A DNA stretch of 64,000 nt, from assembly GCA_905479925.1 (NCBI GenBank), contig CAJQOL010000007.1, forward strand, positions 1 through 64,000, given 5' to 3'. The translations under genes were made by a program, and so were the position numbers. The stretch is from an uncultured Kangiellaceae bacterium. Its GTDB lineage: Bacteria > Pseudomonadota > Gammaproteobacteria > Enterobacterales > Kangiellaceae. Positions 1 to 64,000 of this stretch are shown piece by piece; position 1 is the first letter of the stretch, and every line of letters starts with the position of its first letter. The notes beneath the pieces were generated by a model that was not told the DNA's origin, searched no databases, and was given only the letters and a program-made list of their open reading frames with translations.

Positions 1-2218
1 ATAAGTCGGCTGCACCATCAGCGTAAACGCTTAGTCCTTGAGCCGCGCTACCACCGCCACTAGATGCGTTAGGGTTATAGATCTTAGCGTTATCAACTCG
101 GTAAACCGCGCCTTCACCGGTATCCCATGCTGGGAAAATCATCACAACATCAATTGCGCTGATATCTAAGCCCGCATCTGACAATGTTTGCATTGGGAAT
201 GTATAGGTCTGCCATTCGCCAGTAACCGGGTCAACACCTTCAGTACTGGTAGACAAATCAACTTCTACTGCCGTTGAACCATCATCAGATTCGATTTTAA
301 ACTTCCATACCGAAGCAGTATTACTAGGGGCTGTGACTACTTTCATATCAAACTGAACAACACCTTCTTGCAGCAATGCAGTGGCGTCAAACGGTACACC
401 GTTATCTACGCCATGACCTGGTCGGCTTGAAAAGCCCATAACCGTTGGTGCAGCACCTATCTGGAATTCAACCGATGCACCATGTTCTGCATCATCGGTT
501 TCAACCGTAGGAGTAGAGCCACCACAACAATCCCATGGCTGCCATAACGGATTAACTTCGTCTTCAAACATCACTAACTCAGGGAAGCTTGCGCCACCAC
601 CCTCTTGGGCAATCTGCACGTTATCAACACGATAAACGGCACCGTTACCGGTATCCCAAGCTGGGAAAATCATCAATACATCAATATTACTTAAGTCCAA
701 ACCAGCGTCCGCAAGGGTTTGCAAATCGTAGGTATAAGTTTGCCACTCTCCGGTTACCGGCGCTTGGCCTTCATTACTAGCAGCTAGATCAAGCTCAACC
801 GCTTGCGAAGCTCCACCACTTTCAATTTTAAATTTCCAAACAGAGGCAGTATTTACCGGCGGGGTAACCACTTTCATTTCAAAGGAAACGGCACCCGTTG
901 TTAGCATTGGCGAGGCATCGAAAGCCTGTTGAACTTCTGCTTCGAAGGTATTAAAACCCATTACCGTTGGGGCTTCGCCTATCACAAACTGAGCAACAGC
1001 TCCGTGCTCTTCATCATCGGTTTCGATAGTTGGCGTAGTACCTCCACAGCAGTCCCATAAAGGCCAGCCAGGATTTTCTTCATCAGCAAAAATTGTTAGA
1101 TCCTGGGCAATACCCGTTGAAGGAGGCGATGGAATAGGCGCAACACCTAGTACCAATGCATCTTCTTCGTCGTCATAACCTTGACGAACAGTTTCACAGC
1201 CTTTTCCGTCTTCTGGGTTAATTGAACACTCGTAAACTCGCACGTAATCAATTTCATAAGTTTGACCATTTTCAAAAGCTGTAGCATCTATCCCTAAATT
1301 ATTAACGTTAGCAGCCCAATTGCCGCCGACTGCCAAATTTAACAATAAATGAAAGTCTTGATCGAACGGCGCCGCATCCCAGTGATCTTCTAGCTCACCA
1401 GTAACTATATCGAAGTATTCTGCAAACCAACCTCTATGGATAAGACCAACGGCCTCACCTTTACTGTTATAGCGAACTTCTGAAGCTCTTTGGGTTTGAA
1501 ATAGGTAACCATCGACATACCAGCGAATTTCACCTTCTTGCCATTCTAAAGCATAAGTATGGAAATCATCGGCTGGGTTGATGTTATCTGGGAGGTCAAA
1601 CTCTCGACCAGAAGAGGATTGGTTCGGGGAAGATTTACCATAATAAAGCTGACCAACAATACTTGCTTCTTCTACACCGTTTTCATCAACGGTTTTAAGG
1701 TTTACTGCTTCTAAGATATCGACTTCACCTGATTTTGGCCAACCGCCATAAACATAATCGGTTGGCAACATCCAAAACGCTGGCCAGGTTCCTTGACCTT
1801 GGGGAAGTTTTGCTCGCATTTCAAAACGACCATACTTGAAGTCACCTTTATAACGAGTATTTAAACGCGCTGAAGTATAAGGCAGAGCTGCTCCTTCTTC
1901 CGCTGGTAGGGCAACAATATTAAGTACGCCATTTGATACAAAGGAATTATCAGGACTATCGGTATAACATTGCTGCTCTTGATTACCGCCGCCGTTACAA
2001 TTAACTTCATGGGTCCACTTGGAAGTATCAATTTGAGCACCGTCAAATTCATCGTTCCATACCATTACCCAGTCATTGACGGGAGCGGAAGTATTAACAG
2101 CTTCAAAATCCGATTCGTTACTGACGCCTCCGCCGCATCCAATTAGACCCGCTAGCAATAAGCTAAACGTGATCGACAGTAGATGCGTTAGTCGTTTAAC
2201 GCGTACCTTAGTTATCAT
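1..2218 (-). CDS. GH16 endo-beta-1,3-glucanase lipoprotein with C-terminal repeat domains (partial)
   Basis: This gene is missing from the ORF track because it runs off the left edge without a stop; I translated 739 codons. It begins with a lipoprotein signal (lipobox around LLAGLIGC, Cys28), so the protein is probably anchored in the outer membrane. The GH16 catalytic domain covers about residues 48-330, opens with WNDEFDG and carries the active-site motif GEVDILEAV (Glu165 and Glu170). After a Pro/Ser linker come two ~165-residue copies of a putative carbohydrate-binding module, and a third copy seems to begin at the edge. The start is the ATG after GGGAG. It is divergent from the second GH16 gene, so it probably belongs to the same laminarin locus. 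The GH16 assignment is firm; beta-1,3-glucan specificity is inferred from motif and context. Confidence 0.9.
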   Translation of the reverse strand, partial: MITKVRVKRLTHLLSITFSLLLAGLIGCGGGVSNESDFEAVNTSAPVNDWVMVWNDEFDGAQIDTSKWTHEVNCNGGGNQEQQCYTDSPDNSFVSNGVLNIVALPAEEGAALPYTSARLNTRYKGDFKYGRFEMRAKLPQGQGTWPAFWMLPTDYVYGGWPKSGEVDILEAVNLKTVDENGVEEASIVGQLYYGKSSPNQSSSGREFDLPDNINPADDFHTYALEWQEGEIRWYVDGYLFQTQRASEVRYNSKGEAVGLIHRGWFAEYFDIVTGELEDHWDAAPFDQDFHLLLNLAVGGNWAANVNNLGIDATAFENGQTYEIDYVRVYECSINPEDGKGCETVRQGYDDEEDALVLGVAPIPSPPSTGIAQDLTIFADEENPGWPLWDCCGGTTPTIETDDEEHGAVAQFVIGEAPTVMGFNTFEAEVQQAFDASPMLTTGAVSFEMKVVTPPVNTASVWKFKIESGGASQAVELDLAASNEGQAPVTGEWQTYTYDLQTLADAGLDLSNIDVLMIFPAWDTGNGAVYRVDNVQIAQEGGGASFPELVMFEDEVNPLWQPWDCCGGSTPTVETDDAEHGASVEFQIGAAPTVMGFSSRPGHGVDNGVPFDATALLQEGVVQFDMKVVTAPSNTASVWKFKIESDDGSTAVEVDLSTSTEGVDPVTGEWQTYTFPMQTLSDAGLDISAIDVVMIFPAWDTGEGAVYRVDNAKIYNPNASSGGGSAAQGLSVYADGAADL
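80..1093 (-). repeat. Two tandem copies of a ~165-aa beta-sandwich-like module in the GH16 lipoprotein
   Basis: Residues about 376-538 and 549-713 of the GH16 lipoprotein are near-duplicates. Both contain WDCCGG, TxETDD.EHGA, NTASVWKFKIES, PVTGEWQTYT and IFPAWDTG.GAVYRVDN. The pattern resembles the galactose-binding-like module seen at the C-terminus of marine beta-glucanases (ExoP-type), but that family link is from memory. The paired Cys of WDCCGG may form a disulfide or bind metal. The last residues before the window edge (SVYADGAADL) align with the start of each copy, so at least a third copy is likely. Confidence 0.85.
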
Positions 2219-2317
2219 TTTTATTCTCCCGCAAAGTAAAGCTTCATCCGATTTAGCTAATCCGCTAACTCGGCCTCCTGACTTGTTCCTTTATATGACC
2301 AATGTCCAGAGGGATGG

Positions 2318-2333
2318 TTGATGTTAACGTCAA
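2318..2333. promoter_or_regulatory. Palindrome TTGATGTTAACGTCAA, operator candidate
   Basis: A 16-bp near-perfect inverted repeat centred on GTTAAC, with one mismatched pair, lies 100 bp upstream of the minus-strand GH16 start. The 479-bp gap 2219-2697 between the divergent GH16 genes holds this site, the TTTGCAT palindrome nearby and no credible ORF. The cognate regulator is unknown and is not encoded next to it. Function is inferred only from symmetry and position. Confidence 0.4.
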
Positions 2334-2350
2334 TATGTAACACAAATGAT

Positions 2351-2368
2351 TTTGCATACGAATGCAAA
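2351..2368. promoter_or_regulatory. LacI-type operator candidate TTTGCATACGAATGCAAA
   Basis: This 18-bp inverted repeat has TTTGCAT and ATGCAAA arms around a central CG, the layout typical of LacI/GalR-family operators; only the pair flanking the CG is mismatched. It lies between the two divergent GH16 genes, where one site could control both. No LacI gene is in the window, so the regulator would be encoded beyond the left edge or elsewhere. Confidence 0.5.
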
Positions 2369-2697
2369 TGCGTTAAACCGGATTTTAGAAAAGCTAGAAT
2401 GGACGAAAAGCGCTCAAGCTTCCTCCTCATTAATCATTTTAGCCTGATTTATGCCATACGCAGGTCAGTTTGACCCAGATCGATGGTTTTGAGATGTTTT
2501 GTCGCAATAATGGTCCGTTTGAGCGCGTTTATATTGCGCTAGATTATGCGTATATTATTGTCGACGAAATAACCTTATTATTTTTTATAGGTACAGCAAG
2601 CTAAGACGTTTGAAATGGCGCTAATCATAAAGCGCAATAGGCTAATAATAACAAACTATAAATAACGCTTACGCTCTTTGCTTAAAGGAGCCATTAA

Positions 2698-4083
2698 ATG
2701 AAACCATATTCAAAACCGTTAGCGGGTGCTCGCGCGGTCCTACTATTGAGCACGCTATTAACCTCGCTCAATGTGGCGGCAAGTGTCAGCCCAAAGAGCG
2801 ACGAAGGACCTTGTGCCAGCGCTGTATTCGATAACCGCAGCAATCAAACACCATTATTTTGCGCCATAAATATTGGTGGTAAGGCATACACAGCATTAGA
2901 CGGCACTATCTACGAAGCCGATATACTGACTATTAATAATCCAAGCCTTTCGATTGCCTCCATTAAGGGCTCTCAAGATCCATTGCTTTTCAAGAGTTAT
3001 CGCCAAGGTTCATTAAGTTTTTCCATCGACGTGCCAAATGGTGACTATCAAGTTATTTTTAAGTTTGCCGAACCTCAAGATATTGCTGTCGGCGAGCGAA
3101 TATTTAATGTTTACGCCGAACAAAAACAGGTGATTGATAACCTCGATATTCGGCTTGCTCGTGATAATAAAATTCACTCGGCTCTGGTTAGAACAGCAAC
3201 TCAGATTAAGGTTGTCGACCAAAACCTTAGTTTTAACTTTAAGCCGATAAAAGGTCAGCCACTTCTAAGCGCTTTAATAATCCAACAAAAACAGCCGAGA
3301 GATGAGAAATGGCAATTGGTTTGGAACGATGAATTCGACTATATCGGTCCGCCTGATAGCAAAAAGTGGACGACTAACGTATGGCCAGCCAAAAAAGTGA
3401 ATGGCGAAGATCAAGCTTATACCGACCGCCCGGAAAATATAACCGTTAGCGATGGTCATCTAAAAATCACCGCTAAAAAAGAAACTTACGACAATGCTAA
3501 ATATACTTCCGGTCGAATTCACTCTAAGGGCAACGGAGACTTCCTATACGGTCGTGCTGAAGTTCGCGCTAAATTGCCCGCTGGACAAGGAACATGGTCG
3601 GCCATCTGGATGTTACCAAGCGACCCCTATCGCTATGCAACTACGTGCAAAGATGGCGAGGAATGGCAAGGCAGTACCTCTTGTGATGCTTGGCCAAACT
3701 CTGGCGAAATAGACATTATGGAGCATGTTGGCTACGACATGCAGACGGTTCACGGAACCGTTCACACCAAGGCCTATTACTGGATGAATTGGGAACAAAG
3801 AAAAGCCAGTGTAGAAGGAATCGATGTAGACAAACGCTTTCATGTTTATGCCGTTGAATGGACGCCAACGACTATTACTGTTTTCTTCGATGACATCCCT
3901 TACTTTACTTACAGTAACGAGAATAAAGGCTGGCGCGAATGGCCATTTGACCACCCCTACCACATCATATTGAACCTAGCGGTTGGCGGTGATTGGGGCA
4001 GAGCCGGCGGCCCTATAGACGACAGTCTATTCCCCACGCAAATGTTAATTGACTATGTGCGTGTCTTCCAACAACAAAGATAA
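2698..4083 (+). CDS. Secreted GH16 laminarinase with N-terminal malectin-like domain
   Basis: The 461-aa protein is predicted to cut beta-1,3-glucan internally. It has an N-terminal signal peptide (about residues 1-28). A malectin-like beta-sandwich spans roughly 52-195 (starts FCAINIGGKAY; typically binds sugars). The GH16 domain covers 203-461, with entry motif WNDEFDY and active-site motif NSGEIDIMEHVG (nucleophile Glu337, acid/base Glu342). A strong AAAGGAG lies 7 nt before the ATG. It is the first gene of a probable co-directional operon with the phosphorylase and two GH17 genes. There is no lipobox, so it is probably periplasmic or released. The fold and catalytic residues are seen; laminarin as substrate is inferred from the cluster. 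Confidence 0.92.
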   Translation: MKPYSKPLAGARAVLLLSTLLTSLNVAASVSPKSDEGPCASAVFDNRSNQTPLFCAINIGGKAYTALDGTIYEADILTINNPSLSIASIKGSQDPLLFKSYRQGSLSFSIDVPNGDYQVIFKFAEPQDIAVGERIFNVYAEQKQVIDNLDIRLARDNKIHSALVRTATQIKVVDQNLSFNFKPIKGQPLLSALIIQQKQPRDEKWQLVWNDEFDYIGPPDSKKWTTNVWPAKKVNGEDQAYTDRPENITVSDGHLKITAKKETYDNAKYTSGRIHSKGNGDFLYGRAEVRAKLPAGQGTWSAIWMLPSDPYRYATTCKDGEEWQGSTSCDAWPNSGEIDIMEHVGYDMQTVHGTVHTKAYYWMNWEQRKASVEGIDVDKRFHVYAVEWTPTTITVFFDDIPYFTYSNENKGWREWPFDHPYHIILNLAVGGDWGRAGGPIDDSLFPTQMLIDYVRVFQQQR

Positions 4084-4152
4084 CGACCAACTTCTCAACA
4101 ATTGAGACAGCGCTGACAATACAGCTTGCTGGTGCAGTAATTGGAACTAATT

Positions 4153-7100
4153 ATGACTAGAAATTTATCACAGACTATCACTCAAGGTGAGTTCGTCGAT
4201 TTGGATAACGAGCGATTTTACGCGATTAAAAATGTTGACAAGATTGCGCCATTTTTTATAAGCGTAACCTCAAACAGTGATCACTGGCTTTTCGTATCAT
4301 CCGCCGGCGGTTTAACCGCCGGTCGAATATCACCTGCTACCGCATTATTTCCTTACGTAACCGTGGATAAGATTCATGAAAGTGAATTACACACCGGAAG
4401 TAAAACGATTATTCAATTAGCCAAGGAACGAAAAGTTGTCAATTGGGAACCCTACAACAGAGAGCATAATCTAGCCTTTAACATTACGCGTAACCTGTAT
4501 AAGAACTTACTCGGTAATAAGTTATGCTTTGAAGAAATTAACCATGATTTGCAACTCAGTTTTCGAGAAACCTGGTCTACCAGCGAAATATACGGTTTTG
4601 TTCGAAAAGCAGAAATCGAAAATTTATCTGATAGTCAAACTGATGTTAATATTTTGGATGGCTTGCAGAATATATTGCCGGCCGGCACACCTCAATTCAC
4701 TCAAACCAATTCGAGCAATCTGGTAGATGCTTACAAATGGAGCGAGATTGATGAGCAATCTGGCCTGGCGTTATTTACTCTTTTCTCAGCTATAACAGAC
4801 CGCGCTGAGCCCTGTGAGTCACTCCGTGCCAATACGGTTTTTTGTCTAGGTTTAAAAAACAGACAAACTCTGTTATCGAGTAACAAGCTTGACCAATTTA
4901 GAGCGGGATATCCGGTTAAGACGGAGTCTCAAAATAGAGGGGTTAGAGGCGCATATTTCGTAACAACAACGCTTCAGCTTGAACCAGCTCAAAAAGAACA
5001 ATGGCAATTAGTGGCCAATGTTGAACAAAGCCAGGCTCAAGCCGTTGAGTTAACTAAACAGCTATCAGAACCGCAAAAATTAGATTCAGCAATAAATCAG
5101 TCAATTGAGAAAGGTAATGATGAGCTCGCCAAGATCATGGCTAATGCAGATGGTTTCCAGTTAACCGCAGAAGAGAACGTTTCGGTTCATCATTACGCTA
5201 ATGTTATGTTTAATGTTCTTCGTGGCGGTATTTTCGACGATCAATACAACATCTGTACTTTAGATTTCTGCAGAAATTTACAACGTTTTAATAAGGCAAC
5301 CTATAAAAAACATCAACACTGGTTAATGAGCTTGTCGGGAAAAATTCGATTCTCTGAGCTACTAGAAAAAATTCAGTCATTGAAGGACTCGAATTTAGAA
5401 CGGTTATGCTACGAATATTTGCCAATTGCATTTGGTCGCCGCCACGGCGATCCTAGCCGTCCTTGGAATCATTTTGCAATTAAGCTAGTTGATGAAAACG
5501 ACAATCGATTACTTTCTTATCAAGGTAATTGGCGTGATATTTTTCAAAATTGGGAAGCGTTATGCTTTAGTTATCCCGAGTTTACTGAAAACGTTATCGC
5601 TAAATTTGTTAATGCCTCAACCCTTGACGGCTACAACCCTTATCGAGTAACTAAAGAAGGCTTTGATTGGGAAGTTGAAGACCCAAGCGATCCGTGGAGC
5701 TATATTGGCTACTGGGGCGATCACCAAATCATCTATTTGCAGAAATTACTTGAACTATCGGTTCAATTTCATCCACATAAGCTTCAAGAATTATTAGATA
5801 AAGAGTTGTTCAGTTATGCCAATGTACCTTACCGAATAAAATCTTTTGATGCGTTAGTCGAAGACGCAAAAAATACGGTTATTTATGATCAAGCGCTAGC
5901 GGATGAGATTGAGCTGCGAGTCGCCCAAATGGGAGCAGATGGTAAACTTATTCTCGATCAAGACGGTAACGTATATCACGTCAGTCTTTTTGAAAAATTA
6001 CTGGTACCATTACTGTCTAAACTAAGTAATTTAGTGGTTGATGGTGGGATTTGGCTAAACACACAACGCCCTGAATGGAACGACGCAAATAACGCGTTAG
6101 TCGGTCAAGGAATTTCAACGGTTACTCTGTATTATTTGCGCCGCTATTTAGTGTTTATCAATCAACTCTTGCAACATTCTAGCAACGCCCTTAATCTGTC
6201 GAATGAAGTAGCCCAATGGCTGGCGAAAACGAGCAGTGCCTGCGCTGAATTAATCCCATTACTTGGCCAAGGTCAACTTTCGCACCAGCAGCGTTTTAAA
6301 AGCCTCCAAAAGCTCGGCCAAGCCGCCTGCCAATATCGTCAAACTTTGTACGCTAACGGCCAATTTAGTGGTAAGCAATTAGTAGAAAGAAAACTCATTG
6401 CCAAGTTAGTTAACGATTCCCTACAAGCAATTGACCATACCATCGCGGTCAATCAACGACAAGATGGTTTGTACCATGCTTACAACTTGTTATCGATCGA
6501 AAAAGAACAATTAGATGTCGAACATCTATATCCTATGTTAGAAGGTCAAGTCGCTGTGCTTAGCTCCGGGGCTTTATCGGCTTCTGAATCCATAGAACTT
6601 ATTGAATCCTTGTTTAACAGTGACATATATCGTCCCGATCAAAAAAGTTTTATGCTTTATCCAGACAGAGAGTTACCAAGCTTCCTGCAAAAGAATGTCA
6701 TTGATAGTAAGAAAGTAGAATCTATTCCGTTGCTCGCTGCAATGATCAATGATAAAAACCAACAACTTGTTATTAAAGATGGAAGCCAGCGCTATCGATT
6801 TAATTCTGACCTCACTAATAGCAAAGCGCTAGCATCTGAGTTAGAGCTTGTTGATACTAAATACACAGAGCTTGTAGAGAGTTCACGCGGAGCAATTTTG
6901 GAGCTCTATGAAGACGTATTTAATCATCAAGCCTTTACCGGTCGCTCTGGTGGTATGTTTGGTTTTGAAGGTTTAGGTTGTATCTATTGGCATATGGTAT
7001 CAAAACTCTTGCTAGCAATTAACGAGTCATTTTTTACCGCTATTGATAACGGTACCGATAACGAACAATGCAATCAACTAGCCAAACTCTATTACCAAGT

Positions 7101-7620
7101 AAGGGATGGTATTGGTTTTAACAAAACGCCCGAAGAATATGGCGCTTTTCCGACTGACCCTTATTCACACACTCCAAAACATGCTGGGGCAAGACAACCG
7201 GGTATGACCGGACAAGTTAAAGAAGAAGTTTTGGCAAGATTTGGTGAACTTGGAATACGAGTTAAAGCTGGACAAGTACACTGGCAACCGTATCTTTTAA
7301 GAGCCTGCGAGTTTATTAAAAGTAGTAGCGAATTTTGCTATTTGGACGTTAATGACGATTGGAAAACCTTATCGACACCTGAAAACTCTATTGCTTTCAC
7401 GTGGTGTCAGATTCCAATTGTTTACACGCTTAATGAACAACAATCTCCGGCTATAATCATTCAATGGAGCGATGGCAAGCGGGAAACTCTTGACGACTTT
7501 ATTATGTCTGAAAGTATGAGCAGACAAATTTTTGAACGTCGTGGAAACATCGATAGTATTAGTCTTTTCTTTACTAGTCGTTCGCTTTTCGCGGATGCAG
7601 AACTAAGAACTAAGAACTAA
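4153..7620 (+). CDS. GH149-type beta-1,3-oligoglucan phosphorylase (GH94-like superfamily)
   Basis: The 1155-residue protein has no signal peptide and should be cytoplasmic. Its C-terminal half carries blocks of the GH94-like phosphorylase superfamily: GRSGGMFGFEGLGCIYWHM, GIGFNKTPEEYGAFPTDPY, and PGMTGQVKEEVLARFGELG. Such proteins of about 1100-1200 aa match GH149, whose characterised members phosphorolyse beta-1,3-oligoglucans to glucose-1-phosphate. Neighbouring GH16 and GH17 genes support that substrate. The tracked start is a TTG at 4141; I prefer the ATG at 4153, preceded by GGAA. The family number is from memory and not searched; GH161 or another GH94 relative is the alternative. The last codons lie in a 7-bp tandem repeat. 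Confidence 0.78.
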   Translation: MTRNLSQTITQGEFVDLDNERFYAIKNVDKIAPFFISVTSNSDHWLFVSSAGGLTAGRISPATALFPYVTVDKIHESELHTGSKTIIQLAKERKVVNWEPYNREHNLAFNITRNLYKNLLGNKLCFEEINHDLQLSFRETWSTSEIYGFVRKAEIENLSDSQTDVNILDGLQNILPAGTPQFTQTNSSNLVDAYKWSEIDEQSGLALFTLFSAITDRAEPCESLRANTVFCLGLKNRQTLLSSNKLDQFRAGYPVKTESQNRGVRGAYFVTTTLQLEPAQKEQWQLVANVEQSQAQAVELTKQLSEPQKLDSAINQSIEKGNDELAKIMANADGFQLTAEENVSVHHYANVMFNVLRGGIFDDQYNICTLDFCRNLQRFNKATYKKHQHWLMSLSGKIRFSELLEKIQSLKDSNLERLCYEYLPIAFGRRHGDPSRPWNHFAIKLVDENDNRLLSYQGNWRDIFQNWEALCFSYPEFTENVIAKFVNASTLDGYNPYRVTKEGFDWEVEDPSDPWSYIGYWGDHQIIYLQKLLELSVQFHPHKLQELLDKELFSYANVPYRIKSFDALVEDAKNTVIYDQALADEIELRVAQMGADGKLILDQDGNVYHVSLFEKLLVPLLSKLSNLVVDGGIWLNTQRPEWNDANNALVGQGISTVTLYYLRRYLVFINQLLQHSSNALNLSNEVAQWLAKTSSACAELIPLLGQGQLSHQQRFKSLQKLGQAACQYRQTLYANGQFSGKQLVERKLIAKLVNDSLQAIDHTIAVNQRQDGLYHAYNLLSIEKEQLDVEHLYPMLEGQVAVLSSGALSASESIELIESLFNSDIYRPDQKSFMLYPDRELPSFLQKNVIDSKKVESIPLLAAMINDKNQQLVIKDGSQRYRFNSDLTNSKALASELELVDTKYTELVESSRGAILELYEDVFNHQAFTGRSGGMFGFEGLGCIYWHMVSKLLLAINESFFTAIDNGTDNEQCNQLAKLYYQVRDGIGFNKTPEEYGAFPTDPYSHTPKHAGARQPGMTGQVKEEVLARFGELGIRVKAGQVHWQPYLLRACEFIKSSSEFCYLDVNDDWKTLSTPENSIAFTWCQIPIVYTLNEQQSPAIIIQWSDGKRETLDDFIMSESMSRQIFERRGNIDSISLFFTSRSLFADAELRTKN

Positions 7621-7627
7621 GAACTAA
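7600..7627 (+). repeat. Four perfect tandem copies of GAACTAA over the phosphorylase stop codon
   Basis: GAACTAA is repeated four times without mismatch from the last sense codons into the 3' flank. The unit is 7 bp, so each copy shifts the frame, and the phosphorylase stop TAA is the end of the third copy. Losing or gaining the outermost copy would leave the encoded C-terminus (AELRTKN) unchanged. It is probably a replication-slippage product with little effect. Confidence 0.8.
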
Positions 7628-7696
7628 ATTTATTGCTATCACAAAACATAGACAACAATTCCAACATGGTTGGCAGCGTAATACAGGATCTATACA

Positions 7697-8581
7697 ATGA
7701 GTCGCTATAACAAATATATGTCTCTTGCCGGGGTTAACTTTCAAGGGCTGGAACTGGATGAACTTCGTCGTTTATCCTCTGAGATTTTACAGCAAAAAAT
7801 TCACGGCCTCTGCTTTAGTCCTTATATTGATGAGCAAGGCCCAGGTACGGTAGTCACGGAACAGCAAATTAGACAGCGTTTAGACATTATTGAACCAAAC
7901 ATAAACTGGATTAGAACGTTTTCTTGTACCGAGGGTAATGAACTAATTCCGGCGGTTGCTGCAGACAAAGGAATTAAGTCTCTTGTGGGAGTATGGTTAG
8001 ACGATGATCTTGATAATAATGAGTTAGAAATAATTAACGCTATAAAGATCGGTAATGCAGGCCATGCAAATATCATAGCTGTTGGTAACGAAGTTTTACT
8101 GCGAGGCGATCTAACCGAACAGCAGCTAATAGACTATATTCAACGAATAAAATTAACACTACCTGATATCCCCGTAGGATATGTAGACGCATATTTTAAG
8201 TTTGAAGATTATCCCAATGTGACCGAAGCTTGCGATGTTATTCTTGCTAATTGTTACCCGTTTTGGGAGGGCTGCCCGGCGGATTATTCGTTGTTATATA
8301 TGAAAGATATGTACCGCAGAGCGACACGAGTAGCCAATGGTAAGCCGGTTATTATTACGGAAACGGGCTGGCCAAATGAAGGAAGCAATGAACGCGGCGC
8401 CGTTCCTAGTTACGAAAATGCGCTAAAGTACTTTATTAATACTTATCTTTGGGCAGAACAAGAAGGTATCGAGATATTTTACTTCTCCGGATTCGATGAG
8501 GGATGGAAAGTAGCTGACGAAGGTGATGTTGGTGCCTATTGGGGCCTTTGGGATAAAGACGCAAACTATAAATATGGTTAG
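7697..8581 (+). CDS. GH17 family beta-1,3-glucanase-like protein, cytoplasmic (first copy)
   Basis: The 294-aa protein is a single TIM-barrel domain of the bacterial GH17 type. The acid/base Glu132 lies in IAVGNEVLL and the nucleophile Glu222 in VIITETGWP, both typical of the clan. There is no signal peptide or membrane segment, so it probably acts in the cytoplasm on imported oligosaccharides, as a hydrolase or transglycosylase, next to the phosphorylase. It lies 76 bp after that gene, with an AGGA before the ATG. A second in-frame ATG at codon 8 is possible. It is only partly similar to the following GH17 protein, so this is not a recent tandem duplication. Confidence 0.85.
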   Translation: MSRYNKYMSLAGVNFQGLELDELRRLSSEILQQKIHGLCFSPYIDEQGPGTVVTEQQIRQRLDIIEPNINWIRTFSCTEGNELIPAVAADKGIKSLVGVWLDDDLDNNELEIINAIKIGNAGHANIIAVGNEVLLRGDLTEQQLIDYIQRIKLTLPDIPVGYVDAYFKFEDYPNVTEACDVILANCYPFWEGCPADYSLLYMKDMYRRATRVANGKPVIITETGWPNEGSNERGAVPSYENALKYFINTYLWAEQEGIEIFYFSGFDEGWKVADEGDVGAYWGLWDKDANYKYG

Positions 8582-8692
8582 TGTCTTTTTTGTAGACAGA
8601 CTTCTACAGTCTTTATGCTTTCCGTTTTTATTGTGGTTAATTAAGAAGCAATAAATATAATAATAATATCCAACAAACAAAGTGAGTAATTA

Positions 8693-9649
8693 ATGTTGTA
8701 CCAAACCCTATTTGGCGGTGCTTACCGCCATGGCAATGCTATTTGTTATTCCGGTTATCGCGAAGGTCAAAGCCCGGTTACCGGCGTTTATCCAAGCAAA
8801 TCAGAGATAAAACAAGATCTAGAAATCTTAACGCATAACTGGCAGTACATTAGGCTTTATGATTGTGGCCCCCATGCTGATCTAGTTTTGAGTTCAATTA
8901 AAGAAAACGGCTTTCCATTGCTGGTTATGTTGGGCGTCGATATGGCTGCGGAAATGAGCAACCCTAATTGCCCATGGGGTGCTGATTTTGATCAACAGAC
9001 CCTTGACAAAAATGAACAAAGAAATGCTCAACAGGTCAAACGTCTAATCGAGTTATGTCAGCAATACCCTGAAATTATTTTCTCTGTGTCGGTCGGCAAT
9101 GAAGCTACCGTTGATTGGAATGACCATATGGTTTCCGTAGAAAGCTTGATCAACTATGTAAAAGAGGTTAAAAAGTCGATACCGCAACCGATTACATTTT
9201 GCGAGAACTACGTACCGTGGACTAATAAGCTAGACGCGCTCGGTGAAGAGCTAGATTTTATTTCCGTTCATACCTATCCCGTTTGGGAATACCAAACCAT
9301 TGATCAAGCGCTAGATTATACTAAAAGTAATTATTATTCTGTCAAACAACGCTATCCCGATAAACCGGTAATTATTACGGAGGCTGGTTGGGCTACGGCG
9401 TCAAATGGACGGGGAATTGAGCCGTGGAATGCAAATCAAGACCTGCAAAAAGCCTATTACCAGCAGTTATTGGATTGGTCCAACCAAGAACAGATCATGA
9501 CCTTTGTGTTTGAAGCCTTTGACGAACCCTGGAAGGGATCGGATGATCCGTTGGAGCCAGAAAAGCACTGGGGGCTTTTTTATTTAGACCGTAGTCCTAA
9601 GCTAGTTATGGAAGAAGTGTTTGCGGCTCAGGTTTCAGTTAGCAGTTAA
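8693..9649 (+). CDS. GH17 family beta-1,3-glucanase-like protein, cytoplasmic (second copy)
   Basis: This is a 318-aa single-domain GH17-like enzyme. The acid/base Glu137 lies in SVSVGNEATV and the nucleophile Glu230 in VIITEAGWA. No signal peptide is visible. The N-terminus (GNAICYSGYREGQ) differs from the first copy and resembles the exo-type COG5309 proteins. It is the last co-directional gene of the laminarin cluster, 111 bp after the first GH17. It may split or transglycosylate short beta-1,3-oligosaccharides. The family is clear; the exact activity and endo/exo mode are not. Confidence 0.85.
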   Translation: MLYQTLFGGAYRHGNAICYSGYREGQSPVTGVYPSKSEIKQDLEILTHNWQYIRLYDCGPHADLVLSSIKENGFPLLVMLGVDMAAEMSNPNCPWGADFDQQTLDKNEQRNAQQVKRLIELCQQYPEIIFSVSVGNEATVDWNDHMVSVESLINYVKEVKKSIPQPITFCENYVPWTNKLDALGEELDFISVHTYPVWEYQTIDQALDYTKSNYYSVKQRYPDKPVIITEAGWATASNGRGIEPWNANQDLQKAYYQQLLDWSNQEQIMTFVFEAFDEPWKGSDDPLEPEKHWGLFYLDRSPKLVMEEVFAAQVSVSS

Positions 9650-9861
9650 CATTCTTTTCACAAAGGTAATTTTTCAATCTGTCACTATGTTCTATCTAAC
9701 TTTTAGAAATTCGATTTATTGCAACTGGCCAATTACAAATGGTCTATTACAACTAGCCTATTTGACGAACCAATAGCTGTTAGTCCAATTTGTAAACGTT
9801 AGCCATTAAACGTTATGATTGAGTAAAGCCTAAGTCATTCTCGATGGTAAGGGAGATTAGC

Positions 9862-11043
9862 ATGCCCGACGAGGTAGCTGAAAAAATACAAGGTAATTTA
9901 GAAACCAGCCCGGTAAAGCAATTTTGGCTGTTACAAACTAGCTATTGGACATTTCTTTGCTTTGTTAGCTTGTTCACTCTAACGCTTTGGTACGGACAAC
10001 AGGAATGGTCCTATATTAGCCATACATTGTTGCAGGCTTTTATTGGTTTAATTTTATCGATTCCCCTTTTCTTGGCGCTTATGCGTATCTGGCATTGGTC
10101 GTTGCCCAAACGAGTCAGTGTAAGCATTGTTCTTGTTATGTTAATTTCGTTTCTATGGACGGTTGCGCGAGTAAGTACGTTTATTCTAATGACGGAAGAA
10201 AAGGATGTATGGCGCGATTTTGGTGGTTGGTATTTCGGTAGTATTTTCATCTTTCTTTGCTGGACAGGCCTTTTTTATGGTATCCGTTATTACCAGCTTT
10301 TTCAGTTAGAGCACCGCATCATGGCTAGAGCGGAAGCGGAAATTAGGGAAGAGCAGTTAAAACGGATTCAAGCGCAGTCTATTGCCAGAGATGCACAAAT
10401 TAAGATGTTGAGATATCAGCTTAATCCGCACTTTTTATGCAACACACTGAATGCAATTAATTCTCTAATAGAACTTGAAGAATCTGATAAAGCGCAAAAA
10501 ATGACGGTCCAATTGAGTAAATTCCTTCGTTATTCTCTAGATAATAACCCTGATACAAAAATCTCACTAGAAATAGAACTCAATGCGCTTAACTTGTATT
10601 TGGAAATTGAAAAAACGCGATTTGGAGATCGTTTAACACTGCAATTTGATATTTCTGAACAAGCACATCAAGCTTTAGTCCCTAGTTTATTGTTGCAACC
10701 TATCATTGAAAACTCAATGAAACATGTTATTGCACAAAACGAGGACGGCGGCACCATCAGTTTAAGCGCAAATGTTAGAAATGATCGCCTTATCTTAACC
10801 TTGAGCGATACCGGTTCGGGTGTTACAGTCGAGAGGACCAAAGTAAGAAGTTCAAAAAGACGGGGCATAGGCTTGAGAAACATTGATGAAAGGTTAAAAG
10901 TGCTATACGACCAAGACTATACCATTGATCTCACTACCCGCCCTTCTGGTGGTCTAAGAACCACCATCAGTATTCCCTATGAAACCGAACCTTGCTCTGA
11001 AGAAGATATCGACCGGCGAAATCACCGCGGGTTTATAGTATGA
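9862..11043 (+). CDS. LytS/AlgZ-type membrane sensor histidine kinase
   Basis: This is a His_kinase (PF06580) family protein of about 393 aa. Four hydrophobic segments lie in the first 145 residues. A short coiled coil (AEAEIREEQLKRIQAQ) leads into the phosphoacceptor box MLRYQLNPHFLCNTLNAI. The C-terminal HATPase domain shows PIIENSMKH and SDTGSGV. The tracked start (9844) has no ribosome site, whereas the ATG at 9862 follows TAAGGGAG by 6 nt, so I use that. It overlaps the LytTR response regulator by 4 nt (ATGA), which implies translational coupling. There is no separate periplasmic sensor domain, so the signal is probably sensed in or at the membrane. Confidence 0.93.
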   Translation: MPDEVAEKIQGNLETSPVKQFWLLQTSYWTFLCFVSLFTLTLWYGQQEWSYISHTLLQAFIGLILSIPLFLALMRIWHWSLPKRVSVSIVLVMLISFLWTVARVSTFILMTEEKDVWRDFGGWYFGSIFIFLCWTGLFYGIRYYQLFQLEHRIMARAEAEIREEQLKRIQAQSIARDAQIKMLRYQLNPHFLCNTLNAINSLIELEESDKAQKMTVQLSKFLRYSLDNNPDTKISLEIELNALNLYLEIEKTRFGDRLTLQFDISEQAHQALVPSLLLQPIIENSMKHVIAQNEDGGTISLSANVRNDRLILTLSDTGSGVTVERTKVRSSKRRGIGLRNIDERLKVLYDQDYTIDLTTRPSGGLRTTISIPYETEPCSEEDIDRRNHRGFIV

Positions 11044-11870
11044 AAAAATTATCCACCGTCATTGTTGACGACGAACCACTAGCTCTTAAGCTATTACGCA
11101 AAAAGCTGGAATTATGCGACCAAGTAGAAATTGTCGCCGAATGTAAAAATGGACGAGAAGCCATCAATACTATTATCAGCAAAACGCCTGATTTAGTGTT
11201 TATGGATATTCAGATGCCGGGTCTCGACGGACTAACCGTTGCGAAACAGCTGCAGTCTGATATTTTACCGCTGATAGTATTTACTACCGCATATGAACAA
11301 TACGCCTTGGACGCTTTTGACGTACATGCAGTCGACTATGTTCTAAAACCAATAGATACCGAAAGAATTCAACGGGCCGTTCATCGAGCCTTAGAACGTT
11401 TTGAAAATGGTGAAGAGGACAACCAAAATAAGTCCCGTATTATTGGTGCAATTGACGCCATCAATGAAAAAGAGGCATCGAATAAGGGAAATACAGCAAA
11501 CAAACAAAACACAGAAGTTAACCAGGCCAATGAGCAAATAGAAAGAAAAATTGTCATTAAAGATCGAGACGACATTACTTTGCTTGAGCAGTCGCAGATA
11601 GACTGGGTTGATGCTGCCGGAGATTATGTCTGTATTCACGCCAATGGAATTACCCATATTAAAAGAAGTACACTAACCAAGCTGCTCAAAGAGCTAGATC
11701 CGGTCATCTTTAAACGGGTTCATCGATCAACAATCGTCAATCTTAATAGCATTAAGAAAGTTATTCCTCACACAAAAGGCGAATTTTTTCTTAAGCTTGG
11801 TGAGTTTGATCAAGTAAAAGTTAGTCGTAATTATCGTGAGACCATCAAGATTTTTCTTACCGGTATGTAA
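11040..11870 (+). CDS. LytTR-family response regulator
   Basis: The 276-aa cognate regulator has a receiver domain at residues 4-122, with acidic pocket DDE and phosphorylated Asp56 in MDIQMPGLDG, and the conserved Lys in VDYVLKPID. A 50-residue Asn/Glu/Lys-rich linker follows. The LytTR DNA-binding domain covers about 170-276 (VDAAGDYVCIHA, FKRVHRSTIVNL). It starts within the kinase stop codon. LytTR proteins usually bind direct repeats upstream of one or a few targets. It lies directly after the laminarin genes, but I see no proof that it controls them. Confidence 0.94.
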   Translation: MKKLSTVIVDDEPLALKLLRKKLELCDQVEIVAECKNGREAINTIISKTPDLVFMDIQMPGLDGLTVAKQLQSDILPLIVFTTAYEQYALDAFDVHAVDYVLKPIDTERIQRAVHRALERFENGEEDNQNKSRIIGAIDAINEKEASNKGNTANKQNTEVNQANEQIERKIVIKDRDDITLLEQSQIDWVDAAGDYVCIHANGITHIKRSTLTKLLKELDPVIFKRVHRSTIVNLNSIKKVIPHTKGEFFLKLGEFDQVKVSRNYRETIKIFLTGM

Positions 11871-12137
11871 ATAGCAGCTAGTTTCTAGCGATCTACCGGT
11901 TACCAATGGTAGTTTGACGGTATCGATTCAACTGCAGCTCAAGCTCTCGTTCAACCTGGCCTTCAACCTAGGATCAAAACGACTATAACTCACCATTTGA
12001 TTCTGAATTCAAAAATAGTGATCGAGATCGGTTATAACCGTGCTTGCTTCTTCTATAATTAAAACTTCGGTAATAGACTTAGCAAACCAATTAACCGATT
12101 ACCCATAAATCAACAATTGACCAAGAAGAGTCTCACC

Positions 12138-12617
12138 ATGTCAAACGATGATCTAGTCACCGCCGAAAGTATTGAGAATTGGAGCATGGTATTTCCCAAC
12201 CAAGCTAATCCTAACGGTAATATGTTTGGTGGTGATCTGCTGGCAATCATGGATACAACGGCGGCCATGGCTGCCAAACGTTATAGCCAACGGCAGGTAT
12301 CTACGGTTTCGGTTGAAGCGGTTCATTTTGCAAAACCATTTATGGTTGGCGACAATATAAAAGTAACCGCAAAGGTTGTGCTAGTGGGAACTAGCTCAAT
12401 GATGGTTAAAACGCTGGCATTCAAAGATATCGGCCAGAATCAGGTAGAGCAGTGTGTTAGTGCTTATTTCAACTTAGTTGCGTTTGACGAAGATAGAGTC
12501 CCGACAGCGGTTCCTAAACTGCGACTTTTGAAGGAGAATAACGCTGACTACCAACGCGCGTTAGTCATTAAAGAAAGTGCTCAAACTCGCCACAAACAAC
12601 TGCAAGCTGTAAAGTAG
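12138..12617 (+). CDS. YciA-like acyl-CoA thioesterase (hotdog fold)
   Basis: This is a 159-aa cytoplasmic hotdog-fold thioesterase that should hydrolyse acyl-CoAs. It shows the family blocks NPNGNMFGGDLLAIMDTTAAMAA, with the catalytic Asp in the second half, and VSVEAVHFAKPFMVGD. The track starts at a TTG (12117), but the ATG at 12138 follows AGAAGAG and matches the usual family length. It is a single-gene unit between the two-component genes and a convergent small gene. The 267-bp gap upstream (11871-12137) shows no other gene. Confidence 0.85.
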   Translation: MSNDDLVTAESIENWSMVFPNQANPNGNMFGGDLLAIMDTTAAMAAKRYSQRQVSTVSVEAVHFAKPFMVGDNIKVTAKVVLVGTSSMMVKTLAFKDIGQNQVEQCVSAYFNLVAFDEDRVPTAVPKLRLLKENNADYQRALVIKESAQTRHKQLQAVK

Positions 12618-12656
12618 ACAAGTTGGATAGTTCGAGACAATAACCACTCACTTCGG

Positions 12657-12860
12657 CTAGCGTTTGTTGCTTTTACGGCGTCGCTCAGTATTGCTTAGAA
12701 TCTCTAACCGTCTTTCATTGTTAGCGCTGTGCCAACCCGTAATTTCATCAACATGCCTAAAGCAGCCCATACAAATATCTTCGTCATCTAAACAGCAATT
12801 GCTGATGCAGGGTGATGTAATGAGCTTTTGCTCTAAATTATTGATTGGAATCTTACTCAT
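12657..12860 (-). CDS. DUF1289 small cysteine-rich protein
   Basis: The 67-aa protein matches the DUF1289 pattern: a run of Cys (SPCISNCCLDDEDICMGCFRH), then the characteristic EITGWHSANNERRLEIL. The Cys cluster suggests bound zinc or iron-sulfur; no function is established. It lies 26 bp after the DUF885-type peptidase gene on the same strand and may be co-transcribed. The plus-strand ORF opposite is a shadow. Confidence 0.85.
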   Translation of the reverse strand: MSKIPINNLEQKLITSPCISNCCLDDEDICMGCFRHVDEITGWHSANNERRLEILSNTERRRKSNKR

Positions 12861-12886
12861 AACGAAAATGTTTAAGACTAATTACA

Positions 12887-14164
12887 CTAGTTTAAGTTTG
12901 ACGGTAAACGAGGCGTTGACAACAAAGTTGCAAAACGCTTCCAGCGCCCTTCCAGACTTTGGTCAGGACCAGACTCTACCCATTGCTTTACCATGTCCTT
13001 TCCCCAATTATAATTGATGACATAAGCACCATAAGTATCCCAAAAATCAACTCTCTGCGCTGATTTTTTGGCACTGGTTAGGGTGTATTTTTGCAGTAGC
13101 TCTACCGAAGCCTGCTTGTCGATTTTGCCATCTAAATAAAGGCGAGCTATTTCATTACCCGCATAATTCAGTCTAGCGGTTAGTTGATTAAATTTTTGAT
13201 AGCTAGCCGCAAGCTTTTGATCAATACCGATCATTGGAAACAATACATCACGTTCAAAAATCATCTTTTCATCGCCGGGAAACGCCATTTCAATACCATA
13301 ATTTGCACTTCCCTCAGCAATTAAAGATTGGGGACTAAACAGTGCGTAGACGCTAAACTCTTTCCAACCCTGTTTTTTTGCCAAGTTAGCTTCTAATAGC
13401 GCGTTGTAAGTATGATGACCTGGATAACCTTCATGACAACCCAAATCGATTGCCCTTGAAACATGAATAGGTAACTCAACATTTACTTGAATAAGGGAAA
13501 AGGCATTTCCCTGATACCAGTTATAACCACTCCAAGGTTTATTTTCTACAAACTCCAGTTTGAAGTTTTCATTCTCGAGCAAATCGACGAACTGTTGGGT
13601 TCTTTCCCTACAAGCATCAATCGCGACATCAAACACGGCTTTCAACTTATCTTTTGGGATAACAAATTGTTTCTTAAATGAATCAACTTTTTCGGAAAGC
13701 GGTTGCTCTCCAACCAACATTTTATCTAGCTCAGTAAGTACTCGGTCGAAATCCTTCAACTTATTATGTGGCGCTTCGGTATCATAGAGTGCTTTACTTT
13801 GCTGATCAAAGTCGTATTTTGTATCACCCTTTAACATTTTGCTTCTAGCATTTAAGGAAGATAATTGTATTCTTAAATAGTCTAACCTAAGTTGCTTTAA
13901 CGGGTCTTCGTCGGTCATACCGGTTACAAACTTGACTAAATGTGCAGATGCCTTATCAATACTCTCTAAACTAATTTTTTTGTCATTGGCCGCCTGTCGC
14001 CATTCTTTAGGACCATAATATGCATCAACGTAGGCCGAGTCATGGACACCAAGAGCCAGAACCAACTTAACATATTGTTCAGATACCTCATTAACTAACA
14101 CATCATTAGCACTGAATGCTGATAGTGGTAAACCAATTAAAATAAGAAGAATGATTTTTTTCAT
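12887..14164 (-). CDS. Secreted DUF885-type metallopeptidase
   Basis: The 425-aa protein has a signal peptide (MKKIILLILIGLPLSAFSA). Its metal site reads CHEGYPGHHTYNALLE (residues 243-258), with downstream SLIAEGSANYGIEMAF that supplies the likely third ligand. This is the layout of DUF885 gluzincin-like peptidases, usually periplasmic, which have few characterised substrates. At 425 aa it is shorter than the ~600-aa common members, so it may be a distinct subfamily. It begins 16 bp after trkH on the same strand, so it may be read from the same transcript. Confidence 0.75.
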   Translation of the reverse strand: MKKIILLILIGLPLSAFSANDVLVNEVSEQYVKLVLALGVHDSAYVDAYYGPKEWRQAANDKKISLESIDKASAHLVKFVTGMTDEDPLKQLRLDYLRIQLSSLNARSKMLKGDTKYDFDQQSKALYDTEAPHNKLKDFDRVLTELDKMLVGEQPLSEKVDSFKKQFVIPKDKLKAVFDVAIDACRERTQQFVDLLENENFKLEFVENKPWSGYNWYQGNAFSLIQVNVELPIHVSRAIDLGCHEGYPGHHTYNALLEANLAKKQGWKEFSVYALFSPQSLIAEGSANYGIEMAFPGDEKMIFERDVLFPMIGIDQKLAASYQKFNQLTARLNYAGNEIARLYLDGKIDKQASVELLQKYTLTSAKKSAQRVDFWDTYGAYVINYNWGKDMVKQWVESGPDQSLEGRWKRFATLLSTPRLPSNLN

Positions 14165-14180
14165 TATAATTTCCCTTCAA

Positions 14181-15629
14181 CTAACTTCGCCAGAAATCCG
14201 GCGAGAATAAGACTAATAGTGTAAAGATCTCAAGTCGACCAAACAACATCGCGAGTGAAAGCACCCATTTTGAAACGTCGCTAAGCTGCGAATAGTTGCT
14301 TGCCACATCACCAAGTCCGGGCCCCAGATTATTCATACAAGCTGCAACCGCCGAGTAAGCAGTAATTTGGTCGTGACCATCGGCCATTAACACGAGCATA
14401 AAGATAAAAAACAGCACCACATAAGTGGAGAAAAAACCCCATACGGATTCAACTATTTTTTCTGGAACAGCATTATTACCTATACGAATTTTGAAAATCG
14501 CATTAGGATGTATTAAGCGTTTTATTTCTCGGGTTCCTTGTTTAAATAACAGCAGAATCCTGATTACTTTCATGCCTCCGCCGGTTGATCCGGCGCAACC
14601 ACCAACAAAGCTGACAAACAATAATAAGACCGGTAAAAAAATCGGCCATGTTGTAAAGTTGTCGGTTGCAAATCCCGTAGTGGTCCCTATAGAAATGGTA
14701 TGAAAAATCGATTTAACAACGGCATCTGAGAAATTGTAATAATCATGAGCAACTAAAATTAGAACCGAGACGATGGCGACCACTAGCAAAATAGACATAT
14801 AAACTTTAAATTCAGTATCGGCAAAATAAGCGCTTAAGCTCAAACGTCGTACGGCAACAAAATGCAGCGAAAAATTAACGCCAGATACAATCATAAAGAA
14901 GCTACAAATTAGCTCAATATTCGTATTATCGAACCAACCAATACTTTCATCATGGGTGGAAAAACCACCGATCGCAATGGTTGAAAAACTATGACTTATG
15001 GCATCAAATAAGTTCATTCCTGCGCCCCAATAGCTCAAGGCACAGATAACCGTTAGACCAAAATAGATATACCAGAGCGCTTTTGCGGTTCCCGCAATAC
15101 GAGGGGTAAGTTTGGCATCTTTTACCGGTCCCGGAGTTTCTGCGCGATACAACTGCATACCACCAATACCTAACATGGGTAGAACCGCCACCGCCAAAAC
15201 AATGATACCCATTCCACCTAACCACTGTAGCTGCTGCCGATAAAATAAAATGGAATGTGGTAATTGATCAATACCGGAAATGACCGTCGCACCGGTTGTC
15301 GTTAGCCCTGAAAACGATTCAAAAACAGCATCCGAAATGCCAAAATTAGGAATGCCTCCTAAATAAAGCGGCAATGCCCCCATGAAACTTAACACCGACC
15401 AGAACAAAATAACCACGAGGAAGCCATCGCGGGTGCGGAGCTCGCCGCGGGCGTTTTTGCGAGGTAAATATAAAATTAAACCGAGTGACGAGCTAACGAT
15501 AAAAGCAGTAAAAAATGCCAAACCGCCACCATCACCATAATGAAGTGCGACCAAGATAGGCGGCAACATTGCTAAGCTGAAAATTAGCAATAAAATGCCC
15601 AATATTCTTATGATGACCTGAGTTTGCAT
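14181..15629 (-). CDS. trkH: Trk potassium uptake protein TrkH
   Basis: The 482-aa inner-membrane K+ translocating subunit has about ten membrane helices and four selectivity-filter loops: GLTTTGATV, TIAIGGFST, SIGTTTGFAT and MNNLGPGLG. These glycines line the ion path in the TrkH/KtrB superfamily. The length is normal for the family. It follows trkA on the same strand, which is the usual partner arrangement, since TrkA gates TrkH by nucleotide binding. The start ATG at the beginning of MQTQVIIRILG agrees with the family. Confidence 0.96.
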   Translation of the reverse strand: MQTQVIIRILGILLLIFSLAMLPPILVALHYGDGGGLAFFTAFIVSSSLGLILYLPRKNARGELRTRDGFLVVILFWSVLSFMGALPLYLGGIPNFGISDAVFESFSGLTTTGATVISGIDQLPHSILFYRQQLQWLGGMGIIVLAVAVLPMLGIGGMQLYRAETPGPVKDAKLTPRIAGTAKALWYIYFGLTVICALSYWGAGMNLFDAISHSFSTIAIGGFSTHDESIGWFDNTNIELICSFFMIVSGVNFSLHFVAVRRLSLSAYFADTEFKVYMSILLVVAIVSVLILVAHDYYNFSDAVVKSIFHTISIGTTTGFATDNFTTWPIFLPVLLLFVSFVGGCAGSTGGGMKVIRILLLFKQGTREIKRLIHPNAIFKIRIGNNAVPEKIVESVWGFFSTYVVLFFIFMLVLMADGHDQITAYSAVAACMNNLGPGLGDVASNYSQLSDVSKWVLSLAMLFGRLEIFTLLVLFSPDFWRS

Positions 15630-15681
15630 CGCTTATTATTGACCCATTATTTGTGATCGTTACTCTTGGCAGACATTTCGT

Positions 15682-17055
15682 TTAGAAGAATGTTAAGTCA
15701 ACTTGGAATATACGCTCAACATCACCAACGTATTTTTTATCAACTAGAAATAAAATCACGTGATCATCAGACTGAATAACAATATTATGATGGGCAATTA
15801 TGACCTTTTCTCCACGGACAATTGCACCGATGGTTGTTCCTTTCGGTAACTCAATTTCACCGATTGCTTTACCGACAACTTTTGAAGTATCTTCGGTACC
15901 ATGTGCTATCGCTTCCATCGCTTCGGCAGCACCACGACGAAGGGTGTAAACATTGGCAACATCACCTCGTCTAATATGGGTGAGCAACTTTCCCGTTGTT
16001 GTGTGCTGTGGCGAAACGGCAATATCAATTTCATTACCTTGCAATAAGTCGGTATATGCCGTTCGATTTATAAGAACCATCGTTTTGCGCGCACCAAGAC
16101 GTTTTGCCAGCATTGCTGACATAATGTTTGCTTCATCCTTATTAGTTACCGCAATAAATACGTCCATTTGGTCGATATTTTCATCCAGCAAAAGCTGCTG
16201 ATTACTGGCGTCACCATGAAGTACAATGGTATCTTCTAAATCATCACTTATTGCCATTGCTTGGGTCGCATTCATTTCCAAGAGTTTGACGTAATATTTA
16301 TCTTGAAGCGCCGAAGCTAAGCCGCGTCCAATATTACCGCCGCCGGCAATCATAATTCGTTTGTACGGATTTTCTAGTTTTTGAAGCTCACCCATAATTT
16401 GTCTTATATGGTTGCTTGCTGCAATAAAAAACACTTCATCATCAGCTTCAATGACGGTATCACCGGTGGGCATTATAGCTTTACCTCTGCGGAAAATAGC
16501 CGCAACCCGCGCTTCGATATTTGGCATATGTGAGCGTAATGTTGATAACGTGTTACCAACTAACAATCCACCGTAGTAAGCTTTTACCGCCACTAATCGA
16601 AGTTTACCTTCGGCAAAATCCATTACCTGCAAAGCACCGGGATTTTCGAGTAAACGGTGAATGTGTTTCACTACTAGTTGTTCTGGGCTAATAACAACGT
16701 CAACCGGCAGGTTATCAGCATTAAACAGCGTTTTCTCTTTTAGATACTCTGGGGAACGTATTCGAGCGATTTTGGTTGGGGTGTTAAAAACGGAATAAGC
16801 AACCTGACAGGCGATCATATTAGTCTCGTCGCTGTTAGTAACTGCAATCACTAGGTCGGCGTCTTCGCACCCGGCCTGACGAAGAATTTGTGGATGAGAG
16901 CCGTAACCAACAACCGTTCTTAAATCGAGTTGATCCTGCAGCGCACGCAGTTTTTTAGGATTAGTGTCCACCACGGTAATATCATTATCTTCCCCGGCTA
17001 AACTAACCGCCAAGGTACCGCCCACTTGACCGGCACCCAGTATAATAATTTTCAT
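15682..17055 (-). CDS. trkA: Trk system regulatory NAD-binding protein TrkA
   Basis: This 457-aa cytoplasmic gating subunit of the Trk K+ channel has two RCK halves. The first Rossmann domain starts at residue 1 ([13 protein letters not shown]) and the second near 230 ([13 protein letters not shown]). Each is followed by a TrkA_C domain, the last ending with [15 protein letters not shown]. It is full length. It lies between rsmB and trkH, the standard gammaproteobacterial order, 178 bp downstream of rsmB. That gap may hold a separate promoter. Confidence 0.97.
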
Positions 17056-17233
17056 ATCCGCCTAACCACCTAGTATTCCTAACAATCTATTGGAAAAAAG
17101 CTCTTTAAACCTTCATTAAGCGCAATAAACGCTGTCATTATTTAATTAAATATCAGCTAACCATACACCCTAACGGGCTAATTTGCAGAAAAATTGGCGT
17201 AACACCAACGACTCTCTTGGTTAAGCTGCTATT

Positions 17234-18571
17234 TTAGACGGGTTTTACCAAAGCGCACAGGTAAAAGCCATCCATTTGATATTCTCCAGGAAAAATTTGT
17301 TGCCCGATACTAGCGCTATCATTGAGTTTATAGTCTTCTAATGGCGCTAATTGATAGGCCTCGCTGGTATGTTTTTGCATAAACCTTTTAATCTGCAGTT
17401 CATTTTCCCGTTTTAAAACCGAACACGTAGCGTAAACGAGGCGACCACCGGGTTTTAGTAACTGCCACATTCGTTCTAGAATTTTTTCCTGCAACTCAAC
17501 TAAATTGGCGATGTCGGTCTTCTTTCTATGGATTTTTATGTCTGGATTTCTACGAATAACCCCGGTCGCGGAACAGGGTACATCTATCAAGATTCGATCA
17601 AAATATTGACCGTCCCACCACGCTTCCACATCAACAATATCTGCACATTTGAGGTTGCTGCTAAAACCAAACCTTTCCAATGTCTGATCAATTCTAGCAA
17701 GCCTGTTTTCCGACATTTCTACCGAAGTTAACGTTACGGAGGGCTCTCTTTGCAATATATGAGTGGTTTTTCCGCCGGGTGCAGCGCAACCATCTAAAAC
17801 CCGTTGACCAGGTTGTAAATCAAGTAGTTCCACCGTCAACTGCGCCGCCGCATCTTGAACGGTAACATGTCCCGACTCAAAATTTGGCAGTTGAAAAACA
17901 TCACAAGCCTGTTCAAGAACTAGTCCGTCTGTCGCTAATGGATGCTCCTTCGATTCTAAGTCATTCTCTAGAAGTTGTTGCTGATAGTCTTTGCGGTTGC
18001 AGTGAAGAGAATTTACCCGAATGGTCATAGGCGCTTGTTGATTGTTCTGTTGCAAGATTTGCCCAGCTTGTTCCTCTCCCCAATCTTCGCTTAATTGATT
18101 GATGATCCAATTTGGATGGGAATACTGATAGGTTTTCGCTTTTTGCAGCTTTTTCTCAATGTCCGATTGTTGCCGCTGAAAATTTCTTAATGTTGCGTTA
18201 ACTAAGCCAGAAGCCCAAGGTTTTTTTATTTTGCGGGTTAGCTCGACACATTCCGACAATGCAGCGTGGTCTGGAACAGATAAATAACGCAATTGATAAA
18301 TACCAATTAACAAAATGGTCCAAACGTCAGTATCTTTTAGTTTTAAAGGTTTCTGTAATAGCTGGTCTAAAATAGCTTTGATTTCATGGTAAAAACGCAA
18401 ACTGCCAAATAACAACTGTTTGGCAAAAGCCGGTTGGTCAATATTTATCTGAGAAACACTATCCCTCGCTAGCAGTTCATTCACCGAACGTCCGTCTTTG
18501 ATAACCGCGGTTAACCATCTAAGCGCTTGTAACCTAGCGTTCACCAATGGCTGCTGGGAATTAGCGGACAT
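17234..18571 (-). CDS. rsmB: 16S rRNA (cytosine-967-C5)-methyltransferase RsmB
   Basis: The protein methylates C967 of 16S rRNA with SAM. The N-terminal NusB-like RNA-binding domain covers about residues 1-140. The SAM-binding motif VLDGCAAPGGKTTHIL follows, then IDVPCSATGVIRRNPD and the catalytic Cys in YATCSVLKREN. The tracked start is a TTG at 18589, but the ATG at 18571 overlaps the fmt stop as TGATG, so I take that; the product is 445 aa. It is translationally coupled to fmt in the def-fmt-rsmB-trkA-trkH series. Confidence 0.96.
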   Translation of the reverse strand: MSANSQQPLVNARLQALRWLTAVIKDGRSVNELLARDSVSQINIDQPAFAKQLLFGSLRFYHEIKAILDQLLQKPLKLKDTDVWTILLIGIYQLRYLSVPDHAALSECVELTRKIKKPWASGLVNATLRNFQRQQSDIEKKLQKAKTYQYSHPNWIINQLSEDWGEEQAGQILQQNNQQAPMTIRVNSLHCNRKDYQQQLLENDLESKEHPLATDGLVLEQACDVFQLPNFESGHVTVQDAAAQLTVELLDLQPGQRVLDGCAAPGGKTTHILQREPSVTLTSVEMSENRLARIDQTLERFGFSSNLKCADIVDVEAWWDGQYFDRILIDVPCSATGVIRRNPDIKIHRKKTDIANLVELQEKILERMWQLLKPGGRLVYATCSVLKRENELQIKRFMQKHTSEAYQLAPLEDYKLNDSASIGQQIFPGEYQMDGFYLCALVKPV

Positions 18572-19563
18572 CAACCAAGCACCGGACAATCTTCAAACCA
18601 TTGGCGTTTAGAATTAAGTAAATCAGAAACCGCCATCGCTCGACTGCCGTCTGCCTGCAATTGGGTCAAGCGTATGCAGTTTGAGTCCCCACAGGCCACC
18701 AAAATTCCGTTCTTATCAAAACTAATCACCTGTCCTGGTTTCGCATTCGCTGATGCCGGTTTTTCATCGAGTTCTGCACCCCAAATCCTTAGCCGTTGAC
18801 CATTAACATGGGTAAAACTCACCGGCCAACTGTTATACGCGCGTATTTTTCTTTCAATTTGTTGAGCCGATAATCGCCAATCAACAACGGCCTCATCCTT
18901 GCTGAGCTTATGTGCATAAGTCGCCAGCTCGGCCGACTGTATTTCACCGGGAGCTAAGCTAGATGGATTTCCCTGCTGATAACTGTTTAAAAATTCAATA
19001 ATTGATTGGCTACCCAGTAGCATCAGTTTATCGTGCAACGTTGAACCGGTATCATTTGCCTCAATATTGCAACTAACCTTAGACAACATGTTGCCAGTGT
19101 CGAGCCCTTTATCCATCTGCATGATGGTAATACCGGTTTGTTGATCCCCAGCTTCAATTGCTCTTTGAATAGGAGCCGCACCTCGCCAACGAGGCAATAA
19201 CGAGGCATGGATATTGACACAACCAAAACGCGGTCGGTCCAAAACGGCTTGAGGCAGAATGAGTCCGTAAGCGACCACGATCATTAGGTCCGCTTGGTAG
19301 CGAGCTAACACCGCTAACGGAGTATCACCATCTTGATTAAGTGTTTGATCAAATTTTAGCGGCTGCTCAACGGGAATATCATGTTCCACAGCTAAACTTT
19401 TGACCGGTCCAAACGCTAGTTTTTTGCCGCGACCTACCCGACGATCCGGCTGACAATACACAGCCACAATATTGTGGCCGGCGTCAATCAATGCGTTAAG
19501 GATATTCGCCGAAAAGTCAGGCGTTCCGGCAAAGACGATTCTTAAGGGAGGATTAGAAGGCAT
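18571..19563 (-). CDS. fmt: Methionyl-tRNA formyltransferase
   Basis: Fmt formylates initiator Met-tRNA with 10-formyl-THF. The N-terminal domain starts RIVFAGTPDFSA. The catalytic block VNIHASLLPRWRGAAPIQ has the conserved Asn and His, and GITIMQMDKGLDTG follows. The C-terminal tRNA-binding domain covers about 205-330. The 330-aa length is normal. It lies 75 bp after def on the same strand, and its stop overlaps the rsmB start. Confidence 0.97.
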   Translation of the reverse strand: MPSNPPLRIVFAGTPDFSANILNALIDAGHNIVAVYCQPDRRVGRGKKLAFGPVKSLAVEHDIPVEQPLKFDQTLNQDGDTPLAVLARYQADLMIVVAYGLILPQAVLDRPRFGCVNIHASLLPRWRGAAPIQRAIEAGDQQTGITIMQMDKGLDTGNMLSKVSCNIEANDTGSTLHDKLMLLGSQSIIEFLNSYQQGNPSSLAPGEIQSAELATYAHKLSKDEAVVDWRLSAQQIERKIRAYNSWPVSFTHVNGQRLRIWGAELDEKPASANAKPGQVISFDKNGILVACGDSNCIRLTQLQADGSRAMAVSDLLNSKRQWFEDCPVLG

Positions 19564-19638
19564 ATATTTTCTCTATGCTGTTATCACCAGACTAGGGTAT
19601 TTCTGCCCATCAAGTAAAGTAACAACGATCTTGATTGG

Positions 19639-20154
19639 TTACATACTTGACGATTGCTTTGCTTTTAACTCTTTTTCTAATCGCTTTTTAATACGATTTC
19701 GTTTCAGCGCAGACAAATAGTCAACAAACAACTTACCTTTAAGATGGTCGAGTTCATGCTGAATGCACACCGCTAATAAACCATCAGCATCCATTTCAAA
19801 CACTTTTCCTTGTCGATCTAACGCTTTAATAGTTACAGCGTCGGCACGTTCTACTTTCGCGTAAACACCCGGGAAAGACAGGCAACCTTCCTCCATTTCT
19901 TCAACACCACGTAATTCGACAATCTCAGGGTTTATAAAAACCAATGGATTATCCTTATTTTCAGAAACATCCAGAACAAACATCTTTTGGTGGAAGTCGA
20001 CCTGAGTGGCCGCTAAACCTATACCTGGCGCGGCATACATGGTTTCAAACATGTCATCGATTTGGGTTTGAAGCGATTGTCCGAAATCGGAAATGGTACT
20101 CGCTTTTTTACGCAATCGCGGGTCAGGGTATTCAAGAATTTTTAATAAAGCCAT
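19639..20154 (-). CDS. def: Peptide deformylase
   Basis: This metalloenzyme removes the N-formyl group from nascent proteins. All three family motifs are present: [17 protein letters not shown] (metal-binding Cys) and QHELDHLKG (HExxH). The tracked TTG start adds MRHTL, but the ATG at 20154 gives the typical [11 protein letters not shown] start and a 171-aa protein. It is the first gene of the def-fmt-rsmB operon, divergent from the LysM gene, and shares a ~180-bp promoter region. Confidence 0.97.
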
Positions 20155-20334
20155 AAGTGTGTGACGCAAGTTATAGTAAAAACATAAGAAATACTGCTAA
20201 GATTATGATCATACTGGAAAATTTGTTGAGTTTATACTGGGTTTTTCGACTTATTTTACGCTAAAATAAGCTCAATGCTTAAATTTTCATCTATTATTTA
20301 AGCAATGCAAACCGCAATTGCGAAGGAACTATTC

Positions 20335-21432
20335 ATGAAAAAGCTAACGATTAGCCTGCTTTCTGCTCTGCTGAGTTTTTCGGCGCTGACCTCTCAGGCC
20401 GCAGAGTTACGTGAAGGGCACCCTGATTTTCACGTCGTCCAACCAGGCGATACACTTTGGGATATTTCAGAATCGTTTTTAAAATCTCCATGGTTATGGC
20501 CAGAAATTTGGCACGTAAATGAGCAAGTAGACAATCCTCATCTGATCTTCCCTGGGGATGTATTATCGCTGGTATACATCGATGGCGAACCAAGAATTAT
20601 TAAATCCAACAAATTGCCGAATGGCACAATAAAATTAACCCCTAGACCCCGCGAGCTCAGTCGAGATCAAGCCATCACAACAATCTCTTTGGATGCTATT
20701 TTACCTTTCTTATCATCGGCTAGAGTATTAGATGGAGATGAACTAGACAAAGCACCCTATATTATGGGAAGTGATAGTGAGCGGTTACTTGCAGCGCAAG
20801 ACCATCGTGTATATGTTAGAGGTATTATCGATCAAACCACCGATAACTATTCATTTTTTAGAATTGGCGATAACTATTTAGACCCCATGACCGGTGAGTA
20901 CCTGGGAACCGAAGCGATTCATCTTGGCGAAGGTTATAAGGTAGAAAGTGGCGACCCCACGGTAGTTCGCGTTAAAAAATCGATCGAAGAGCTAAGAAAA
21001 GGTGACCGTGTTTGGCCAACCAATGACGAGCAGATTCGCCCAGTATATTTCCCGCGAGCACCTCAAGACTTCCAAGGTGGGCAAATTATTTCTGTCTACG
21101 GCGGTGTTGAACAAATTGGTCAGTTCGATATTGTAGTTCTTAATCGTGGTGAAAGAGAAAACATGGAAGTAGGACATGTGCTAGATATTTACAAACGCGG
21201 TCAAACGGTTATTGATGAAATCGCTACAAAACGTCGCCGTGAAGATGATAATGTAAGTACCTGGGATAAGGTAAAAGACAGCGTAACCAACAATAAGCAA
21301 AAAGTAACATTGCCGGACGAAAAAGCCGGTCAATTAATGATTTTTAGAACATTTGAAAAAGTTAGCTTGGCGCTAGTTTTAAAAGCAACCAAGGTGATTC
21401 ATACCATGGATAAAGTAAAAACACCGCTATAG
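20335..21432 (+). CDS. LysM-domain cell-envelope protein
   Basis: The 365-aa protein has a signal peptide (MKKLTISLLSALLSFSALTSQAA) and one LysM domain around residues 30-78 (HVVQPGDTLWDISESFLKSPWLWPEIW), which should bind peptidoglycan. The rest is a conserved periplasmic region without known function. LysM proteins of this type are commonly encoded between def and dprA in gammaproteobacteria, as here. I chose the ATG at 20335, preceded by GAAGGA, rather than the tracked 20305. A strong terminator follows it. Confidence 0.9.
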   Translation: MKKLTISLLSALLSFSALTSQAAELREGHPDFHVVQPGDTLWDISESFLKSPWLWPEIWHVNEQVDNPHLIFPGDVLSLVYIDGEPRIIKSNKLPNGTIKLTPRPRELSRDQAITTISLDAILPFLSSARVLDGDELDKAPYIMGSDSERLLAAQDHRVYVRGIIDQTTDNYSFFRIGDNYLDPMTGEYLGTEAIHLGEGYKVESGDPTVVRVKKSIEELRKGDRVWPTNDEQIRPVYFPRAPQDFQGGQIISVYGGVEQIGQFDIVVLNRGERENMEVGHVLDIYKRGQTVIDEIATKRRREDDNVSTWDKVKDSVTNNKQKVTLPDEKAGQLMIFRTFEKVSLALVLKATKVIHTMDKVKTPL

Positions 21433-21476
21433 CACCAATTTATTACTGTTGAACACAGTCTCTTAACTCAACAATC

Positions 21477-21506
21477 AAAAGGCCGGTATACCGGCCTTTT
21501 TTATTT
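21477..21506 (+). terminator. Rho-independent terminator after the LysM gene
   Basis: A perfect 16-nt palindrome GGCCGGTATACCGGCC is preceded by AAAA and followed by TTTTTTATTT. The stem is GC-rich with a U tract on the plus strand, 45 bp after the LysM stop. It separates that gene from dprA. The A run on the other side would make it work in both directions. Confidence 0.93.
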
Positions 21507-21657
21507 CTAAGCAATCACAAAATGTGGCATGATTAGCTAACGGTAAGCGTCTGATTACGTGTTAACACGGCTAATTGAAGGAAAACTGACTTCTTAGCTA
21601 ATACTATTTGAGCTTCACAATTAGACGCAATTTTCACCAAAGGAATGGGAAAATATC

Positions 21658-22755
21658 ATGCTATCTCTAGGTTTACCCCATAATCTAAAATACTGGCTTG
21701 CACTTCGCAGCTTGCCTGGTGTCGGTGCTATCACCGGCAAACGACTTATTGACAAGTTTAAAACGGCGGAGGCGCTTTTTAACGCTGATCGCCAACAGCT
21801 GATTAAGGCAGGAGTAAAAAAAGCAACAATTGGCGCTATAGAATCATTTAATTTTTCTCAGTTTGATTCTATCTTTGAATGGTTGGAAGAGACAAATCAT
21901 CATGTAATAACACTTAATTGCCCTCAGTATCCACCGTTATTAGCGGCCACTCACTCGCCGCCCATATTACTTTTTACTATCGGCGATGTAGAGCATTTAC
22001 TTAATCCCCAAATAGCGGTGGTTGGCAGTCGCTCCCCCACTCCCCAAGGCTTATTAAATACAGAGCATTTCTGCACGGCTTTGGTAGAAAACGGTTTAAC
22101 CGTTACCAGCGGCTTAGCTCTCGGAATAGACGGCGAAGCTCACCGAGCGGCGCTGCAAGCAAAGGGTCATACTATTGCGGTAACAGGAACCGGGCTTTCT
22201 AGAGTATATCCGGCGTCACATAGGGAGCTAGCGCACCAAATTGCAGAAAAAGGCTTATTGGTTTCTGAATGCTTTCCAGATGAGGCCGCTTCTGCAGCTA
22301 ACTTCCCTAAGCGTAATCGTATTATTGCTGGCCTTTCCTTAGGAACGCTGGTGGTTGAAGCTGCAAAAAAGAGTGGCTCTCTTATTACCGCACAGGTCGC
22401 ACTAGACGAATCCCGTGAGGTTTTTGCAATCCCAGGCTCTATCCATAACTTACTCTCCCATGGTTGCCATGCTTTAATCCGCCAAGGGGCAAAATTAGTA
22501 GAAACCTGCGAAGACATCCTGGAAGAACTGCCTAGTATGGCAAATACACATCTATGCAACCAACGCCAAGATAACCGGCCAATGCTCAATAGCGACGCCG
22601 CCGAATTCCTAAGCCATATTGACTACGAGACGACAAGTATTGATAAGATCGCCGAGAGAGCGCAAATACCTATAGAATCCGTTGCAAATAAACTGTTACT
22701 ATTAGAGCTTGATGGTTGGATCATTAATAGTACCGGCGGTTATACCAGAGTATGA
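21658..22755 (+). CDS. dprA: DNA-processing protein DprA
   Basis: The 365-aa protein loads RecA on incoming single-stranded DNA during transformation. It has an N-terminal helix-hairpin-helix/SAM-like region (LRSLPGVGAITGKRLI). The Rossmann-like DprA core follows, with VVGSRSPTPQG, VTSGLALGIDGEAHRAAL and FPKRNRIIAGLS. A winged-helix C-terminus covers about 300-365. The length is normal. It precedes smg, the conserved gammaproteobacterial order. Presence of DprA alone does not prove competence. Confidence 0.96.
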   Translation: MLSLGLPHNLKYWLALRSLPGVGAITGKRLIDKFKTAEALFNADRQQLIKAGVKKATIGAIESFNFSQFDSIFEWLEETNHHVITLNCPQYPPLLAATHSPPILLFTIGDVEHLLNPQIAVVGSRSPTPQGLLNTEHFCTALVENGLTVTSGLALGIDGEAHRAALQAKGHTIAVTGTGLSRVYPASHRELAHQIAEKGLLVSECFPDEAASAANFPKRNRIIAGLSLGTLVVEAAKKSGSLITAQVALDESREVFAIPGSIHNLLSHGCHALIRQGAKLVETCEDILEELPSMANTHLCNQRQDNRPMLNSDAAEFLSHIDYETTSIDKIAERAQIPIESVANKLLLLELDGWIINSTGGYTRV

Positions 22756-22867
22756 TAGAAGCGGGCTGCCAGAACCGTAAATATCAACTCAGCAATAACG
22801 CGAAGTTGCTGAATCAATTTCCATCAGAATAATAAAAAGCAGTTAAGAGTAGTTTTGGGGATAATCA

Positions 22868-23335
22868 ATGAAGGCCGATGTAATCGACGTATTGCAGTAT
22901 ATTTTTGAACGATTTCAAGAAGAAGCCTATGTCGCAATCGATGAGACAGAGTCGCTAGTCGACGAGCTAACCGAGGTTGGCTTTAAAAAGGGCGAAATCG
23001 ATTTTGCTCTCGACTGGTTAGATGGTCTTATTGAAGCTAGTTCTGCTAGTTTTGCGCCGTCAACCGACGGTCAGCATAAAACTCGAATATTCCACCCCTA
23101 TGAACAGACATTTTTTAGCGTTGAATGTCGCGGTTTTATCTACTTTCTTGAGCAATCAGGTGTACTGGATGTTCACAGTCGAGAGGCAGTTATAGACCGT
23201 GTTTTAGCGCTAGAGTCAGAAAAGCCCGTTGATTTAGACCAACTAAAATGGGTAGTTAGCATGGTGCTATTTAATATCCCGGGGAAAGAAGAAGCGGCCA
23301 TTTGGCTTGAAAATATCGACGCTTGTTTGCACTAA
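22868..23335 (+). CDS. smg: Smg family protein (DUF494)
   Basis: The 155-aa cytoplasmic protein belongs to the Smg/DUF494 family: it starts MKADVIDVLQYIFERF and has RIFHPYEQTFFSVECRGFIYFLEQSGVLD. The function is not established. Its place directly after dprA is conserved in gammaproteobacteria. The usual next gene, topA, is absent here: a convergent acyltransferase gene follows 23 bp later. Confidence 0.94.
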   Translation: MKADVIDVLQYIFERFQEEAYVAIDETESLVDELTEVGFKKGEIDFALDWLDGLIEASSASFAPSTDGQHKTRIFHPYEQTFFSVECRGFIYFLEQSGVLDVHSREAVIDRVLALESEKPVDLDQLKWVVSMVLFNIPGKEEAAIWLENIDACLH

Positions 23336-23358
23336 ATTAGACTAGACCGAATCCCTCA

Positions 23359-24288
23359 CTAAGACTTTCGATACAGACCTATACCATTTTCTTGGTGTTT
23401 ATAGCGCTTATAATCCCATACATATTGACTGGGATTACGGTTCACCATTTTTTCAATCTGCTGGTTTAAACCACCATTAAATAGCGTTACATCCGCTTCA
23501 CTCGCGTCAAAACTCGGCTTCTCAACGCTAATATCAAACCCTTGCTGATCATCTCTGCGCACGCAGTCAGCAAATAACAAAGTAGCACCGCTCTTCTTTA
23601 AGAGTTTATGCAGTAATGTCATGGTATAGGCGGGCTGACCATAAAAAGGCGCGTAAACACCACTTCCCTTTTGCGGAGCTTGATCGGGCAAAATGACCAT
23701 TAATCCGCCTTTTTTAATGTTTCTAAGCAAGTTCAAAACACCCTTTGGCTCCGCTGAAAAAGGCATGCAGCCAAATTTACTGCGCGCGTGAAACAGCAAT
23801 TCATCTAATTGCGGTAAACGTGAAGCTGAATAAAGGCCAAACATTGGATAATTAATTTGCGCCCATTGGACAAAAAATTCCCAATTACCTAGGTGCGGTG
23901 TAACCAAAATCACCGGTGAACTATCTTTTAGCCCTTCTTCTATAAGGGCTTGATTAGAGACATGGTTAATCTGTTGTAAAATCTGCTGCTTACTACCAAA
24001 CCATGCAAGTGCGAACTCAGCTAATAGCTGGCCAGACTGTCGATTACTTTGTTCAATTAACTCGGTTCTTTCTGAGGTGGATAAATTAGGGAATGCGAAC
24101 TGCAAGTTAGTATTCATTATTAATCGTTTCTTACTTGAAAAACGATAACTCAAGCGATTAAAAAAGATACCGAGTTTTCTAGCTAGATTAATTGGTAACC
24201 AATAAAATAACCGAAAGGTATTTACCACAATCCAACCCTTCAACGGCAAAAATGCGATTCGAGGTTGCTTGTTATTAACTGAACTCAT
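23359..24288 (-). CDS. LpxL/HtrB-type lipid A acyltransferase
   Basis: The 309-aa protein belongs to the lysophospholipid/lipid A acyltransferase family that adds secondary acyl chains to lipid A at the inner membrane. The catalytic HX4E motif is seen in TPHLGNWEFF, and GGLMVILPDQAPQKGSGVYAPF matches the family. A hydrophobic N-terminal segment could anchor it. I cannot tell LpxL from LpxM type from sequence alone. It is downstream of the spermidine-synthase-like gene on the same strand, with a 24-bp gap. Confidence 0.88.
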   Translation of the reverse strand: MSSVNNKQPRIAFLPLKGWIVVNTFRLFYWLPINLARKLGIFFNRLSYRFSSKKRLIMNTNLQFAFPNLSTSERTELIEQSNRQSGQLLAEFALAWFGSKQQILQQINHVSNQALIEEGLKDSSPVILVTPHLGNWEFFVQWAQINYPMFGLYSASRLPQLDELLFHARSKFGCMPFSAEPKGVLNLLRNIKKGGLMVILPDQAPQKGSGVYAPFYGQPAYTMTLLHKLLKKSGATLLFADCVRRDDQQGFDISVEKPSFDASEADVTLFNGGLNQQIEKMVNRNPSQYVWDYKRYKHQENGIGLYRKS

Positions 24289-24312
24289 GCGAAATGGCCG
24301 GTAACTAAATGG

Positions 24313-25188
24313 CTATTGGTTCAATAAGTTAGCAGGGGAATACTGATCCGTTAATACCGGTACCGTGGTATCCCAGTCAGAATTTCCGTTTATTAAAGGT
24401 AATAAACTTTTCAAATCCACACCGAGTGGAGCCAAGCGCTTATGCAGAGCGTCATCATAGGTAAATTTAGGGGCTTCGTTTTCACAATTACAAGCGAAGA
24501 TTACACGATTGCCTTTGGTAGGTGACTTAAGAATCTGAAGCTCTCCAAAAGCCTTCTGGTAGGTCACTGACTCATAGTCATACAGCCTACTACTATTAAA
24601 TGTATTGGCAGAAAGCAGACCTTTTGGGGTTAGCAATTGTTTGGTTTCATTAAGAAATTCAACCGTTAAAAGGTGCTCCGGAATATAGTCACCATTAAAC
24701 GCATCCAATATTATCCAGTCGAACTTCTGTTCGGTTCTAAGAGCACGCTTAATATAAACCCGACCGTCTTTAACGGAAGTCTTAATTCGATCGTTTTCTT
24801 GATAAAAGAAATAGCGTTTTGCCAGCTTAACCACCGCAGGGTCAATTTCTACACTAACAATTTCAGTATTAGGCAACACTTTTTCAAATGCCCTTGGCAA
24901 ACTACCGCCACCCAAGCCAATAATTAAAATACGCTTAGGGTCAGCATTATAAGCCAGCCCGCTCATCACCGAATGTGCATACTCAAAGACTAAACGATCA
25001 GGCTCTCGTAAATCCATACACGCTTGATTAGAAATTGACTTGCGGCGAGTTTCAAAGCGCATACAACGCTTCTTATTGGTCTCATTGATCACAATATTTC
25101 GATATATTGAGCGCTCCTTATGTATTGTCTTCGCCGAGACTACACAACTCATTACTACTAACAAAGCGCACCCTATTAACCGTTTCAT
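24313..25188 (-). CDS. Spermidine synthase-like methyltransferase-fold protein with signal sequence
   Basis: The 291-aa protein has a signal-like N-terminus (MKRLIGCALLVVMSCVVSA). Its spermidine-synthase-type Rossmann domain shows ILIIGLGGGSLPRAFEK, VEIDPAVVKLAKRYF and ILDAFNGDYIPEHLL. The Asp residues typical of polyamine binding are only partly recognisable, so it may not make spermidine. It overlaps the upstream membrane gene by 4 nt. In other bacteria a membrane part and a synthase part are joined in one polypeptide; here they are separate. Confidence 0.8.
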   Translation of the reverse strand: MKRLIGCALLVVMSCVVSAKTIHKERSIYRNIVINETNKKRCMRFETRRKSISNQACMDLREPDRLVFEYAHSVMSGLAYNADPKRILIIGLGGGSLPRAFEKVLPNTEIVSVEIDPAVVKLAKRYFFYQENDRIKTSVKDGRVYIKRALRTEQKFDWIILDAFNGDYIPEHLLTVEFLNETKQLLTPKGLLSANTFNSSRLYDYESVTYQKAFGELQILKSPTKGNRVIFACNCENEAPKFTYDDALHKRLAPLGVDLKSLLPLINGNSDWDTTVPVLTDQYSPANLLNQ

Positions 25189-25808
25189 ACCGCCTCCGCT
25201 TCTATAGCTTGCTCTGAGGAATCAAGAAAATGAACGGCCAAAGCAATTAATCCAGCAACAAACATGATACTAAAGGTCAACCAAAGAATTTGATTGATAC
25301 TAAACCACAAAACAAAATAAAAGGACGTAACAATGGTTCCAATCGCGCTCCCTAATGTAGACACAAAATACAAGAAGCCCGCCGTTTGACCCGAGGAGTT
25401 CTTTGACTCAGTCAATATTCTTACCGAGTAAGGAGCAATCATCCCCATAATCACTGTCGGCACTAGGAACATCAGTGTCGACGCCATAAGCGAGCCATAT
25501 CGAGGATCTTCAAGTACTTCAAAGACAGCATCCATCACCTGTTCGGAAAAGAAAATAGTAGGAACAATGGCGATAGCCGCCGCAATATAAATAAGGCCAT
25601 AGCGAAAAACGCTGGGAGCAAACAAAGAAAATTTTCCTCCGATAAGATAGCCAATAGAAAGCGCCAACATAAAGACCGTAATAATGCTTCCCCAGACATA
25701 AACGCTGCTACCGAAGTATGGTGCTAGCAGTTTTCCGCCTAAAAGCTCAAAACACATGATTGAAAAGCCAGCACAAAAGGCTAGTGATAGGATCGTTGCT
25801 TTCTTCAT
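25185..25808 (-). CDS. Membrane partner of spermidine synthase-like protein (MFS-like half)
   Basis: The ~207-aa integral membrane protein has about six hydrophobic helices. It starts KKATILSLAFCAGFSIMCFELLGGKLLAPYFG, the hallmark of the membrane part of fused MFS/spermidine-synthase proteins. The track begins at a TTG (25871); the ATG at 25808 begins directly before the first membrane helix, so I use it. It overlaps the synthase-like gene by 4 nt. With half the helices of an MFS transporter, it may tether the synthase partner; the substrate is unknown. Confidence 0.8.
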   Translation of the reverse strand: MKKATILSLAFCAGFSIMCFELLGGKLLAPYFGSSVYVWGSIITVFMLALSIGYLIGGKFSLFAPSVFRYGLIYIAAAIAIVPTIFFSEQVMDAVFEVLEDPRYGSLMASTLMFLVPTVIMGMIAPYSVRILTESKNSSGQTAGFLYFVSTLGSAIGTIVTSFYFVLWFSINQILWLTFSIMFVAGLIALAVHFLDSSEQAIEAEAV

Positions 25809-25922
25809 TGACTGTCTTAAATAATGGTGAATAGTGACCAATAAGATACAGGGGTTATAGCCTGTCAGCAACTGCTATCACAACACATAAACCAAGTATG
25901 TTGCGGTTAGTACTAGTGAGGG

Positions 25923-27413
25923 CTATTTTAGTTTAGAAATTATCGAAAAAACTTTCTTAGAAACACTAGTATCGGCTTGTGAATAGCTGCCGCTCATTGA
26001 CGGCTCATCAACAAAACGGGTATTAGCTAAACGGTTGGTAATATTAGCTTGGTCCATCACAGACTTTGAATGCTTTAAGCTATTTTTCATAACCAGCGAC
26101 TCTAACTCAGGCAACAAAGAGGGATCTTCATCGCAGAGCATTTCAAGTTCAGCAATCAACTGACGTTTACGGCTCAACCTTGTTTTCTCAGTCGCTTTCT
26201 TTGGCAACAAAAACGATGATAGTTGGGCAAGCCAGCTTTCATAAGGGTCATTTTCTGTACCCGCTTGAATAAACGATGGCTGCGACGGTATCACTTCCTC
26301 AGCGACAGGCTCTGAGGTAGACATATCCTCACTTTCAGAAAGGATATCACTGTTATTTGAGGCAGCGATTTCGTTATTTGATTCAGAAGGTTGCTCTAGC
26401 TGTTCAGAAGTATCTGGTGCCTGGTTTTCAGTTTCGCTAGCTAAAGGCTCAGTGGTTCCAGACTCATCTATAGCTTCGGTATGCTGCAACTCACCATAAG
26501 TCTGCCTAGTATTTGCTGACTCAGCTGTCGACCCCGAGTGGTTGCTCTCTGGCTGTTCATTTTCTGTTTGTCCGATTTCTGTCTCACGGTCATTTGTTTC
26601 ACCGCTATTTGTTTGCAGATGCTCTTGGTTAGCTTGCTGCGCTGAATTGGGTGCGTTATTGTACTGCTCAATTATTTTTTTTGATAAGCTTCTCGCAATA
26701 CGCTTAATACTTTGGCTCGCTAAACAGCTCGGACTATAGCTAACGACAGGTGTTTGACTCAAAACCGCAGCCGATACAAAAGAATCTTCACTGATATAAC
26801 CTATTGCACCTAACTGCGCACCAATATACTTTCTAACTGCTCCTGCAAACCGCTTGTAAATAGCTGTTGCTGCAGCGGCATTACTTACTCGATTAATGAT
26901 GATGTTATAAAATGGCTGGATATTCTTCATTTTACGAACTAACCCAAACGCATCGGTTAATGAAGTCGGTTCAGAATTAATAATTAACAACGCGTGATCT
27001 GCTGCTGCGAGATAGTTTTTAACATTTCTATCGATTCCCGCGGAAGTATCAACGATGATCACGTCATAGTGAGGTTTTAAGCGTTCAAATAACTGAAAAA
27101 TTTGCGTTTGGTCAGGCTGGCCTTCAATTGTAGTTTGGCTAATACCCGAATAAGACGGCAGAACATCAACACCGTAATCGGTATTAATCATGACGCTGAT
27201 CAAATCGCAATCGGGTTCAAAAAGATTTTTAGGGGGTTGAGTTGCTACTAGACCAAGAATTAGGTTTATATTGGCTAAACCGTGGTCAGCGTCTATTAGA
27301 CAGGTTCGGCGACCTTGCTTTGCTAGCATAATACCTAGATTAGCAGCTATATGAGTTTTACCTACGCCACCTTTTCCACTGGTAACCGCTACAACACTGG
27401 CATGCCGAGTCAT
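25923..27413 (-). CDS. MinD/FlhG-like ATPase with long acidic low-complexity region
   Basis: Residues 1-265 form a ParA/MinD ATPase. The deviant Walker A is TSGKGGVGKTHIAANLG, followed by CLIDADHGLANINLILGL and Walker B VIIVDTSAGID. This is closest in pattern to FlhG/FleN. A ~140-residue Glu/Gln/Ser/Thr/Asn-rich stretch follows, and then a shorter structured C-terminus from about 390 (DPYESWLAQLSSFLLPKK). Family members usually have ~270-300 aa, so the 496-aa length is unusual. No flagellar genes are near, so the cargo is unknown. GGAAGGA precedes the ATG. Confidence 0.85.
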   Translation of the reverse strand: MTRHASVVAVTSGKGGVGKTHIAANLGIMLAKQGRRTCLIDADHGLANINLILGLVATQPPKNLFEPDCDLISVMINTDYGVDVLPSYSGISQTTIEGQPDQTQIFQLFERLKPHYDVIIVDTSAGIDRNVKNYLAAADHALLIINSEPTSLTDAFGLVRKMKNIQPFYNIIINRVSNAAAATAIYKRFAGAVRKYIGAQLGAIGYISEDSFVSAAVLSQTPVVSYSPSCLASQSIKRIARSLSKKIIEQYNNAPNSAQQANQEHLQTNSGETNDRETEIGQTENEQPESNHSGSTAESANTRQTYGELQHTEAIDESGTTEPLASETENQAPDTSEQLEQPSESNNEIAASNNSDILSESEDMSTSEPVAEEVIPSQPSFIQAGTENDPYESWLAQLSSFLLPKKATEKTRLSRKRQLIAELEMLCDEDPSLLPELESLVMKNSLKHSKSVMDQANITNRLANTRFVDEPSMSGSYSQADTSVSKKVFSIISKLK

Positions 27414-27686
27414 TTATTCCTTCCCTATGTACAATCAATTTTTTATGAATCTTATTCTTATTGGTCATCTGCACAGCAATTATCTGCACAAAACGAAATT
27501 ATAGTTAACTGATTAAGTAACTGCTCAATATATTTTTTGATTAATATTTGTACCATTCTATCCCTCGACAAACGATTAATCAATTCTGAATGGGTTATAA
27601 AAAGTCTATTTTTTGCAGTCTTTTACGGAAAAGGTTAGTCTCAACATTATTCTCTATATAGCCATTTTTTCGACTAGGTGACCTAC

Positions 27687-28214
27687 ATGAACAGCAAGCT
27701 ATTGAAATTATTCGGATTAGTCTTTTTTTCTGTTACTTATTTAACGGCTACCCCTTCAATTGCCTCCCCTCAATCTGATGAGGCTCGAAAAATCTTGCTG
27801 GTTCGCCACGCCGAGAAAATAGTAGGGGGTAGTAAAGACCCATCATTAACGGCGAAAGGCTTTCAGCGGGCCAGAAACCTAGCGGAAATGTTAAAAAAGC
27901 ATCAAATCACAGCAATTTACTCGACAGACTACAAGCGAACCAAACAAACTGCAGCACCAGCAGCTCGCTTATTGGACTTATCGGTAGCACTTTATGACCC
28001 GCGAAAGCTCAAGGAGTTTGCGACGCAAATAAAACAATCCTCTGGAAATGTGCTAATTGTTGGTCACAGTAATACCACCCCACAACTTGTCAATTTACTG
28101 GGAGGAGATTCGCACGGAGAAATTGATGAGTCGGAATACACTCGGCTTTATATACTTAGCATAGATAAAGACGACGTTAGAACTGAGTTAGTTAAAACAA
28201 CCGCGGAAAAATAA
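27687..28214 (+). CDS. SixA-like histidine phosphatase, exported
   Basis: The 175-aa protein belongs to the histidine phosphatase superfamily. The catalytic motif LLVRHAEK is preceded by a signal peptide (up to about TPSIASPQS). The second conserved His lies in VLIVGHSNTTPQL. The exported form suggests a periplasmic phosphatase rather than a SixA that acts on phosphorelays. I chose the ATG at 27687 after AGGTG; the track starts at a GTG 9 nt upstream. It is monocistronic and divergent from the MinD-like gene. The 273-bp gap upstream has no other visible gene. Confidence 0.85.
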   Translation: MNSKLLKLFGLVFFSVTYLTATPSIASPQSDEARKILLVRHAEKIVGGSKDPSLTAKGFQRARNLAEMLKKHQITAIYSTDYKRTKQTAAPAARLLDLSVALYDPRKLKEFATQIKQSSGNVLIVGHSNTTPQLVNLLGGDSHGEIDESEYTRLYILSIDKDDVRTELVKTTAEK

Positions 28215-28379
28215 GACGGAGTCTTCATACTAGAAAATTCAATAAACATCACACGAGGAACTCTCGAATTTTTAATGAGAGGCTGTAAGCATTAAGAATA
28301 CTAAGTTAGAGGAAAAAAGTAAAAACCTTAAATCCGGTTAATTTTCCGAGAGACTAAAAACAACAAGGAGTTATTTTTT

Positions 28380-29072
28380 ATGTCGACTTACAGAAATTTA
28401 TTCATCTATCTGTCAGCCCTATTCATTGCGACAGTCGCTGCTTTCTGGCCGGTTTATTTCGCTCGTTTAAGTGAGGTAAAAACCGCCATTCATGTTCATA
28501 CATTACTCGGTATACTCTGGCTGCTACTAATGATTGCTCAAGCCTATCTTATAAGACAGAAAAAAATTCAACAACATCGAACAATTGGGCGGATTAGCTA
28601 CTTTATCGTGCCGGCTTTCACCCTATCGAACCTCCTGCTTTTTCGTGACTTTGTCAATATGGACTCAGAGTTTGAGCGCATGTTTGGTGCTCAGATTACC
28701 TTTTACGATTTAACAGGATTATTACTATTTGTTGTCTTATTCACACTGGCGGTCACGAAATACAGAAGAAACATTAATATTCATTCAAGACTGATGGTTG
28801 CCTCTTTATCTTTCTTATTATTTCCCATAATCTCTCGCCTCTTTCTGTTCTATGCCAGTCTAGGTTTGGGCGTAACCGATATTCTTCTAACTGGTATATA
28901 TTCGACGGAATTACTTTATCTAGCGCTGGTTATTCATGATTGGCGCAATGGGAAAATTTATTTCGTTTACCCATTAGTTCTGGGATATGTAACCATTCAG
29001 CACATTGGCTTTTTATATTCGAAAGAATGGCAATGGTGGCATGAATTTATCACATGGTATGCATCAATCTAA
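28380..29072 (+). CDS. Seven-helix integral membrane protein of unknown function
   Basis: The 230-aa protein has about seven hydrophobic helices. Several His and Arg lie near membrane borders: AIHVHTLLGILW, KIQQHRTIGRISYF and NIHSRLMVAS. I do not recognise the family with confidence; the paired His suggest heme or metal binding, but this is speculation. The start follows AAGGAG. It is a single gene convergent with the YtoQ-like gene, with a 10-bp-stem hairpin between them. Confidence 0.75.
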   Translation: MSTYRNLFIYLSALFIATVAAFWPVYFARLSEVKTAIHVHTLLGILWLLLMIAQAYLIRQKKIQQHRTIGRISYFIVPAFTLSNLLLFRDFVNMDSEFERMFGAQITFYDLTGLLLFVVLFTLAVTKYRRNINIHSRLMVASLSFLLFPIISRLFLFYASLGLGVTDILLTGIYSTELLYLALVIHDWRNGKIYFVYPLVLGYVTIQHIGFLYSKEWQWWHEFITWYASI

Positions 29073-29136
29073 TCGACTCAAGCAGTTCATATTTCACCAA
29101 CTTTTCACTTGGCAGCAGTTTAAAACGAATGCAAGT

Positions 29137-29165
29137 ACCTAGCAGATTTAAAAGTTCTGCTAGGT
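29137..29165. terminator. Hairpin between convergent genes (terminator-like)
   Basis: A perfect 10-bp stem, ACCTAGCAGA with TCTGCTAGGT, has a 9-nt loop and lies midway between the convergent stops at 29072 and 29182. Neither side has a clear U tract, so it may be a weak bidirectional terminator or an mRNA-stabilising hairpin. Confidence 0.5.
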
Positions 29166-29181
29166 TATTAACTTTATCCAA

Positions 29182-29619
29182 CTAAGACTGGCTAGAAAGG
29201 TAGTTCAGTATTTCAACGACTTGCGCAGGAGAAGTAGCCCAAGCATGTGCCGCTGCATCCACCTCTTTTAAGGGGTGAATAATATCATCACTATGAAGCG
29301 TGATATAAGGCTTGCCTAGTGCGGAACAAATCCCGGCGTCAAATGCCGCGTTCCATTGTTTGTATTTGTCACCAAACCGAATGATAGCGATATCGCAGTT
29401 TTTGATGAGGGTTTTCGTTCGTATAGCATTAACTTTTGCTGACTTATGGTCACGCCAAAAATTTTTCTCTTCTTCACCAAGTAGATCGCCTGCAGCATCA
29501 CTGGCCTCATGATTCGTAACTGCGGAAGTGAACACGAAATCATTTCCCTTGCAGCCGTCAATAATACGTTGCCGCCAGTCGGTATGGATTTCACCGGATA
29601 GGTAAATATTTAAACTCAT
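29182..29619 (-). CDS. YtoQ family protein
   Basis: The 145-aa cytoplasmic protein has the YtoQ pattern: it starts LNIYLSGEIHTDWR and contains VTNHEASDAAGDLLG, DIAIIRFGDKYKQWNAAFDAG and AAHAWATSPAQVVEIL. The fold is related to nucleoside 2-deoxyribosyltransferases, but activity is unproven. The length is as expected. A good AAGGAAAC ribosome site precedes the ATG. It stands alone ahead of a series of small genes. Confidence 0.88.
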   Translation of the reverse strand: MSLNIYLSGEIHTDWRQRIIDGCKGNDFVFTSAVTNHEASDAAGDLLGEEEKNFWRDHKSAKVNAIRTKTLIKNCDIAIIRFGDKYKQWNAAFDAGICSALGKPYITLHSDDIIHPLKEVDAAAHAWATSPAQVVEILNYLSSQS

Positions 29620-29736
29620 GGGATAGTTTCCTTTTAATTGCCAATAGTCCTGTATTCACTCAACTAATGCACTGGCTTATTATCAATATTCGTTAAATAG
29701 TAGAAAATGCCGTTCAGTCGCTTAGAGTAGTTCCGA

Positions 29737-29931
29737 TTATATCCTCGATAATTGAGCTATCGCTAGCTTTCGACCACTTTCTCCTTTTTTATGAAATATA
29801 GCATGTTTATACTGTTCGATTTCTTCATTCAGCACTGCGCAGGATGGGCATTTAATAGCCCCTCCCCCGACGATAGAATAGAGCGCACCGTTACATTGAA
29901 AACATGTCTTTTCTTCCATTAAAGCATCCAT
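29737..29931 (-). CDS. Small zinc-ribbon protein
   Basis: The 64-aa protein has two Cys pairs (CFQC...CPSC) that should bind zinc, followed by a charged helix. There is no recognised family. The start may be the ATG at 29931 or one four codons later; neither has a strong ribosome site. It is the first of a set of short co-directional genes (29.7-31.9 kb) with zinc-ribbon or membrane features. Confidence 0.6.
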   Translation of the reverse strand: MDALMEEKTCFQCNGALYSIVGGGAIKCPSCAVLNEEIEQYKHAIFHKKGESGRKLAIAQLSRI

Positions 29932-30055
29932 TGTTTTTTTCTTACTAGAAGTGACACCTTAAAAATAGCAAGATATCAAAAATCACCTACAGAGCTCGTG
30001 CTCCACTACTTGAAAGGTTGAGCTTTTAGAGTTCTCAATATTGAACCTGGCACTT

Positions 30056-30352
30056 TTAAAAATCAGCATCGAAGTCACCATCTTTGCTCTTAAAAATACG
30101 CACCAGTAGTCGAAATAACCACAATACCATTTCAACGGGTAACTCTATAACTAATTCAAGCGTATCTAAAAGCCAGTGCCCTTCATCCCGTTGTCCCCGT
30201 TTTTTGCTCGGCCATATGAAGTACGCCTCGGTAAAGCACCCCAAACTACCGCAAAGCAATATCCAGTCAAATTCTGAACGAAAAAAATTCAAAGCTAGAA
30301 GCAGACCGGCAATAAAAATAGTGGTACTTGCTATTTCACGAAGTAAGTTCAT
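30056..30352 (-). CDS. Small membrane protein, hypothetical
   Basis: The 98-aa protein has two N-terminal membrane helices (TIFIAGLLLALNFF, WILLCGSLGCFTEAYFIW), a basic loop (SKKRGQR) and a third amphipathic or membrane segment (VEMVLWLFRLLVRIF) before an acidic tail. I do not recognise a family. Its composition looks like a real membrane protein rather than a shadow. The opposite-strand ORF at 30084 is rejected. Confidence 0.6.
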   Translation of the reverse strand: MNLLREIASTTIFIAGLLLALNFFRSEFDWILLCGSLGCFTEAYFIWPSKKRGQRDEGHWLLDTLELVIELPVEMVLWLFRLLVRIFKSKDGDFDADF

Positions 30353-30471
30353 ATCGACTCACAATATTTCTAAAAAGTTCTCGCTTCAAGAGCTAAAGAT
30401 ATTCACCAGCTAGACAACTATAGTCGCTTTACTTCTTATCAATGCGAATTTAGCTACTACAGATTCTATTA

Positions 30472-30837
30472 CTATGTAAATGGCGACTCCATGTTCATTT
30501 TCGAACCACACCAGTAACAGTTAGGTCGTTGCTTTTTTATTTTGTGACCACAATCACTGCATTGTCTAATTTGCGTCTTAGTAATTCTTCCGTCAGCTTT
30601 TCCGTCACGTAGATCAATGTCACTCATTAGCTTGACTAGCTCGGATTCAGTTACACCAAGTTTTTTAGAAAGAATCTCCCACATTGCTTGATTAGCCAAT
30701 ACCAATGTATCTAGCTGTGCCTGTACATTAGAAATCGCGTTGCCAGAAGTTATAGCAAGTTGCTTTGCATTTTCAGCTTTATGTTTAGTTTCTCTAATTT
30801 GAAAATTCTGGAAGACATCCCACATTGAATTTAACAC
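30472..30837 (-). CDS. Coiled-coil protein with C-terminal zinc ribbon
   Basis: In this 121-aa protein, residues ~15-75 are predicted helical or coiled coil (ETKHKAENAKQLAITSGNAI, AQLDTLVLANQAMWEIL). The C-terminus is a zinc ribbon with CSDCGHK and CYWCGSK. The GTG start at 30837 follows AGAGGAG by 8 nt. Function is unknown; the ribbon may bind nucleic acid or protein. It belongs to the same minus-strand series of small genes. Confidence 0.72.
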   Translation of the reverse strand: MLNSMWDVFQNFQIRETKHKAENAKQLAITSGNAISNVQAQLDTLVLANQAMWEILSKKLGVTESELVKLMSDIDLRDGKADGRITKTQIRQCSDCGHKIKKQRPNCYWCGSKMNMESPFT

Positions 30838-30927
30838 AAATTTCTCCTCTATAAATTATTTCTCGTTCCAATAGTTAATATGCGCTTGAAAATAGTAGTG
30901 CAATGGCCGGTCAGTTATTTGAAATTC

Positions 30928-31170
30928 CTAACCTAGAATAACGATTGCACTAATAACGGTGGCATAAAAGACTAACCCCAAAAGAGAAACATACGTTGAA
31001 TTATTGTTTGATCGACTTTTCTCGGCTCTAAATTCACCAAGGCTAAAGAAAGGAACATTTTTCTGTCCAAAAGTAGCGATGCGAAAAATAGCAGCGCCTG
31101 TAATATAGAAAATGAACTCTAGAAAAACCGCGATTAATGCGGGACTGATTAACTCTAGTAAAACACTCAT
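30928..31170 (-). CDS. Small two-helix membrane protein, hypothetical
   Basis: The 80-aa protein has one membrane helix near residues 8-32 (PALIAVFLEFIFYITGAAIF) and another at the C-terminus (YVSLLGLVFYATVISAIVIL). A polar loop lies between them. A good AAAGGAG precedes the ATG. No family is recognised. Confidence 0.65.
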   Translation of the reverse strand: MSVLLELISPALIAVFLEFIFYITGAAIFRIATFGQKNVPFFSLGEFRAEKSRSNNNSTYVSLLGLVFYATVISAIVILG

Positions 31171-31253
31171 TGATTATCTCCTTTCTAACAAAGCCAAACG
31201 ACTAAGTATATTGTTTATTCCAATTTATGCGACACGGTATTAGTCTCTAATAT

Positions 31254-31514
31254 CTACGGTAGAATTTGCGAATCCTCTTCTTCATGACATACCATTTCAA
31301 TATTATGGCCGTCTGGATCTCGGATAAAGAAGAACTTTACTCCTTTAAACTCAACCTCTTCAGTAATTGTAAGCCCTAATTGGACTATTTTCTTAGCAAG
31401 AGATTTAGCATCAGAAATTTCCAGTGCAACATGTGTATAGCCAGGATATTTAGTTGTGCCTTCCATCAACGCTTCAAGCAGTTTCGCGTTCTTTGCGTAT
31501 ACTGCCTTGACTTG
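31254..31514 (-). pseudogene. 5'-truncated glyoxalase/VOC-family gene remnant
   Basis: The open frame encodes only the second half of a glyoxalase I/VOC fold: LLEALMEGTTKYPGYTHVALEIS, then FFFIRDPDGHNIEMVCHEEE, which carries the C-terminal metal ligand. Normal members are ~125-130 aa and start with a first beta-alpha-beta module that is absent here. The frame is open back to a TAA at 31515-31517, and homologous coding (AKLLEAL) extends upstream of the tracked start at 31469. The preceding membrane gene ends inside this frame (31474), so a deletion probably joined the two. Confidence 0.65.
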
Positions 31515-31893
31515 TTAATCCCCAATGTTTATTTCCGAGCCTTAATACAATTAAACAAACGCTAAAATTGAGAGTTAAGATAATTACTAGCTCTTGAACT
31601 TCTATAATTGCATTCTCGGTTGGATAAGACAACATGCGAGAAATGAGAGGCAGTGACAATAACAATAAATAGTTAATTAACGATGCTATAAAAGAAGCAA
31701 CGAGCATACTTGAAAAAGATAACTTTTCTTTGAACTCTTTGAGTAATGAGACACCCATTGCTGACATTGCTACAACAAATAGATTCATCGAAGCGAAAGG
31801 ATCTCCCATAAGCCGCTGAAGTATGAAATGCGACAACATCCCCGCGAGATAAAATAAGGCATATAAAGATATAAATTTTAAAGCTTGCTTCAA
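31474..31893 (-). CDS. Hypothetical membrane protein, about four helices
   Basis: The 139-aa protein has four hydrophobic segments (FISLYALFYLAGMLSHFIL, NLFVVAMSAMGVSLL, MLVASFIASLINYLLLLSL, ELVIILTLNFSVCLIVL). The tracked start is a TTG. Its C-terminus (SIRKERETA) lies in sequence shared with the VOC remnant in another frame, so the present end may result from a deletion. No family is recognised. Confidence 0.55.
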   Translation of the reverse strand: MKQALKFISLYALFYLAGMLSHFILQRLMGDPFASMNLFVVAMSAMGVSLLKEFKEKLSFSSMLVASFIASLINYLLLLSLPLISRMLSYPTENAIIEVQELVIILTLNFSVCLIVLRLGNKHWGLTSQGSIRKERETA

Positions 31894-32307
31894 CAGTTTC
31901 TCTCGTAGGGTTAACAGCTGTTTATATGCAGTAAAGCAACCTAATCTGCCACTGCAAGCCCAGCTTTTCAGTTGTTTTTCGAATTAAATCAATACTATAC
32001 AGTCATCTAAGAGATTTTCAACGCTTGGATGTTTTAACACTTTTAGTTCATAAACATTCCTATACTGTTTTATAGATAACCCGATACTTTCAATTGCTTA
32101 CGCCAGAAATTGACGAGTTAAAAGCAACCTAAACTACCAGCCTTTGCAACCACCAGCCTATATAAGTACTGATACTCAACGCTATTCATCTAGGCAAACT
32201 TTTTGCTACAACTTGCCGTCTTATACCCTATAAAACCAAAAAATTTGCACAAAACCGGGGTCTATCGAAATACTTTGTCACATCTTTAACACCGAATTTC
32301 GGCTAAA

Positions 32308-32323
32308 AACTAATTAATTAGTT
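32308..32323. promoter_or_regulatory. BlaI operator 1 (AACTAATTAATTAGTT), upstream copy
   Basis: A perfect 16-bp palindrome of ACTAnnnnnnTAGT form lies in the 488-bp gap (31894-32381) upstream of blaI and overlaps the -35 box. The ACTA...TAGT halves resemble known BlaI/MecI operators. A second, less perfect copy lies 50 bp downstream. The rest of the gap shows no gene. Confidence 0.7.
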
Positions 32324-32351
32324 GATCAAGTTCGATAACGTGGGATATAGT
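32322..32351 (+). promoter_or_regulatory. Predicted sigma-70 promoter of blaI
   Basis: TTGATC (-35) and TATAGT (-10) are separated by 18 bp. The -35 overlaps operator 1, and operator 2 lies just after the expected start of transcription. This arrangement would let a bound BlaI dimer block the promoter. It is assigned from sequence only. Confidence 0.6.
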
Positions 32352-32357
32352 ATTTAA

Positions 32358-32373
32358 AACTAACGAATTAGTA
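32358..32373. promoter_or_regulatory. BlaI operator 2 (AACTAACGAATTAGTA), proximal copy
   Basis: This is an imperfect copy of operator 1, with the same ACTA and TAGT half-sites and spacing. It begins 24 bp before the blaI ATG. The two centres are 50 bp apart, about five helical turns, so two dimers could lie on the same DNA face. It implies autoregulation of blaI and the peptidase gene. Confidence 0.65.
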
Positions 32374-32381
32374 GGTAAAAC

Positions 32382-32762
32382 ATGGCTAGGAAAAAATCGA
32401 AACAACTCACTGATAGTGAGCAAAATATTATGGAAGTCCTGTGGAGAGAAGGCGAAGCCTCGGTTAGAACCATTGCTGACGAACTTTCTAAAGAAAAGCC
32501 AACCGCTTATACCACCGTACAAACCATGTGCAAAATACTAGCAGAGAAAGGCTACGCCGATTTTCATAAAGAAGGAAAAGCCTTTATTTATACCCCCAAA
32601 ATTTCTCAAAAAGATGCTCGCCAGGGCGCTTTAACCACCATGCTCAACCGTTTCTTTGGTGGGTCACCGGAAGTGCTCGCTCAACATCTTTTGCAGGAAA
32701 CGGACATTGATATGAAAGATATCGAAGCCTTACAAAAGAAAATCGACCAGATTGGCGAATAA
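32382..32762 (+). CDS. BlaI/MecI-family transcriptional repressor
   Basis: The 126-aa protein has a winged-helix domain (LTDSEQNIMEVLWREGEASVRTIADEL, PTAYTTVQTMCKILAEKGYA) and a C-terminal dimerisation helix region, the usual architecture and length. Such repressors are cleaved or released when the membrane M56 peptidase partner is activated. The gene lies 34 bp before that peptidase and downstream of two palindromes that fit its own binding site. No beta-lactamase gene is near, so its targets may be envelope stress rather than resistance genes. Confidence 0.93.
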   Translation: MARKKSKQLTDSEQNIMEVLWREGEASVRTIADELSKEKPTAYTTVQTMCKILAEKGYADFHKEGKAFIYTPKISQKDARQGALTTMLNRFFGGSPEVLAQHLLQETDIDMKDIEALQKKIDQIGE

Positions 32763-32796
32763 CGTTTAGAGCTGCTTATAAACCAGGACCAACAGC

Positions 32797-34356
32797 ATGA
32801 TTTCTGAATATACACTTTTTACCACTTTAGCTTTTCACCATCTGGTGATTGGTAGTGCGCTTATTCTTATTTTGTGGACGGCGGTAAAACTACTGAAGCT
32901 ATCAACCGAAATGCAAAGTTGGATTTGGATGACAGCGTTAATTCTTTCAACCCTTGCGCCTTTTACGTTGTTTGCGCCCAATACATCCAGCTCTTCACTA
33001 TCGACGATTAAGGCATCACCAACTGAGTCACCGATAGCGGCCCAAATGCCAAGTAATATGCCACAGGGAGAAGTGTCTGAACCTGGTAAAGCCGGAGACG
33101 ATCTTTGGCACCTACCAACCGAGATTGTATTTGAGTTAAGTAGTCTTATCGTGTTGTTTTGTTTGCTTTGGGTTTTAGGCAGTTTATGGCGAACAAAAAA
33201 TGTCATCGCAACCTTTATTAGAACCCGTCAATTGATCAATCAGCGACAACCTCTTGAGTCTAATCATGCGCTTTCGCGCACTAGTAATTACCCTGTTTGT
33301 ATTGCCGACTCCATTGGCTCACCAATGGTTGTTGGCTTAATAGCGCCCAAGATACTGATTCCGCAACAAATGATGCAGAAATTTAATACCGAACAATTGA
33401 AGCCAATCCTGTTACACGAACAAGCGCATATAAAACGCGGTGATATTTGGTTTGGTTTCTTTCAAGAGATTATTGCCATCGTTTTTTGGTGGAGTCCTGT
33501 CATTAGAATTCTTGATAGAAAAATACATTTACAACGGGAGTTGGCTTGCGACTTGAGAGCCGCAGATCAACTCAGCAACAAAAAACAATACGCTCAGTCG
33601 CTAATTGATTGCGCAAAATTAATGGTTACCGAAAATAGGAGCTTACTAGCTATGGGATTATTTAGTCAGAAAAAAGATCTAACCAAACGAATTAACTTGG
33701 TTATTAGTAACAACAGAAAAGTCACACCAAGTCTAGCTGCGGTATTAGCGGTTTGTGCTGGACTTTCCGTTACCACCGTTCAAGCAACACAATACCTGTC
33801 GCCAAAAATTAGTGTGACTCAAACGGAAAAAGATGCAAAACACTTTTCCTTGCTGCCTAAGCGAGACGGCTTACGATTAATTGAAGCAGTCGCGGCCAAC
33901 GACTTAGAGTCTATACGACAAATGCAAGCGGATGGTGTCGATATTGATACCCCAGCGGTTGGTGATGGAACCGCCATGATTATTGCCGTTAAAACCAATA
34001 ATCGACAAATGGTTCAAGGGCTTATCGATTTAGGTGCCGATGTCAATCAATCATCTCGCGGTGATGGTAACCCGTTGATTACGGCAGCAATGAAAAACAA
34101 TTTGGAATTAGCTCAACTGCTAATTGACAACGGCGCGGATGTGAATGGCATTGTGCCTGCTGATGAAACACCTCTGATTAATGCGACCCGTCGAGGATAC
34201 TTAGCGATGAGCGAACTACTTATTACTCAGGGCGCAGATGTGAACCTAGCGGTACAGACTGGTGCAAGTGATGGCAACGTTATTCGTACGCCGCTGAATA
34301 TGGCTCGCGGTGAAGACGTGATAGAGCTATTAAGAAACAACGGCGCCATCGAATAA
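32797..34356 (+). CDS. M56 (BlaR1/MecR1-type) membrane peptidase fused to ankyrin repeats
   Basis: The 519-aa protein has membrane helices near residues 12-32, 43-60 and 112-130. The M56 zinc peptidase domain carries LLHEQAHIKRGD (His207, Glu208, His211), with the likely third ligand Glu248 in QRELACDLRAAD. One more hydrophobic segment follows around 317-336 (SLAAVLAVCAGLSVTTVQA). From 360 to the end come about four ankyrin repeats (LIDLGADVN, LLIDNGADVN, LLITQGADVN). In BlaR1 this position is a penicillin-sensing domain outside the membrane; here ankyrin repeats replace it. It should cleave BlaI encoded just upstream; the signal is unknown. Confidence 0.88.
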   Translation: MISEYTLFTTLAFHHLVIGSALILILWTAVKLLKLSTEMQSWIWMTALILSTLAPFTLFAPNTSSSSLSTIKASPTESPIAAQMPSNMPQGEVSEPGKAGDDLWHLPTEIVFELSSLIVLFCLLWVLGSLWRTKNVIATFIRTRQLINQRQPLESNHALSRTSNYPVCIADSIGSPMVVGLIAPKILIPQQMMQKFNTEQLKPILLHEQAHIKRGDIWFGFFQEIIAIVFWWSPVIRILDRKIHLQRELACDLRAADQLSNKKQYAQSLIDCAKLMVTENRSLLAMGLFSQKKDLTKRINLVISNNRKVTPSLAAVLAVCAGLSVTTVQATQYLSPKISVTQTEKDAKHFSLLPKRDGLRLIEAVAANDLESIRQMQADGVDIDTPAVGDGTAMIIAVKTNNRQMVQGLIDLGADVNQSSRGDGNPLITAAMKNNLELAQLLIDNGADVNGIVPADETPLINATRRGYLAMSELLITQGADVNLAVQTGASDGNVIRTPLNMARGEDVIELLRNNGAIE

Positions 34357-34410
34357 GCAGCACTAGATAATAACAATAATGCTAACCATTGTTACCTCAA
34401 GGAGCAAACG

Positions 34411-35823
34411 ATGATATTTAACACACCGATATTTTTCTGGTTTTTCTGTATATTTATTTTGTTTTATGGATTTGTATTTCTAAAACAAAAACCTCGGGTC
34501 TACCTAATTTTAGTCGGTAGTTTAGTTTTCTACGGTGCTTGGAATTACAGTTTTATTCCTCTGTTAGTCGGAAGCGGAATCGCCGACTATTTTATCGCTC
34601 AGGCTATTGGTAATAGTAATAACCAAACCAGAAAGAAACGCTTAGTGACGCTTTCCTTAGCCATAAACCTTGGTTTATTAGGCATGTTTAAATATGCCGA
34701 CTTCGTGCTGGTATCGGTAGCGGACTTATTGTCAACTTTGGGTTATCAAGCTTCACTACCAACGCTTTCTTGGGTGCTTCCGGTTGGGATCTCCTTTTAT
34801 ACTTTTCAGAGTTTGAGTTACACCATTGACGTATATCGTGGTGATATGAAACCGAGAAAAGGATTGGTTGAATTTGTGGCCGCTTTGTCTTTCTTTCCGC
34901 AGCTAGTCGCTGGTCCGATTCTTAGGGCAAAGCAAATTTTGCCACAAATGCATGGGATTGCATTGCCTACTTGGGAGTCTGCAAAGCACGGTTTTTTACT
35001 GATTACTGTTGGTTTAATTAAGAAAACTGGTGCCGATATTTTAGCCATCCCTGCGGAAAAAGCCTTTGCAGCCCAAGAAGCGCTCAGCACATTAGAAGTG
35101 TGGACCGGTGTATTAGCTTTTGCCGGACAAATCTATGGTGACTTTTCTGGCTACACTGATATGGCGATTGGTATCGCATTACTATTGGGTTTTAAGATTC
35201 CGCTTAATTTTAGAGTACCCTACTTTGCATTATCACCGGTTGATTTTTGGCGGCGATGGCATATTTCACTTTCCAGCTGGCTGAAAGATTATCTATATAT
35301 TTCATTAGGCGGCAATCGTAACGGTCATAGAACACGAAATGTATTCATTACCATGTTGCTAGGTGGTTTGTGGCACGGCGCGGCGTGGACCTTTGTTGCC
35401 TGGGGTGCATTTCACGGAGCGATCATAACGGCTACTCATTACCTTGGCAGCTTGCCTTTGTTTCGCTCCTTCAATCAATCGAATAGTTTTGCAATAAAAA
35501 TCCTAAAATGGGCGATAACTTTCTATCTAGTTCTTATTGGCTGGGTATTCTTTAGAGCAACTGATATTCAAAGCGCTATGGAAATACTAACGACTATGCA
35601 TAGCTTTGGTAATCCCGCAGAACTAGGCCGACATGCCGTTGCATTTTTCATTTTGACAAGTGTTTGGGTGTTATTAGTTCATATCATGGATTTCTTTGTC
35701 ATTGAAGGCGCTGACAAACTAGAAAATAAACCGTGGCTATTTTGGCTATTAATCATTTTAGGTCAGGCAATCTGCTTATTTATAGGAGAACCCAGCAATG
35801 AGTTTATCTACTTCCAATTCTAA
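34411..35823 (+). CDS. MBOAT-family O-acyltransferase (AlgI-like)
   Basis: The 470-aa polytopic membrane enzyme has the AlgI/DltB-type signature WRRWHISLSSWLKDYLY and the catalytic His in GGLWHGAAWTFVAWGAFHG. Such proteins move acyl groups across the membrane onto polysaccharides or other envelope polymers. The start follows AAGGAG. The downstream SGNH gene overlaps by 26 nt, the usual partner arrangement (as with AlgJ/AlgX or DltD), so the two should form one acylation system. No alginate genes are nearby, so the acceptor polymer is unknown. Confidence 0.92.
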   Translation: MIFNTPIFFWFFCIFILFYGFVFLKQKPRVYLILVGSLVFYGAWNYSFIPLLVGSGIADYFIAQAIGNSNNQTRKKRLVTLSLAINLGLLGMFKYADFVLVSVADLLSTLGYQASLPTLSWVLPVGISFYTFQSLSYTIDVYRGDMKPRKGLVEFVAALSFFPQLVAGPILRAKQILPQMHGIALPTWESAKHGFLLITVGLIKKTGADILAIPAEKAFAAQEALSTLEVWTGVLAFAGQIYGDFSGYTDMAIGIALLLGFKIPLNFRVPYFALSPVDFWRRWHISLSSWLKDYLYISLGGNRNGHRTRNVFITMLLGGLWHGAAWTFVAWGAFHGAIITATHYLGSLPLFRSFNQSNSFAIKILKWAITFYLVLIGWVFFRATDIQSAMEILTTMHSFGNPAELGRHAVAFFILTSVWVLLVHIMDFFVIEGADKLENKPWLFWLLIILGQAICLFIGEPSNEFIYFQF

Positions 35824-36646
35824 TTTAAAAGAGGCCGAACCAATGCATACTCGAAAACAGTACGCAAAAATTATTTTTGCAATGTTTGCAGGCATGGCGG
35901 TCGCCATGTTAATTATTCGTGGTTTACTTGAACTACAAGGCGCCAATAAGCAAGGTATTTTAGGAAGGGTCGCCGAGGCACAATCCGCCCTCAATAAAAT
36001 TACTCAGGAACCGAACGAGCTAGTGATGTTCTATGGTTCTTCGATGACTCGCGCGGGATTCTCGCCACGTAAATTTGATAGAGAGCTTGCTGAACAAGGA
36101 AAGGCGATCACTTCATTTAATTTTGGTTTTGGTGGTCTTAATCCTTTCTATCAAGATTTGTTATCGCGTCGAATAGGCGAGCACTTTGTAAAAGAGGACC
36201 GCCGATTAAAGTTAGCATTAATTGAGTTTAATCCATTTCAGACAACGACTACTCGATGGCAACGCGCCAAATTTACCGTTGACTCTTTTCTTACAATGTT
36301 ATCAACCGATGAGGAGCTACTTGAAATTACTAAACAAGATCTAACCCGTGGCATTCGTTTGTTTAACATTAAATATATACGTGGTGATATCTCAGCGGAA
36401 ATGATTACCAGCTACTACGGCCAAGCCTTATTTCCAACACGGCCGCGTCAACAATTTGAAGATACCGAGAAATCCATGAAAAAGGACGTGAGCTTGGTAA
36501 GAAACTTGGTGAAAAATTTGAGCAGGAATACCCAGATTATAAAGGTGAAGAATGGTCATATGATTGGCAAGGTGGTGGGACCATACCCGAAGAACGTTCG
36601 GAGGAAACACTCAAACTATTTGAAGAGTATTACTCGGTTGTGTTGA
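35798..36646 (+). CDS. SGNH/DltD-like acyltransfer partner, N-terminal part (frameshifted)
   Basis: It starts inside the MBOAT gene after AGGAGAA. A membrane anchor (IIFAMFAGMAVAMLIIRGLL) is followed by the SGNH block with the nucleophile Ser in MFYGSSMTRAGFSPRKFD, then GFGGLNPFYQDLLSRR. The sense reading ends near base 36478. After that, ~55 codons of this frame are nonsense, while the overlapping frame encodes a plausible continuation that ends with the missing catalytic Asp-His pair. One base is missing in the A5 run (36479-36483); with A6 the protein would be 406 aa. Confidence 0.8.
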   Translation: MSLSTSNSNLKEAEPMHTRKQYAKIIFAMFAGMAVAMLIIRGLLELQGANKQGILGRVAEAQSALNKITQEPNELVMFYGSSMTRAGFSPRKFDRELAEQGKAITSFNFGFGGLNPFYQDLLSRRIGEHFVKEDRRLKLALIEFNPFQTTTTRWQRAKFTVDSFLTMLSTDEELLEITKQDLTRGIRLFNIKYIRGDISAEMITSYYGQALFPTRPRQQFEDTEKSMKKDVSLVRNLVKNLSRNTQIIKVKNGHMIGKVVGPYPKNVRRKHSNYLKSITRLC

Positions 36647-37017
36647 CGGACGCTCAGATGAAAAATGATCGCTTAAGTCGTATACGAACCGCCGATATTG
36701 AAGAAATGCATTTCGAGCCGTTATTGGTAAAAAGCTTTATTCAGATCATTAAGAATTTTCAACAATTTTCCGATGACGTAGAAGTCGTGATGTTGCCCAG
36801 AAACACACGGTGGATTAACTATTCGGAAGAAGGTAAACAGCGGCTAGCGGAAGCGATTAAACAAATTGAAGAGGCGACGGGAATAACAATTGTCGATCAC
36901 AGAGAGCTTGATGAAATTAGTCCGGAGATGTTTTCGGATACCACTCATCTGGCACGATATCGCGGTGATGTTGCGTATACCGATTACTTGATAAAAACTT
37001 ATGCTCCTGATTTATAG
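36481..37017 (+). CDS. SGNH/DltD-like protein, C-terminal part (frame-shifted continuation)
   Basis: The track shows only 36640-37017, but the frame reads sensibly from 36481 (KGRELGKKLGEKFEQEYPDY). The part contains FSDTTHLARYRGDVAYTDYL, which supplies the DxxH of an SGNH hydrolase fold. The nucleophile Ser is in the other fragment, so neither part alone can be active. The start codon offered at 36640 has no ribosome site. I read this as one gene with the N-terminal piece, broken by a single-base indel. Confidence 0.78.
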   Translation, partial: KGRELGKKLGEKFEQEYPDYKGEEWSYDWQGGGTIPEERSEETLKLFEEYYSVVLTDAQMKNDRLSRIRTADIEEMHFEPLLVKSFIQIIKNFQQFSDDVEVVMLPRNTRWINYSEEGKQRLAEAIKQIEEATGITIVDHRELDEISPEMFSDTTHLARYRGDVAYTDYLIKTYAPDL

Positions 37018-37079
37018 GGATTAAGACTGACGTCGATTGAAATCAGCTAGTCGCTATCTATTAATAATAATTCTAACGA

Positions 37080-37104
37080 CCAAACCGATGATAAATCGGT
37101 TTGG
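37080..37104. terminator. Hairpin between convergent SGNH and VOC genes
   Basis: A perfect 10-bp stem, CCAAACCGAT with ATCGGTTTGG, and a 5-nt loop lie 63 bp after the SGNH stop and 19 bp after the VOC stop on the other strand. There is no U tract on either side, so the terminator role is likely but not certain. Confidence 0.55.
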
Positions 37105-37122
37105 AGGTAGCTTGGGTTGATA

Positions 37123-37542
37123 CTAACTATCGCTGTTTCTTTGACTCGGTTGGTCTGAAAAATACTCGACAAACTCTACTTCAAATCCAGCGGGATCAAT
37201 GAAATAAATATTATTGCGATATGAATTTTCTGCGCCATCCTGTGCGATTTTGAACCCAGCCCCAGTTAACCGTTTAATTAAGTCCGCTAAGCCACTGACT
37301 TCAAATGCGAAATGTGCCAACCCTACTTGATGACCGCTTAAATCGCGGTTATCAGCTTCACCATTATCACTAAGAGCAAGATAGGTAAAATCATCGCCAA
37401 AGTGCACCCAATGTCGTGGTTTTCCATACCAATCGCTATCTCCTTGGCGAAGAACCTTCCAGTGAGGAAAGACTATTTTATAAAAGTCCATCATTTCAGA
37501 AACATTACTAACGACCAGATTTATGTGTTCAATACGTAACAT
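37123..37542 (-). CDS. Glyoxalase/VOC-family protein controlled by SoxR
   Basis: The 139-aa single-chain VOC protein starts LRIEHINLVVSNVSEMMDFY. It carries His6 and a matching C-terminal Glu in IDPAGFEVEFVEYF as potential metal ligands. This is the lyase/dioxygenase/antibiotic-binding superfamily; substrate unknown. It is divergent from soxR, and its promoter has a SoxR site exactly between the -35 and -10 boxes, so it should be induced by redox-cycling compounds. That suggests detoxification of a quinone-like or electrophilic compound. AAGGAG precedes the ATG. Confidence 0.88.
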   Translation of the reverse strand: MLRIEHINLVVSNVSEMMDFYKIVFPHWKVLRQGDSDWYGKPRHWVHFGDDFTYLALSDNGEADNRDLSGHQVGLAHFAFEVSGLADLIKRLTGAGFKIAQDGAENSYRNNIYFIDPAGFEVEFVEYFSDQPSQRNSDS

Positions 37543-37571
37543 AGGTTCTCCTTAATTCATTTGTTGCAAAC

Positions 37572-37602
37572 AGTATAAAACCTCAAGTAAGCTTGAGGTA
37601 AA
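37572..37602 (-). promoter_or_regulatory. SoxR-dependent promoter with SoxR box
   Basis: The minus strand reads TTTACC (-35), 19 bp of spacer, then TATACT (-10). The 18-bp palindrome CCTCAAGCTTACTTGAGG (37581-37598) covers the end of the -35 and most of the spacer. The 19-bp spacer is typical for MerR-type activation. From memory the arrangement is nearly identical to the E. coli soxS promoter. It points at the VOC gene and is divergent from soxR. Confidence 0.92.
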
Positions 37603-37650
37603 GCGTTTTATTAGTATTTTTCGAATAATGTTGAAATTAGGGGGAACGCG

Positions 37651-38109
37651 GTGACGATAAAAGCACTAAGTATTGGAGAAGTTGCTACTAGAGCGGGTGT
37701 GAAGGTATCTACCCTCCATTTCTATGAGGAGAAAGGGCTTATAAGCAGCAGCCGCTCTGCAGGCAATCAACGGCGTTATAAGAAAGATGTTTTGCGAAGA
37801 ATTTCTATTATTAAAGCCGCCCAAAAAGTTGGAATTAATCTTAAGTCTATTAAGCAAGCTTTTTCCGCTCTTCCCGATAGCCGAACCCCAACGCAAAAGG
37901 ACTGGGAGCTTCTTGCTGGACAATGGAATGACGAGCTAACTCAAAGAATCGAATATCTGGAGCGGTTAAGAAGTTCTTTCAGCCAGTGCATAGGATGTGG
38001 TTGTTTATCCCTAAGTCAGTGTCCAATCTATAACCAAAATGATGAATTAGCGAAGACTGGTAGTGGCGCCATTCTCTTAGATAAAAACCTAACATTAGCT
38101 AGTGATTAA
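37651..38109 (+). CDS. soxR: Redox-sensitive transcriptional activator SoxR
   Basis: The 152-aa MerR-family regulator has the helix-turn-helix LSIGEVATRAGVKVSTLHFYEEKGL, a dimerisation helix, and the [2Fe-2S] Cys motif SQCIGCGCLSLSQC (Cys113, 116, 118 and 124), with the same spacing as E. coli SoxR. It starts at a GTG after AGGGGG. There is no soxS next to it. As in many non-enteric bacteria it should act directly on target genes, here the divergent VOC gene. Confidence 0.96.
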   Translation: MTIKALSIGEVATRAGVKVSTLHFYEEKGLISSSRSAGNQRRYKKDVLRRISIIKAAQKVGINLKSIKQAFSALPDSRTPTQKDWELLAGQWNDELTQRIEYLERLRSSFSQCIGCGCLSLSQCPIYNQNDELAKTGSGAILLDKNLTLASD

Positions 38110-38218
38110 TTGGCAAAATGCCTATTTATTTTCCAATTAAATTAGAACTATTCAGGTACTGAATTAAATAGTTGTAGGTTTAGTAAAAGCAATAACTAGC
38201 AGGCATACACCTCATAGA

Positions 38219-38989
38219 CTAAGGTTTAACAAATCTAAAGGAAAACCGGTCTTGAGTTCCTTTTAAGCGGCTCCATGCTTTTTTGAGGTCATCATTATAG
38301 TTTCTCAAAACTTTAGATTCAGCGTCCCACTTAAAACCCGCAGCAAGCACTTTTTCTTTAACAAAGTTTTCACCAATTCGATGGAGCGTTCTTGTGTATT
38401 GCAAACCTGAATCAGGCTCAGCAGCGTTATCTAGAACAACTAGGTGACCACCAGGCTTAAGCAGTTTATATAGATTAGACAAAAACTCGTCATGATCGAT
38501 TCGAGAGTTCATCAATACATCATGAAGCGCAAAGAAGATTATTACTACATCAAGCTCATTTGATTTAACTTGGTGTTCAGATAATACATCCGGCAGTTGA
38601 AAGAGCTTATGTCGTTTTAGTGCCACCACATTCTCTAATCGATTTCCCGATATCCTACGTGGAGAAAGGGTTTCCGCATAAACTTTTCCGTTAGGTCCAA
38701 TAATTCTAGACACAAGCTCGGTGGTATAGCCGCCGCCAGCGCCTATTTCCAGCAATTTTATTCCAGGTTCAATTTTTGAGAACTTAAGAATTTCTAAGGG
38801 TTTCCTAGCCGCATCCTTAGTCATATCCAACTTAGGTCTGTCGGGATGATCGATCGCTTGTTGATAAATGGATGCATCAGCAGTTAGGGCTTTAACAGGA
38901 AAAATAAACAACGATACAATAATAAGCATTATCGATTTCCGAGAAATGACTTTCCAAGAGTTATTGAATCTGATGAGCGTATTTAACAC
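38219..38989 (-). CDS. Class I SAM-dependent methyltransferase-like protein with N-terminal signal/anchor
   Basis: The 256-aa protein has a hydrophobic N-terminal segment (SIMLIIVSLFIFPVKALTA) that looks like a signal peptide, then a class I methyltransferase fold with ILKFSKIEPGIKLLEIGAGGGYTTELV, VIIFFALHDV and LLKPGGHLVVLD. Predicted export of SAM-dependent proteins of this subgroup is known but unexplained, since SAM is cytoplasmic. It starts at a GTG; an ATG near codon 21 is an alternative. Substrate unknown. Confidence 0.82.
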   Translation of the reverse strand: MLNTLIRFNNSWKVISRKSIMLIIVSLFIFPVKALTADASIYQQAIDHPDRPKLDMTKDAARKPLEILKFSKIEPGIKLLEIGAGGGYTTELVSRIIGPNGKVYAETLSPRRISGNRLENVVALKRHKLFQLPDVLSEHQVKSNELDVVIIFFALHDVLMNSRIDHDEFLSNLYKLLKPGGHLVVLDNAAEPDSGLQYTRTLHRIGENFVKEKVLAAGFKWDAESKVLRNYNDDLKKAWSRLKGTQDRFSFRFVKP

Positions 38990-39129
38990 GTTATGAATTA
39001 CCTTCTTTTATTGGCTGGTACCTATTTAAAGCTTACTATTAAAACCTTTTGAATACACTGACGATGTTGTTACATTTTATTGATTAACAAGCGTTGAGAA
39101 AAATAACTTTCAAGCATCAAGATAGTCTT

Positions 39130-41961
39130 TTAGTTGCTCAAAAGGTAATCTTTTAACTGCTCGAACGGTAGCGGCCGACTATGCAAATAGCCTTGATAGA
39201 TATCACAGCCGTTATTTTTCAAAAATATTTGTTGTGTTTCGGTTTCAACCCCTTCAGCGACAACCGTCAAACCAAACCGGTGGGAAATGTTAATAACGGT
39301 TTGCACAAGTAATGCATCTTGAGGATCTTCCTCAATATCAAATACAAACGATTTATCAATTTTCAACTCGTTAATTGGTAATCGTTTCAGATGACTTAGT
39401 GATGAATAACCAGTACCAAAATCATCAAGTGATAGCCTTACACCAACATGTTTCAAATCTTCAAATTTTTCTATGGTATCGTTCAAATTTTCAATTGCTA
39501 TACCCTCAGTCACTTCAAGCGTTAAAAAGTTCTTATCAAGTTGATTATTTTCAATAATTCTTTTTATTTTCTCTACAAAATCTTCTTTCACAAACTGATG
39601 CGGACTGATATTGACTGAAAGATTTAAATGCTTATTACGGTCTTGATTAATCAATTTAACGTCTGTTATGGCTTTGTCTAAAACAAAATCACCAATATCA
39701 TAGATTAGGCCGGTATCCTCTGCGATAGGGATAAACTCATCGGGGCTTATAAAACCCAGCTCTGGATGAATCCACCTGACTAGTGCTTCAACGGCAATAA
39801 CGGAATCATTGCTATCAAGTTGAGGTTGATAATAAACATCTAATTGGCTCTGTTTGATCGCGGCTCTTAAATCTTTTTCTAAACCCAGCCGCTTTATGAC
39901 CTTTTCATGCATTTCGGATAGATAGAAAGCAACCTGATTTCTTCCGGCATCCTTGGCACTATACATTGCTGTATCTGCTTGCTTGAGAATATCTTCAATA
40001 CTCTCGTCACGGATTGGAAACATTGAGATTCCTATACTGATCGTTACATGAAGTTCCTGATTATCGATATTAAAGGCTTGCACAAATGACTGCTGAATCC
40101 GTGTAGCTATCTTTTTGGCCCTTAAACTAGCAACCGCTTTATCTTCACCGAGATTCTTGATTAACGCCACATACTCATCACCTCCAAACCGCGCAACGGT
40201 ATCTTCATCCCAAACCGCAGACTGTATGCGACGTGCGGATTCAACCAATAATTTATCGCCAACGGTATGACCAAGAGAGTCGTTAATACTCTTAAAACGG
40301 TCAATATCAATAAAAAATAGTGCAGAGAATGACTGATGACGTCGGCTGCTAATGTGGGCCTGCCCTAAGCGGTCTAGCAGTAATTTACGGTTTGGCAGTC
40401 CCGTCAAAGAATCGTAATAAGCTTGGTACTCTATCTCCGCCGCAGCACGCTTACGCGCCGATATGTCTCGCCATACAACGTGCAATAACTGTGAGTTTTC
40501 AAAGGGAATAGCGGTTAATAAAACTTCTACGGGAAAAACTTCACCGTCTTTCTTTTTATGATCCCATTCAAACCGATGACTACCTTTGTTAAACGCCGTC
40601 TCAATCATAAGGTCAGCTTTAGTGCTAGATAGTTGGCCATCTGGCTGTGTTTCTGGAGACAGTTCTGAAGGATGAGTATCGTAAAGTTCCTTTTTACTAT
40701 TGAATCGCAGCATTTCTAAAGCTGCTCTATTACAGTCTACGAATTGATGACCCTCGATAATTAATAATGCATCTGCAGTTTTATCAAATAAAGTCTGATA
40801 ACGTCGATTACTTTGCTCTAAACTAATATCCCGTTGTTCTACTAACTCACGTAAGTCTTCTTGCTTTTTGGTTAAAGAAGCTTCGGTTTCTTTTCTAATC
40901 TTGATTTCCGAACTTAAAACATCATAGTTATCTCTAAGGGACAGCTCTAATCGACGGCTATAGAAGGTATAGAAAAGTAACAAAAGAGCGCTTACACCAA
41001 CTCCAATAGCACTTACCTGTTGAATGAGCTCTTTTTGATGTAATACATGTGAAGAACGATCGACAAGATAGAATAAGGTTGCGATTTCCTGCTCCTGGAA
41101 ATTACTAATGGAAATATTAGATAGAAGGTAATCTCTGCCTTCAGTGGAATAAGTTTGGCTTTCTTTGAAGTTTGGTCGGTCGATGATTCTTTCTAATTCT
41201 TCCGAGTAGTCTGAAAATGTTGTATCAATAACATAGACATTGGAAACCCGCTGCAACTTTTTAGCATGTTTCTTAAAGTAGTCTGTTTGTTGCAAATTGT
41301 TTTCGGCAATAAAACTCTTATAAATTGCCAAAATTAAGGGATAGTCATTATTTGTAGACAGCCTGTCAATAATTTGGTCTATTTCTTTGCCTAACTCTAA
41401 GTAGCCAACAATTTCACCATTTACCCTCCATGGGATAACAACTCTCAATACAAATTGACCTAGCGCTCCAAACTCTAACCCTGCGGCTTGCTCACCGGTT
41501 TGAATTGCTTGTGCTAGCGTAGCCCTGTTTATTTTATCGCCATAACGATTAGGGGAATGCACCCTAAGAAAGTTAACACCCGATAGGTCATGATAATAGA
41601 AATGAGTGACATTATGCTGATAACGCATTTCGGTAAAAATGGGATAGCTTAGCTCTTGCAGTTTATTTAGATCACGGTCTTGCCATTGCTTTTGTAGGTT
41701 TTGATTCTTGTCGATAAAATTGAGGAAACCCGAAAGTGCGCTTATATTCGAGGTAATTTCTTGATTGAAATTGTTATTCAGTTGATTTTCAATTCGTTCT
41801 TCTAGTTCTTCACGCTCTATCGCGCGGTAAAAATTTAAACTCCAAAGACTGACTACAAGCAAAGCAATCATTCCGCCTACAAACGGAGCGAGTAATCTAA
41901 AACGTATATTTTGCAGAACTTGAGATACCATAATAGTGTATGCGTTATATTTATCAGACAC
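39130..41961 (-). CDS. Cache-PAS-GGDEF-EAL cyclic-di-GMP signalling protein
   Basis: The 943-aa inner-membrane protein has two transmembrane helices (about 20-45 and 315-340) enclosing a periplasmic double-Cache-like sensor (HFYYHDLSGVNFLRVHSPNRYGD). Next come a coiled coil, a PAS domain (~385-510), a GGDEF domain with RFGGDEYVAL, and an EAL domain with [15 protein letters not shown] and KIDKSFV. GGDEY instead of GGDEF can be functional, and the EAL residues look intact, so it may make or degrade c-di-GMP. The exact start is uncertain (GTG at 41961 or ATG at 41931). It is a lone gene. Confidence 0.93.
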   Translation of the reverse strand: MSDKYNAYTIMVSQVLQNIRFRLLAPFVGGMIALLVVSLWSLNFYRAIEREELEERIENQLNNNFNQEITSNISALSGFLNFIDKNQNLQKQWQDRDLNKLQELSYPIFTEMRYQHNVTHFYYHDLSGVNFLRVHSPNRYGDKINRATLAQAIQTGEQAAGLEFGALGQFVLRVVIPWRVNGEIVGYLELGKEIDQIIDRLSTNNDYPLILAIYKSFIAENNLQQTDYFKKHAKKLQRVSNVYVIDTTFSDYSEELERIIDRPNFKESQTYSTEGRDYLLSNISISNFQEQEIATLFYLVDRSSHVLHQKELIQQVSAIGVGVSALLLLFYTFYSRRLELSLRDNYDVLSSEIKIRKETEASLTKKQEDLRELVEQRDISLEQSNRRYQTLFDKTADALLIIEGHQFVDCNRAALEMLRFNSKKELYDTHPSELSPETQPDGQLSSTKADLMIETAFNKGSHRFEWDHKKKDGEVFPVEVLLTAIPFENSQLLHVVWRDISARKRAAAEIEYQAYYDSLTGLPNRKLLLDRLGQAHISSRRHQSFSALFFIDIDRFKSINDSLGHTVGDKLLVESARRIQSAVWDEDTVARFGGDEYVALIKNLGEDKAVASLRAKKIATRIQQSFVQAFNIDNQELHVTISIGISMFPIRDESIEDILKQADTAMYSAKDAGRNQVAFYLSEMHEKVIKRLGLEKDLRAAIKQSQLDVYYQPQLDSNDSVIAVEALVRWIHPELGFISPDEFIPIAEDTGLIYDIGDFVLDKAITDVKLINQDRNKHLNLSVNISPHQFVKEDFVEKIKRIIENNQLDKNFLTLEVTEGIAIENLNDTIEKFEDLKHVGVRLSLDDFGTGYSSLSHLKRLPINELKIDKSFVFDIEEDPQDALLVQTVINISHRFGLTVVAEGVETETQQIFLKNNGCDIYQGYLHSRPLPFEQLKDYLLSN

Positions 41962-42095
41962 TTATAGTGACAACTACTTATGATAAATAGGATTTGATTT
42001 AAACGGTATAAGTATAGTCTAGGATAAAAAGAAAGGTGTAAAATTGGTTGCTTGGTTAACAGCTTACATGTTCACTATCAATCACATGCATTCAC

Positions 42096-43913
42096 TCAAT
42101 TTAATGAGTCGCCCACTAAACGCATTCTCGAAACAGCAATTAATAGACTAATTATCAAAAGCCAGACAGTGAAACTGCCACCACCTGAGGATTCTTCTTC
42201 GGTTGAAAACGCAATAGAAACCGTTTTTATCTCAATATCAGAAAACCCGTCATCATCAATAACCGTCAACGAGGCCTGATAAGTTCCCGAAAATTCGTAG
42301 CGGTGATTAGGCCTTTGGTCAGTGGAGGTTTGTTTATCACCAAAATCCCAAAGATAAGAGACAACCGCACCGTCAGGATCAACCGATGTACTTTGAAAAC
42401 TAGCAGTAGCGGTGCTATTGGTAGACGCATTAAAACGAGCCTTAGGGGTAAAAGACCCACTGATCGCCGTTAAAGCAGAAAAGCCATCGATAGCGCCGTA
42501 GCCAATTTGGCTATTTGGTCGGTCAAAGTCGTCCGCTGTATCACGTAATAAGTCTCGAACCTGAACCGCCGTTAAGTTGGGGTTTGCTTGCATCAATTGA
42601 GCAGCAACACCCGCGACTAAAGGGCACGCAAACGAGGTTCCAGCCACAGCAAGGTATTCATTGTCACTTTCTGCACCCGCTACCCAAATATTCGATCCAG
42701 GAGCCATAACATCAGGTTTTATACGCCCATCAGCGGTAGGCCCCACACCACTGAAAGAAGCACGTTCACCATTGACCTGTAATGCCCCAACGGTAAGTAC
42801 GGAAATACCATCAGATGGTGCCCCAATAGTTGTAGTGCCATCGCCTGCATTACCCGCTGAATTTACCACCAGCATACCGAAATCGGCGGCTTGCTCAGCA
42901 CAAACGGTAATTAACGCTGTCTCGCCATCCATATCTGAAGGCGCGTAGCTATTCCCCTCATCAAACTCAGTATAATTTAATGAACTCGCGATAATCTGAA
43001 CACCTCGCTGCTCAGCCCATTCCATGGCTGCACACCAATTATCTTCATCAAGATGATTATTTTGCTCGGTATTTTCAGTTTTGGCTAAATAGAAAGTAGC
43101 CCCAAATGCCGGGCCAATAAGGTTGCCTGGACTATAACCAGCGATGGAACTCAGTGTATGTATACCATGCTCACCGATACCCATATCTAATCCGTCACTT
43201 ACATCGCTATCGTTATTGACAAAGTCCCATGTTTCCGCAATATTTAACGAACTTAAACTCTCATGACCTAATCGACTAAAACCAGCATCAAAAACCGCAA
43301 CTCTAATGCCCTCGCCATTAAAGCCCAAATCATGCAGCGCAGGAATATTTAGCTGATCAACCTGTTGCGATGAAGCGCCATAATCAAGCAGTGTTTCTAT
43401 AGTTTTAGGGGTAACAGACGAATAACGCGACACTTCAAGACTAGGCGTTTTTGGATGGTTTAGTTTTCCTGTTAACCGATTTACTACCGCTATACGATCA
43501 ACAAAATCTAAGTCAGCTAACTCGCTAACATATACGGGATCAATGTCTATCGAAACTGCATTGAGGCTTTTCAAGACATGTCTTATGTTTTTTGCCTTAA
43601 CGCGCAGTTGCTCTATGTAGTTTGAATCGACAGGCAAATCTTTTGAATCAACAACCCTTTCTGGGCCACGATTAATAAACCGACGGTGTTTAGCAGAATC
43701 CGATAGCCTCTGCTCAGCTGCTAGTAACTCAGATTGAGGGATATCTTTATTATCTTTGAAATAGACAATCAGCCGCAACGACTGCGAACTGTTCGGCTTT
43801 TTTAGTTGCTGCTTAACTTGAGCTGATAACTTAGTAGAATCAGCGAAGGCACCCACTTGATGTGCTGTAATACCGAACAAAACGACTAAAACCCATACAA
43901 CGAGGTTATTCAC
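42096..43913 (-). CDS. Secreted subtilisin-like (S8) protease with PKD domain and GlyGly-CTERM-like tail
   Basis: The 605-aa protein has a signal peptide, an inhibitor-like propeptide (~45-150) and an S8 catalytic domain: Asp209 in VAVFDAGFS, His249 in GEHGIHT, Asn355 in NSAGNAGD, Ser427 in AGTSFACP. A PKD domain covers ~495-570 (YLWDFGDKQTS). The tail (SSGGGSFTVWLLIISLLIAVSRMR) is a Gly motif plus membrane helix plus basic end, as in GlyGly-CTERM proteins sorted by rhombosortase. It starts at a GTG after AAGGAG. The catalytic assignment is firm; the tail is inferred. Confidence 0.92.
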   Translation of the reverse strand: MNNLVVWVLVVLFGITAHQVGAFADSTKLSAQVKQQLKKPNSSQSLRLIVYFKDNKDIPQSELLAAEQRLSDSAKHRRFINRGPERVVDSKDLPVDSNYIEQLRVKAKNIRHVLKSLNAVSIDIDPVYVSELADLDFVDRIAVVNRLTGKLNHPKTPSLEVSRYSSVTPKTIETLLDYGASSQQVDQLNIPALHDLGFNGEGIRVAVFDAGFSRLGHESLSSLNIAETWDFVNNDSDVSDGLDMGIGEHGIHTLSSIAGYSPGNLIGPAFGATFYLAKTENTEQNNHLDEDNWCAAMEWAEQRGVQIIASSLNYTEFDEGNSYAPSDMDGETALITVCAEQAADFGMLVVNSAGNAGDGTTTIGAPSDGISVLTVGALQVNGERASFSGVGPTADGRIKPDVMAPGSNIWVAGAESDNEYLAVAGTSFACPLVAGVAAQLMQANPNLTAVQVRDLLRDTADDFDRPNSQIGYGAIDGFSALTAISGSFTPKARFNASTNSTATASFQSTSVDPDGAVVSYLWDFGDKQTSTDQRPNHRYEFSGTYQASLTVIDDDGFSDIEIKTVSIAFSTEEESSGGGSFTVWLLIISLLIAVSRMRLVGDSLN

Positions 43914-44047
43914 TGCGTCTCCTTATCAAACCGCTCTCCTTTTCAGACAAACTACTCTCCTTTTCAAACTGCTTTCCGTCTAATAACAAAACGCTTTGTT
44001 TCAAACACCAAAATTTGGCCGGCCAAACATACTGACCGGCAGCTAAA

Positions 44048-47000
44048 CTAAGGCTGTTCAAGCATGACTTTCTGTGCTGCAGATAATAACCCTAAGCCAG
44101 ACTTTTGGTATTGTTCTCTAAAAGCAGCGATATCCTTTGCTAACAATTGGTTAATCTTATCAACTTTCTGAGTCAGTTCCGACTTAGCCTTATTGACAAA
44201 AACTTGAGAACTTGGAGAAGGTTTTCCATAGCGACTTCCAACATAAGCCCAAGCATTATAGATATGAGAAATAGTTTGATAACTTCCGTCTGTAATACCT
44301 TTAGTTTGGGGCAAAGTACGCAGTTGTTTATCTAGATCGTTAATTTTCTCGGTTAATGTATCAGCTTCAGAGACTAACATTGAAGCCGGGTTTTTCTCTA
44401 AATCAACCGAGGGGTCCTGCTTTTTCTTGTTCTCTAACGAACGATTCGCCATTGTCTTGATCAAATTGATATCTTTCTTGCTTAAGGACAACGCTTCAAC
44501 CGCATTTGCCAAGGTCGATAGCATATCAACAATTTGATGTTGAATCTGATAATTTTCAACTAGATCTTGGTCACTCACTTTGAAACGTGGATCTTTTAAA
44601 ACTTTAGCATTAGTAGTGAACACATTGTCATTCATTGATACTTTAATCGAATATGTGCCCGGAGGTACTTCCGGACCGCCAGGTAAAATATCCTTATTCT
44701 TGCTCGGCTCATTTCCGGGCATACGGCGTGAACCGTCGGATTCCATTGGCCATACAATTCGATTGACACCTTGCTTTAACTGACTAACAAAAGTCCTAAC
44801 GACCTGACCATTGCTATCGGTAACGGTAATGCGAGCTTGATCAGACAGAGGCTTATCTGGCTTTTCTTGTTTTGACTTTGTCTTTTTAGCGGCTTTCTCT
44901 TTTAGCGTTTTCGCAGCCTTAGCGTCTATTCTCCGCTTTTCAGCAGCACTATCTGGGTGAGATAAGTGTTCCCCCGATGCCATAACCGTCAGTACCACCC
45001 CATAAGATTCATTTTCTCCCTCATAGGCTGCATCCCCCCAAAAACGACTTGAAGGCGCTCGACTAGAAATGTATTGCTGTCCATCGGTCACACTAAGCAA
45101 AGAAAGGGACTTTTCAAAGGATTTTTTTGTCATTCCGCGCAATGCACTGTAATCATCAATCACAATAATTGAACGTCCATGGGTACCAAGAATCAAATCG
45201 TTTTCTCTCGCTTGAATAGCCATATCCATGACAGATACGCTTGGGACACCTTGGTCAAACTTGAACCAGGAGTCGCCGCCATTGGTAGACACATATAAGC
45301 CTAACTCGGTGCCCAAAAACAGCAAATTTTGATCAACATGATCTTGAACCACCGATAGTGAATATCCTTTGATGGTTTTGCTAGTTAAGTTTTCAAATGA
45401 ACGGCCATACTTTTTCGCCTTTAAGATATATGGCTTCATGTCGCCACGTCGATGATTATCAAACACTACATAGGCTTCGTCTGCGTTGAACTTAGAAGGC
45501 TCGATATGAGGAATAAACGCATTCTTTGGCGCTTTTCTCGCATTTTTCTCAACACTAGACCAAGTTTTTCCACCGTCTTTGGTCACATGTAATCGACCGT
45601 CATCGGTACCTACCCAAATAACCCCTTGTTTAATGGGACTTGGCGCAATGGTAATAATAGCCGTGTGATTTTCGGCGGCGGTCACATCCGGAGTGAGTCC
45701 ACCAGAGTCTTTATATCGTTGCCACTTTGGATTGTTGGTCGAAAGATCCTTAGAAATCACCTCCCAAGTTTCCCCCCTATCCGATGACTTATGGACAAAC
45801 TGGCTACCATAATAAATCACATCATTATTAAACGGATCTTGGGCTAAGCCTGCATTCCAGTTATAACGTAGCTCAGTTTCTTCATCGGGTGCCGGTGGGC
45901 GAATAACCATTTGCTCACCAGTATTTAAATCCCACCGTGATAAATAACCACCCTGTGATTGGCTATAACCTTTAGTCACATCATCCGGGAACGGCATAGC
46001 ATCAAAACCGTCACCAAACCCTATTTCCTGCCAATGCAAGTTTCTAATTCCCGCGGTATGCCATACTTCCGCCGGTCCTCGCCAAGTGCCGTTGTCCTGT
46101 AATCCACCGTAAATATTATAAGGGTGCGCGTTATCAACTCTTATATGGTAAAACTGCGAAAGCGGCAGGTTTTGCACAAAGCGCCAGCTGTCTCCTTTGT
46201 CTTGGGTGATAGCAATACCGCCGTCATTACCCAATACTATATGAGAGGAATTATCAGGGTTGATCCATAAAGAATGGTTATCAATGTGAATGGTATTACC
46301 GGTTGCACAACAATTAACTTTTGCCAGGGTAGAAAAACGTTTACCGCCATCAATGGAGCGACGAATGCGAGTTGCAATATTGTAGATAACATTTGGATTA
46401 TTTGGATCAACTTCGATTTCCGAATAATAAAAAGGTCGGTCTGATACATTAAACTCACTGTTCACCGTACGCCAATTGTCACCGCCATCATCCGAGCGAA
46501 GTAAAGCACTTTTTTCGGCTTCAACTAGTGCATAAACCGTACTCGGTGAGCTCTCAGCAATATCTAGGGTAATACGCCCCAGCTCTCCCTTTGGAAGACC
46601 GTCTGCAGCTGTTTTACGCAACCAGTTTGCTCCACCATCAACCGAAACATATAAACCTGAGCCAGCACCGCCAGATTCGAATCGATCTGGCCAGCGCCGA
46701 AATTGCCACATTGAGGCATACAATTTATTCGGATTAACCGGGTCCATTTTAACGTCACTGGCGCCGGTTTTTTGATCAACATATAAAATATTGTTCCAAG
46801 TTTTACCGCCGTCGGTGGTTTTAAAAATCCCTCGCTCTTTATTTTCACTCCATAGGGTACCTAAGGCAGCAGCATAAGCAATATCTGGATTGGTGGGATG
46901 CAATGCAATTCTATTAATTCTTTCGGTCTTTTTAAGCCCCATGTTAGTCCAGGTTTTTCCTGCATCAATTGACTTATAAATTCCGCCGCCAATGGAAGTT

Positions 47001-47368
47001 GAGTTCCTTACATTGCCCTCACCGGTCCCAACCCATAAAATATCAGGGTTTGCTTGGTTAATAGCGATAACTCCGATAGATGAGTAGTCTTCCTTGTCAA
47101 AAATAGGCTGCCAATTAAGTCCCGCGTTAACGGATTTCCAAACGCCTCCTGACGCGGCAGCCGCATATATAATATTGGGATTATTTATAACAACTTCCAC
47201 ATCAGAAATACGTCCACTCGTTGCCGCGGGACCTATATTTCTAGCTTCCAAGCCCGCCAGCAATCTCGTATCGAGATTTGCAGCCTGACTTGGGGAAAAA
47301 GGAGATAGAAGGAAAGTTATAAAGCCGATGGTGACAGATGCCTTCAATAGCGCAATTCTTTTGATCAT
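44048..47368 (-). CDS. Large secreted BNR/Asp-box (VPS10/sortilin-like) repeat protein
   Basis: The 1106-aa protein has a signal peptide. Its first ~740 residues form repeats with Asp-box motifs of SxDxGxTW type (SIDAGKTWTNMG, TTDGGKTWNN, SVDGGANW, TKDGGKTWSS), predicted to fold as two beta-propellers. A basic Lys-rich linker (~840-860) leads into a C-terminal beta-sandwich and helices. Such proteins are common as glycosyl hydrolase-like or VPS10 proteins in marine bacteria, but there is no evidence here for sialidase activity. Possible roles are peptide or glycan binding at the cell surface. Confidence 0.8.
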   Translation of the reverse strand: MIKRIALLKASVTIGFITFLLSPFSPSQAANLDTRLLAGLEARNIGPAATSGRISDVEVVINNPNIIYAAAASGGVWKSVNAGLNWQPIFDKEDYSSIGVIAINQANPDILWVGTGEGNVRNSTSIGGGIYKSIDAGKTWTNMGLKKTERINRIALHPTNPDIAYAAALGTLWSENKERGIFKTTDGGKTWNNILYVDQKTGASDVKMDPVNPNKLYASMWQFRRWPDRFESGGAGSGLYVSVDGGANWLRKTAADGLPKGELGRITLDIAESSPSTVYALVEAEKSALLRSDDGGDNWRTVNSEFNVSDRPFYYSEIEVDPNNPNVIYNIATRIRRSIDGGKRFSTLAKVNCCATGNTIHIDNHSLWINPDNSSHIVLGNDGGIAITQDKGDSWRFVQNLPLSQFYHIRVDNAHPYNIYGGLQDNGTWRGPAEVWHTAGIRNLHWQEIGFGDGFDAMPFPDDVTKGYSQSQGGYLSRWDLNTGEQMVIRPPAPDEETELRYNWNAGLAQDPFNNDVIYYGSQFVHKSSDRGETWEVISKDLSTNNPKWQRYKDSGGLTPDVTAAENHTAIITIAPSPIKQGVIWVGTDDGRLHVTKDGGKTWSSVEKNARKAPKNAFIPHIEPSKFNADEAYVVFDNHRRGDMKPYILKAKKYGRSFENLTSKTIKGYSLSVVQDHVDQNLLFLGTELGLYVSTNGGDSWFKFDQGVPSVSVMDMAIQARENDLILGTHGRSIIVIDDYSALRGMTKKSFEKSLSLLSVTDGQQYISSRAPSSRFWGDAAYEGENESYGVVLTVMASGEHLSHPDSAAEKRRIDAKAAKTLKEKAAKKTKSKQEKPDKPLSDQARITVTDSNGQVVRTFVSQLKQGVNRIVWPMESDGSRRMPGNEPSKNKDILPGGPEVPPGTYSIKVSMNDNVFTTNAKVLKDPRFKVSDQDLVENYQIQHQIVDMLSTLANAVEALSLSKKDINLIKTMANRSLENKKKQDPSVDLEKNPASMLVSEADTLTEKINDLDKQLRTLPQTKGITDGSYQTISHIYNAWAYVGSRYGKPSPSSQVFVNKAKSELTQKVDKINQLLAKDIAAFREQYQKSGLGLLSAAQKVMLEQP

Positions 47369-47528
47369 ATTGAAATTCCAGTGAGTGATTTTTTAGTTAT
47401 ACTTCTCCATCACCATTAATACGCTAGCACCCACAAATTATCAATCTTTTTGTCTATCATCTTGAAATACGAAGGTTTCAGTTGTTAAAAAAGAAGGGGA
47501 ATTTTACGGATTCTTCAACCGGAACAAT

Positions 47529-49025
47529 TTAGATTGCTGGTAGCACTAGATCAATGTTTTCAAAATCTTTTCGAGGCATAGGTCGACCAAATAAATAGCC
47601 TTGAACATTATCGCATCCGATACTTTTTAGCATTGCAAATTGTTCCGGAGTTTCAACGCCTTCGGCGATAACCTTCATTTGCAATCCGTGAGACATACCA
47701 ACCATGGCTTTAATCAGTTCACTACCGTTATTAGTTAAGGTCATATCATTAACAAAACTTCGATCGATTTTCAGAATATTGAAGGGATACTTTCTTAGAT
47801 AGTTTAGCGAGGAGTAACCAGTCCCAAAATCATCCATAGCAATACAAATTCCTAATGAATGTAATTCCTTTAGTGTATTGTAAACATGCTGACTGCCGCC
47901 AAGTAGTACACCTTCAGTAATCTCTAATTCTAATCGCTCTGGTTTAATCCCTGCATCATCTAACTTAGATTGTATAAAATTAACTAGATTTGCATCTCTA
48001 AACTGTCTTGGAGAAAGATTAACCGCAATACGAAAATCATCAAGGTTAACCGTATAACTTTTCGCTAGTATTAGCGCCTCAGATAAAACGAATTCGCCAA
48101 GCGCCACTATAGTGCCGGTTTGTTCTGCGACGGGAATAAACTCACTCGGAGAAACACTTCCCAATTTAGGTGATGTCCAACGTAATAATGCTTCCGCGCC
48201 TATTAACTTGCCACTAGCCACTTCAAACTGTGGTTGATAATAAACTTCAAATTCACCTCGGTCGAGAGCGCCATAAAGCTGCTCTTCAATCGCCAAACGC
48301 CTTGAAATTTCTTGGTTCATACTATCGGTATAAAAAGAGAAACAGTTTCTGCCAGCAGCTTTGGCATGATACATCGCAGAATCAGCATTACGTAATAAGT
48401 CTGAGGTATTATCACCGTCACCTGGAAAAACTGAAATACCAATGCTCGCTGACACCATCAATTCTCGCTCGTCGATCGTAAAAGGTTTCTCGAAACAATT
48501 TAGAATGCTATCCGCAACTCCATTAATATCCTTTGGGCTGGTAAGATTACTTAGCAGGATAATGAACTCATCACCGCCAAGACGGGAGACAGTATCGACT
48601 TCTCGAACGCAGTCTTTTAAGCGCAATGCTGTATCAATTAATAGCTTATCGCCAGTTTCATGACCAAGCGAATCATTAATCAATTTAAAATCATCAAGGT
48701 CCAAGAATACGACACCAACAAAAAAACTGAGCCGTCTCGCTTCATGCAAAAGTTGCGTTAGTCGATCATGCAGCAAGGCTCGATTGGGCAGATCAGTAAG
48801 ACTATCAAAATAAGCCTGATGAGTAATTTTGTCTTCTGCATTGCGTCGACTGGTAATATCTCTAATAACCGCAATGATTGAATTGCCTTCATTGAGTACG
48901 CTCATACGAGCTTCGAAATAACGAGTGCCTTCTTGCACCGCCAATTCATATTCGAAAGTAGTAATTTTCTCGCTTTCTGATAAGCCCTCGACGGCGTTTG
49001 AAAATAGCAAAGCTATTTCGGGGGG
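47529..49025 (-). CDS. PAS-GGDEF-EAL protein, C-terminal part (frame-shifted)
   Basis: Read from the C tract, this part completes the PAS domain ([48 protein letters not shown]). A GGDEF domain ([12 protein letters not shown]) and an EAL domain ([28 protein letters not shown]) follow. The tracked start at 49175 is misleading: the first ~50 codons there are the N-terminal gene read in a wrong frame. The upstream ORF continues this one if the C7 tract had six C. Joined, the protein is 818 aa. Confidence 0.85.
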
Positions 49026-49986
49026 GTAACACATCCAACATACTTTTATTAAGAAATTCCGTTGGTTGTTTATACAATGCATCTTTGTTGCCTGTACGAA
49101 AATCCATGATAGTAAAATTTTCATCCATAAGAAAAAACAAATCGGGAATCGAATTAAATACACTATCCAAAACACGCTTATTCCACAGGGCTCTACTTTG
49201 CGCTTCCTGTTGCAGATTAAGGCTAATCACTAGCTCATCAGCCATTTGATTAAATGCGCTACCAATGCGCGCGAACTCTCCCCTTCCTGAAATATTGGTT
49301 CTAGCGGTTTGCTGATTAATAGCGAAATTTTCTGTTATATCTAACAGATGATCAGAAGGTTTTCTAACATAACGATAAATAAAAAATATAACGCAAAGTA
49401 ACGTCAGACCAAAAACAAAAGCAATAATTAAGCTTTGTCGTATCACTCTATCTAACAAAATTGAGAAGTCATTCTCGAGCGAATAATTGAGAAATAAGCT
49501 ACCGGTTCGAAGCGAACGAATCTCACCATCGTTACGGACTAATTTGAGTGGCGCATAGAGATTAAGAGCCTTATTATTAGAATCATAATTGATTAGAATT
49601 TTTTTTGATTCTATCGCTCGTCTATTCTCGCCAGAGTCAAAATAATCAATAACGTTTTTTGCCCACATGTTAACGGTACTTTGTCGAGTCGAATAAATAA
49701 TTTGTCCGCGGTCATTTATCGCGGTCAGAATGATGTAGTTTTGGTTGACGCCACGTGCAAGTAAAGAATTTTTTGCAGCCTGTTGCCCCTGATAAGTTAA
49801 ATTATTTTCCATTTCTCTTATTAACGCTGCAATATCTTGTTGAATAAATCGTTTATTCTTAGCAATCATATCCGACGCTTGATCTTGATAATTGAGCAAA
49901 AACGAAAAAATTGATAATAATAGATAGATACTGATAGACATCACAGGGAGCGATTTTTTTAGCGATATAGAATGAACAGGTTTCAT
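48946..49986 (-). CDS. HAMP-PAS c-di-GMP sensor, N-terminal part (frameshift at C7 tract)
   Basis: It begins ATGA-overlapping with the solute-binding-protein gene. There are two transmembrane helices (about 12-32 and 185-205) around a periplasmic domain of ~150 aa, then a HAMP-like region ([33 protein letters not shown]). The PAS domain begins with [19 protein letters not shown] and is cut off after MLDVLPP. The remaining ~25 codons in this frame are out-of-frame junk. The seven C at 49020-49026 should be six for a continuous PAS-GGDEF-EAL protein. Confidence 0.85.
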
Positions 49987-50996
49987 CGCTTGTCCAAAAA
50001 CTCTGAGTTAGAGAGTTTTGACACCTCTACGGTTTTACTCATGAGTTTTCTTTGCAACATCACCGAATTAAGTTTAGTTGCTAATTTTTCGAGTTTTGAC
50101 GGACTACCTTCAAGTATGCTCACAATTTCGTTTCTGCCAGGTAGGTGAAGCCCTTGATAGGCTAAAGAAACTTCTCTTTCATTAAGCCCAATTAATTTTC
50201 CGATGGTCACATTAGCGGCGCGGGTATTTTTTCTCATATGCGCACGCGCATCAAAATAACCTTCAATTAAACGTTTGATGCCCTTAGGATGAGTAACCGA
50301 TGTGCTTTTGTTGACGACAAGCACATCCATAATTTCCCCGTCAATTTGAGAACTGTCGAAAAGCGTATTAGCTCCTAGCTTTAAAATACGACTTTTAACG
50401 GGCTCAAAGGTCACGATTGCGTCGGAACGTTGATAGCAGTCCAAATGTTTATCAAACGTACATCCAACTATATTAATATCTTTTACCGCCAATCCAGCAG
50501 CAACGAGAGCCTTGTCTAATAACAACGCGCCAACCGCGGTATGCTCAACAGCGACCGTTTTTCCGACTAATTGCTGTACAGAACTAATTTCCGGTTTAGC
50601 GAGCAAAACGTCGGCACCACGAGAGATATCCAAAACTAGAATAACCTGCAGCTCCATCCCCTCTTCAATCAGCGTGAGGACCTCATCCAAAGTTAGCGCT
50701 GCGACTTCAAGATTGCCATAACGAAATGCGTGAATCACTTCAGATGCCGACGGCAACTCGATAAGTCGAACAGTTGAATCATCATACGCTCCTATTTCTC
50801 TTCCAAGAAATAGTGGCGAATAACCAACCCAGTTATTGGACCCCACCCTTAAAACATCTTCCGTTTTTTCACCACAAGCTGTTAATAGAAGATAAGCGGG
50901 TATAAGAGCAATAAGAAGTAAAAGACGAAGCAATTTGCGAATTGGATTAGTATTTTCCAACGGGTACTTGTCGTTATGAAGCTCTTTTTTAATCAT
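49983..50996 (-). CDS. Orphan NMT1/TauA-like solute-binding lipoprotein
   Basis: The 337-aa periplasmic binding protein has a lipobox (LLLTAC, Cys41) and the fold of NMT1/SsuA/TauA-type proteins: LRVGSNNWVGYSPLFLGREIGAYDD, VAALTLDEVLTL, LVGKTVAVEHTAVGALLLDKAL and VTFEPVKSRILKLGAN. No permease or ATPase gene is near, so it is not an ordinary ABC importer. Its stop overlaps by 4 nt with the membrane PAS-GGDEF-EAL gene, so it should present a ligand to that receptor. The ligand is unknown; the family binds sulfonates, thiamine precursors and similar small molecules. Confidence 0.87.
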   Translation of the reverse strand: MIKKELHNDKYPLENTNPIRKLLRLLLLIALIPAYLLLTACGEKTEDVLRVGSNNWVGYSPLFLGREIGAYDDSTVRLIELPSASEVIHAFRYGNLEVAALTLDEVLTLIEEGMELQVILVLDISRGADVLLAKPEISSVQQLVGKTVAVEHTAVGALLLDKALVAAGLAVKDINIVGCTFDKHLDCYQRSDAIVTFEPVKSRILKLGANTLFDSSQIDGEIMDVLVVNKSTSVTHPKGIKRLIEGYFDARAHMRKNTRAANVTIGKLIGLNEREVSLAYQGLHLPGRNEIVSILEGSPSKLEKLATKLNSVMLQRKLMSKTVEVSKLSNSEFLDKR

Positions 50997-51168
50997 TTGA
51001 TATTATTAGAGTTTACGTAAAAAGTTATGTGCTGAAATGTTTAAAAGCTAAAGAATACTGACAGCGAACTATCGCTTAGCTATGCATACTGACAATCTTA
51101 GACCTTTTTAAAGATTTTCGCTAATTCTCAGCCACTTATCTCTAGGAAGAATAGTGCCATGTAGAAAT

Positions 51169-52308
51169 TTATAATCGCCCAGAATTTATTAACCCATAGA
51201 ACAACCCTACAAATCCTCCACCGAGCCCAAAAAGAGTACCTAAAATTCGACAATAAAGCTGCACTAACTTCTTCCTCACTATCGTTCTATTTTTGAGGTC
51301 GCTATACAACTCTTGATCAATGATTCGCCAAGAACGAGTAATTAGGCTAAACAATACTAGAACAAATACCGAATAACTAAACACTGGCATTATCCAACCA
51401 CTAGTAAACTCGAAACTAACCGCTAACATCAGACCCGATACAGCTATCCATACCATGGTTTGGTTTCTATTTTTTATCATGAGCGCTTTTGCTTGCTGAT
51501 CGGTCATTTTTTTTATCGGTATGCTCGCTTGCCAATATGTCGCTAATAGTGCTGCCGCGACACCAACCATCACACCGCCGAGCATGGCAACAAGCTTGCC
51601 AGCTAAAGTCGTTTTACTGGATGCGCTAGAGCTCGCCAGTGCTGCTGCAGCCAATGGGCTACTTGCAGTTAAACCGCCTAAAATTAAGCTAGTAAAGCCA
51701 ATAGCAGGGGCCGTACTTAATATAAGTCGACCATATTTTTGTAGAATTTGATCTTTAAGAAGCGATCTTACCCGCGATAGCTTTTTTCGAACGTTAGATT
51801 CAGAAAGTTCAAGTAAGGCCGCTACTTGTTTGCTAGATTGCTCTTCCCGATAATAAAGTAATACCACTTCGCGACTTTCATCGGGTAACTCACTAATAAA
51901 ATCCTGCAGAATAAGTGACTGCTGATCACGCTCAAGCACTTCATCATTCGCTAAGTCTGGGTCACAAAAATCCGCTAGTAGTCGTTCTGCGTTTTCCCCA
52001 GTAATCTTACGGTCGACTTTGTTATCCCGCAGGAAATTGAAGGCCTGATAGCGCGTAGTTTGTCGTATCCAAGGTAAAAAACTCTCGTTGTTTTGCAGTG
52101 ATTTTAGGTTATTCCAAGTCGCAATAAAGACCTGTTGCGCTACCTCCTCACTATTGTCGATATCTTTTACAATGGCTAACGCTATACTGGTAACGGCATT
52201 TTTTGCAGTATTGATTAAACCGGCAAAAGCCTTTTGATCGCCAGCTTTGGCGGCTTCAACCAGTTCACCAATCGATTGGCCATTTTGTCTCACCAATAAA
52301 TCTGTCAT
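51169..52308 (-). CDS. ECF-type sigma factor with C-terminal membrane domain
   Basis: The ~379-aa protein has a sigma-70 region 2 (EEVAQQVFIATWNNLKSL, FLPWIRQTTRYQAFNFLRD) and region 4 (ELPDESREVVLLYYREEQSSKQVAALLELSESNVRKKLSR) within the first 180 residues. Four or five hydrophobic segments follow (LLATYW, TMVWIAVSGLMLAVSFEF, VFSYSVFVLVLF, ILGTLFGLGGGFVGLFYGL). The tracked ORF begins at 52392 inside the hydrolase gene; the ATG at 52308 after AGGA is better. No separate anti-sigma gene is visible, so the membrane domain itself may restrain the sigma domain. Confidence 0.85.
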   Translation of the reverse strand: MTDLLVRQNGQSIGELVEAAKAGDQKAFAGLINTAKNAVTSIALAIVKDIDNSEEVAQQVFIATWNNLKSLQNNESFLPWIRQTTRYQAFNFLRDNKVDRKITGENAERLLADFCDPDLANDEVLERDQQSLILQDFISELPDESREVVLLYYREEQSSKQVAALLELSESNVRKKLSRVRSLLKDQILQKYGRLILSTAPAIGFTSLILGGLTASSPLAAAALASSSASSKTTLAGKLVAMLGGVMVGVAAALLATYWQASIPIKKMTDQQAKALMIKNRNQTMVWIAVSGLMLAVSFEFTSGWIMPVFSYSVFVLVLFSLITRSWRIIDQELYSDLKNRTIVRKKLVQLYCRILGTLFGLGGGFVGLFYGLINSGRL

Positions 52309-52349
52309 TTTCTTGTTCCTACTCCAATGATTAACAGTTAAACAAGCGC

Positions 52350-53252
52350 TTATGAAGCGGCCAGGAATTGAACGACTTGTTGATTTAGCCAAGAAGCGTC
52401 ATCGAACATAATAAAATGCCGCGAATCAGTATTCATCATTAATTTAGCATTTGATGCCCCTGACAATTGCTCATTGTACAATTTTCTAACCCGTAAATGA
52501 TCCTTCTGCTCAGTGAACGCCCCAGATGCACCTAATAGCAATATTGGACTTTTGATTTGACTCAATTGTGAACGCAAATCGTGGGTCATCAGGGTATAAA
52601 CGGCGTCACCAACAACAGCCGGAGATGACTTGCCTGCCATCTCAATAATCATATTCTTTGAGCTTTCCGATTTAGCTTGTCGATTAAGGCCAAAACGAGT
52701 TTGGGCAACTAGCTGTTGTTGAGTCATTGACCCATACATACCTTTCATTGTTTCCGCTTGCCCCTTAAGACTGTCAACCGTTGTGCTGTTAGTTTGGGTA
52801 AATAGCGGGCCAATAAACGGTAAACCATCCACAGAGACAATCGGTCCAACCATGTCAGGCTTTTCGGCAGCTAGCCAAAATGCCATAAAACCGCCCAAGC
52901 TATGGCCGATAATTGCTGGTTTATCGAGTTTATTGACCGCAATATAGGTCAAAAGCTGCTGCTTTACTGCACTAAGCGCCTGCTCTTTTACCGCCGGCGT
53001 TTCACCAAAACCCGCAATACTAATGCGATGAACACTGTTGGTTTTAGATAACTCCACCGCCAATGAATCCCAAACTCTTTGATCCGACATAAGGCCAGGA
53101 ATGAGTATCACGGGTTTACCGCTACCAACCACCTCACTAGTAAAATTGCTTGCTCCAGCGGAGTTAGTTAGAGTTATGATTAGCGCGATTAGTATAGCGA
53201 AAGGTATCGATATTTTTTGTTTACAGAATCTGTTTTTTAGTTTTTGTTTCAT
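52350..53252 (-). CDS. Exported alpha/beta hydrolase
   Basis: The 300-aa protein has an N-terminal signal (ISIPFAILIALIITLTNSAGA). The alpha/beta hydrolase domain shows VILIPGLMSDQRVWD, the nucleophile Ser118 in IIGHSLGGFMAF, and a C-terminal catalytic His in NTDSRHFIMFDD. Substrate unknown; esterase or lipase-like. It lies 41 bp upstream of the sigma factor gene on the same strand, so it may be in one transcript and possibly in its regulon. Confidence 0.87.
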   Translation of the reverse strand: MKQKLKNRFCKQKISIPFAILIALIITLTNSAGASNFTSEVVGSGKPVILIPGLMSDQRVWDSLAVELSKTNSVHRISIAGFGETPAVKEQALSAVKQQLLTYIAVNKLDKPAIIGHSLGGFMAFWLAAEKPDMVGPIVSVDGLPFIGPLFTQTNSTTVDSLKGQAETMKGMYGSMTQQQLVAQTRFGLNRQAKSESSKNMIIEMAGKSSPAVVGDAVYTLMTHDLRSQLSQIKSPILLLGASGAFTEQKDHLRVRKLYNEQLSGASNAKLMMNTDSRHFIMFDDASWLNQQVVQFLAAS

Positions 53253-53368
53253 GGTATTACCTATTTTTTAGTGAATGTACTTACTAAGTAACCCCGGCAC
53301 GGTAAAGTGTGACAACTTTTGTGAAATTATTTTTAATTTAATTAAAAAACCACTGATTTTTGTTAGGT

Positions 53369-53634
53369 TATACCCATCCCACCTCAAGATGCATGCTTCA
53401 GAGCTTCACCAGAAAGCTTGAACGAGGCGCAGCTTGTAGGGAATGGCTAGCCCTTGGCAAAAACTGTAACGCTGTGCAAGTTTTCTGGTGAAACTCCCGT
53501 AGGGCGCGGCAATAAGCTATCACCTTCTTCGTTACTGCCACTTGAATTAGAGTGACTAATACGGCATTGCAGCGCCTTAAATATGACAGCTTATTGCCAC
53601 GCTGAAGTATGCATCTTGAGGTGGGATGGGTATA
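53369..53634. mobile_element. 266-bp MITE-like element with 33-bp terminal inverted repeats
   Basis: Both ends carry TATACCCATCCCACCTCAAGATGCATRCTTCAG in inverted orientation (33 bp, one mismatch). There is no ORF inside. The outer TA on each side could be a target duplication of the IS630/Tc1 type. Two further internal inverted repeats exist: TTCACCAGAAA/TTTCTGGTGAA and GGCAATAAGCT/AGCTTATTGCC, so the element can fold strongly. It fills most of the 420-bp gap 53253-53672 between the hydrolase and the isomerase gene. I see no second copy in this window. Confidence 0.82.
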
Positions 53635-53672
53635 TACTGGATAAAGACTCAGCCAACGCGGACGAATGATTA

Positions 53673-54323
53673 ATGAAACTGACCTGGTATTTCGATTTTA
53701 TCTCACCCTTTGCTTATCTTCAGCATAGCCAGTTCAACCGATTACCTAATAATGTAGAGGTTGAATATAAACCCATTCTATTAGCTGGGTTACTTAACCA
53801 TTGGCAAAACGTCGGACCGGCAGAAATACCGCCAAAGCGGGTATTTACTTATCAACATTGTTATTGGCTGGCGAAAAAGAGCAACATTCCGATGACTATG
53901 CCACCGGCACATCCATTTAACCCGTTAATCGCTCTTCGAGCTGCGATTGCCACGGGGTCAACTAAAGAGAGCATACAAACGATATTCGAAGCCATATGGA
54001 AAGAAGGAGGAGATCTTAATCAGCCCGAAACGTTCAGCAAGCTAGAGCAAAAACTTGACCAATCCAATCTAGCTGATTTGGTTGGTGAAAGTTCCGTAAA
54101 GAATAAATTGAGAAGTAATACCGAGCAAGCGATTGAAAGCGGCGTATGGGGCGTTCCGACCTTTCATTTGGAAAATACAAGCCAATCAGGACCTCAAAAT
54201 TTTTGGGGATTAGACGCATTCGATATGTTGCTCGACTACCTAGAATCGCCGAACGATTTCTATGACAAAGAAATGTTAAGAATTGAGTCGCTGCCTTCGG
54301 CTATTCAGAGAAAAAAGGGCTGA
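53673..54323 (+). CDS. 2-hydroxychromene-2-carboxylate isomerase-like DsbA-family protein
   Basis: The 216-aa cytoplasmic thioredoxin-fold protein starts LTWYFDFISPFAYLQHSQF, with Ser at the position used by the HCCA isomerase/GST-kappa group. It ends with the conserved AIESGVWGVPTFHLE, the cis-Pro loop of this family. Such enzymes isomerise aromatic degradation intermediates with glutathione, but many relatives have unknown substrates. No aromatic degradation genes are nearby. The start is 38 bp after the MITE-like element, which may therefore supply part of its 5' region. Confidence 0.88.
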   Translation: MKLTWYFDFISPFAYLQHSQFNRLPNNVEVEYKPILLAGLLNHWQNVGPAEIPPKRVFTYQHCYWLAKKSNIPMTMPPAHPFNPLIALRAAIATGSTKESIQTIFEAIWKEGGDLNQPETFSKLEQKLDQSNLADLVGESSVKNKLRSNTEQAIESGVWGVPTFHLENTSQSGPQNFWGLDAFDMLLDYLESPNDFYDKEMLRIESLPSAIQRKKG

Positions 54324-54415
54324 TAACGTTAGCCCTAAAAATCTATAAGCCGATGGCAGGAACAAACAATTAGCGGTGCCTGCTTGGTTTTTGCTACCCA
54401 AGAATTCTAGCTGCA

Positions 54416-54844
54416 CTACTTTTCACGGGATCTCCTTGGCACCTCTGGAAGCGTTTCTACTCGACTCTCATATATTTTAAGCAACGCTTCTTTTTTCTGC
54501 AAAAACTCATGAATATTATGGTTAGCTTCTAGCTCAATCAACGCATCCGATAACTGTAGTTCCGCTTCCTCTCCAACAGCCACCGTTCCCGCCGGATTAT
54601 AATGGCAATACTTAATATTGGTAAAAACGTCGCCATGATAATAAGCATGACTGTCCATTGCTGCCTGAAATTGAGCTACGCAAGCCGCATAACTAGAGTC
54701 GGTTACAACAATTCCAGAGTGACCGGGTGCACCCACAGTATCCGCAGAGGCCTTCCAAGGCGCTCCATCAACACCACCAAGTGCTGCATTTGCAGCGTTA
54801 GAAAGAACCAGCGAGCTAGCCAAAATTAATAGTTTTAGTTTCAT
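54416..54844 (-). CDS. Exported hypothetical protein
   Basis: The 142-aa protein has a clear signal peptide (MKLKLLILASSLVLSNAANA). The mature part has Gly/Ala-rich start, two Cys (YAACVAQF and IKYCHYN) that could form a disulfide, and a helical charged C-terminus (EEAELQLSDALIELEANHNI, FLQKKEALLKIYESRVE). No family is recognised. The opposite ORF is a shadow. It is a single gene with an AGGTGA ribosome site. Confidence 0.7.
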   Translation of the reverse strand: MKLKLLILASSLVLSNAANAALGGVDGAPWKASADTVGAPGHSGIVVTDSSYAACVAQFQAAMDSHAYYHGDVFTNIKYCHYNPAGTVAVGEEAELQLSDALIELEANHNIHEFLQKKEALLKIYESRVETLPEVPRRSREK

Positions 54845-55115
54845 AATATTTCACCTTTTAGAAAATTGAGTCTTTGTTGACGAGTCCTAGGCTAATTGAA
54901 AAAAACCGATTTGGCTCTCACTTCAACGGGCGAAATGGGATAGGTTTGGGAAGCTATTGGGATGATTTAGAAACACATTGCATTTCTTTAAAAAATGTTG
55001 AACCCGAACTTCAGTTGGTACGACTCATTCTTAAAAGATAAGGAACAAAACTTTATTTAATAAAAAGTTTTATCACCTTATTGAGAACAACAATAAATTC
55101 TGGAGAACATCACAA

Positions 55116-55598
55116 ATGAACGAATTTCAAGAGAATCTGCATTTTTCAACCGAAAACAATCTAGTTCTACCTAGTATTAAAACGATAACCGGTAAACCTG
55201 AAGTTCATCTGCATCAATTATTTTCCTTTCAAAAAAACATGAACCCACTTACCTCTTTCAATGAGCGACGAAAAGCGCTGAGCTTTCGCGGAAAACTCAC
55301 GGACCTCATGTTGTTTAGCATTCAATGTTGGGAGTTTTCAACTAACCTATCGCAGCTTGAGTTAGCGGAGCAAAGTGGTATTTGGAAAATAACCATAGAT
55401 GACGGTCGACTTAGAACCCGCTCCTTAGACCGATACCTATCAATAAAAAAAATACCGAAGAATCCTCGCTGGCGTCAAGTATTACGCACCGCCCGATTTG
55501 TATTAGCTGAATGCAAGCTAGAATCAGTCGCGAGAACTCAGCTATCGGATAAATTGCAATCCGTCATCCAACACATTCACCAAAAAGCTTTAGGTTAA
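55116..55598 (+). CDS. Hypothetical protein with HTH-like segment
   Basis: The 160-aa protein has no signal. The central part (NLSQLELAEQSGIWKITIDDGRLRTRSLDRYLSI) has a helix-turn-helix-like pattern followed by basic residues (IPKNPRWRQVLRTARFVL), which suggests nucleic acid binding. I do not recognise the family. GGAG precedes the ATG, and codon use looks like neighbours. It is isolated between the exported hypothetical gene and the S9 peptidase; the 271-bp gap upstream holds nothing clear. Confidence 0.65.
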   Translation: MNEFQENLHFSTENNLVLPSIKTITGKPEVHLHQLFSFQKNMNPLTSFNERRKALSFRGKLTDLMLFSIQCWEFSTNLSQLELAEQSGIWKITIDDGRLRTRSLDRYLSIKKIPKNPRWRQVLRTARFVLAECKLESVARTQLSDKLQSVIQHIHQKALG

Positions 55599-55648
55599 AA
55601 AAGCGCTGCTTTAAAAAATCAGTTAGAGAGACACAGCTAACCGAGAGC

Positions 55649-57664
55649 CTACAGGTGCTCAGTTAAGAATCTAGCCACATTGGTATAAATGGACTCTATA
55701 TCTTCTTGATAATAAAAAACATTATGACCCGTATCTTCTAACTGCAAGAATTCAACCTGTTTACCATTATCCTTCAATGCGTCATGCATCATTTCCGCCT
55801 GCTCAAAAGGTACTCGTCTATCTTTATCACCGGCTATCAATAAAATCGGAATATTAATTTTATCTGCTCGATTTACGGGTGAATTGTGAGCAAGTTTCTT
55901 CGAGTCTATGTTTGGGTTTCCTATTCTTTTATATAGAATATTTCGTAACTTTTTCTTATTTCCGCTATAGCGATCTAACGAAAAATCAATCTGTTCCTCT
56001 AAATGCGTTACGCCTGCGATACTAATGGCACATTGATACAGTTCAGGGGTTTTAATTGCTCCCATCAAGGCTGAGTATCCGCCGTATGACAATCCTGCAA
56101 TACATATTTTTTTAGGATCGGCATACCCCGCGCCAATCATAAAATTCACCGCGTCAGTCACATCATCCTGCATCAATCCGCCCCATTCGCCAAACCCAGC
56201 TTCTTCGAACGATCTACCATACCCAGTAGATCCTCTAAAATTGGGTTTAATAACAATAAAACCTAGACTAGCTATCATTTGTGAAAAATTATCGTAAGTA
56301 GCGCTGTCTCTAGCATGGGGTCCGCCATGGGGTAACACGACCATCGGCATTGGCAGTTTTTTATTATAGTCTGTAGGTAACAAGATATAAGCTCTAATTG
56401 ATTGCCCATCTCTTGCTTTATAGTTAACTAAAGCCGGAATAGACAATGTCTTTGGTGACAGTTTTGAATACTGATCCGCTAAAAATTGTAACTTTTGCGT
56501 TTTGTAATTGTAAATATAGAACCTTCCCGGATTATCCGGTCCATAAGACTTTACAATAGCGTTTTTTTCTTGCTGTCTAGACGAATAGACAAAAAAATTA
56601 TACTCTCCAACCTGGTCGGCTAATGTGTTGTACGCTTGTTGCAATTCTTTATCGAATAGGTGGTACCGAATAAAATCTTTCTCTGTCGTATAACCTAATA
56701 TTTGATCAGTGCCACGAGATAATACAATACCTTCAATATCTTGCCCGGGGGAGCTAGCGAGTACAGAAATCTCGTTCGACCCTCTCTCTCTAATTAATAA
56801 CTCGTAGTAACCAGAATCAACATTTTGCTTTCGATAAACAAGCTTGTCATCACCAATTAGGCCAATTAGTCCTTCAGCGTCAATATTTTCCTTCCGTTCA
56901 CCACTTAAATCAATCCGATCTATTTTTTCCCACTCATCTTCTTTCTTTTCATAAATATCAATCACTTTTGCTACTCTTAAGTAATCGTAGCGATACTGTG
57001 GTTCACCTTTATCGTTACTAAGAAAGGCATAGGTAAATCTTGTGCCTCTCTCTATTTTCTTTGAAACTCCTGTATAAATATTGACTTTGAATAACTCTAG
57101 CCTCCCGTTTCCAAAAACGGGCATCAAAATATGTTTAGGATCATCAGGAATAAAATTTCGTATTCGAGACAAATTTCTGTTGTTGCTTAACCGTCGCCTA
57201 TCACCCATTAACAAAATACTGTTTTTTGCTTCAACATCGATAGAAATCGTTCTACGATACATGCGATAGTCATCAATATCGAAATCATCTTCTTCTTGGG
57301 ATTTTTCAATGACTCGTTGTGTTCTTTCCGGAACCAATAGATTAACCAATAGTCGTTCGTTATTTGCCCAATAGATAGACGTTGGACGGATAACTTTTTC
57401 GCTCAACATACCGGTCACAGGCCTTCCAGGCTGCTCGATATCTCTTATTACAACGTGATACGACTTTTCCTTATTAAAAATAAGCGCCAAATAGCGACCA
57501 TTTGGAGAGATCTCTGCATCTGCTACATCCGCTTTTGCAAGGAAATCTTCAATAGTTAAATTCATTTCCTCACTTACACTAGCAGCCTTCGCAATGACTG
57601 TGAGTTCGGTGAGAATAAGCAATGTAAAAAGTATCGATGTGACTAAGAAATTCCCTAACTTCAT
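55649..57664 (-). CDS. Exported S9-family (prolyl oligopeptidase-like) peptidase
   Basis: The 671-aa serine peptidase has a signal peptide (LVTSILFTLLILTELTVIAKA), a beta-propeller N-terminal domain (~35-390) and a catalytic alpha/beta hydrolase domain. The latter carries PMVVLPHGGPHARDS, the nucleophile Ser in CIAGLSYGGYSALMGA, the Asp in LLIAGDKDRRVPFEQAE and the His in DTGHNVFY. It is of acylaminoacyl-peptidase or dipeptidyl-peptidase type and should trim peptides in the periplasm. Complete and monocistronic. Confidence 0.93.
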   Translation of the reverse strand: MKLGNFLVTSILFTLLILTELTVIAKAASVSEEMNLTIEDFLAKADVADAEISPNGRYLALIFNKEKSYHVVIRDIEQPGRPVTGMLSEKVIRPTSIYWANNERLLVNLLVPERTQRVIEKSQEEDDFDIDDYRMYRRTISIDVEAKNSILLMGDRRRLSNNRNLSRIRNFIPDDPKHILMPVFGNGRLELFKVNIYTGVSKKIERGTRFTYAFLSNDKGEPQYRYDYLRVAKVIDIYEKKEDEWEKIDRIDLSGERKENIDAEGLIGLIGDDKLVYRKQNVDSGYYELLIRERGSNEISVLASSPGQDIEGIVLSRGTDQILGYTTEKDFIRYHLFDKELQQAYNTLADQVGEYNFFVYSSRQQEKNAIVKSYGPDNPGRFYIYNYKTQKLQFLADQYSKLSPKTLSIPALVNYKARDGQSIRAYILLPTDYNKKLPMPMVVLPHGGPHARDSATYDNFSQMIASLGFIVIKPNFRGSTGYGRSFEEAGFGEWGGLMQDDVTDAVNFMIGAGYADPKKICIAGLSYGGYSALMGAIKTPELYQCAISIAGVTHLEEQIDFSLDRYSGNKKKLRNILYKRIGNPNIDSKKLAHNSPVNRADKINIPILLIAGDKDRRVPFEQAEMMHDALKDNGKQVEFLQLEDTGHNVFYYQEDIESIYTNVARFLTEHL

Positions 57665-57917
57665 TTAAATGTCCTTTTAGTGTGAGCTTGGAGAGTTTAA
57701 CCAACTATGTTTGCTTAGTAAAAGTCTTTGTTATTGACAATCATAAAAAATAATCGAAGAGGGCCCGCTCGTTCCCAAATAGAGGGCAAGGTACCCCAAC
57801 GAGGAATTAATCTATCGAATACTATTATGATTAACATCGCTCTATCCAAACTGTTAAAACATCGTCGGATCAACTACACTCGTAAGCGATATTTTAGTAA
57901 TGGAGAGCAACGCAATC

Positions 57918-60539
57918 ATGACTAATGATTTACCTTCTGACTCAACGGCGGACAAATCTAGTGCAAATGCTACCGACACCTTCAAGTATCACGCTTTCAT
58001 TTCTTATCGACATGCCGATAATAAAGAACCGGGGCGGCAATGGGCGACATGGCTCCATCAATCAATTGAGACCTATCAGGTTCCGGCGGATCTAGTCGGA
58101 AAAATTAATGGACGCGGCGAAAAAATTCCCGCAAGAATCTACCCGATATTTAGAGATGAAGAAGAGCTTCCTGCGAACGCTGATCTCGGTAACTCAATTG
58201 TTGGTGCTCTCGATACAAGTCGAATTTTAATTGTACTCTGCTCTCCACAAGCCTATGCATCAACCTATGTTGCCGATGAAATACACCATTTTAAACGCAT
58301 AGGACGTTCCGATTCTATTATTGCGGGCCTGCTCTATGGCGAGCCAAATACAAGTTGGGATAAGGGAAAACTAGCGCTTGGTTTCACTAGTGACGACGAG
58401 TGTTTTCCACAGCCTCTACAATATCAATATGATGACAATGGTCAACGAACAACGCGACGTGCAGAACCGATTGCAGCGGATTTTCGAATAAATAACGAAG
58501 GTAATATAGAACAAGGGTGGACATCGCCGGAGGCGTATCGGCTGCACTTAGAGAAAGATCTATCTCTCACTAAATCGCAACGCCAGTTGGCAATACAAAA
58601 ATATCAGAAGCAACAACATTTAATGTTACTCAAAATAATTGCAGGCATTCTAGGAGTTCCGCTCGGACAATTGAGCCAAAGGGATAAAGAGTATCAATTA
58701 CAACAGGCGCAGTTAAAAGCAAAAAAGCTTAGACGATGGCTTGCCCTTGTTGCTCTACTAGCGGTAGTTGCGATTGGCGCAGGATTTACTGCCTATTTGA
58801 AACAACTGGAAGCCATAAAGCAAACAAAACAGGCGCAAATTTCCCAGTCTAAAACCCTCGCCCAAAACGCCATAGATGCTTTTGCCAGGGGAGAGTTTCA
58901 GCAGTCCATCGATATTGCTCGTTCAGCCTTACCTCGCTCGCTGGCCACCTCTGACAGAGCTTACTCCCAAGATGCCGAAGCGATTTTAAGCAGTGCCGTG
59001 TTTCACGACATGTTGCTGTTTAGTGACAAAGCTGATGAACAATGGACGGATGCCGATTGGCTAAGAAAAGATCCTTATAAGAGCCAATTATCCTCAGATA
59101 AAAGCAGACTAATTATCTACGATGGCGCAGCACCAGCTGTAGTTGACTTGAGCAATTTCTCTCGCGTATCACTGCAAGATATGCCGAGCGGGTTAACCTG
59201 GCAATCGAGCGTTTCTAAATCAGGACGATATCTTTCAGGTTCGGTGACGCAAAACGATCAGTATCAAAGTTACCTATGGGACACCAGCAATGGAGCGCTA
59301 CTAAAAAAGCTTAATACCAAGCTGCTTAAGTTTAGCCACAGTGAAAACTATGTTGCGGTAAAAGGGAGTTCAAACAAACAGCCTAACCAGCTGATTGATT
59401 TACAATCCGGCGATACTGCAATGGAATTTCTAGGCAATTTTAAAGGCCTATTTGCTGCTGATTCTCTATTACTAGCTGAGGGAAAAAGAAATTGTAAATG
59501 GGTAGATTTTAACCGAGTTTGTCAATCACCGACTTATGTTTACTCAGTTGAAAGCGGCGAGCTTATTAACACCATACAAGGCAAAATAGCCGAGCAGTTT
59601 TCAGATGACGAGCTAGTGATTTTGGATGGCGCAGTCAAACCCAATGATTTACCCGGTTTCGCCGAGAGCAATGAACAGCCGATATCGGAACGGAAAAACT
59701 CTCTCGGCGTGCTAGTCTGGAAAGCAAAAAATAGGCAAGTTAATGCCTTTTATCCAGGAAACCTTATTCATTATAACGCGACGCATCGACGACTGATTAT
59801 CGAAAACCAAAAAACAGACAAGGTTGAGCTCTGGGATATCGATAACAATAAAATTATTGCTCAGATAAATGGTCAGATTCAAACAAGGATCAGCGACTCT
59901 CATTATGATGTTCTAAAGAAACGAAAAATTCTATGGGATGATCATACAGACGATCCATTTTTTATTTCATTGATCGAGCGAGGTGAACAACAATCAACGA
60001 TTAAATATTCATTTTTGAGTGGCTCGGTCCTCAGTGAAACTCCCGGACAATTTATTGGCGTCACTGAAAATTCAAGAGTTCTTAGTCATGTTATTGATAA
60101 TGGTTTGCATAAAATTTATGCAGAGCTTGGTCAGCAGGCTGAGTTAGAAATACCGGAGAATCTTTGTTTAAACCAATATGAAGAGCAGCCGGTTATTGAA
60201 CGATCGCGAATAAAAACCTCCACAATCATCTTTAACTGCAGCGACTATATAGCGGTATTTTTTCCGGAAAGTAGTGAACCTAGCAAACCGCGTATAATTC
60301 TTTCTGAGCACCCTGCTCAATGGGTTGATGGCGGTCAGTTTTTCTATTATGGCAAGGGGACTGCTAATTTGCTTGGAACAAGTCAATGGGAAGGTGGTCA
60401 CGTTCAGTTAGAACAGATGATGAGAGTTAAAACGAAAGAATGGACAACATTTAGAAGCATCGATAATGGCCGCTTTCTTTTGTCGCTTTCTCCCAATTCA
60501 GAAATTAACCTATGGGATTCAACTGGCAGTATATTTTAA
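57918..60539 (+). CDS. TIR domain-transmembrane-beta-propeller protein (ended by in-frame TAA)
   Basis: It has a TIR domain at ~20-140 (YHAFISYRHADN, RDEEELPANADLG, ILIVLCSPQAYASTYVADEI, with Glu near the usual NADase position). A linker with a coiled coil and one transmembrane helix (RRWLALVALLAVVAIGAGFTAYL) follow, then a region of ~560 aa with propeller-like repeats ending LWDSTGSIF. The start at 57918 has GGAG upstream, better than the tracked 57900. A single TAA at 60537 separates it in the same frame from the next ORF, which looks like its own C-terminus. Full length would be ~1176 aa. Confidence 0.85.
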   Translation: MTNDLPSDSTADKSSANATDTFKYHAFISYRHADNKEPGRQWATWLHQSIETYQVPADLVGKINGRGEKIPARIYPIFRDEEELPANADLGNSIVGALDTSRILIVLCSPQAYASTYVADEIHHFKRIGRSDSIIAGLLYGEPNTSWDKGKLALGFTSDDECFPQPLQYQYDDNGQRTTRRAEPIAADFRINNEGNIEQGWTSPEAYRLHLEKDLSLTKSQRQLAIQKYQKQQHLMLLKIIAGILGVPLGQLSQRDKEYQLQQAQLKAKKLRRWLALVALLAVVAIGAGFTAYLKQLEAIKQTKQAQISQSKTLAQNAIDAFARGEFQQSIDIARSALPRSLATSDRAYSQDAEAILSSAVFHDMLLFSDKADEQWTDADWLRKDPYKSQLSSDKSRLIIYDGAAPAVVDLSNFSRVSLQDMPSGLTWQSSVSKSGRYLSGSVTQNDQYQSYLWDTSNGALLKKLNTKLLKFSHSENYVAVKGSSNKQPNQLIDLQSGDTAMEFLGNFKGLFAADSLLLAEGKRNCKWVDFNRVCQSPTYVYSVESGELINTIQGKIAEQFSDDELVILDGAVKPNDLPGFAESNEQPISERKNSLGVLVWKAKNRQVNAFYPGNLIHYNATHRRLIIENQKTDKVELWDIDNNKIIAQINGQIQTRISDSHYDVLKKRKILWDDHTDDPFFISLIERGEQQSTIKYSFLSGSVLSETPGQFIGVTENSRVLSHVIDNGLHKIYAELGQQAELEIPENLCLNQYEEQPVIERSRIKTSTIIFNCSDYIAVFFPESSEPSKPRIILSEHPAQWVDGGQFFYYGKGTANLLGTSQWEGGHVQLEQMMRVKTKEWTTFRSIDNGRFLLSLSPNSEINLWDSTGSIF

Positions 60540-60545
60540 CCAGTT

Positions 60546-61451
60546 GTGACCATCGATGAAATGCAGACAGCTGAAAATTTCGTTGACAATTTTGCAGCGG
60601 CGGATAGAGAACAACAAGGAGCAATGATTCAGGAAAAATTCAGTTCGTTTGCAAAACTTGGTTTTAACCTAGAAAAATCAATATCTTTAAAACAACCATC
60701 CGACAACCCCAAAAACAGACGCGCTTTTAAGTCAATAGGAGATAATCTAAAACTCAAAGAGTCATTTTCATCGGAGGCTATTTATTTTGAAATGTCGGAT
60801 GCTAATAAGGTGATTGTTGTTGATGATGATAATAGCTATTTGGTCAATCCGTTAACCGCTAAAACGATAACTGAACTGTATCTATCGCAGCCGTCGGAAA
60901 TTTATTTTGAGGCTTTCGATGAACCTATCGGCGTTTTTGAAAGTCCCACAGGCGATGGTTTTCTTTATTACAATATGCATGGTATGTGGTTATTTGATAA
61001 AGTAGGTAAGAAGTTACGCACGTTTTGTGTTGATCAATCGAGTTGTGATTATAATACTGACTTTGAATGGATGGACAACGGAAAAAGTATCTTCTTAAAA
61101 GATAGTTTACCGTCTATTTACTCATTTTCAACGGGTCGATATATTAGTCTCTGTCGGAGCTTTGATTCAAATTCTCAATGCCAGGAAAAGCTTCGAGGTC
61201 ATGCGCTAATCGGAGAAAATACCATTGCAACAGGCTCTATTATTCTTGACCGTCACACGGGCATAAAATTACTTGAATTACCGGGTGGTTTAGGTGGCAT
61301 GTATAGCAGCCCTGTATCTTTCAACTCAAACGAGACAGCGATATTAATGGTTGCAGAAACTGGAGGTGGTTCTCTTTTATATGGCGCCTGGAAATTACCA
61401 TTACGTGGAGAAGCGTTACTGAAATTCCTTAGTCCAATAGAAGCTGAATAG
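60546..61451 (+). CDS. C-terminal part of TIR-propeller protein, beyond in-frame stop
   Basis: The 301-aa ORF is in the same reading frame as the TIR gene; only TAA-CCA-GTT separates them. It has no ribosome site before its GTG. The sequence continues the propeller pattern (FLYYNMHGMWLFDKVGKK, SIYSFSTGRYISLC). It ends with LPLRGEALLKFLSPIEAE, which resembles the closing segment of TIR- or kinase-WD40 proteins. I take it as the separated tail of the same gene, by nonsense mutation, stop readthrough or sequence error. A free separate protein is possible but less likely. Confidence 0.65.
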   Translation: MTIDEMQTAENFVDNFAAADREQQGAMIQEKFSSFAKLGFNLEKSISLKQPSDNPKNRRAFKSIGDNLKLKESFSSEAIYFEMSDANKVIVVDDDNSYLVNPLTAKTITELYLSQPSEIYFEAFDEPIGVFESPTGDGFLYYNMHGMWLFDKVGKKLRTFCVDQSSCDYNTDFEWMDNGKSIFLKDSLPSIYSFSTGRYISLCRSFDSNSQCQEKLRGHALIGENTIATGSIILDRHTGIKLLELPGGLGGMYSSPVSFNSNETAILMVAETGGGSLLYGAWKLPLRGEALLKFLSPIEAE

Positions 61452-61510
61452 TTACAGAATCTAAAATTTATTGAAAAAACGACCTAAGGGTTTTTCCCAG
61501 AGAATTTTTG

Positions 61511-62014
61511 TCAAAAACCTTTCTTCATAATATTTCTTATTCGCGCCTTAACCGAAGGCGCCTCATCACGCATTGCCAATTCAAAGTATTGTTTCGTTTC
61601 TGTCTTATATTGTGGATATGATTTGCTTAGCTCATAAAATCCATTGTAAGACCACGCCCTTACAAATTTGTTTTGATGCGTAAGTGTCATTCTCAGAAAG
61701 GTATGTAGAGTTTCATTTTCGGCCTCGGCAATTGGCATATATGGAATACATTGCAATAAATGTAACTTAGCTTGCCAATGTTGCAACTGATTTAGTGAGC
61801 AACATATTGTTTTAATTTGAGATTGCTTTAATTGATTTCCATCTTCAAGCCATGCTTTCAGTAGCCATGTCGCTGCGTTTTCGTAATCGCATATAAATGA
61901 TAGTTCGACAATATCATTAACAAAGTTAAGCTCTGTCTGATAGATATCATAGATCGCCTTTATATCAGCGGCCGACTTTCCATCCCATTCTTTTAAAGCG
62001 CTTTTAATATTCAT
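61511..62014 (-). CDS. HEAT-repeat-like hypothetical protein
   Basis: The 167-aa all-helical protein has a C-terminal half that looks like HEAT/armadillo-type repeats (FVRAWSYNGFYELSKSYPQY, DEAPSVKARIRNIMKKGF). Such repeats usually mediate protein binding. No signal or catalytic motif is seen. It is convergent with the TIR gene tail. The family is not recognised. Confidence 0.65.
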   Translation of the reverse strand: MNIKSALKEWDGKSAADIKAIYDIYQTELNFVNDIVELSFICDYENAATWLLKAWLEDGNQLKQSQIKTICCSLNQLQHWQAKLHLLQCIPYMPIAEAENETLHTFLRMTLTHQNKFVRAWSYNGFYELSKSYPQYKTETKQYFELAMRDEAPSVKARIRNIMKKGF

Positions 62015-62171
62015 TCATTTATTCGAGAATCTTTATCTTGTAGCCTTTTTTCCGTATCGAACATCCCGTCTCGAATATCCCGAAATTTTTACTACGACTA
62101 TAAATTGGAAATCGTTAATGAGCTTAACCTATAAGTAGCCAGAAGAAGTCGTTTTTTATACCTACGGTTTG

Positions 62172-62624
62172 TCAGTCTGACTTATTGATCGGGTTCAAAT
62201 GAGACGAGCGCAATAAAGAATAGCTAACCTCATATTTATCTTTCATCTCCCCTCTAGTCCAACCTTGGGTTTTGTAAAAATCGTCTGCTCTTGTGTTCGC
62301 TTCTGTATCAAGCGTTATTTTTTGCGCGCCAATCTCAAAAAGCCACTGTGTAGCAAGTTGAATTAAGCCTTTGCCGGTGCCGATACCTTCGAATTCAGGC
62401 TTAACAAAAAGCGCCCATATAGAATGATTCGCTTTTTCAGCATAGGAAAATCCTATAACTTTATCATCCAACTCACATACCCAGCCTCGCCCCAATTTAT
62501 CTAAATAATCTTCATACATTTTTCGCGTGATTAACGTTGGATCTGATAATGCATTTTCGGTAACGGAAATTCTTATTTCAGACATTGCGTCTATATCATT
62601 ATTTGAGGCCTGTCTAAATTTCAT
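62172..62624 (-). CDS. GNAT-family N-acetyltransferase
   Basis: The 150-aa protein has the GNAT fold: MKFRQASNNDIDAMSEIRISV, the acetyl-CoA binding strand-loop (IWALFVKPEFEGIGTGKGLIQLA) and a C-terminal DFYKTQGWTRGEMKDKYE. The substrate is unknown. It is full length and on the same strand as the following VOC and hypothetical genes, but gaps are 68 bp or more, so co-transcription is uncertain. Confidence 0.9.
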   Translation of the reverse strand: MKFRQASNNDIDAMSEIRISVTENALSDPTLITRKMYEDYLDKLGRGWVCELDDKVIGFSYAEKANHSIWALFVKPEFEGIGTGKGLIQLATQWLFEIGAQKITLDTEANTRADDFYKTQGWTRGEMKDKYEVSYSLLRSSHLNPINKSD

Positions 62625-62692
62625 AAATATTCCATCCTAATTAACTCCACCCTTATTAACTTTATCCATTTCCCGTTGCTCGTTGCTCGTCA

Positions 62693-63457
62693 TTAACCAA
62701 TTATTAACGCAAAATAGACACCAACAGGATCGCGGATAATGGCATACTTTTGCTCAGTGCACTCGCTAATGATTTCACCATCATTCTCGATAACCCGTTT
62801 TAGACTTTCGGCAATATCATCCACAGGCAAATGAATTAACCAAGTCGATGGAACACCGTTTAGCTCATTGGGAAACTCGCTGATTTTCGCGGCGGAATTC
62901 TCGTTGTCAATTTGCATTTCAAAACCTGCGGCTTTACCTACACTATGTTCGGCCTCACAGGACTTGGCTCGCCAGCCCACCACCTGTTGATAAAAGTCTC
63001 GGCTTACCATCGCGTCTGGAACCATCAATGAAAGCCAACCGATACAGCCAAAGCGTTCATTTGGTTTGCTGTTGTCTAGATCAGCATCCAAAGCCGGAAT
63101 TATGCCAAAAGCAGCTCCGTCTGGGTCGGTAATGACAGCCCACTGGCTTAAACCATTGTCGTCCTTTCCATGCATGAGTTCTTTGCCACCCCTCTCAACA
63201 GCATTGGCTGCACTAGCGGCAACGTCGGCGACCTGAAAGTGTGGCATCCATTGTAACGGTAACCGGTCATATTCGGGAGTTCGAGCGCCAAGACCAATTA
63301 TCGGCGTGCCTTGGTTGTTCATCAAGTCATCACGCCAAAGTGGATTATTCCCCGTTGTGAGGACTTTTGAGTAGAAAGCGAGTTCACTCTCATGATTAGG
63401 TACTGCAATATCCGCACTGAGGACACCACCAACACCATAGAAAAATGGTTTTTGCAT
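62693..63457 (-). CDS. Two-domain VOC-family protein
   Basis: The 254-aa protein has two VOC modules. The first starts AVPNHESELAFYSKVL and ends TDPDGAAFGIIPAL (~12-125); the second starts MVPDAMVSRDFYQQVVGW and ends IRDPVGVYFALIIG (~140-254). The final Glu of the usual metal site is replaced by non-ligand residues in both domains, so a metal-independent or binding role is possible. A strong AGGAGG precedes the ATG. Confidence 0.87.
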   Translation of the reverse strand: MQKPFFYGVGGVLSADIAVPNHESELAFYSKVLTTGNNPLWRDDLMNNQGTPIIGLGARTPEYDRLPLQWMPHFQVADVAASAANAVERGGKELMHGKDDNGLSQWAVITDPDGAAFGIIPALDADLDNSKPNERFGCIGWLSLMVPDAMVSRDFYQQVVGWRAKSCEAEHSVGKAAGFEMQIDNENSAAKISEFPNELNGVPSTWLIHLPVDDIAESLKRVIENDGEIISECTEQKYAIIRDPVGVYFALIIG

Positions 63458-63504
63458 TATTTGCCTCCTTTCGCTTCAATATATGACTTCGACTGGTTAT
63501 AAAT

Positions 63505-63993
63505 TTAACTTCCAACAACATTAAATAGGGAAACAGTATGAACCAAACCCTTCTTAATTATTATATTAAGAGTCGTTATATCGTCATAAGGTAAGTTATG
63601 AATTGGACGCTGATAGTGCCAATAAATTTCATTGTCACCTTCAGTTAACTGAATACCAATCAACTCCGAAGCCTTTCGTTGAGAAATTCCAACAGTCAAA
63701 CCTAGCTTATTATTTGTGCTGATATTACTTTTTGAAGAGATACACTTTAAATTCGGTTTGTCCGATAAAAATGAGTATCCATCACCGAGTACATTTTTTG
63801 AATAGACAACATATATATCATTTGTTTTATAACAATACTCTCTAAGCCCATGTGCACCCTTTGAAGCTTCTCCCTCGTACACTTTCTGGTATTCCAGCAA
63901 AAGTAATTCTACGGGCGCAGGACTATTAAACTCATTCGCAGAATTCACGCCACACCAAAATAATAGAATAAAATTTCTTATCTTAAATTTCAT
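63505..63993 (-). CDS. Exported hypothetical protein
   Basis: The 162-aa protein has a short signal peptide (MKFKIRNFILLFWCGVNSA). The remainder is mixed alpha/beta with Cys pairs (REYCYKT and LKCISS) and no recognised motif. It is full length within the window, ending 7 bp before the right edge on the plus-strand coordinate. No family or function can be assigned. Confidence 0.6.
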   Translation of the reverse strand: MKFKIRNFILLFWCGVNSANEFNSPAPVELLLLEYQKVYEGEASKGAHGLREYCYKTNDIYVVYSKNVLGDGYSFLSDKPNLKCISSKSNISTNNKLGLTVGISQRKASELIGIQLTEGDNEIYWHYQRPIHNLPYDDITTLNIIIKKGLVHTVSLFNVVGS

Positions 63994-64000
63994 AGTCCTA

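Follow-up and report, generated by a model that had tools for sequence, protein, structure and literature searches.

A candidate envelope-signalling operon on the BlaI/BlaR1 relay, in which an M56 protease carries ankyrin repeats in place of a penicillin-binding sensor

BlaR1-type proteases have so far been studied almost solely as β-lactam sensors, and the C-terminal sensor of BlaR1 and MecR1 is a penicillin-binding domain. BlaR1 adopts an N-out/C-out topology with a cytoplasmic active site, and the catalytic residues of the Staphylococcus aureus protein are H201ExxH, E242xxxD, D210, Y261 and R294 (PMC9834060). In the 64,000-nucleotide stretch of DNA analysed here (the window), a 519 aa ORF at 32797..34356 (+) encodes a putative sensor/transducer in which, according to Pfam domains and an AlphaFold2 model, an M56 protease is joined to ankyrin repeats (M56-Ank). 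The locus resembles BlaI-BlaR1 and MecI-MecR1 in its M56 fold, catalytic set, order of transmembrane (TM) helices, candidate autocleavage loop, adjacent BlaI-family repressor and paired promoter operators. The protease/repressor relay is classical, whereas the sensor and the outputs are not.

The M56 domain spans residues 17-301 (32845..33699, +; PF05569 Peptidase_M56, E 1.9e-36; BlaR1 fold by Foldseek) and both of its zinc motifs are intact, HEQAH at 33415-33429 (residues 207-211, +) and ELACD at 33538-33552 (residues 248-252, +). The BlaR1 catalytic set, H207, E208, H211, D216, E248, D252, Y265 and R298 in M56-Ank numbering, is invariant across 35 homologues, D216, Y265 and R298 being the counterparts of BlaR1 D210, Y261 and R294. 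The best solved sequence relative of the protease part is BlaR1 (8exp, E 5.5e-11). Since the full-length model (pLDDT 85) was swamped by designed ankyrins in Foldseek, the M56 part was folded separately with AlphaFold2, and matches 1-6 were then all BlaR1 (E 5.9e-7). In the full-length model, helices at residues 2-33, 37-58, 115-149 and 313-334 give the same four-helix layout as BlaR1, so that both the fold and the TM arrangement are BlaR1-like in the models. A disordered loop at residues 282-290 (the LAMGLFS region; 33640..33666, +; pLDDT <50) aligns with BlaR1 LSHS↓F and is a candidate counterpart of the BlaR1 autocleavage loop. The original prediction that the protease and its membrane helices are intact is thus borne out by the sequence and the models alike.

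Both M56 and Ank domains were matched by Pfam in all 35 aligned members, while none of the 35 gave a Pfam match to a penicillin-binding domain, ankyrins standing in that place as had been predicted. Moreover, M56-Ank scores 88.5 bits against the NCBIfam BlaR1/MecR1 equivalog NF000326, below the cut-off of 400. Lacking the penicillin-binding sensor and staying under the equivalog cut-offs, M56-Ank is not a BlaR1 or MecR1; it belongs to peptidase family M56 and to the BlaI/M56 relay. Other Gram-negative BlaI-M56 pairs, three of which lie in the window's own genome (L034, L035 and L036; contigs C157, C45 and C55), likewise have BlaI beside M56 but lack ankyrins. After the last helix, two of these three proteins carry TonB_C and one has a short tail, showing that such tails vary within one genome.

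Pfam gave an Ank_2 match at residues 361-450 of the 519-aa ORF (E 1.2e-16) in addition to other Ank models, and these matches, the AlphaFold2 model and conserved hairpin tips delimit an ankyrin sensor domain at residues 355-514 (33859..34338, +). Four repeats had been predicted; the model contains four complete ones and, beyond that count, a C-terminal capping half-repeat. The secreted ankyrin of Pseudoalteromonas denitrificans, the only match to an exact short-peptide search of genome contigs, aligns through TM helix 4 (residues 313-334; 33733..33798, +), which pairs with its signal peptide. In all, ten standalone ankyrin homologues, 38-52% identical, have signal-peptide-like N-termini, as called from hydropathy and cleavage-site pattern rather than by a dedicated predictor. 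By charge count, lysine plus arginine amount to 26 in the 180-residue protease segment and 2 in the 49-residue TM2-TM3 loop, and the ankyrin domain has 11 in 163 residues against 23 acidic ones.

Most known ankyrins are cytosolic, and those of M56-Ank could in principle also lie in the cytoplasm and bring the protease together with BlaI or some other cytosolic protein. We regard this as very improbable, given that TM helix 4 was found in all members checked, that the relay requires a cytoplasmic active site and therefore a C-terminus outside, and that the nearest ankyrin relatives have N-termini of the signal-peptide type. A periplasmic orientation of the ankyrins, as first proposed from the likeness to BlaR1, is instead strongly indicated by the BlaR1 topology, BlaR1 being the closest solved fold, together with the charge bias and the secreted homologues. 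The accompanying claim that periplasmic ankyrins are rare has to be qualified, both by the secreted versions of this very sensor family and by Bdellovibrio Bd3460, a signal-peptide-bearing ankyrin protein that binds and blocks periplasmic DD-endopeptidases (PMC4686830). M56-Ank would resemble Bd3460, a periplasmic binder of peptidoglycan endopeptidases, in exporting ankyrin repeats, but Bd3460 is a soluble inhibitor with six repeats and has neither a membrane protease nor a BlaI (PMC4686830).

The repressor partner expected upstream is a BlaI/MecI-type protein of 126 aa (32382..32762, +; PF03965 Penicillinase_R, E 1.3e-32), which aligns with MecI (1okr, E 3.5e-11) and whose gene ends 34 bp upstream of that of M56-Ank. 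A search for M56-ankyrin proteins beside BlaI in other genomes, suggested with the original prediction, returned many, and blaI adjoins every copy with enough upstream DNA. The sequence QHL at BlaI residues 101-103 aligns with the classical cleavage site and is invariant in 34 of 34 aligned BlaI proteins; the residues aligned to the classical Asn101↓Phe102 are His102↓Leu103, so that the putative P1' residue is Leu here whereas the Phe of classical BlaI is nearly invariant. Copper regulation via CopY was rejected, as the CopY/TcrY NCBIfam score of this BlaI (74 bits) lies under the cut-off of 122.

Two dyads bracket the blaI promoter, a sigma-70-like TTGATC-18-TATAGT (32322..32351, +) whose element positions are conserved in homologues and which is the only + strand promoter-like match within 32000-37200. 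Operator 1, the perfect dyad AACTAATTAATTAGTT (32308..32323, no strand assigned), overlaps the -35 element, and operator 2, AACTAACGAATTAGTA (32358..32373, likewise strandless), lies 50 bp from it at the expected transcription start. The pair recurs in 34 of the 35 loci with upstream sequence (36 loci examined) at a spacing of 45-50 bp, the G127 locus having one site. Operator pairs score 23-28 of 28, and no shuffle out of 360 scored above 21; the shuffles, however, keep base composition only, and the loci are related, so that the conservation is partly shared ancestry. An exact copy of AACTAATTAATTAGTT occurs in the window's genome at blaI and nowhere else, and in G164, which is a single contig, the matches with one mismatch or none are only the two at blaI. 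Upstream of the more divergent BlaI of G1382 and G1228 the paired dyads are TTACA-TGTAA-like, unlike the CTAA/TTAG-type operators of the window's clade. The paired dyads at its own promoter that typify BlaI/MecI are thus present and conserved as predicted operators, from which it can be strongly inferred that BlaI autoregulates its operon. A wider regulon was considered and set aside: apart from the blaI sites, only one near-match in the window's genome comes within a single mismatch, and it falls in apparent coding sequence, and the additional operator-like sites of G023 and G086 do not form pairs.

Downstream of M56-Ank lies an output gene for an MBOAT O-acyltransferase, DltB/AlgI-like (34411..35823, +; PF03062, E 1.7e-23; TIGR04091, E 9.1e-43, under its cut-off), followed by a frame-broken SGNH/DltD-like partner (35798..37017, +; DltD, E 1.5e-6). 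The latter is a single ORF in homologues and is divided in the window into 35798-36646 and 36640-37017, with a frame change near 36478-36487. Both halves are still 62-69% identical to the G164 protein, pointing to a possible sequencing or assembly error, with a mutation as the alternative; the output pair of the window may accordingly be misassembled or truly disrupted. MBOAT follows M56-Ank in 15 genomes, the window's included, and the SGNH/DltD-like partner follows MBOAT wherever the sequence extends far enough. In G868 (L130:5894-6253) MBOAT is gone and an SGNH fragment alone stands behind blaI-M56Ank, apparently a decayed output. An MBOAT membrane protein with an SGNH partner recalls DltB/DltD, AlgI/AlgJ/AlgX and PatA/PatB, from all of which the window pair differs by standing under BlaI-type operators. 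A dlt D-alanylation operon, in which dltA and dltC accompany dltB and dltD, was rejected: in the window, in G023 and in G164, no ORFs resembling dltA or dltC were seen to flank MBOAT/SGNH, and the pair falls below the DltB and DltD NCBIfam cut-offs.

In 18 genomes of a related family, the gene downstream of M56-Ank encodes a PF00144 serine hydrolase. The order BlaI-M56Ank-PF00144 recurs in G1367, G1228 and G1382, and may for this reason be the older arrangement. The outputs of the module, MBOAT/SGNH, PF00144 hydrolase or secreted ankyrin, are unlike those of BlaR1/MecR1 systems; in G127 and G956 an adjacent output gene is absent. Sensor and output are tightly linked. Of the 399 genomes, 14 have a close MBOAT orthologue (at least 77%), the next best matches reaching at most 46%. 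Twelve of the 14 genomes have the module adjacent, G779 is cut at a contig end, and G812 has the module on another contig, its copy being a fragment at a contig end. Within one genus, PF00144 orthologues are present in 12 of 12 genomes with M56-Ank versus 1 of 10 without, and in that one the gene lies at a contig end. Furthermore, the detached MBOAT/SGNH of G812 keeps its own operator pair just upstream (sites 48 bp apart), and the secreted ankyrin beside M56-Ank in G787 also has its own pair (46 bp apart). These operators kept by detached outputs are the strongest evidence, at the level of sequence, that the output genes belong to the BlaI regulon. The G787 protein (L128:3456-4184) is a possible feedback or decoy protein; no such operator pairs were found upstream of the other standalone secreted ankyrins.

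M56-Ank members with different outputs share the hairpin tips GDGT, GDGN and ADET, and the secreted ankyrin versions keep them as well, which points to a shared ligand and suggests that all members recognise a common partner rather than their varying outputs. Given that Bd3460 binds peptidoglycan endopeptidases, this ligand could conceivably be a cell-wall enzyme. The same precedent, in which a periplasmic ankyrin binds DD-endopeptidases of the penicillin-binding fold (PMC4686830), also lends itself to a feedback explanation, with the ankyrins binding the periplasmic product of their own operon (the PF00144 hydrolase or SGNH) and reporting its level or state. The tight sensor-output linkage and the position of PF00144 as the most widespread output would fit such feedback, but constant tips across output types and the lack of an adjacent output in G127 and G956 do not, and we think it unlikely.

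A role in β-lactam resistance could also have been retained, in an indirect response to β-lactams or cell-wall damage where the ankyrin binds a housekeeping PBP or peptidoglycan enzyme. The BlaI/M56 relay itself and the class C β-lactamase fold common to the PF00144 outputs speak for it, as does the ability of peptidoglycan fragments to act on BlaI (PMC3305447). However, the PF00144 outputs score far below β-lactamase cut-offs and by eye have HxG where KTG is expected, and the MBOAT/SGNH output has no known tie to β-lactam resistance, which makes such a response quite unlikely in our judgement.

Of 399 genomes from one related family, 33 encode a full-length M56-Ank protein. Others come from the window's own family, namely from G023 (48% identity) and G025, where the gene is split by frameshift or assembly error, from G127 of one further family, and from the more distant Pseudomonadota G1367, G1228 and G1382. 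Since these genomes are related, their number is not a number of independent events. Two copies are present in G1382, a genome from outside the window's class; its second, diverged BlaI-M56-Ank pair (L177:4300-6235) is preceded by TTACN-CGTAA-like repeats and followed by an esterase-like gene. With a 6-row profile none had been found outside the order in the first class-level sample, but a 35-row profile on a phylum-level sample did find M56-Ank there, and claims of absence made at low depth are therefore unreliable. No plasmid record reached 80% coverage and no match was found among viral contigs. In the tree, the window protein forms a group with 13 proteins from the other family (100/99), a group that does not include G023 of its own family, and this placement suggests horizontal transfer. 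The possibility that the fusion is absent from all relatives is thereby disproved. A functionless fusion, whether a product of chance or of decay, for which the local SGNH frameshift and nothing further could be cited, is hardly credible and was rejected, since dozens of genomes keep M56-Ank and, along with it, its catalytic residues, operators and partners. The original suggestion of an undescribed signal-transduction module gains support from the conserved synteny and from operators which, like the conserved output genes, go beyond what was then described; the module looks like an undescribed signalling switch and not a chance fusion.

We consider it probable that the BlaI/BlaR1 relay here underlies a self-contained operon for envelope signalling, with enzymes that modify the envelope placed under the control of a periplasmic ankyrin sensor. 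BlaI would repress its own operon through the two dyads bracketing the promoter, while the protease would be an inner-membrane protein whose active site faces the cytoplasm and whose C-terminal ankyrins project into the periplasm. The trigger would be the binding or release, by the ankyrin domain, of a partner in the periplasm, most probably a protein linked to the state of peptidoglycan or envelope; the M56 domain would then cleave BlaI, probably near H102↓L103, and the operon with its output enzyme would be expressed. In the window this output would be the MBOAT/SGNH pair, likely O-acylating an envelope polymer, and in most other lineages the PF00144 serine hydrolase. The proposal starts from domains, catalytic residues, synteny, operator conservation, co-occurrence and the operators of detached outputs, all read directly from sequence; BlaI cleavage by M56-Ank, the identity of the signal and the output chemistry we infer. 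The P1' Leu, the SGNH frameshift in the window and the missing adjacent outputs of G127 and G956 count against the envelope-signalling operon, as do three different outputs, which blur a common signal. Tentatively, and with more doubt than confidence, the scheme may be extended to a class of transmembrane signalling not described before. In it, a periplasmic ankyrin domain would keep watch on an enzyme of the cell wall, or on a similar protein, and set off the proteolysis of BlaI; the envelope-modifying outputs would be interchangeable, and the soluble ankyrin that at least one genome secretes, its gene standing under operators of the same kind, might serve as a feedback decoy.

The open-licence literature, a scope that leaves out most subscription journals, yielded no paper in which ankyrins are linked to M56 or BlaR1. 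The module indicates that in many Gram-negatives the relay has been refitted with a sensor that would bind protein on the periplasmic side of the membrane and has been wired to envelope-modifying enzymes. With the same relay and a different sensor and outputs, it provides a comparative system for how M56 proteases signal across the membrane, and offers a direct test of ankyrin repeats as extracytoplasmic sensors in bacteria. Elsewhere in the window, 57900-60539 encodes an 879-residue protein with a weak N-terminal TIR-like match (E 6e-6, just under the Pfam cut-off).
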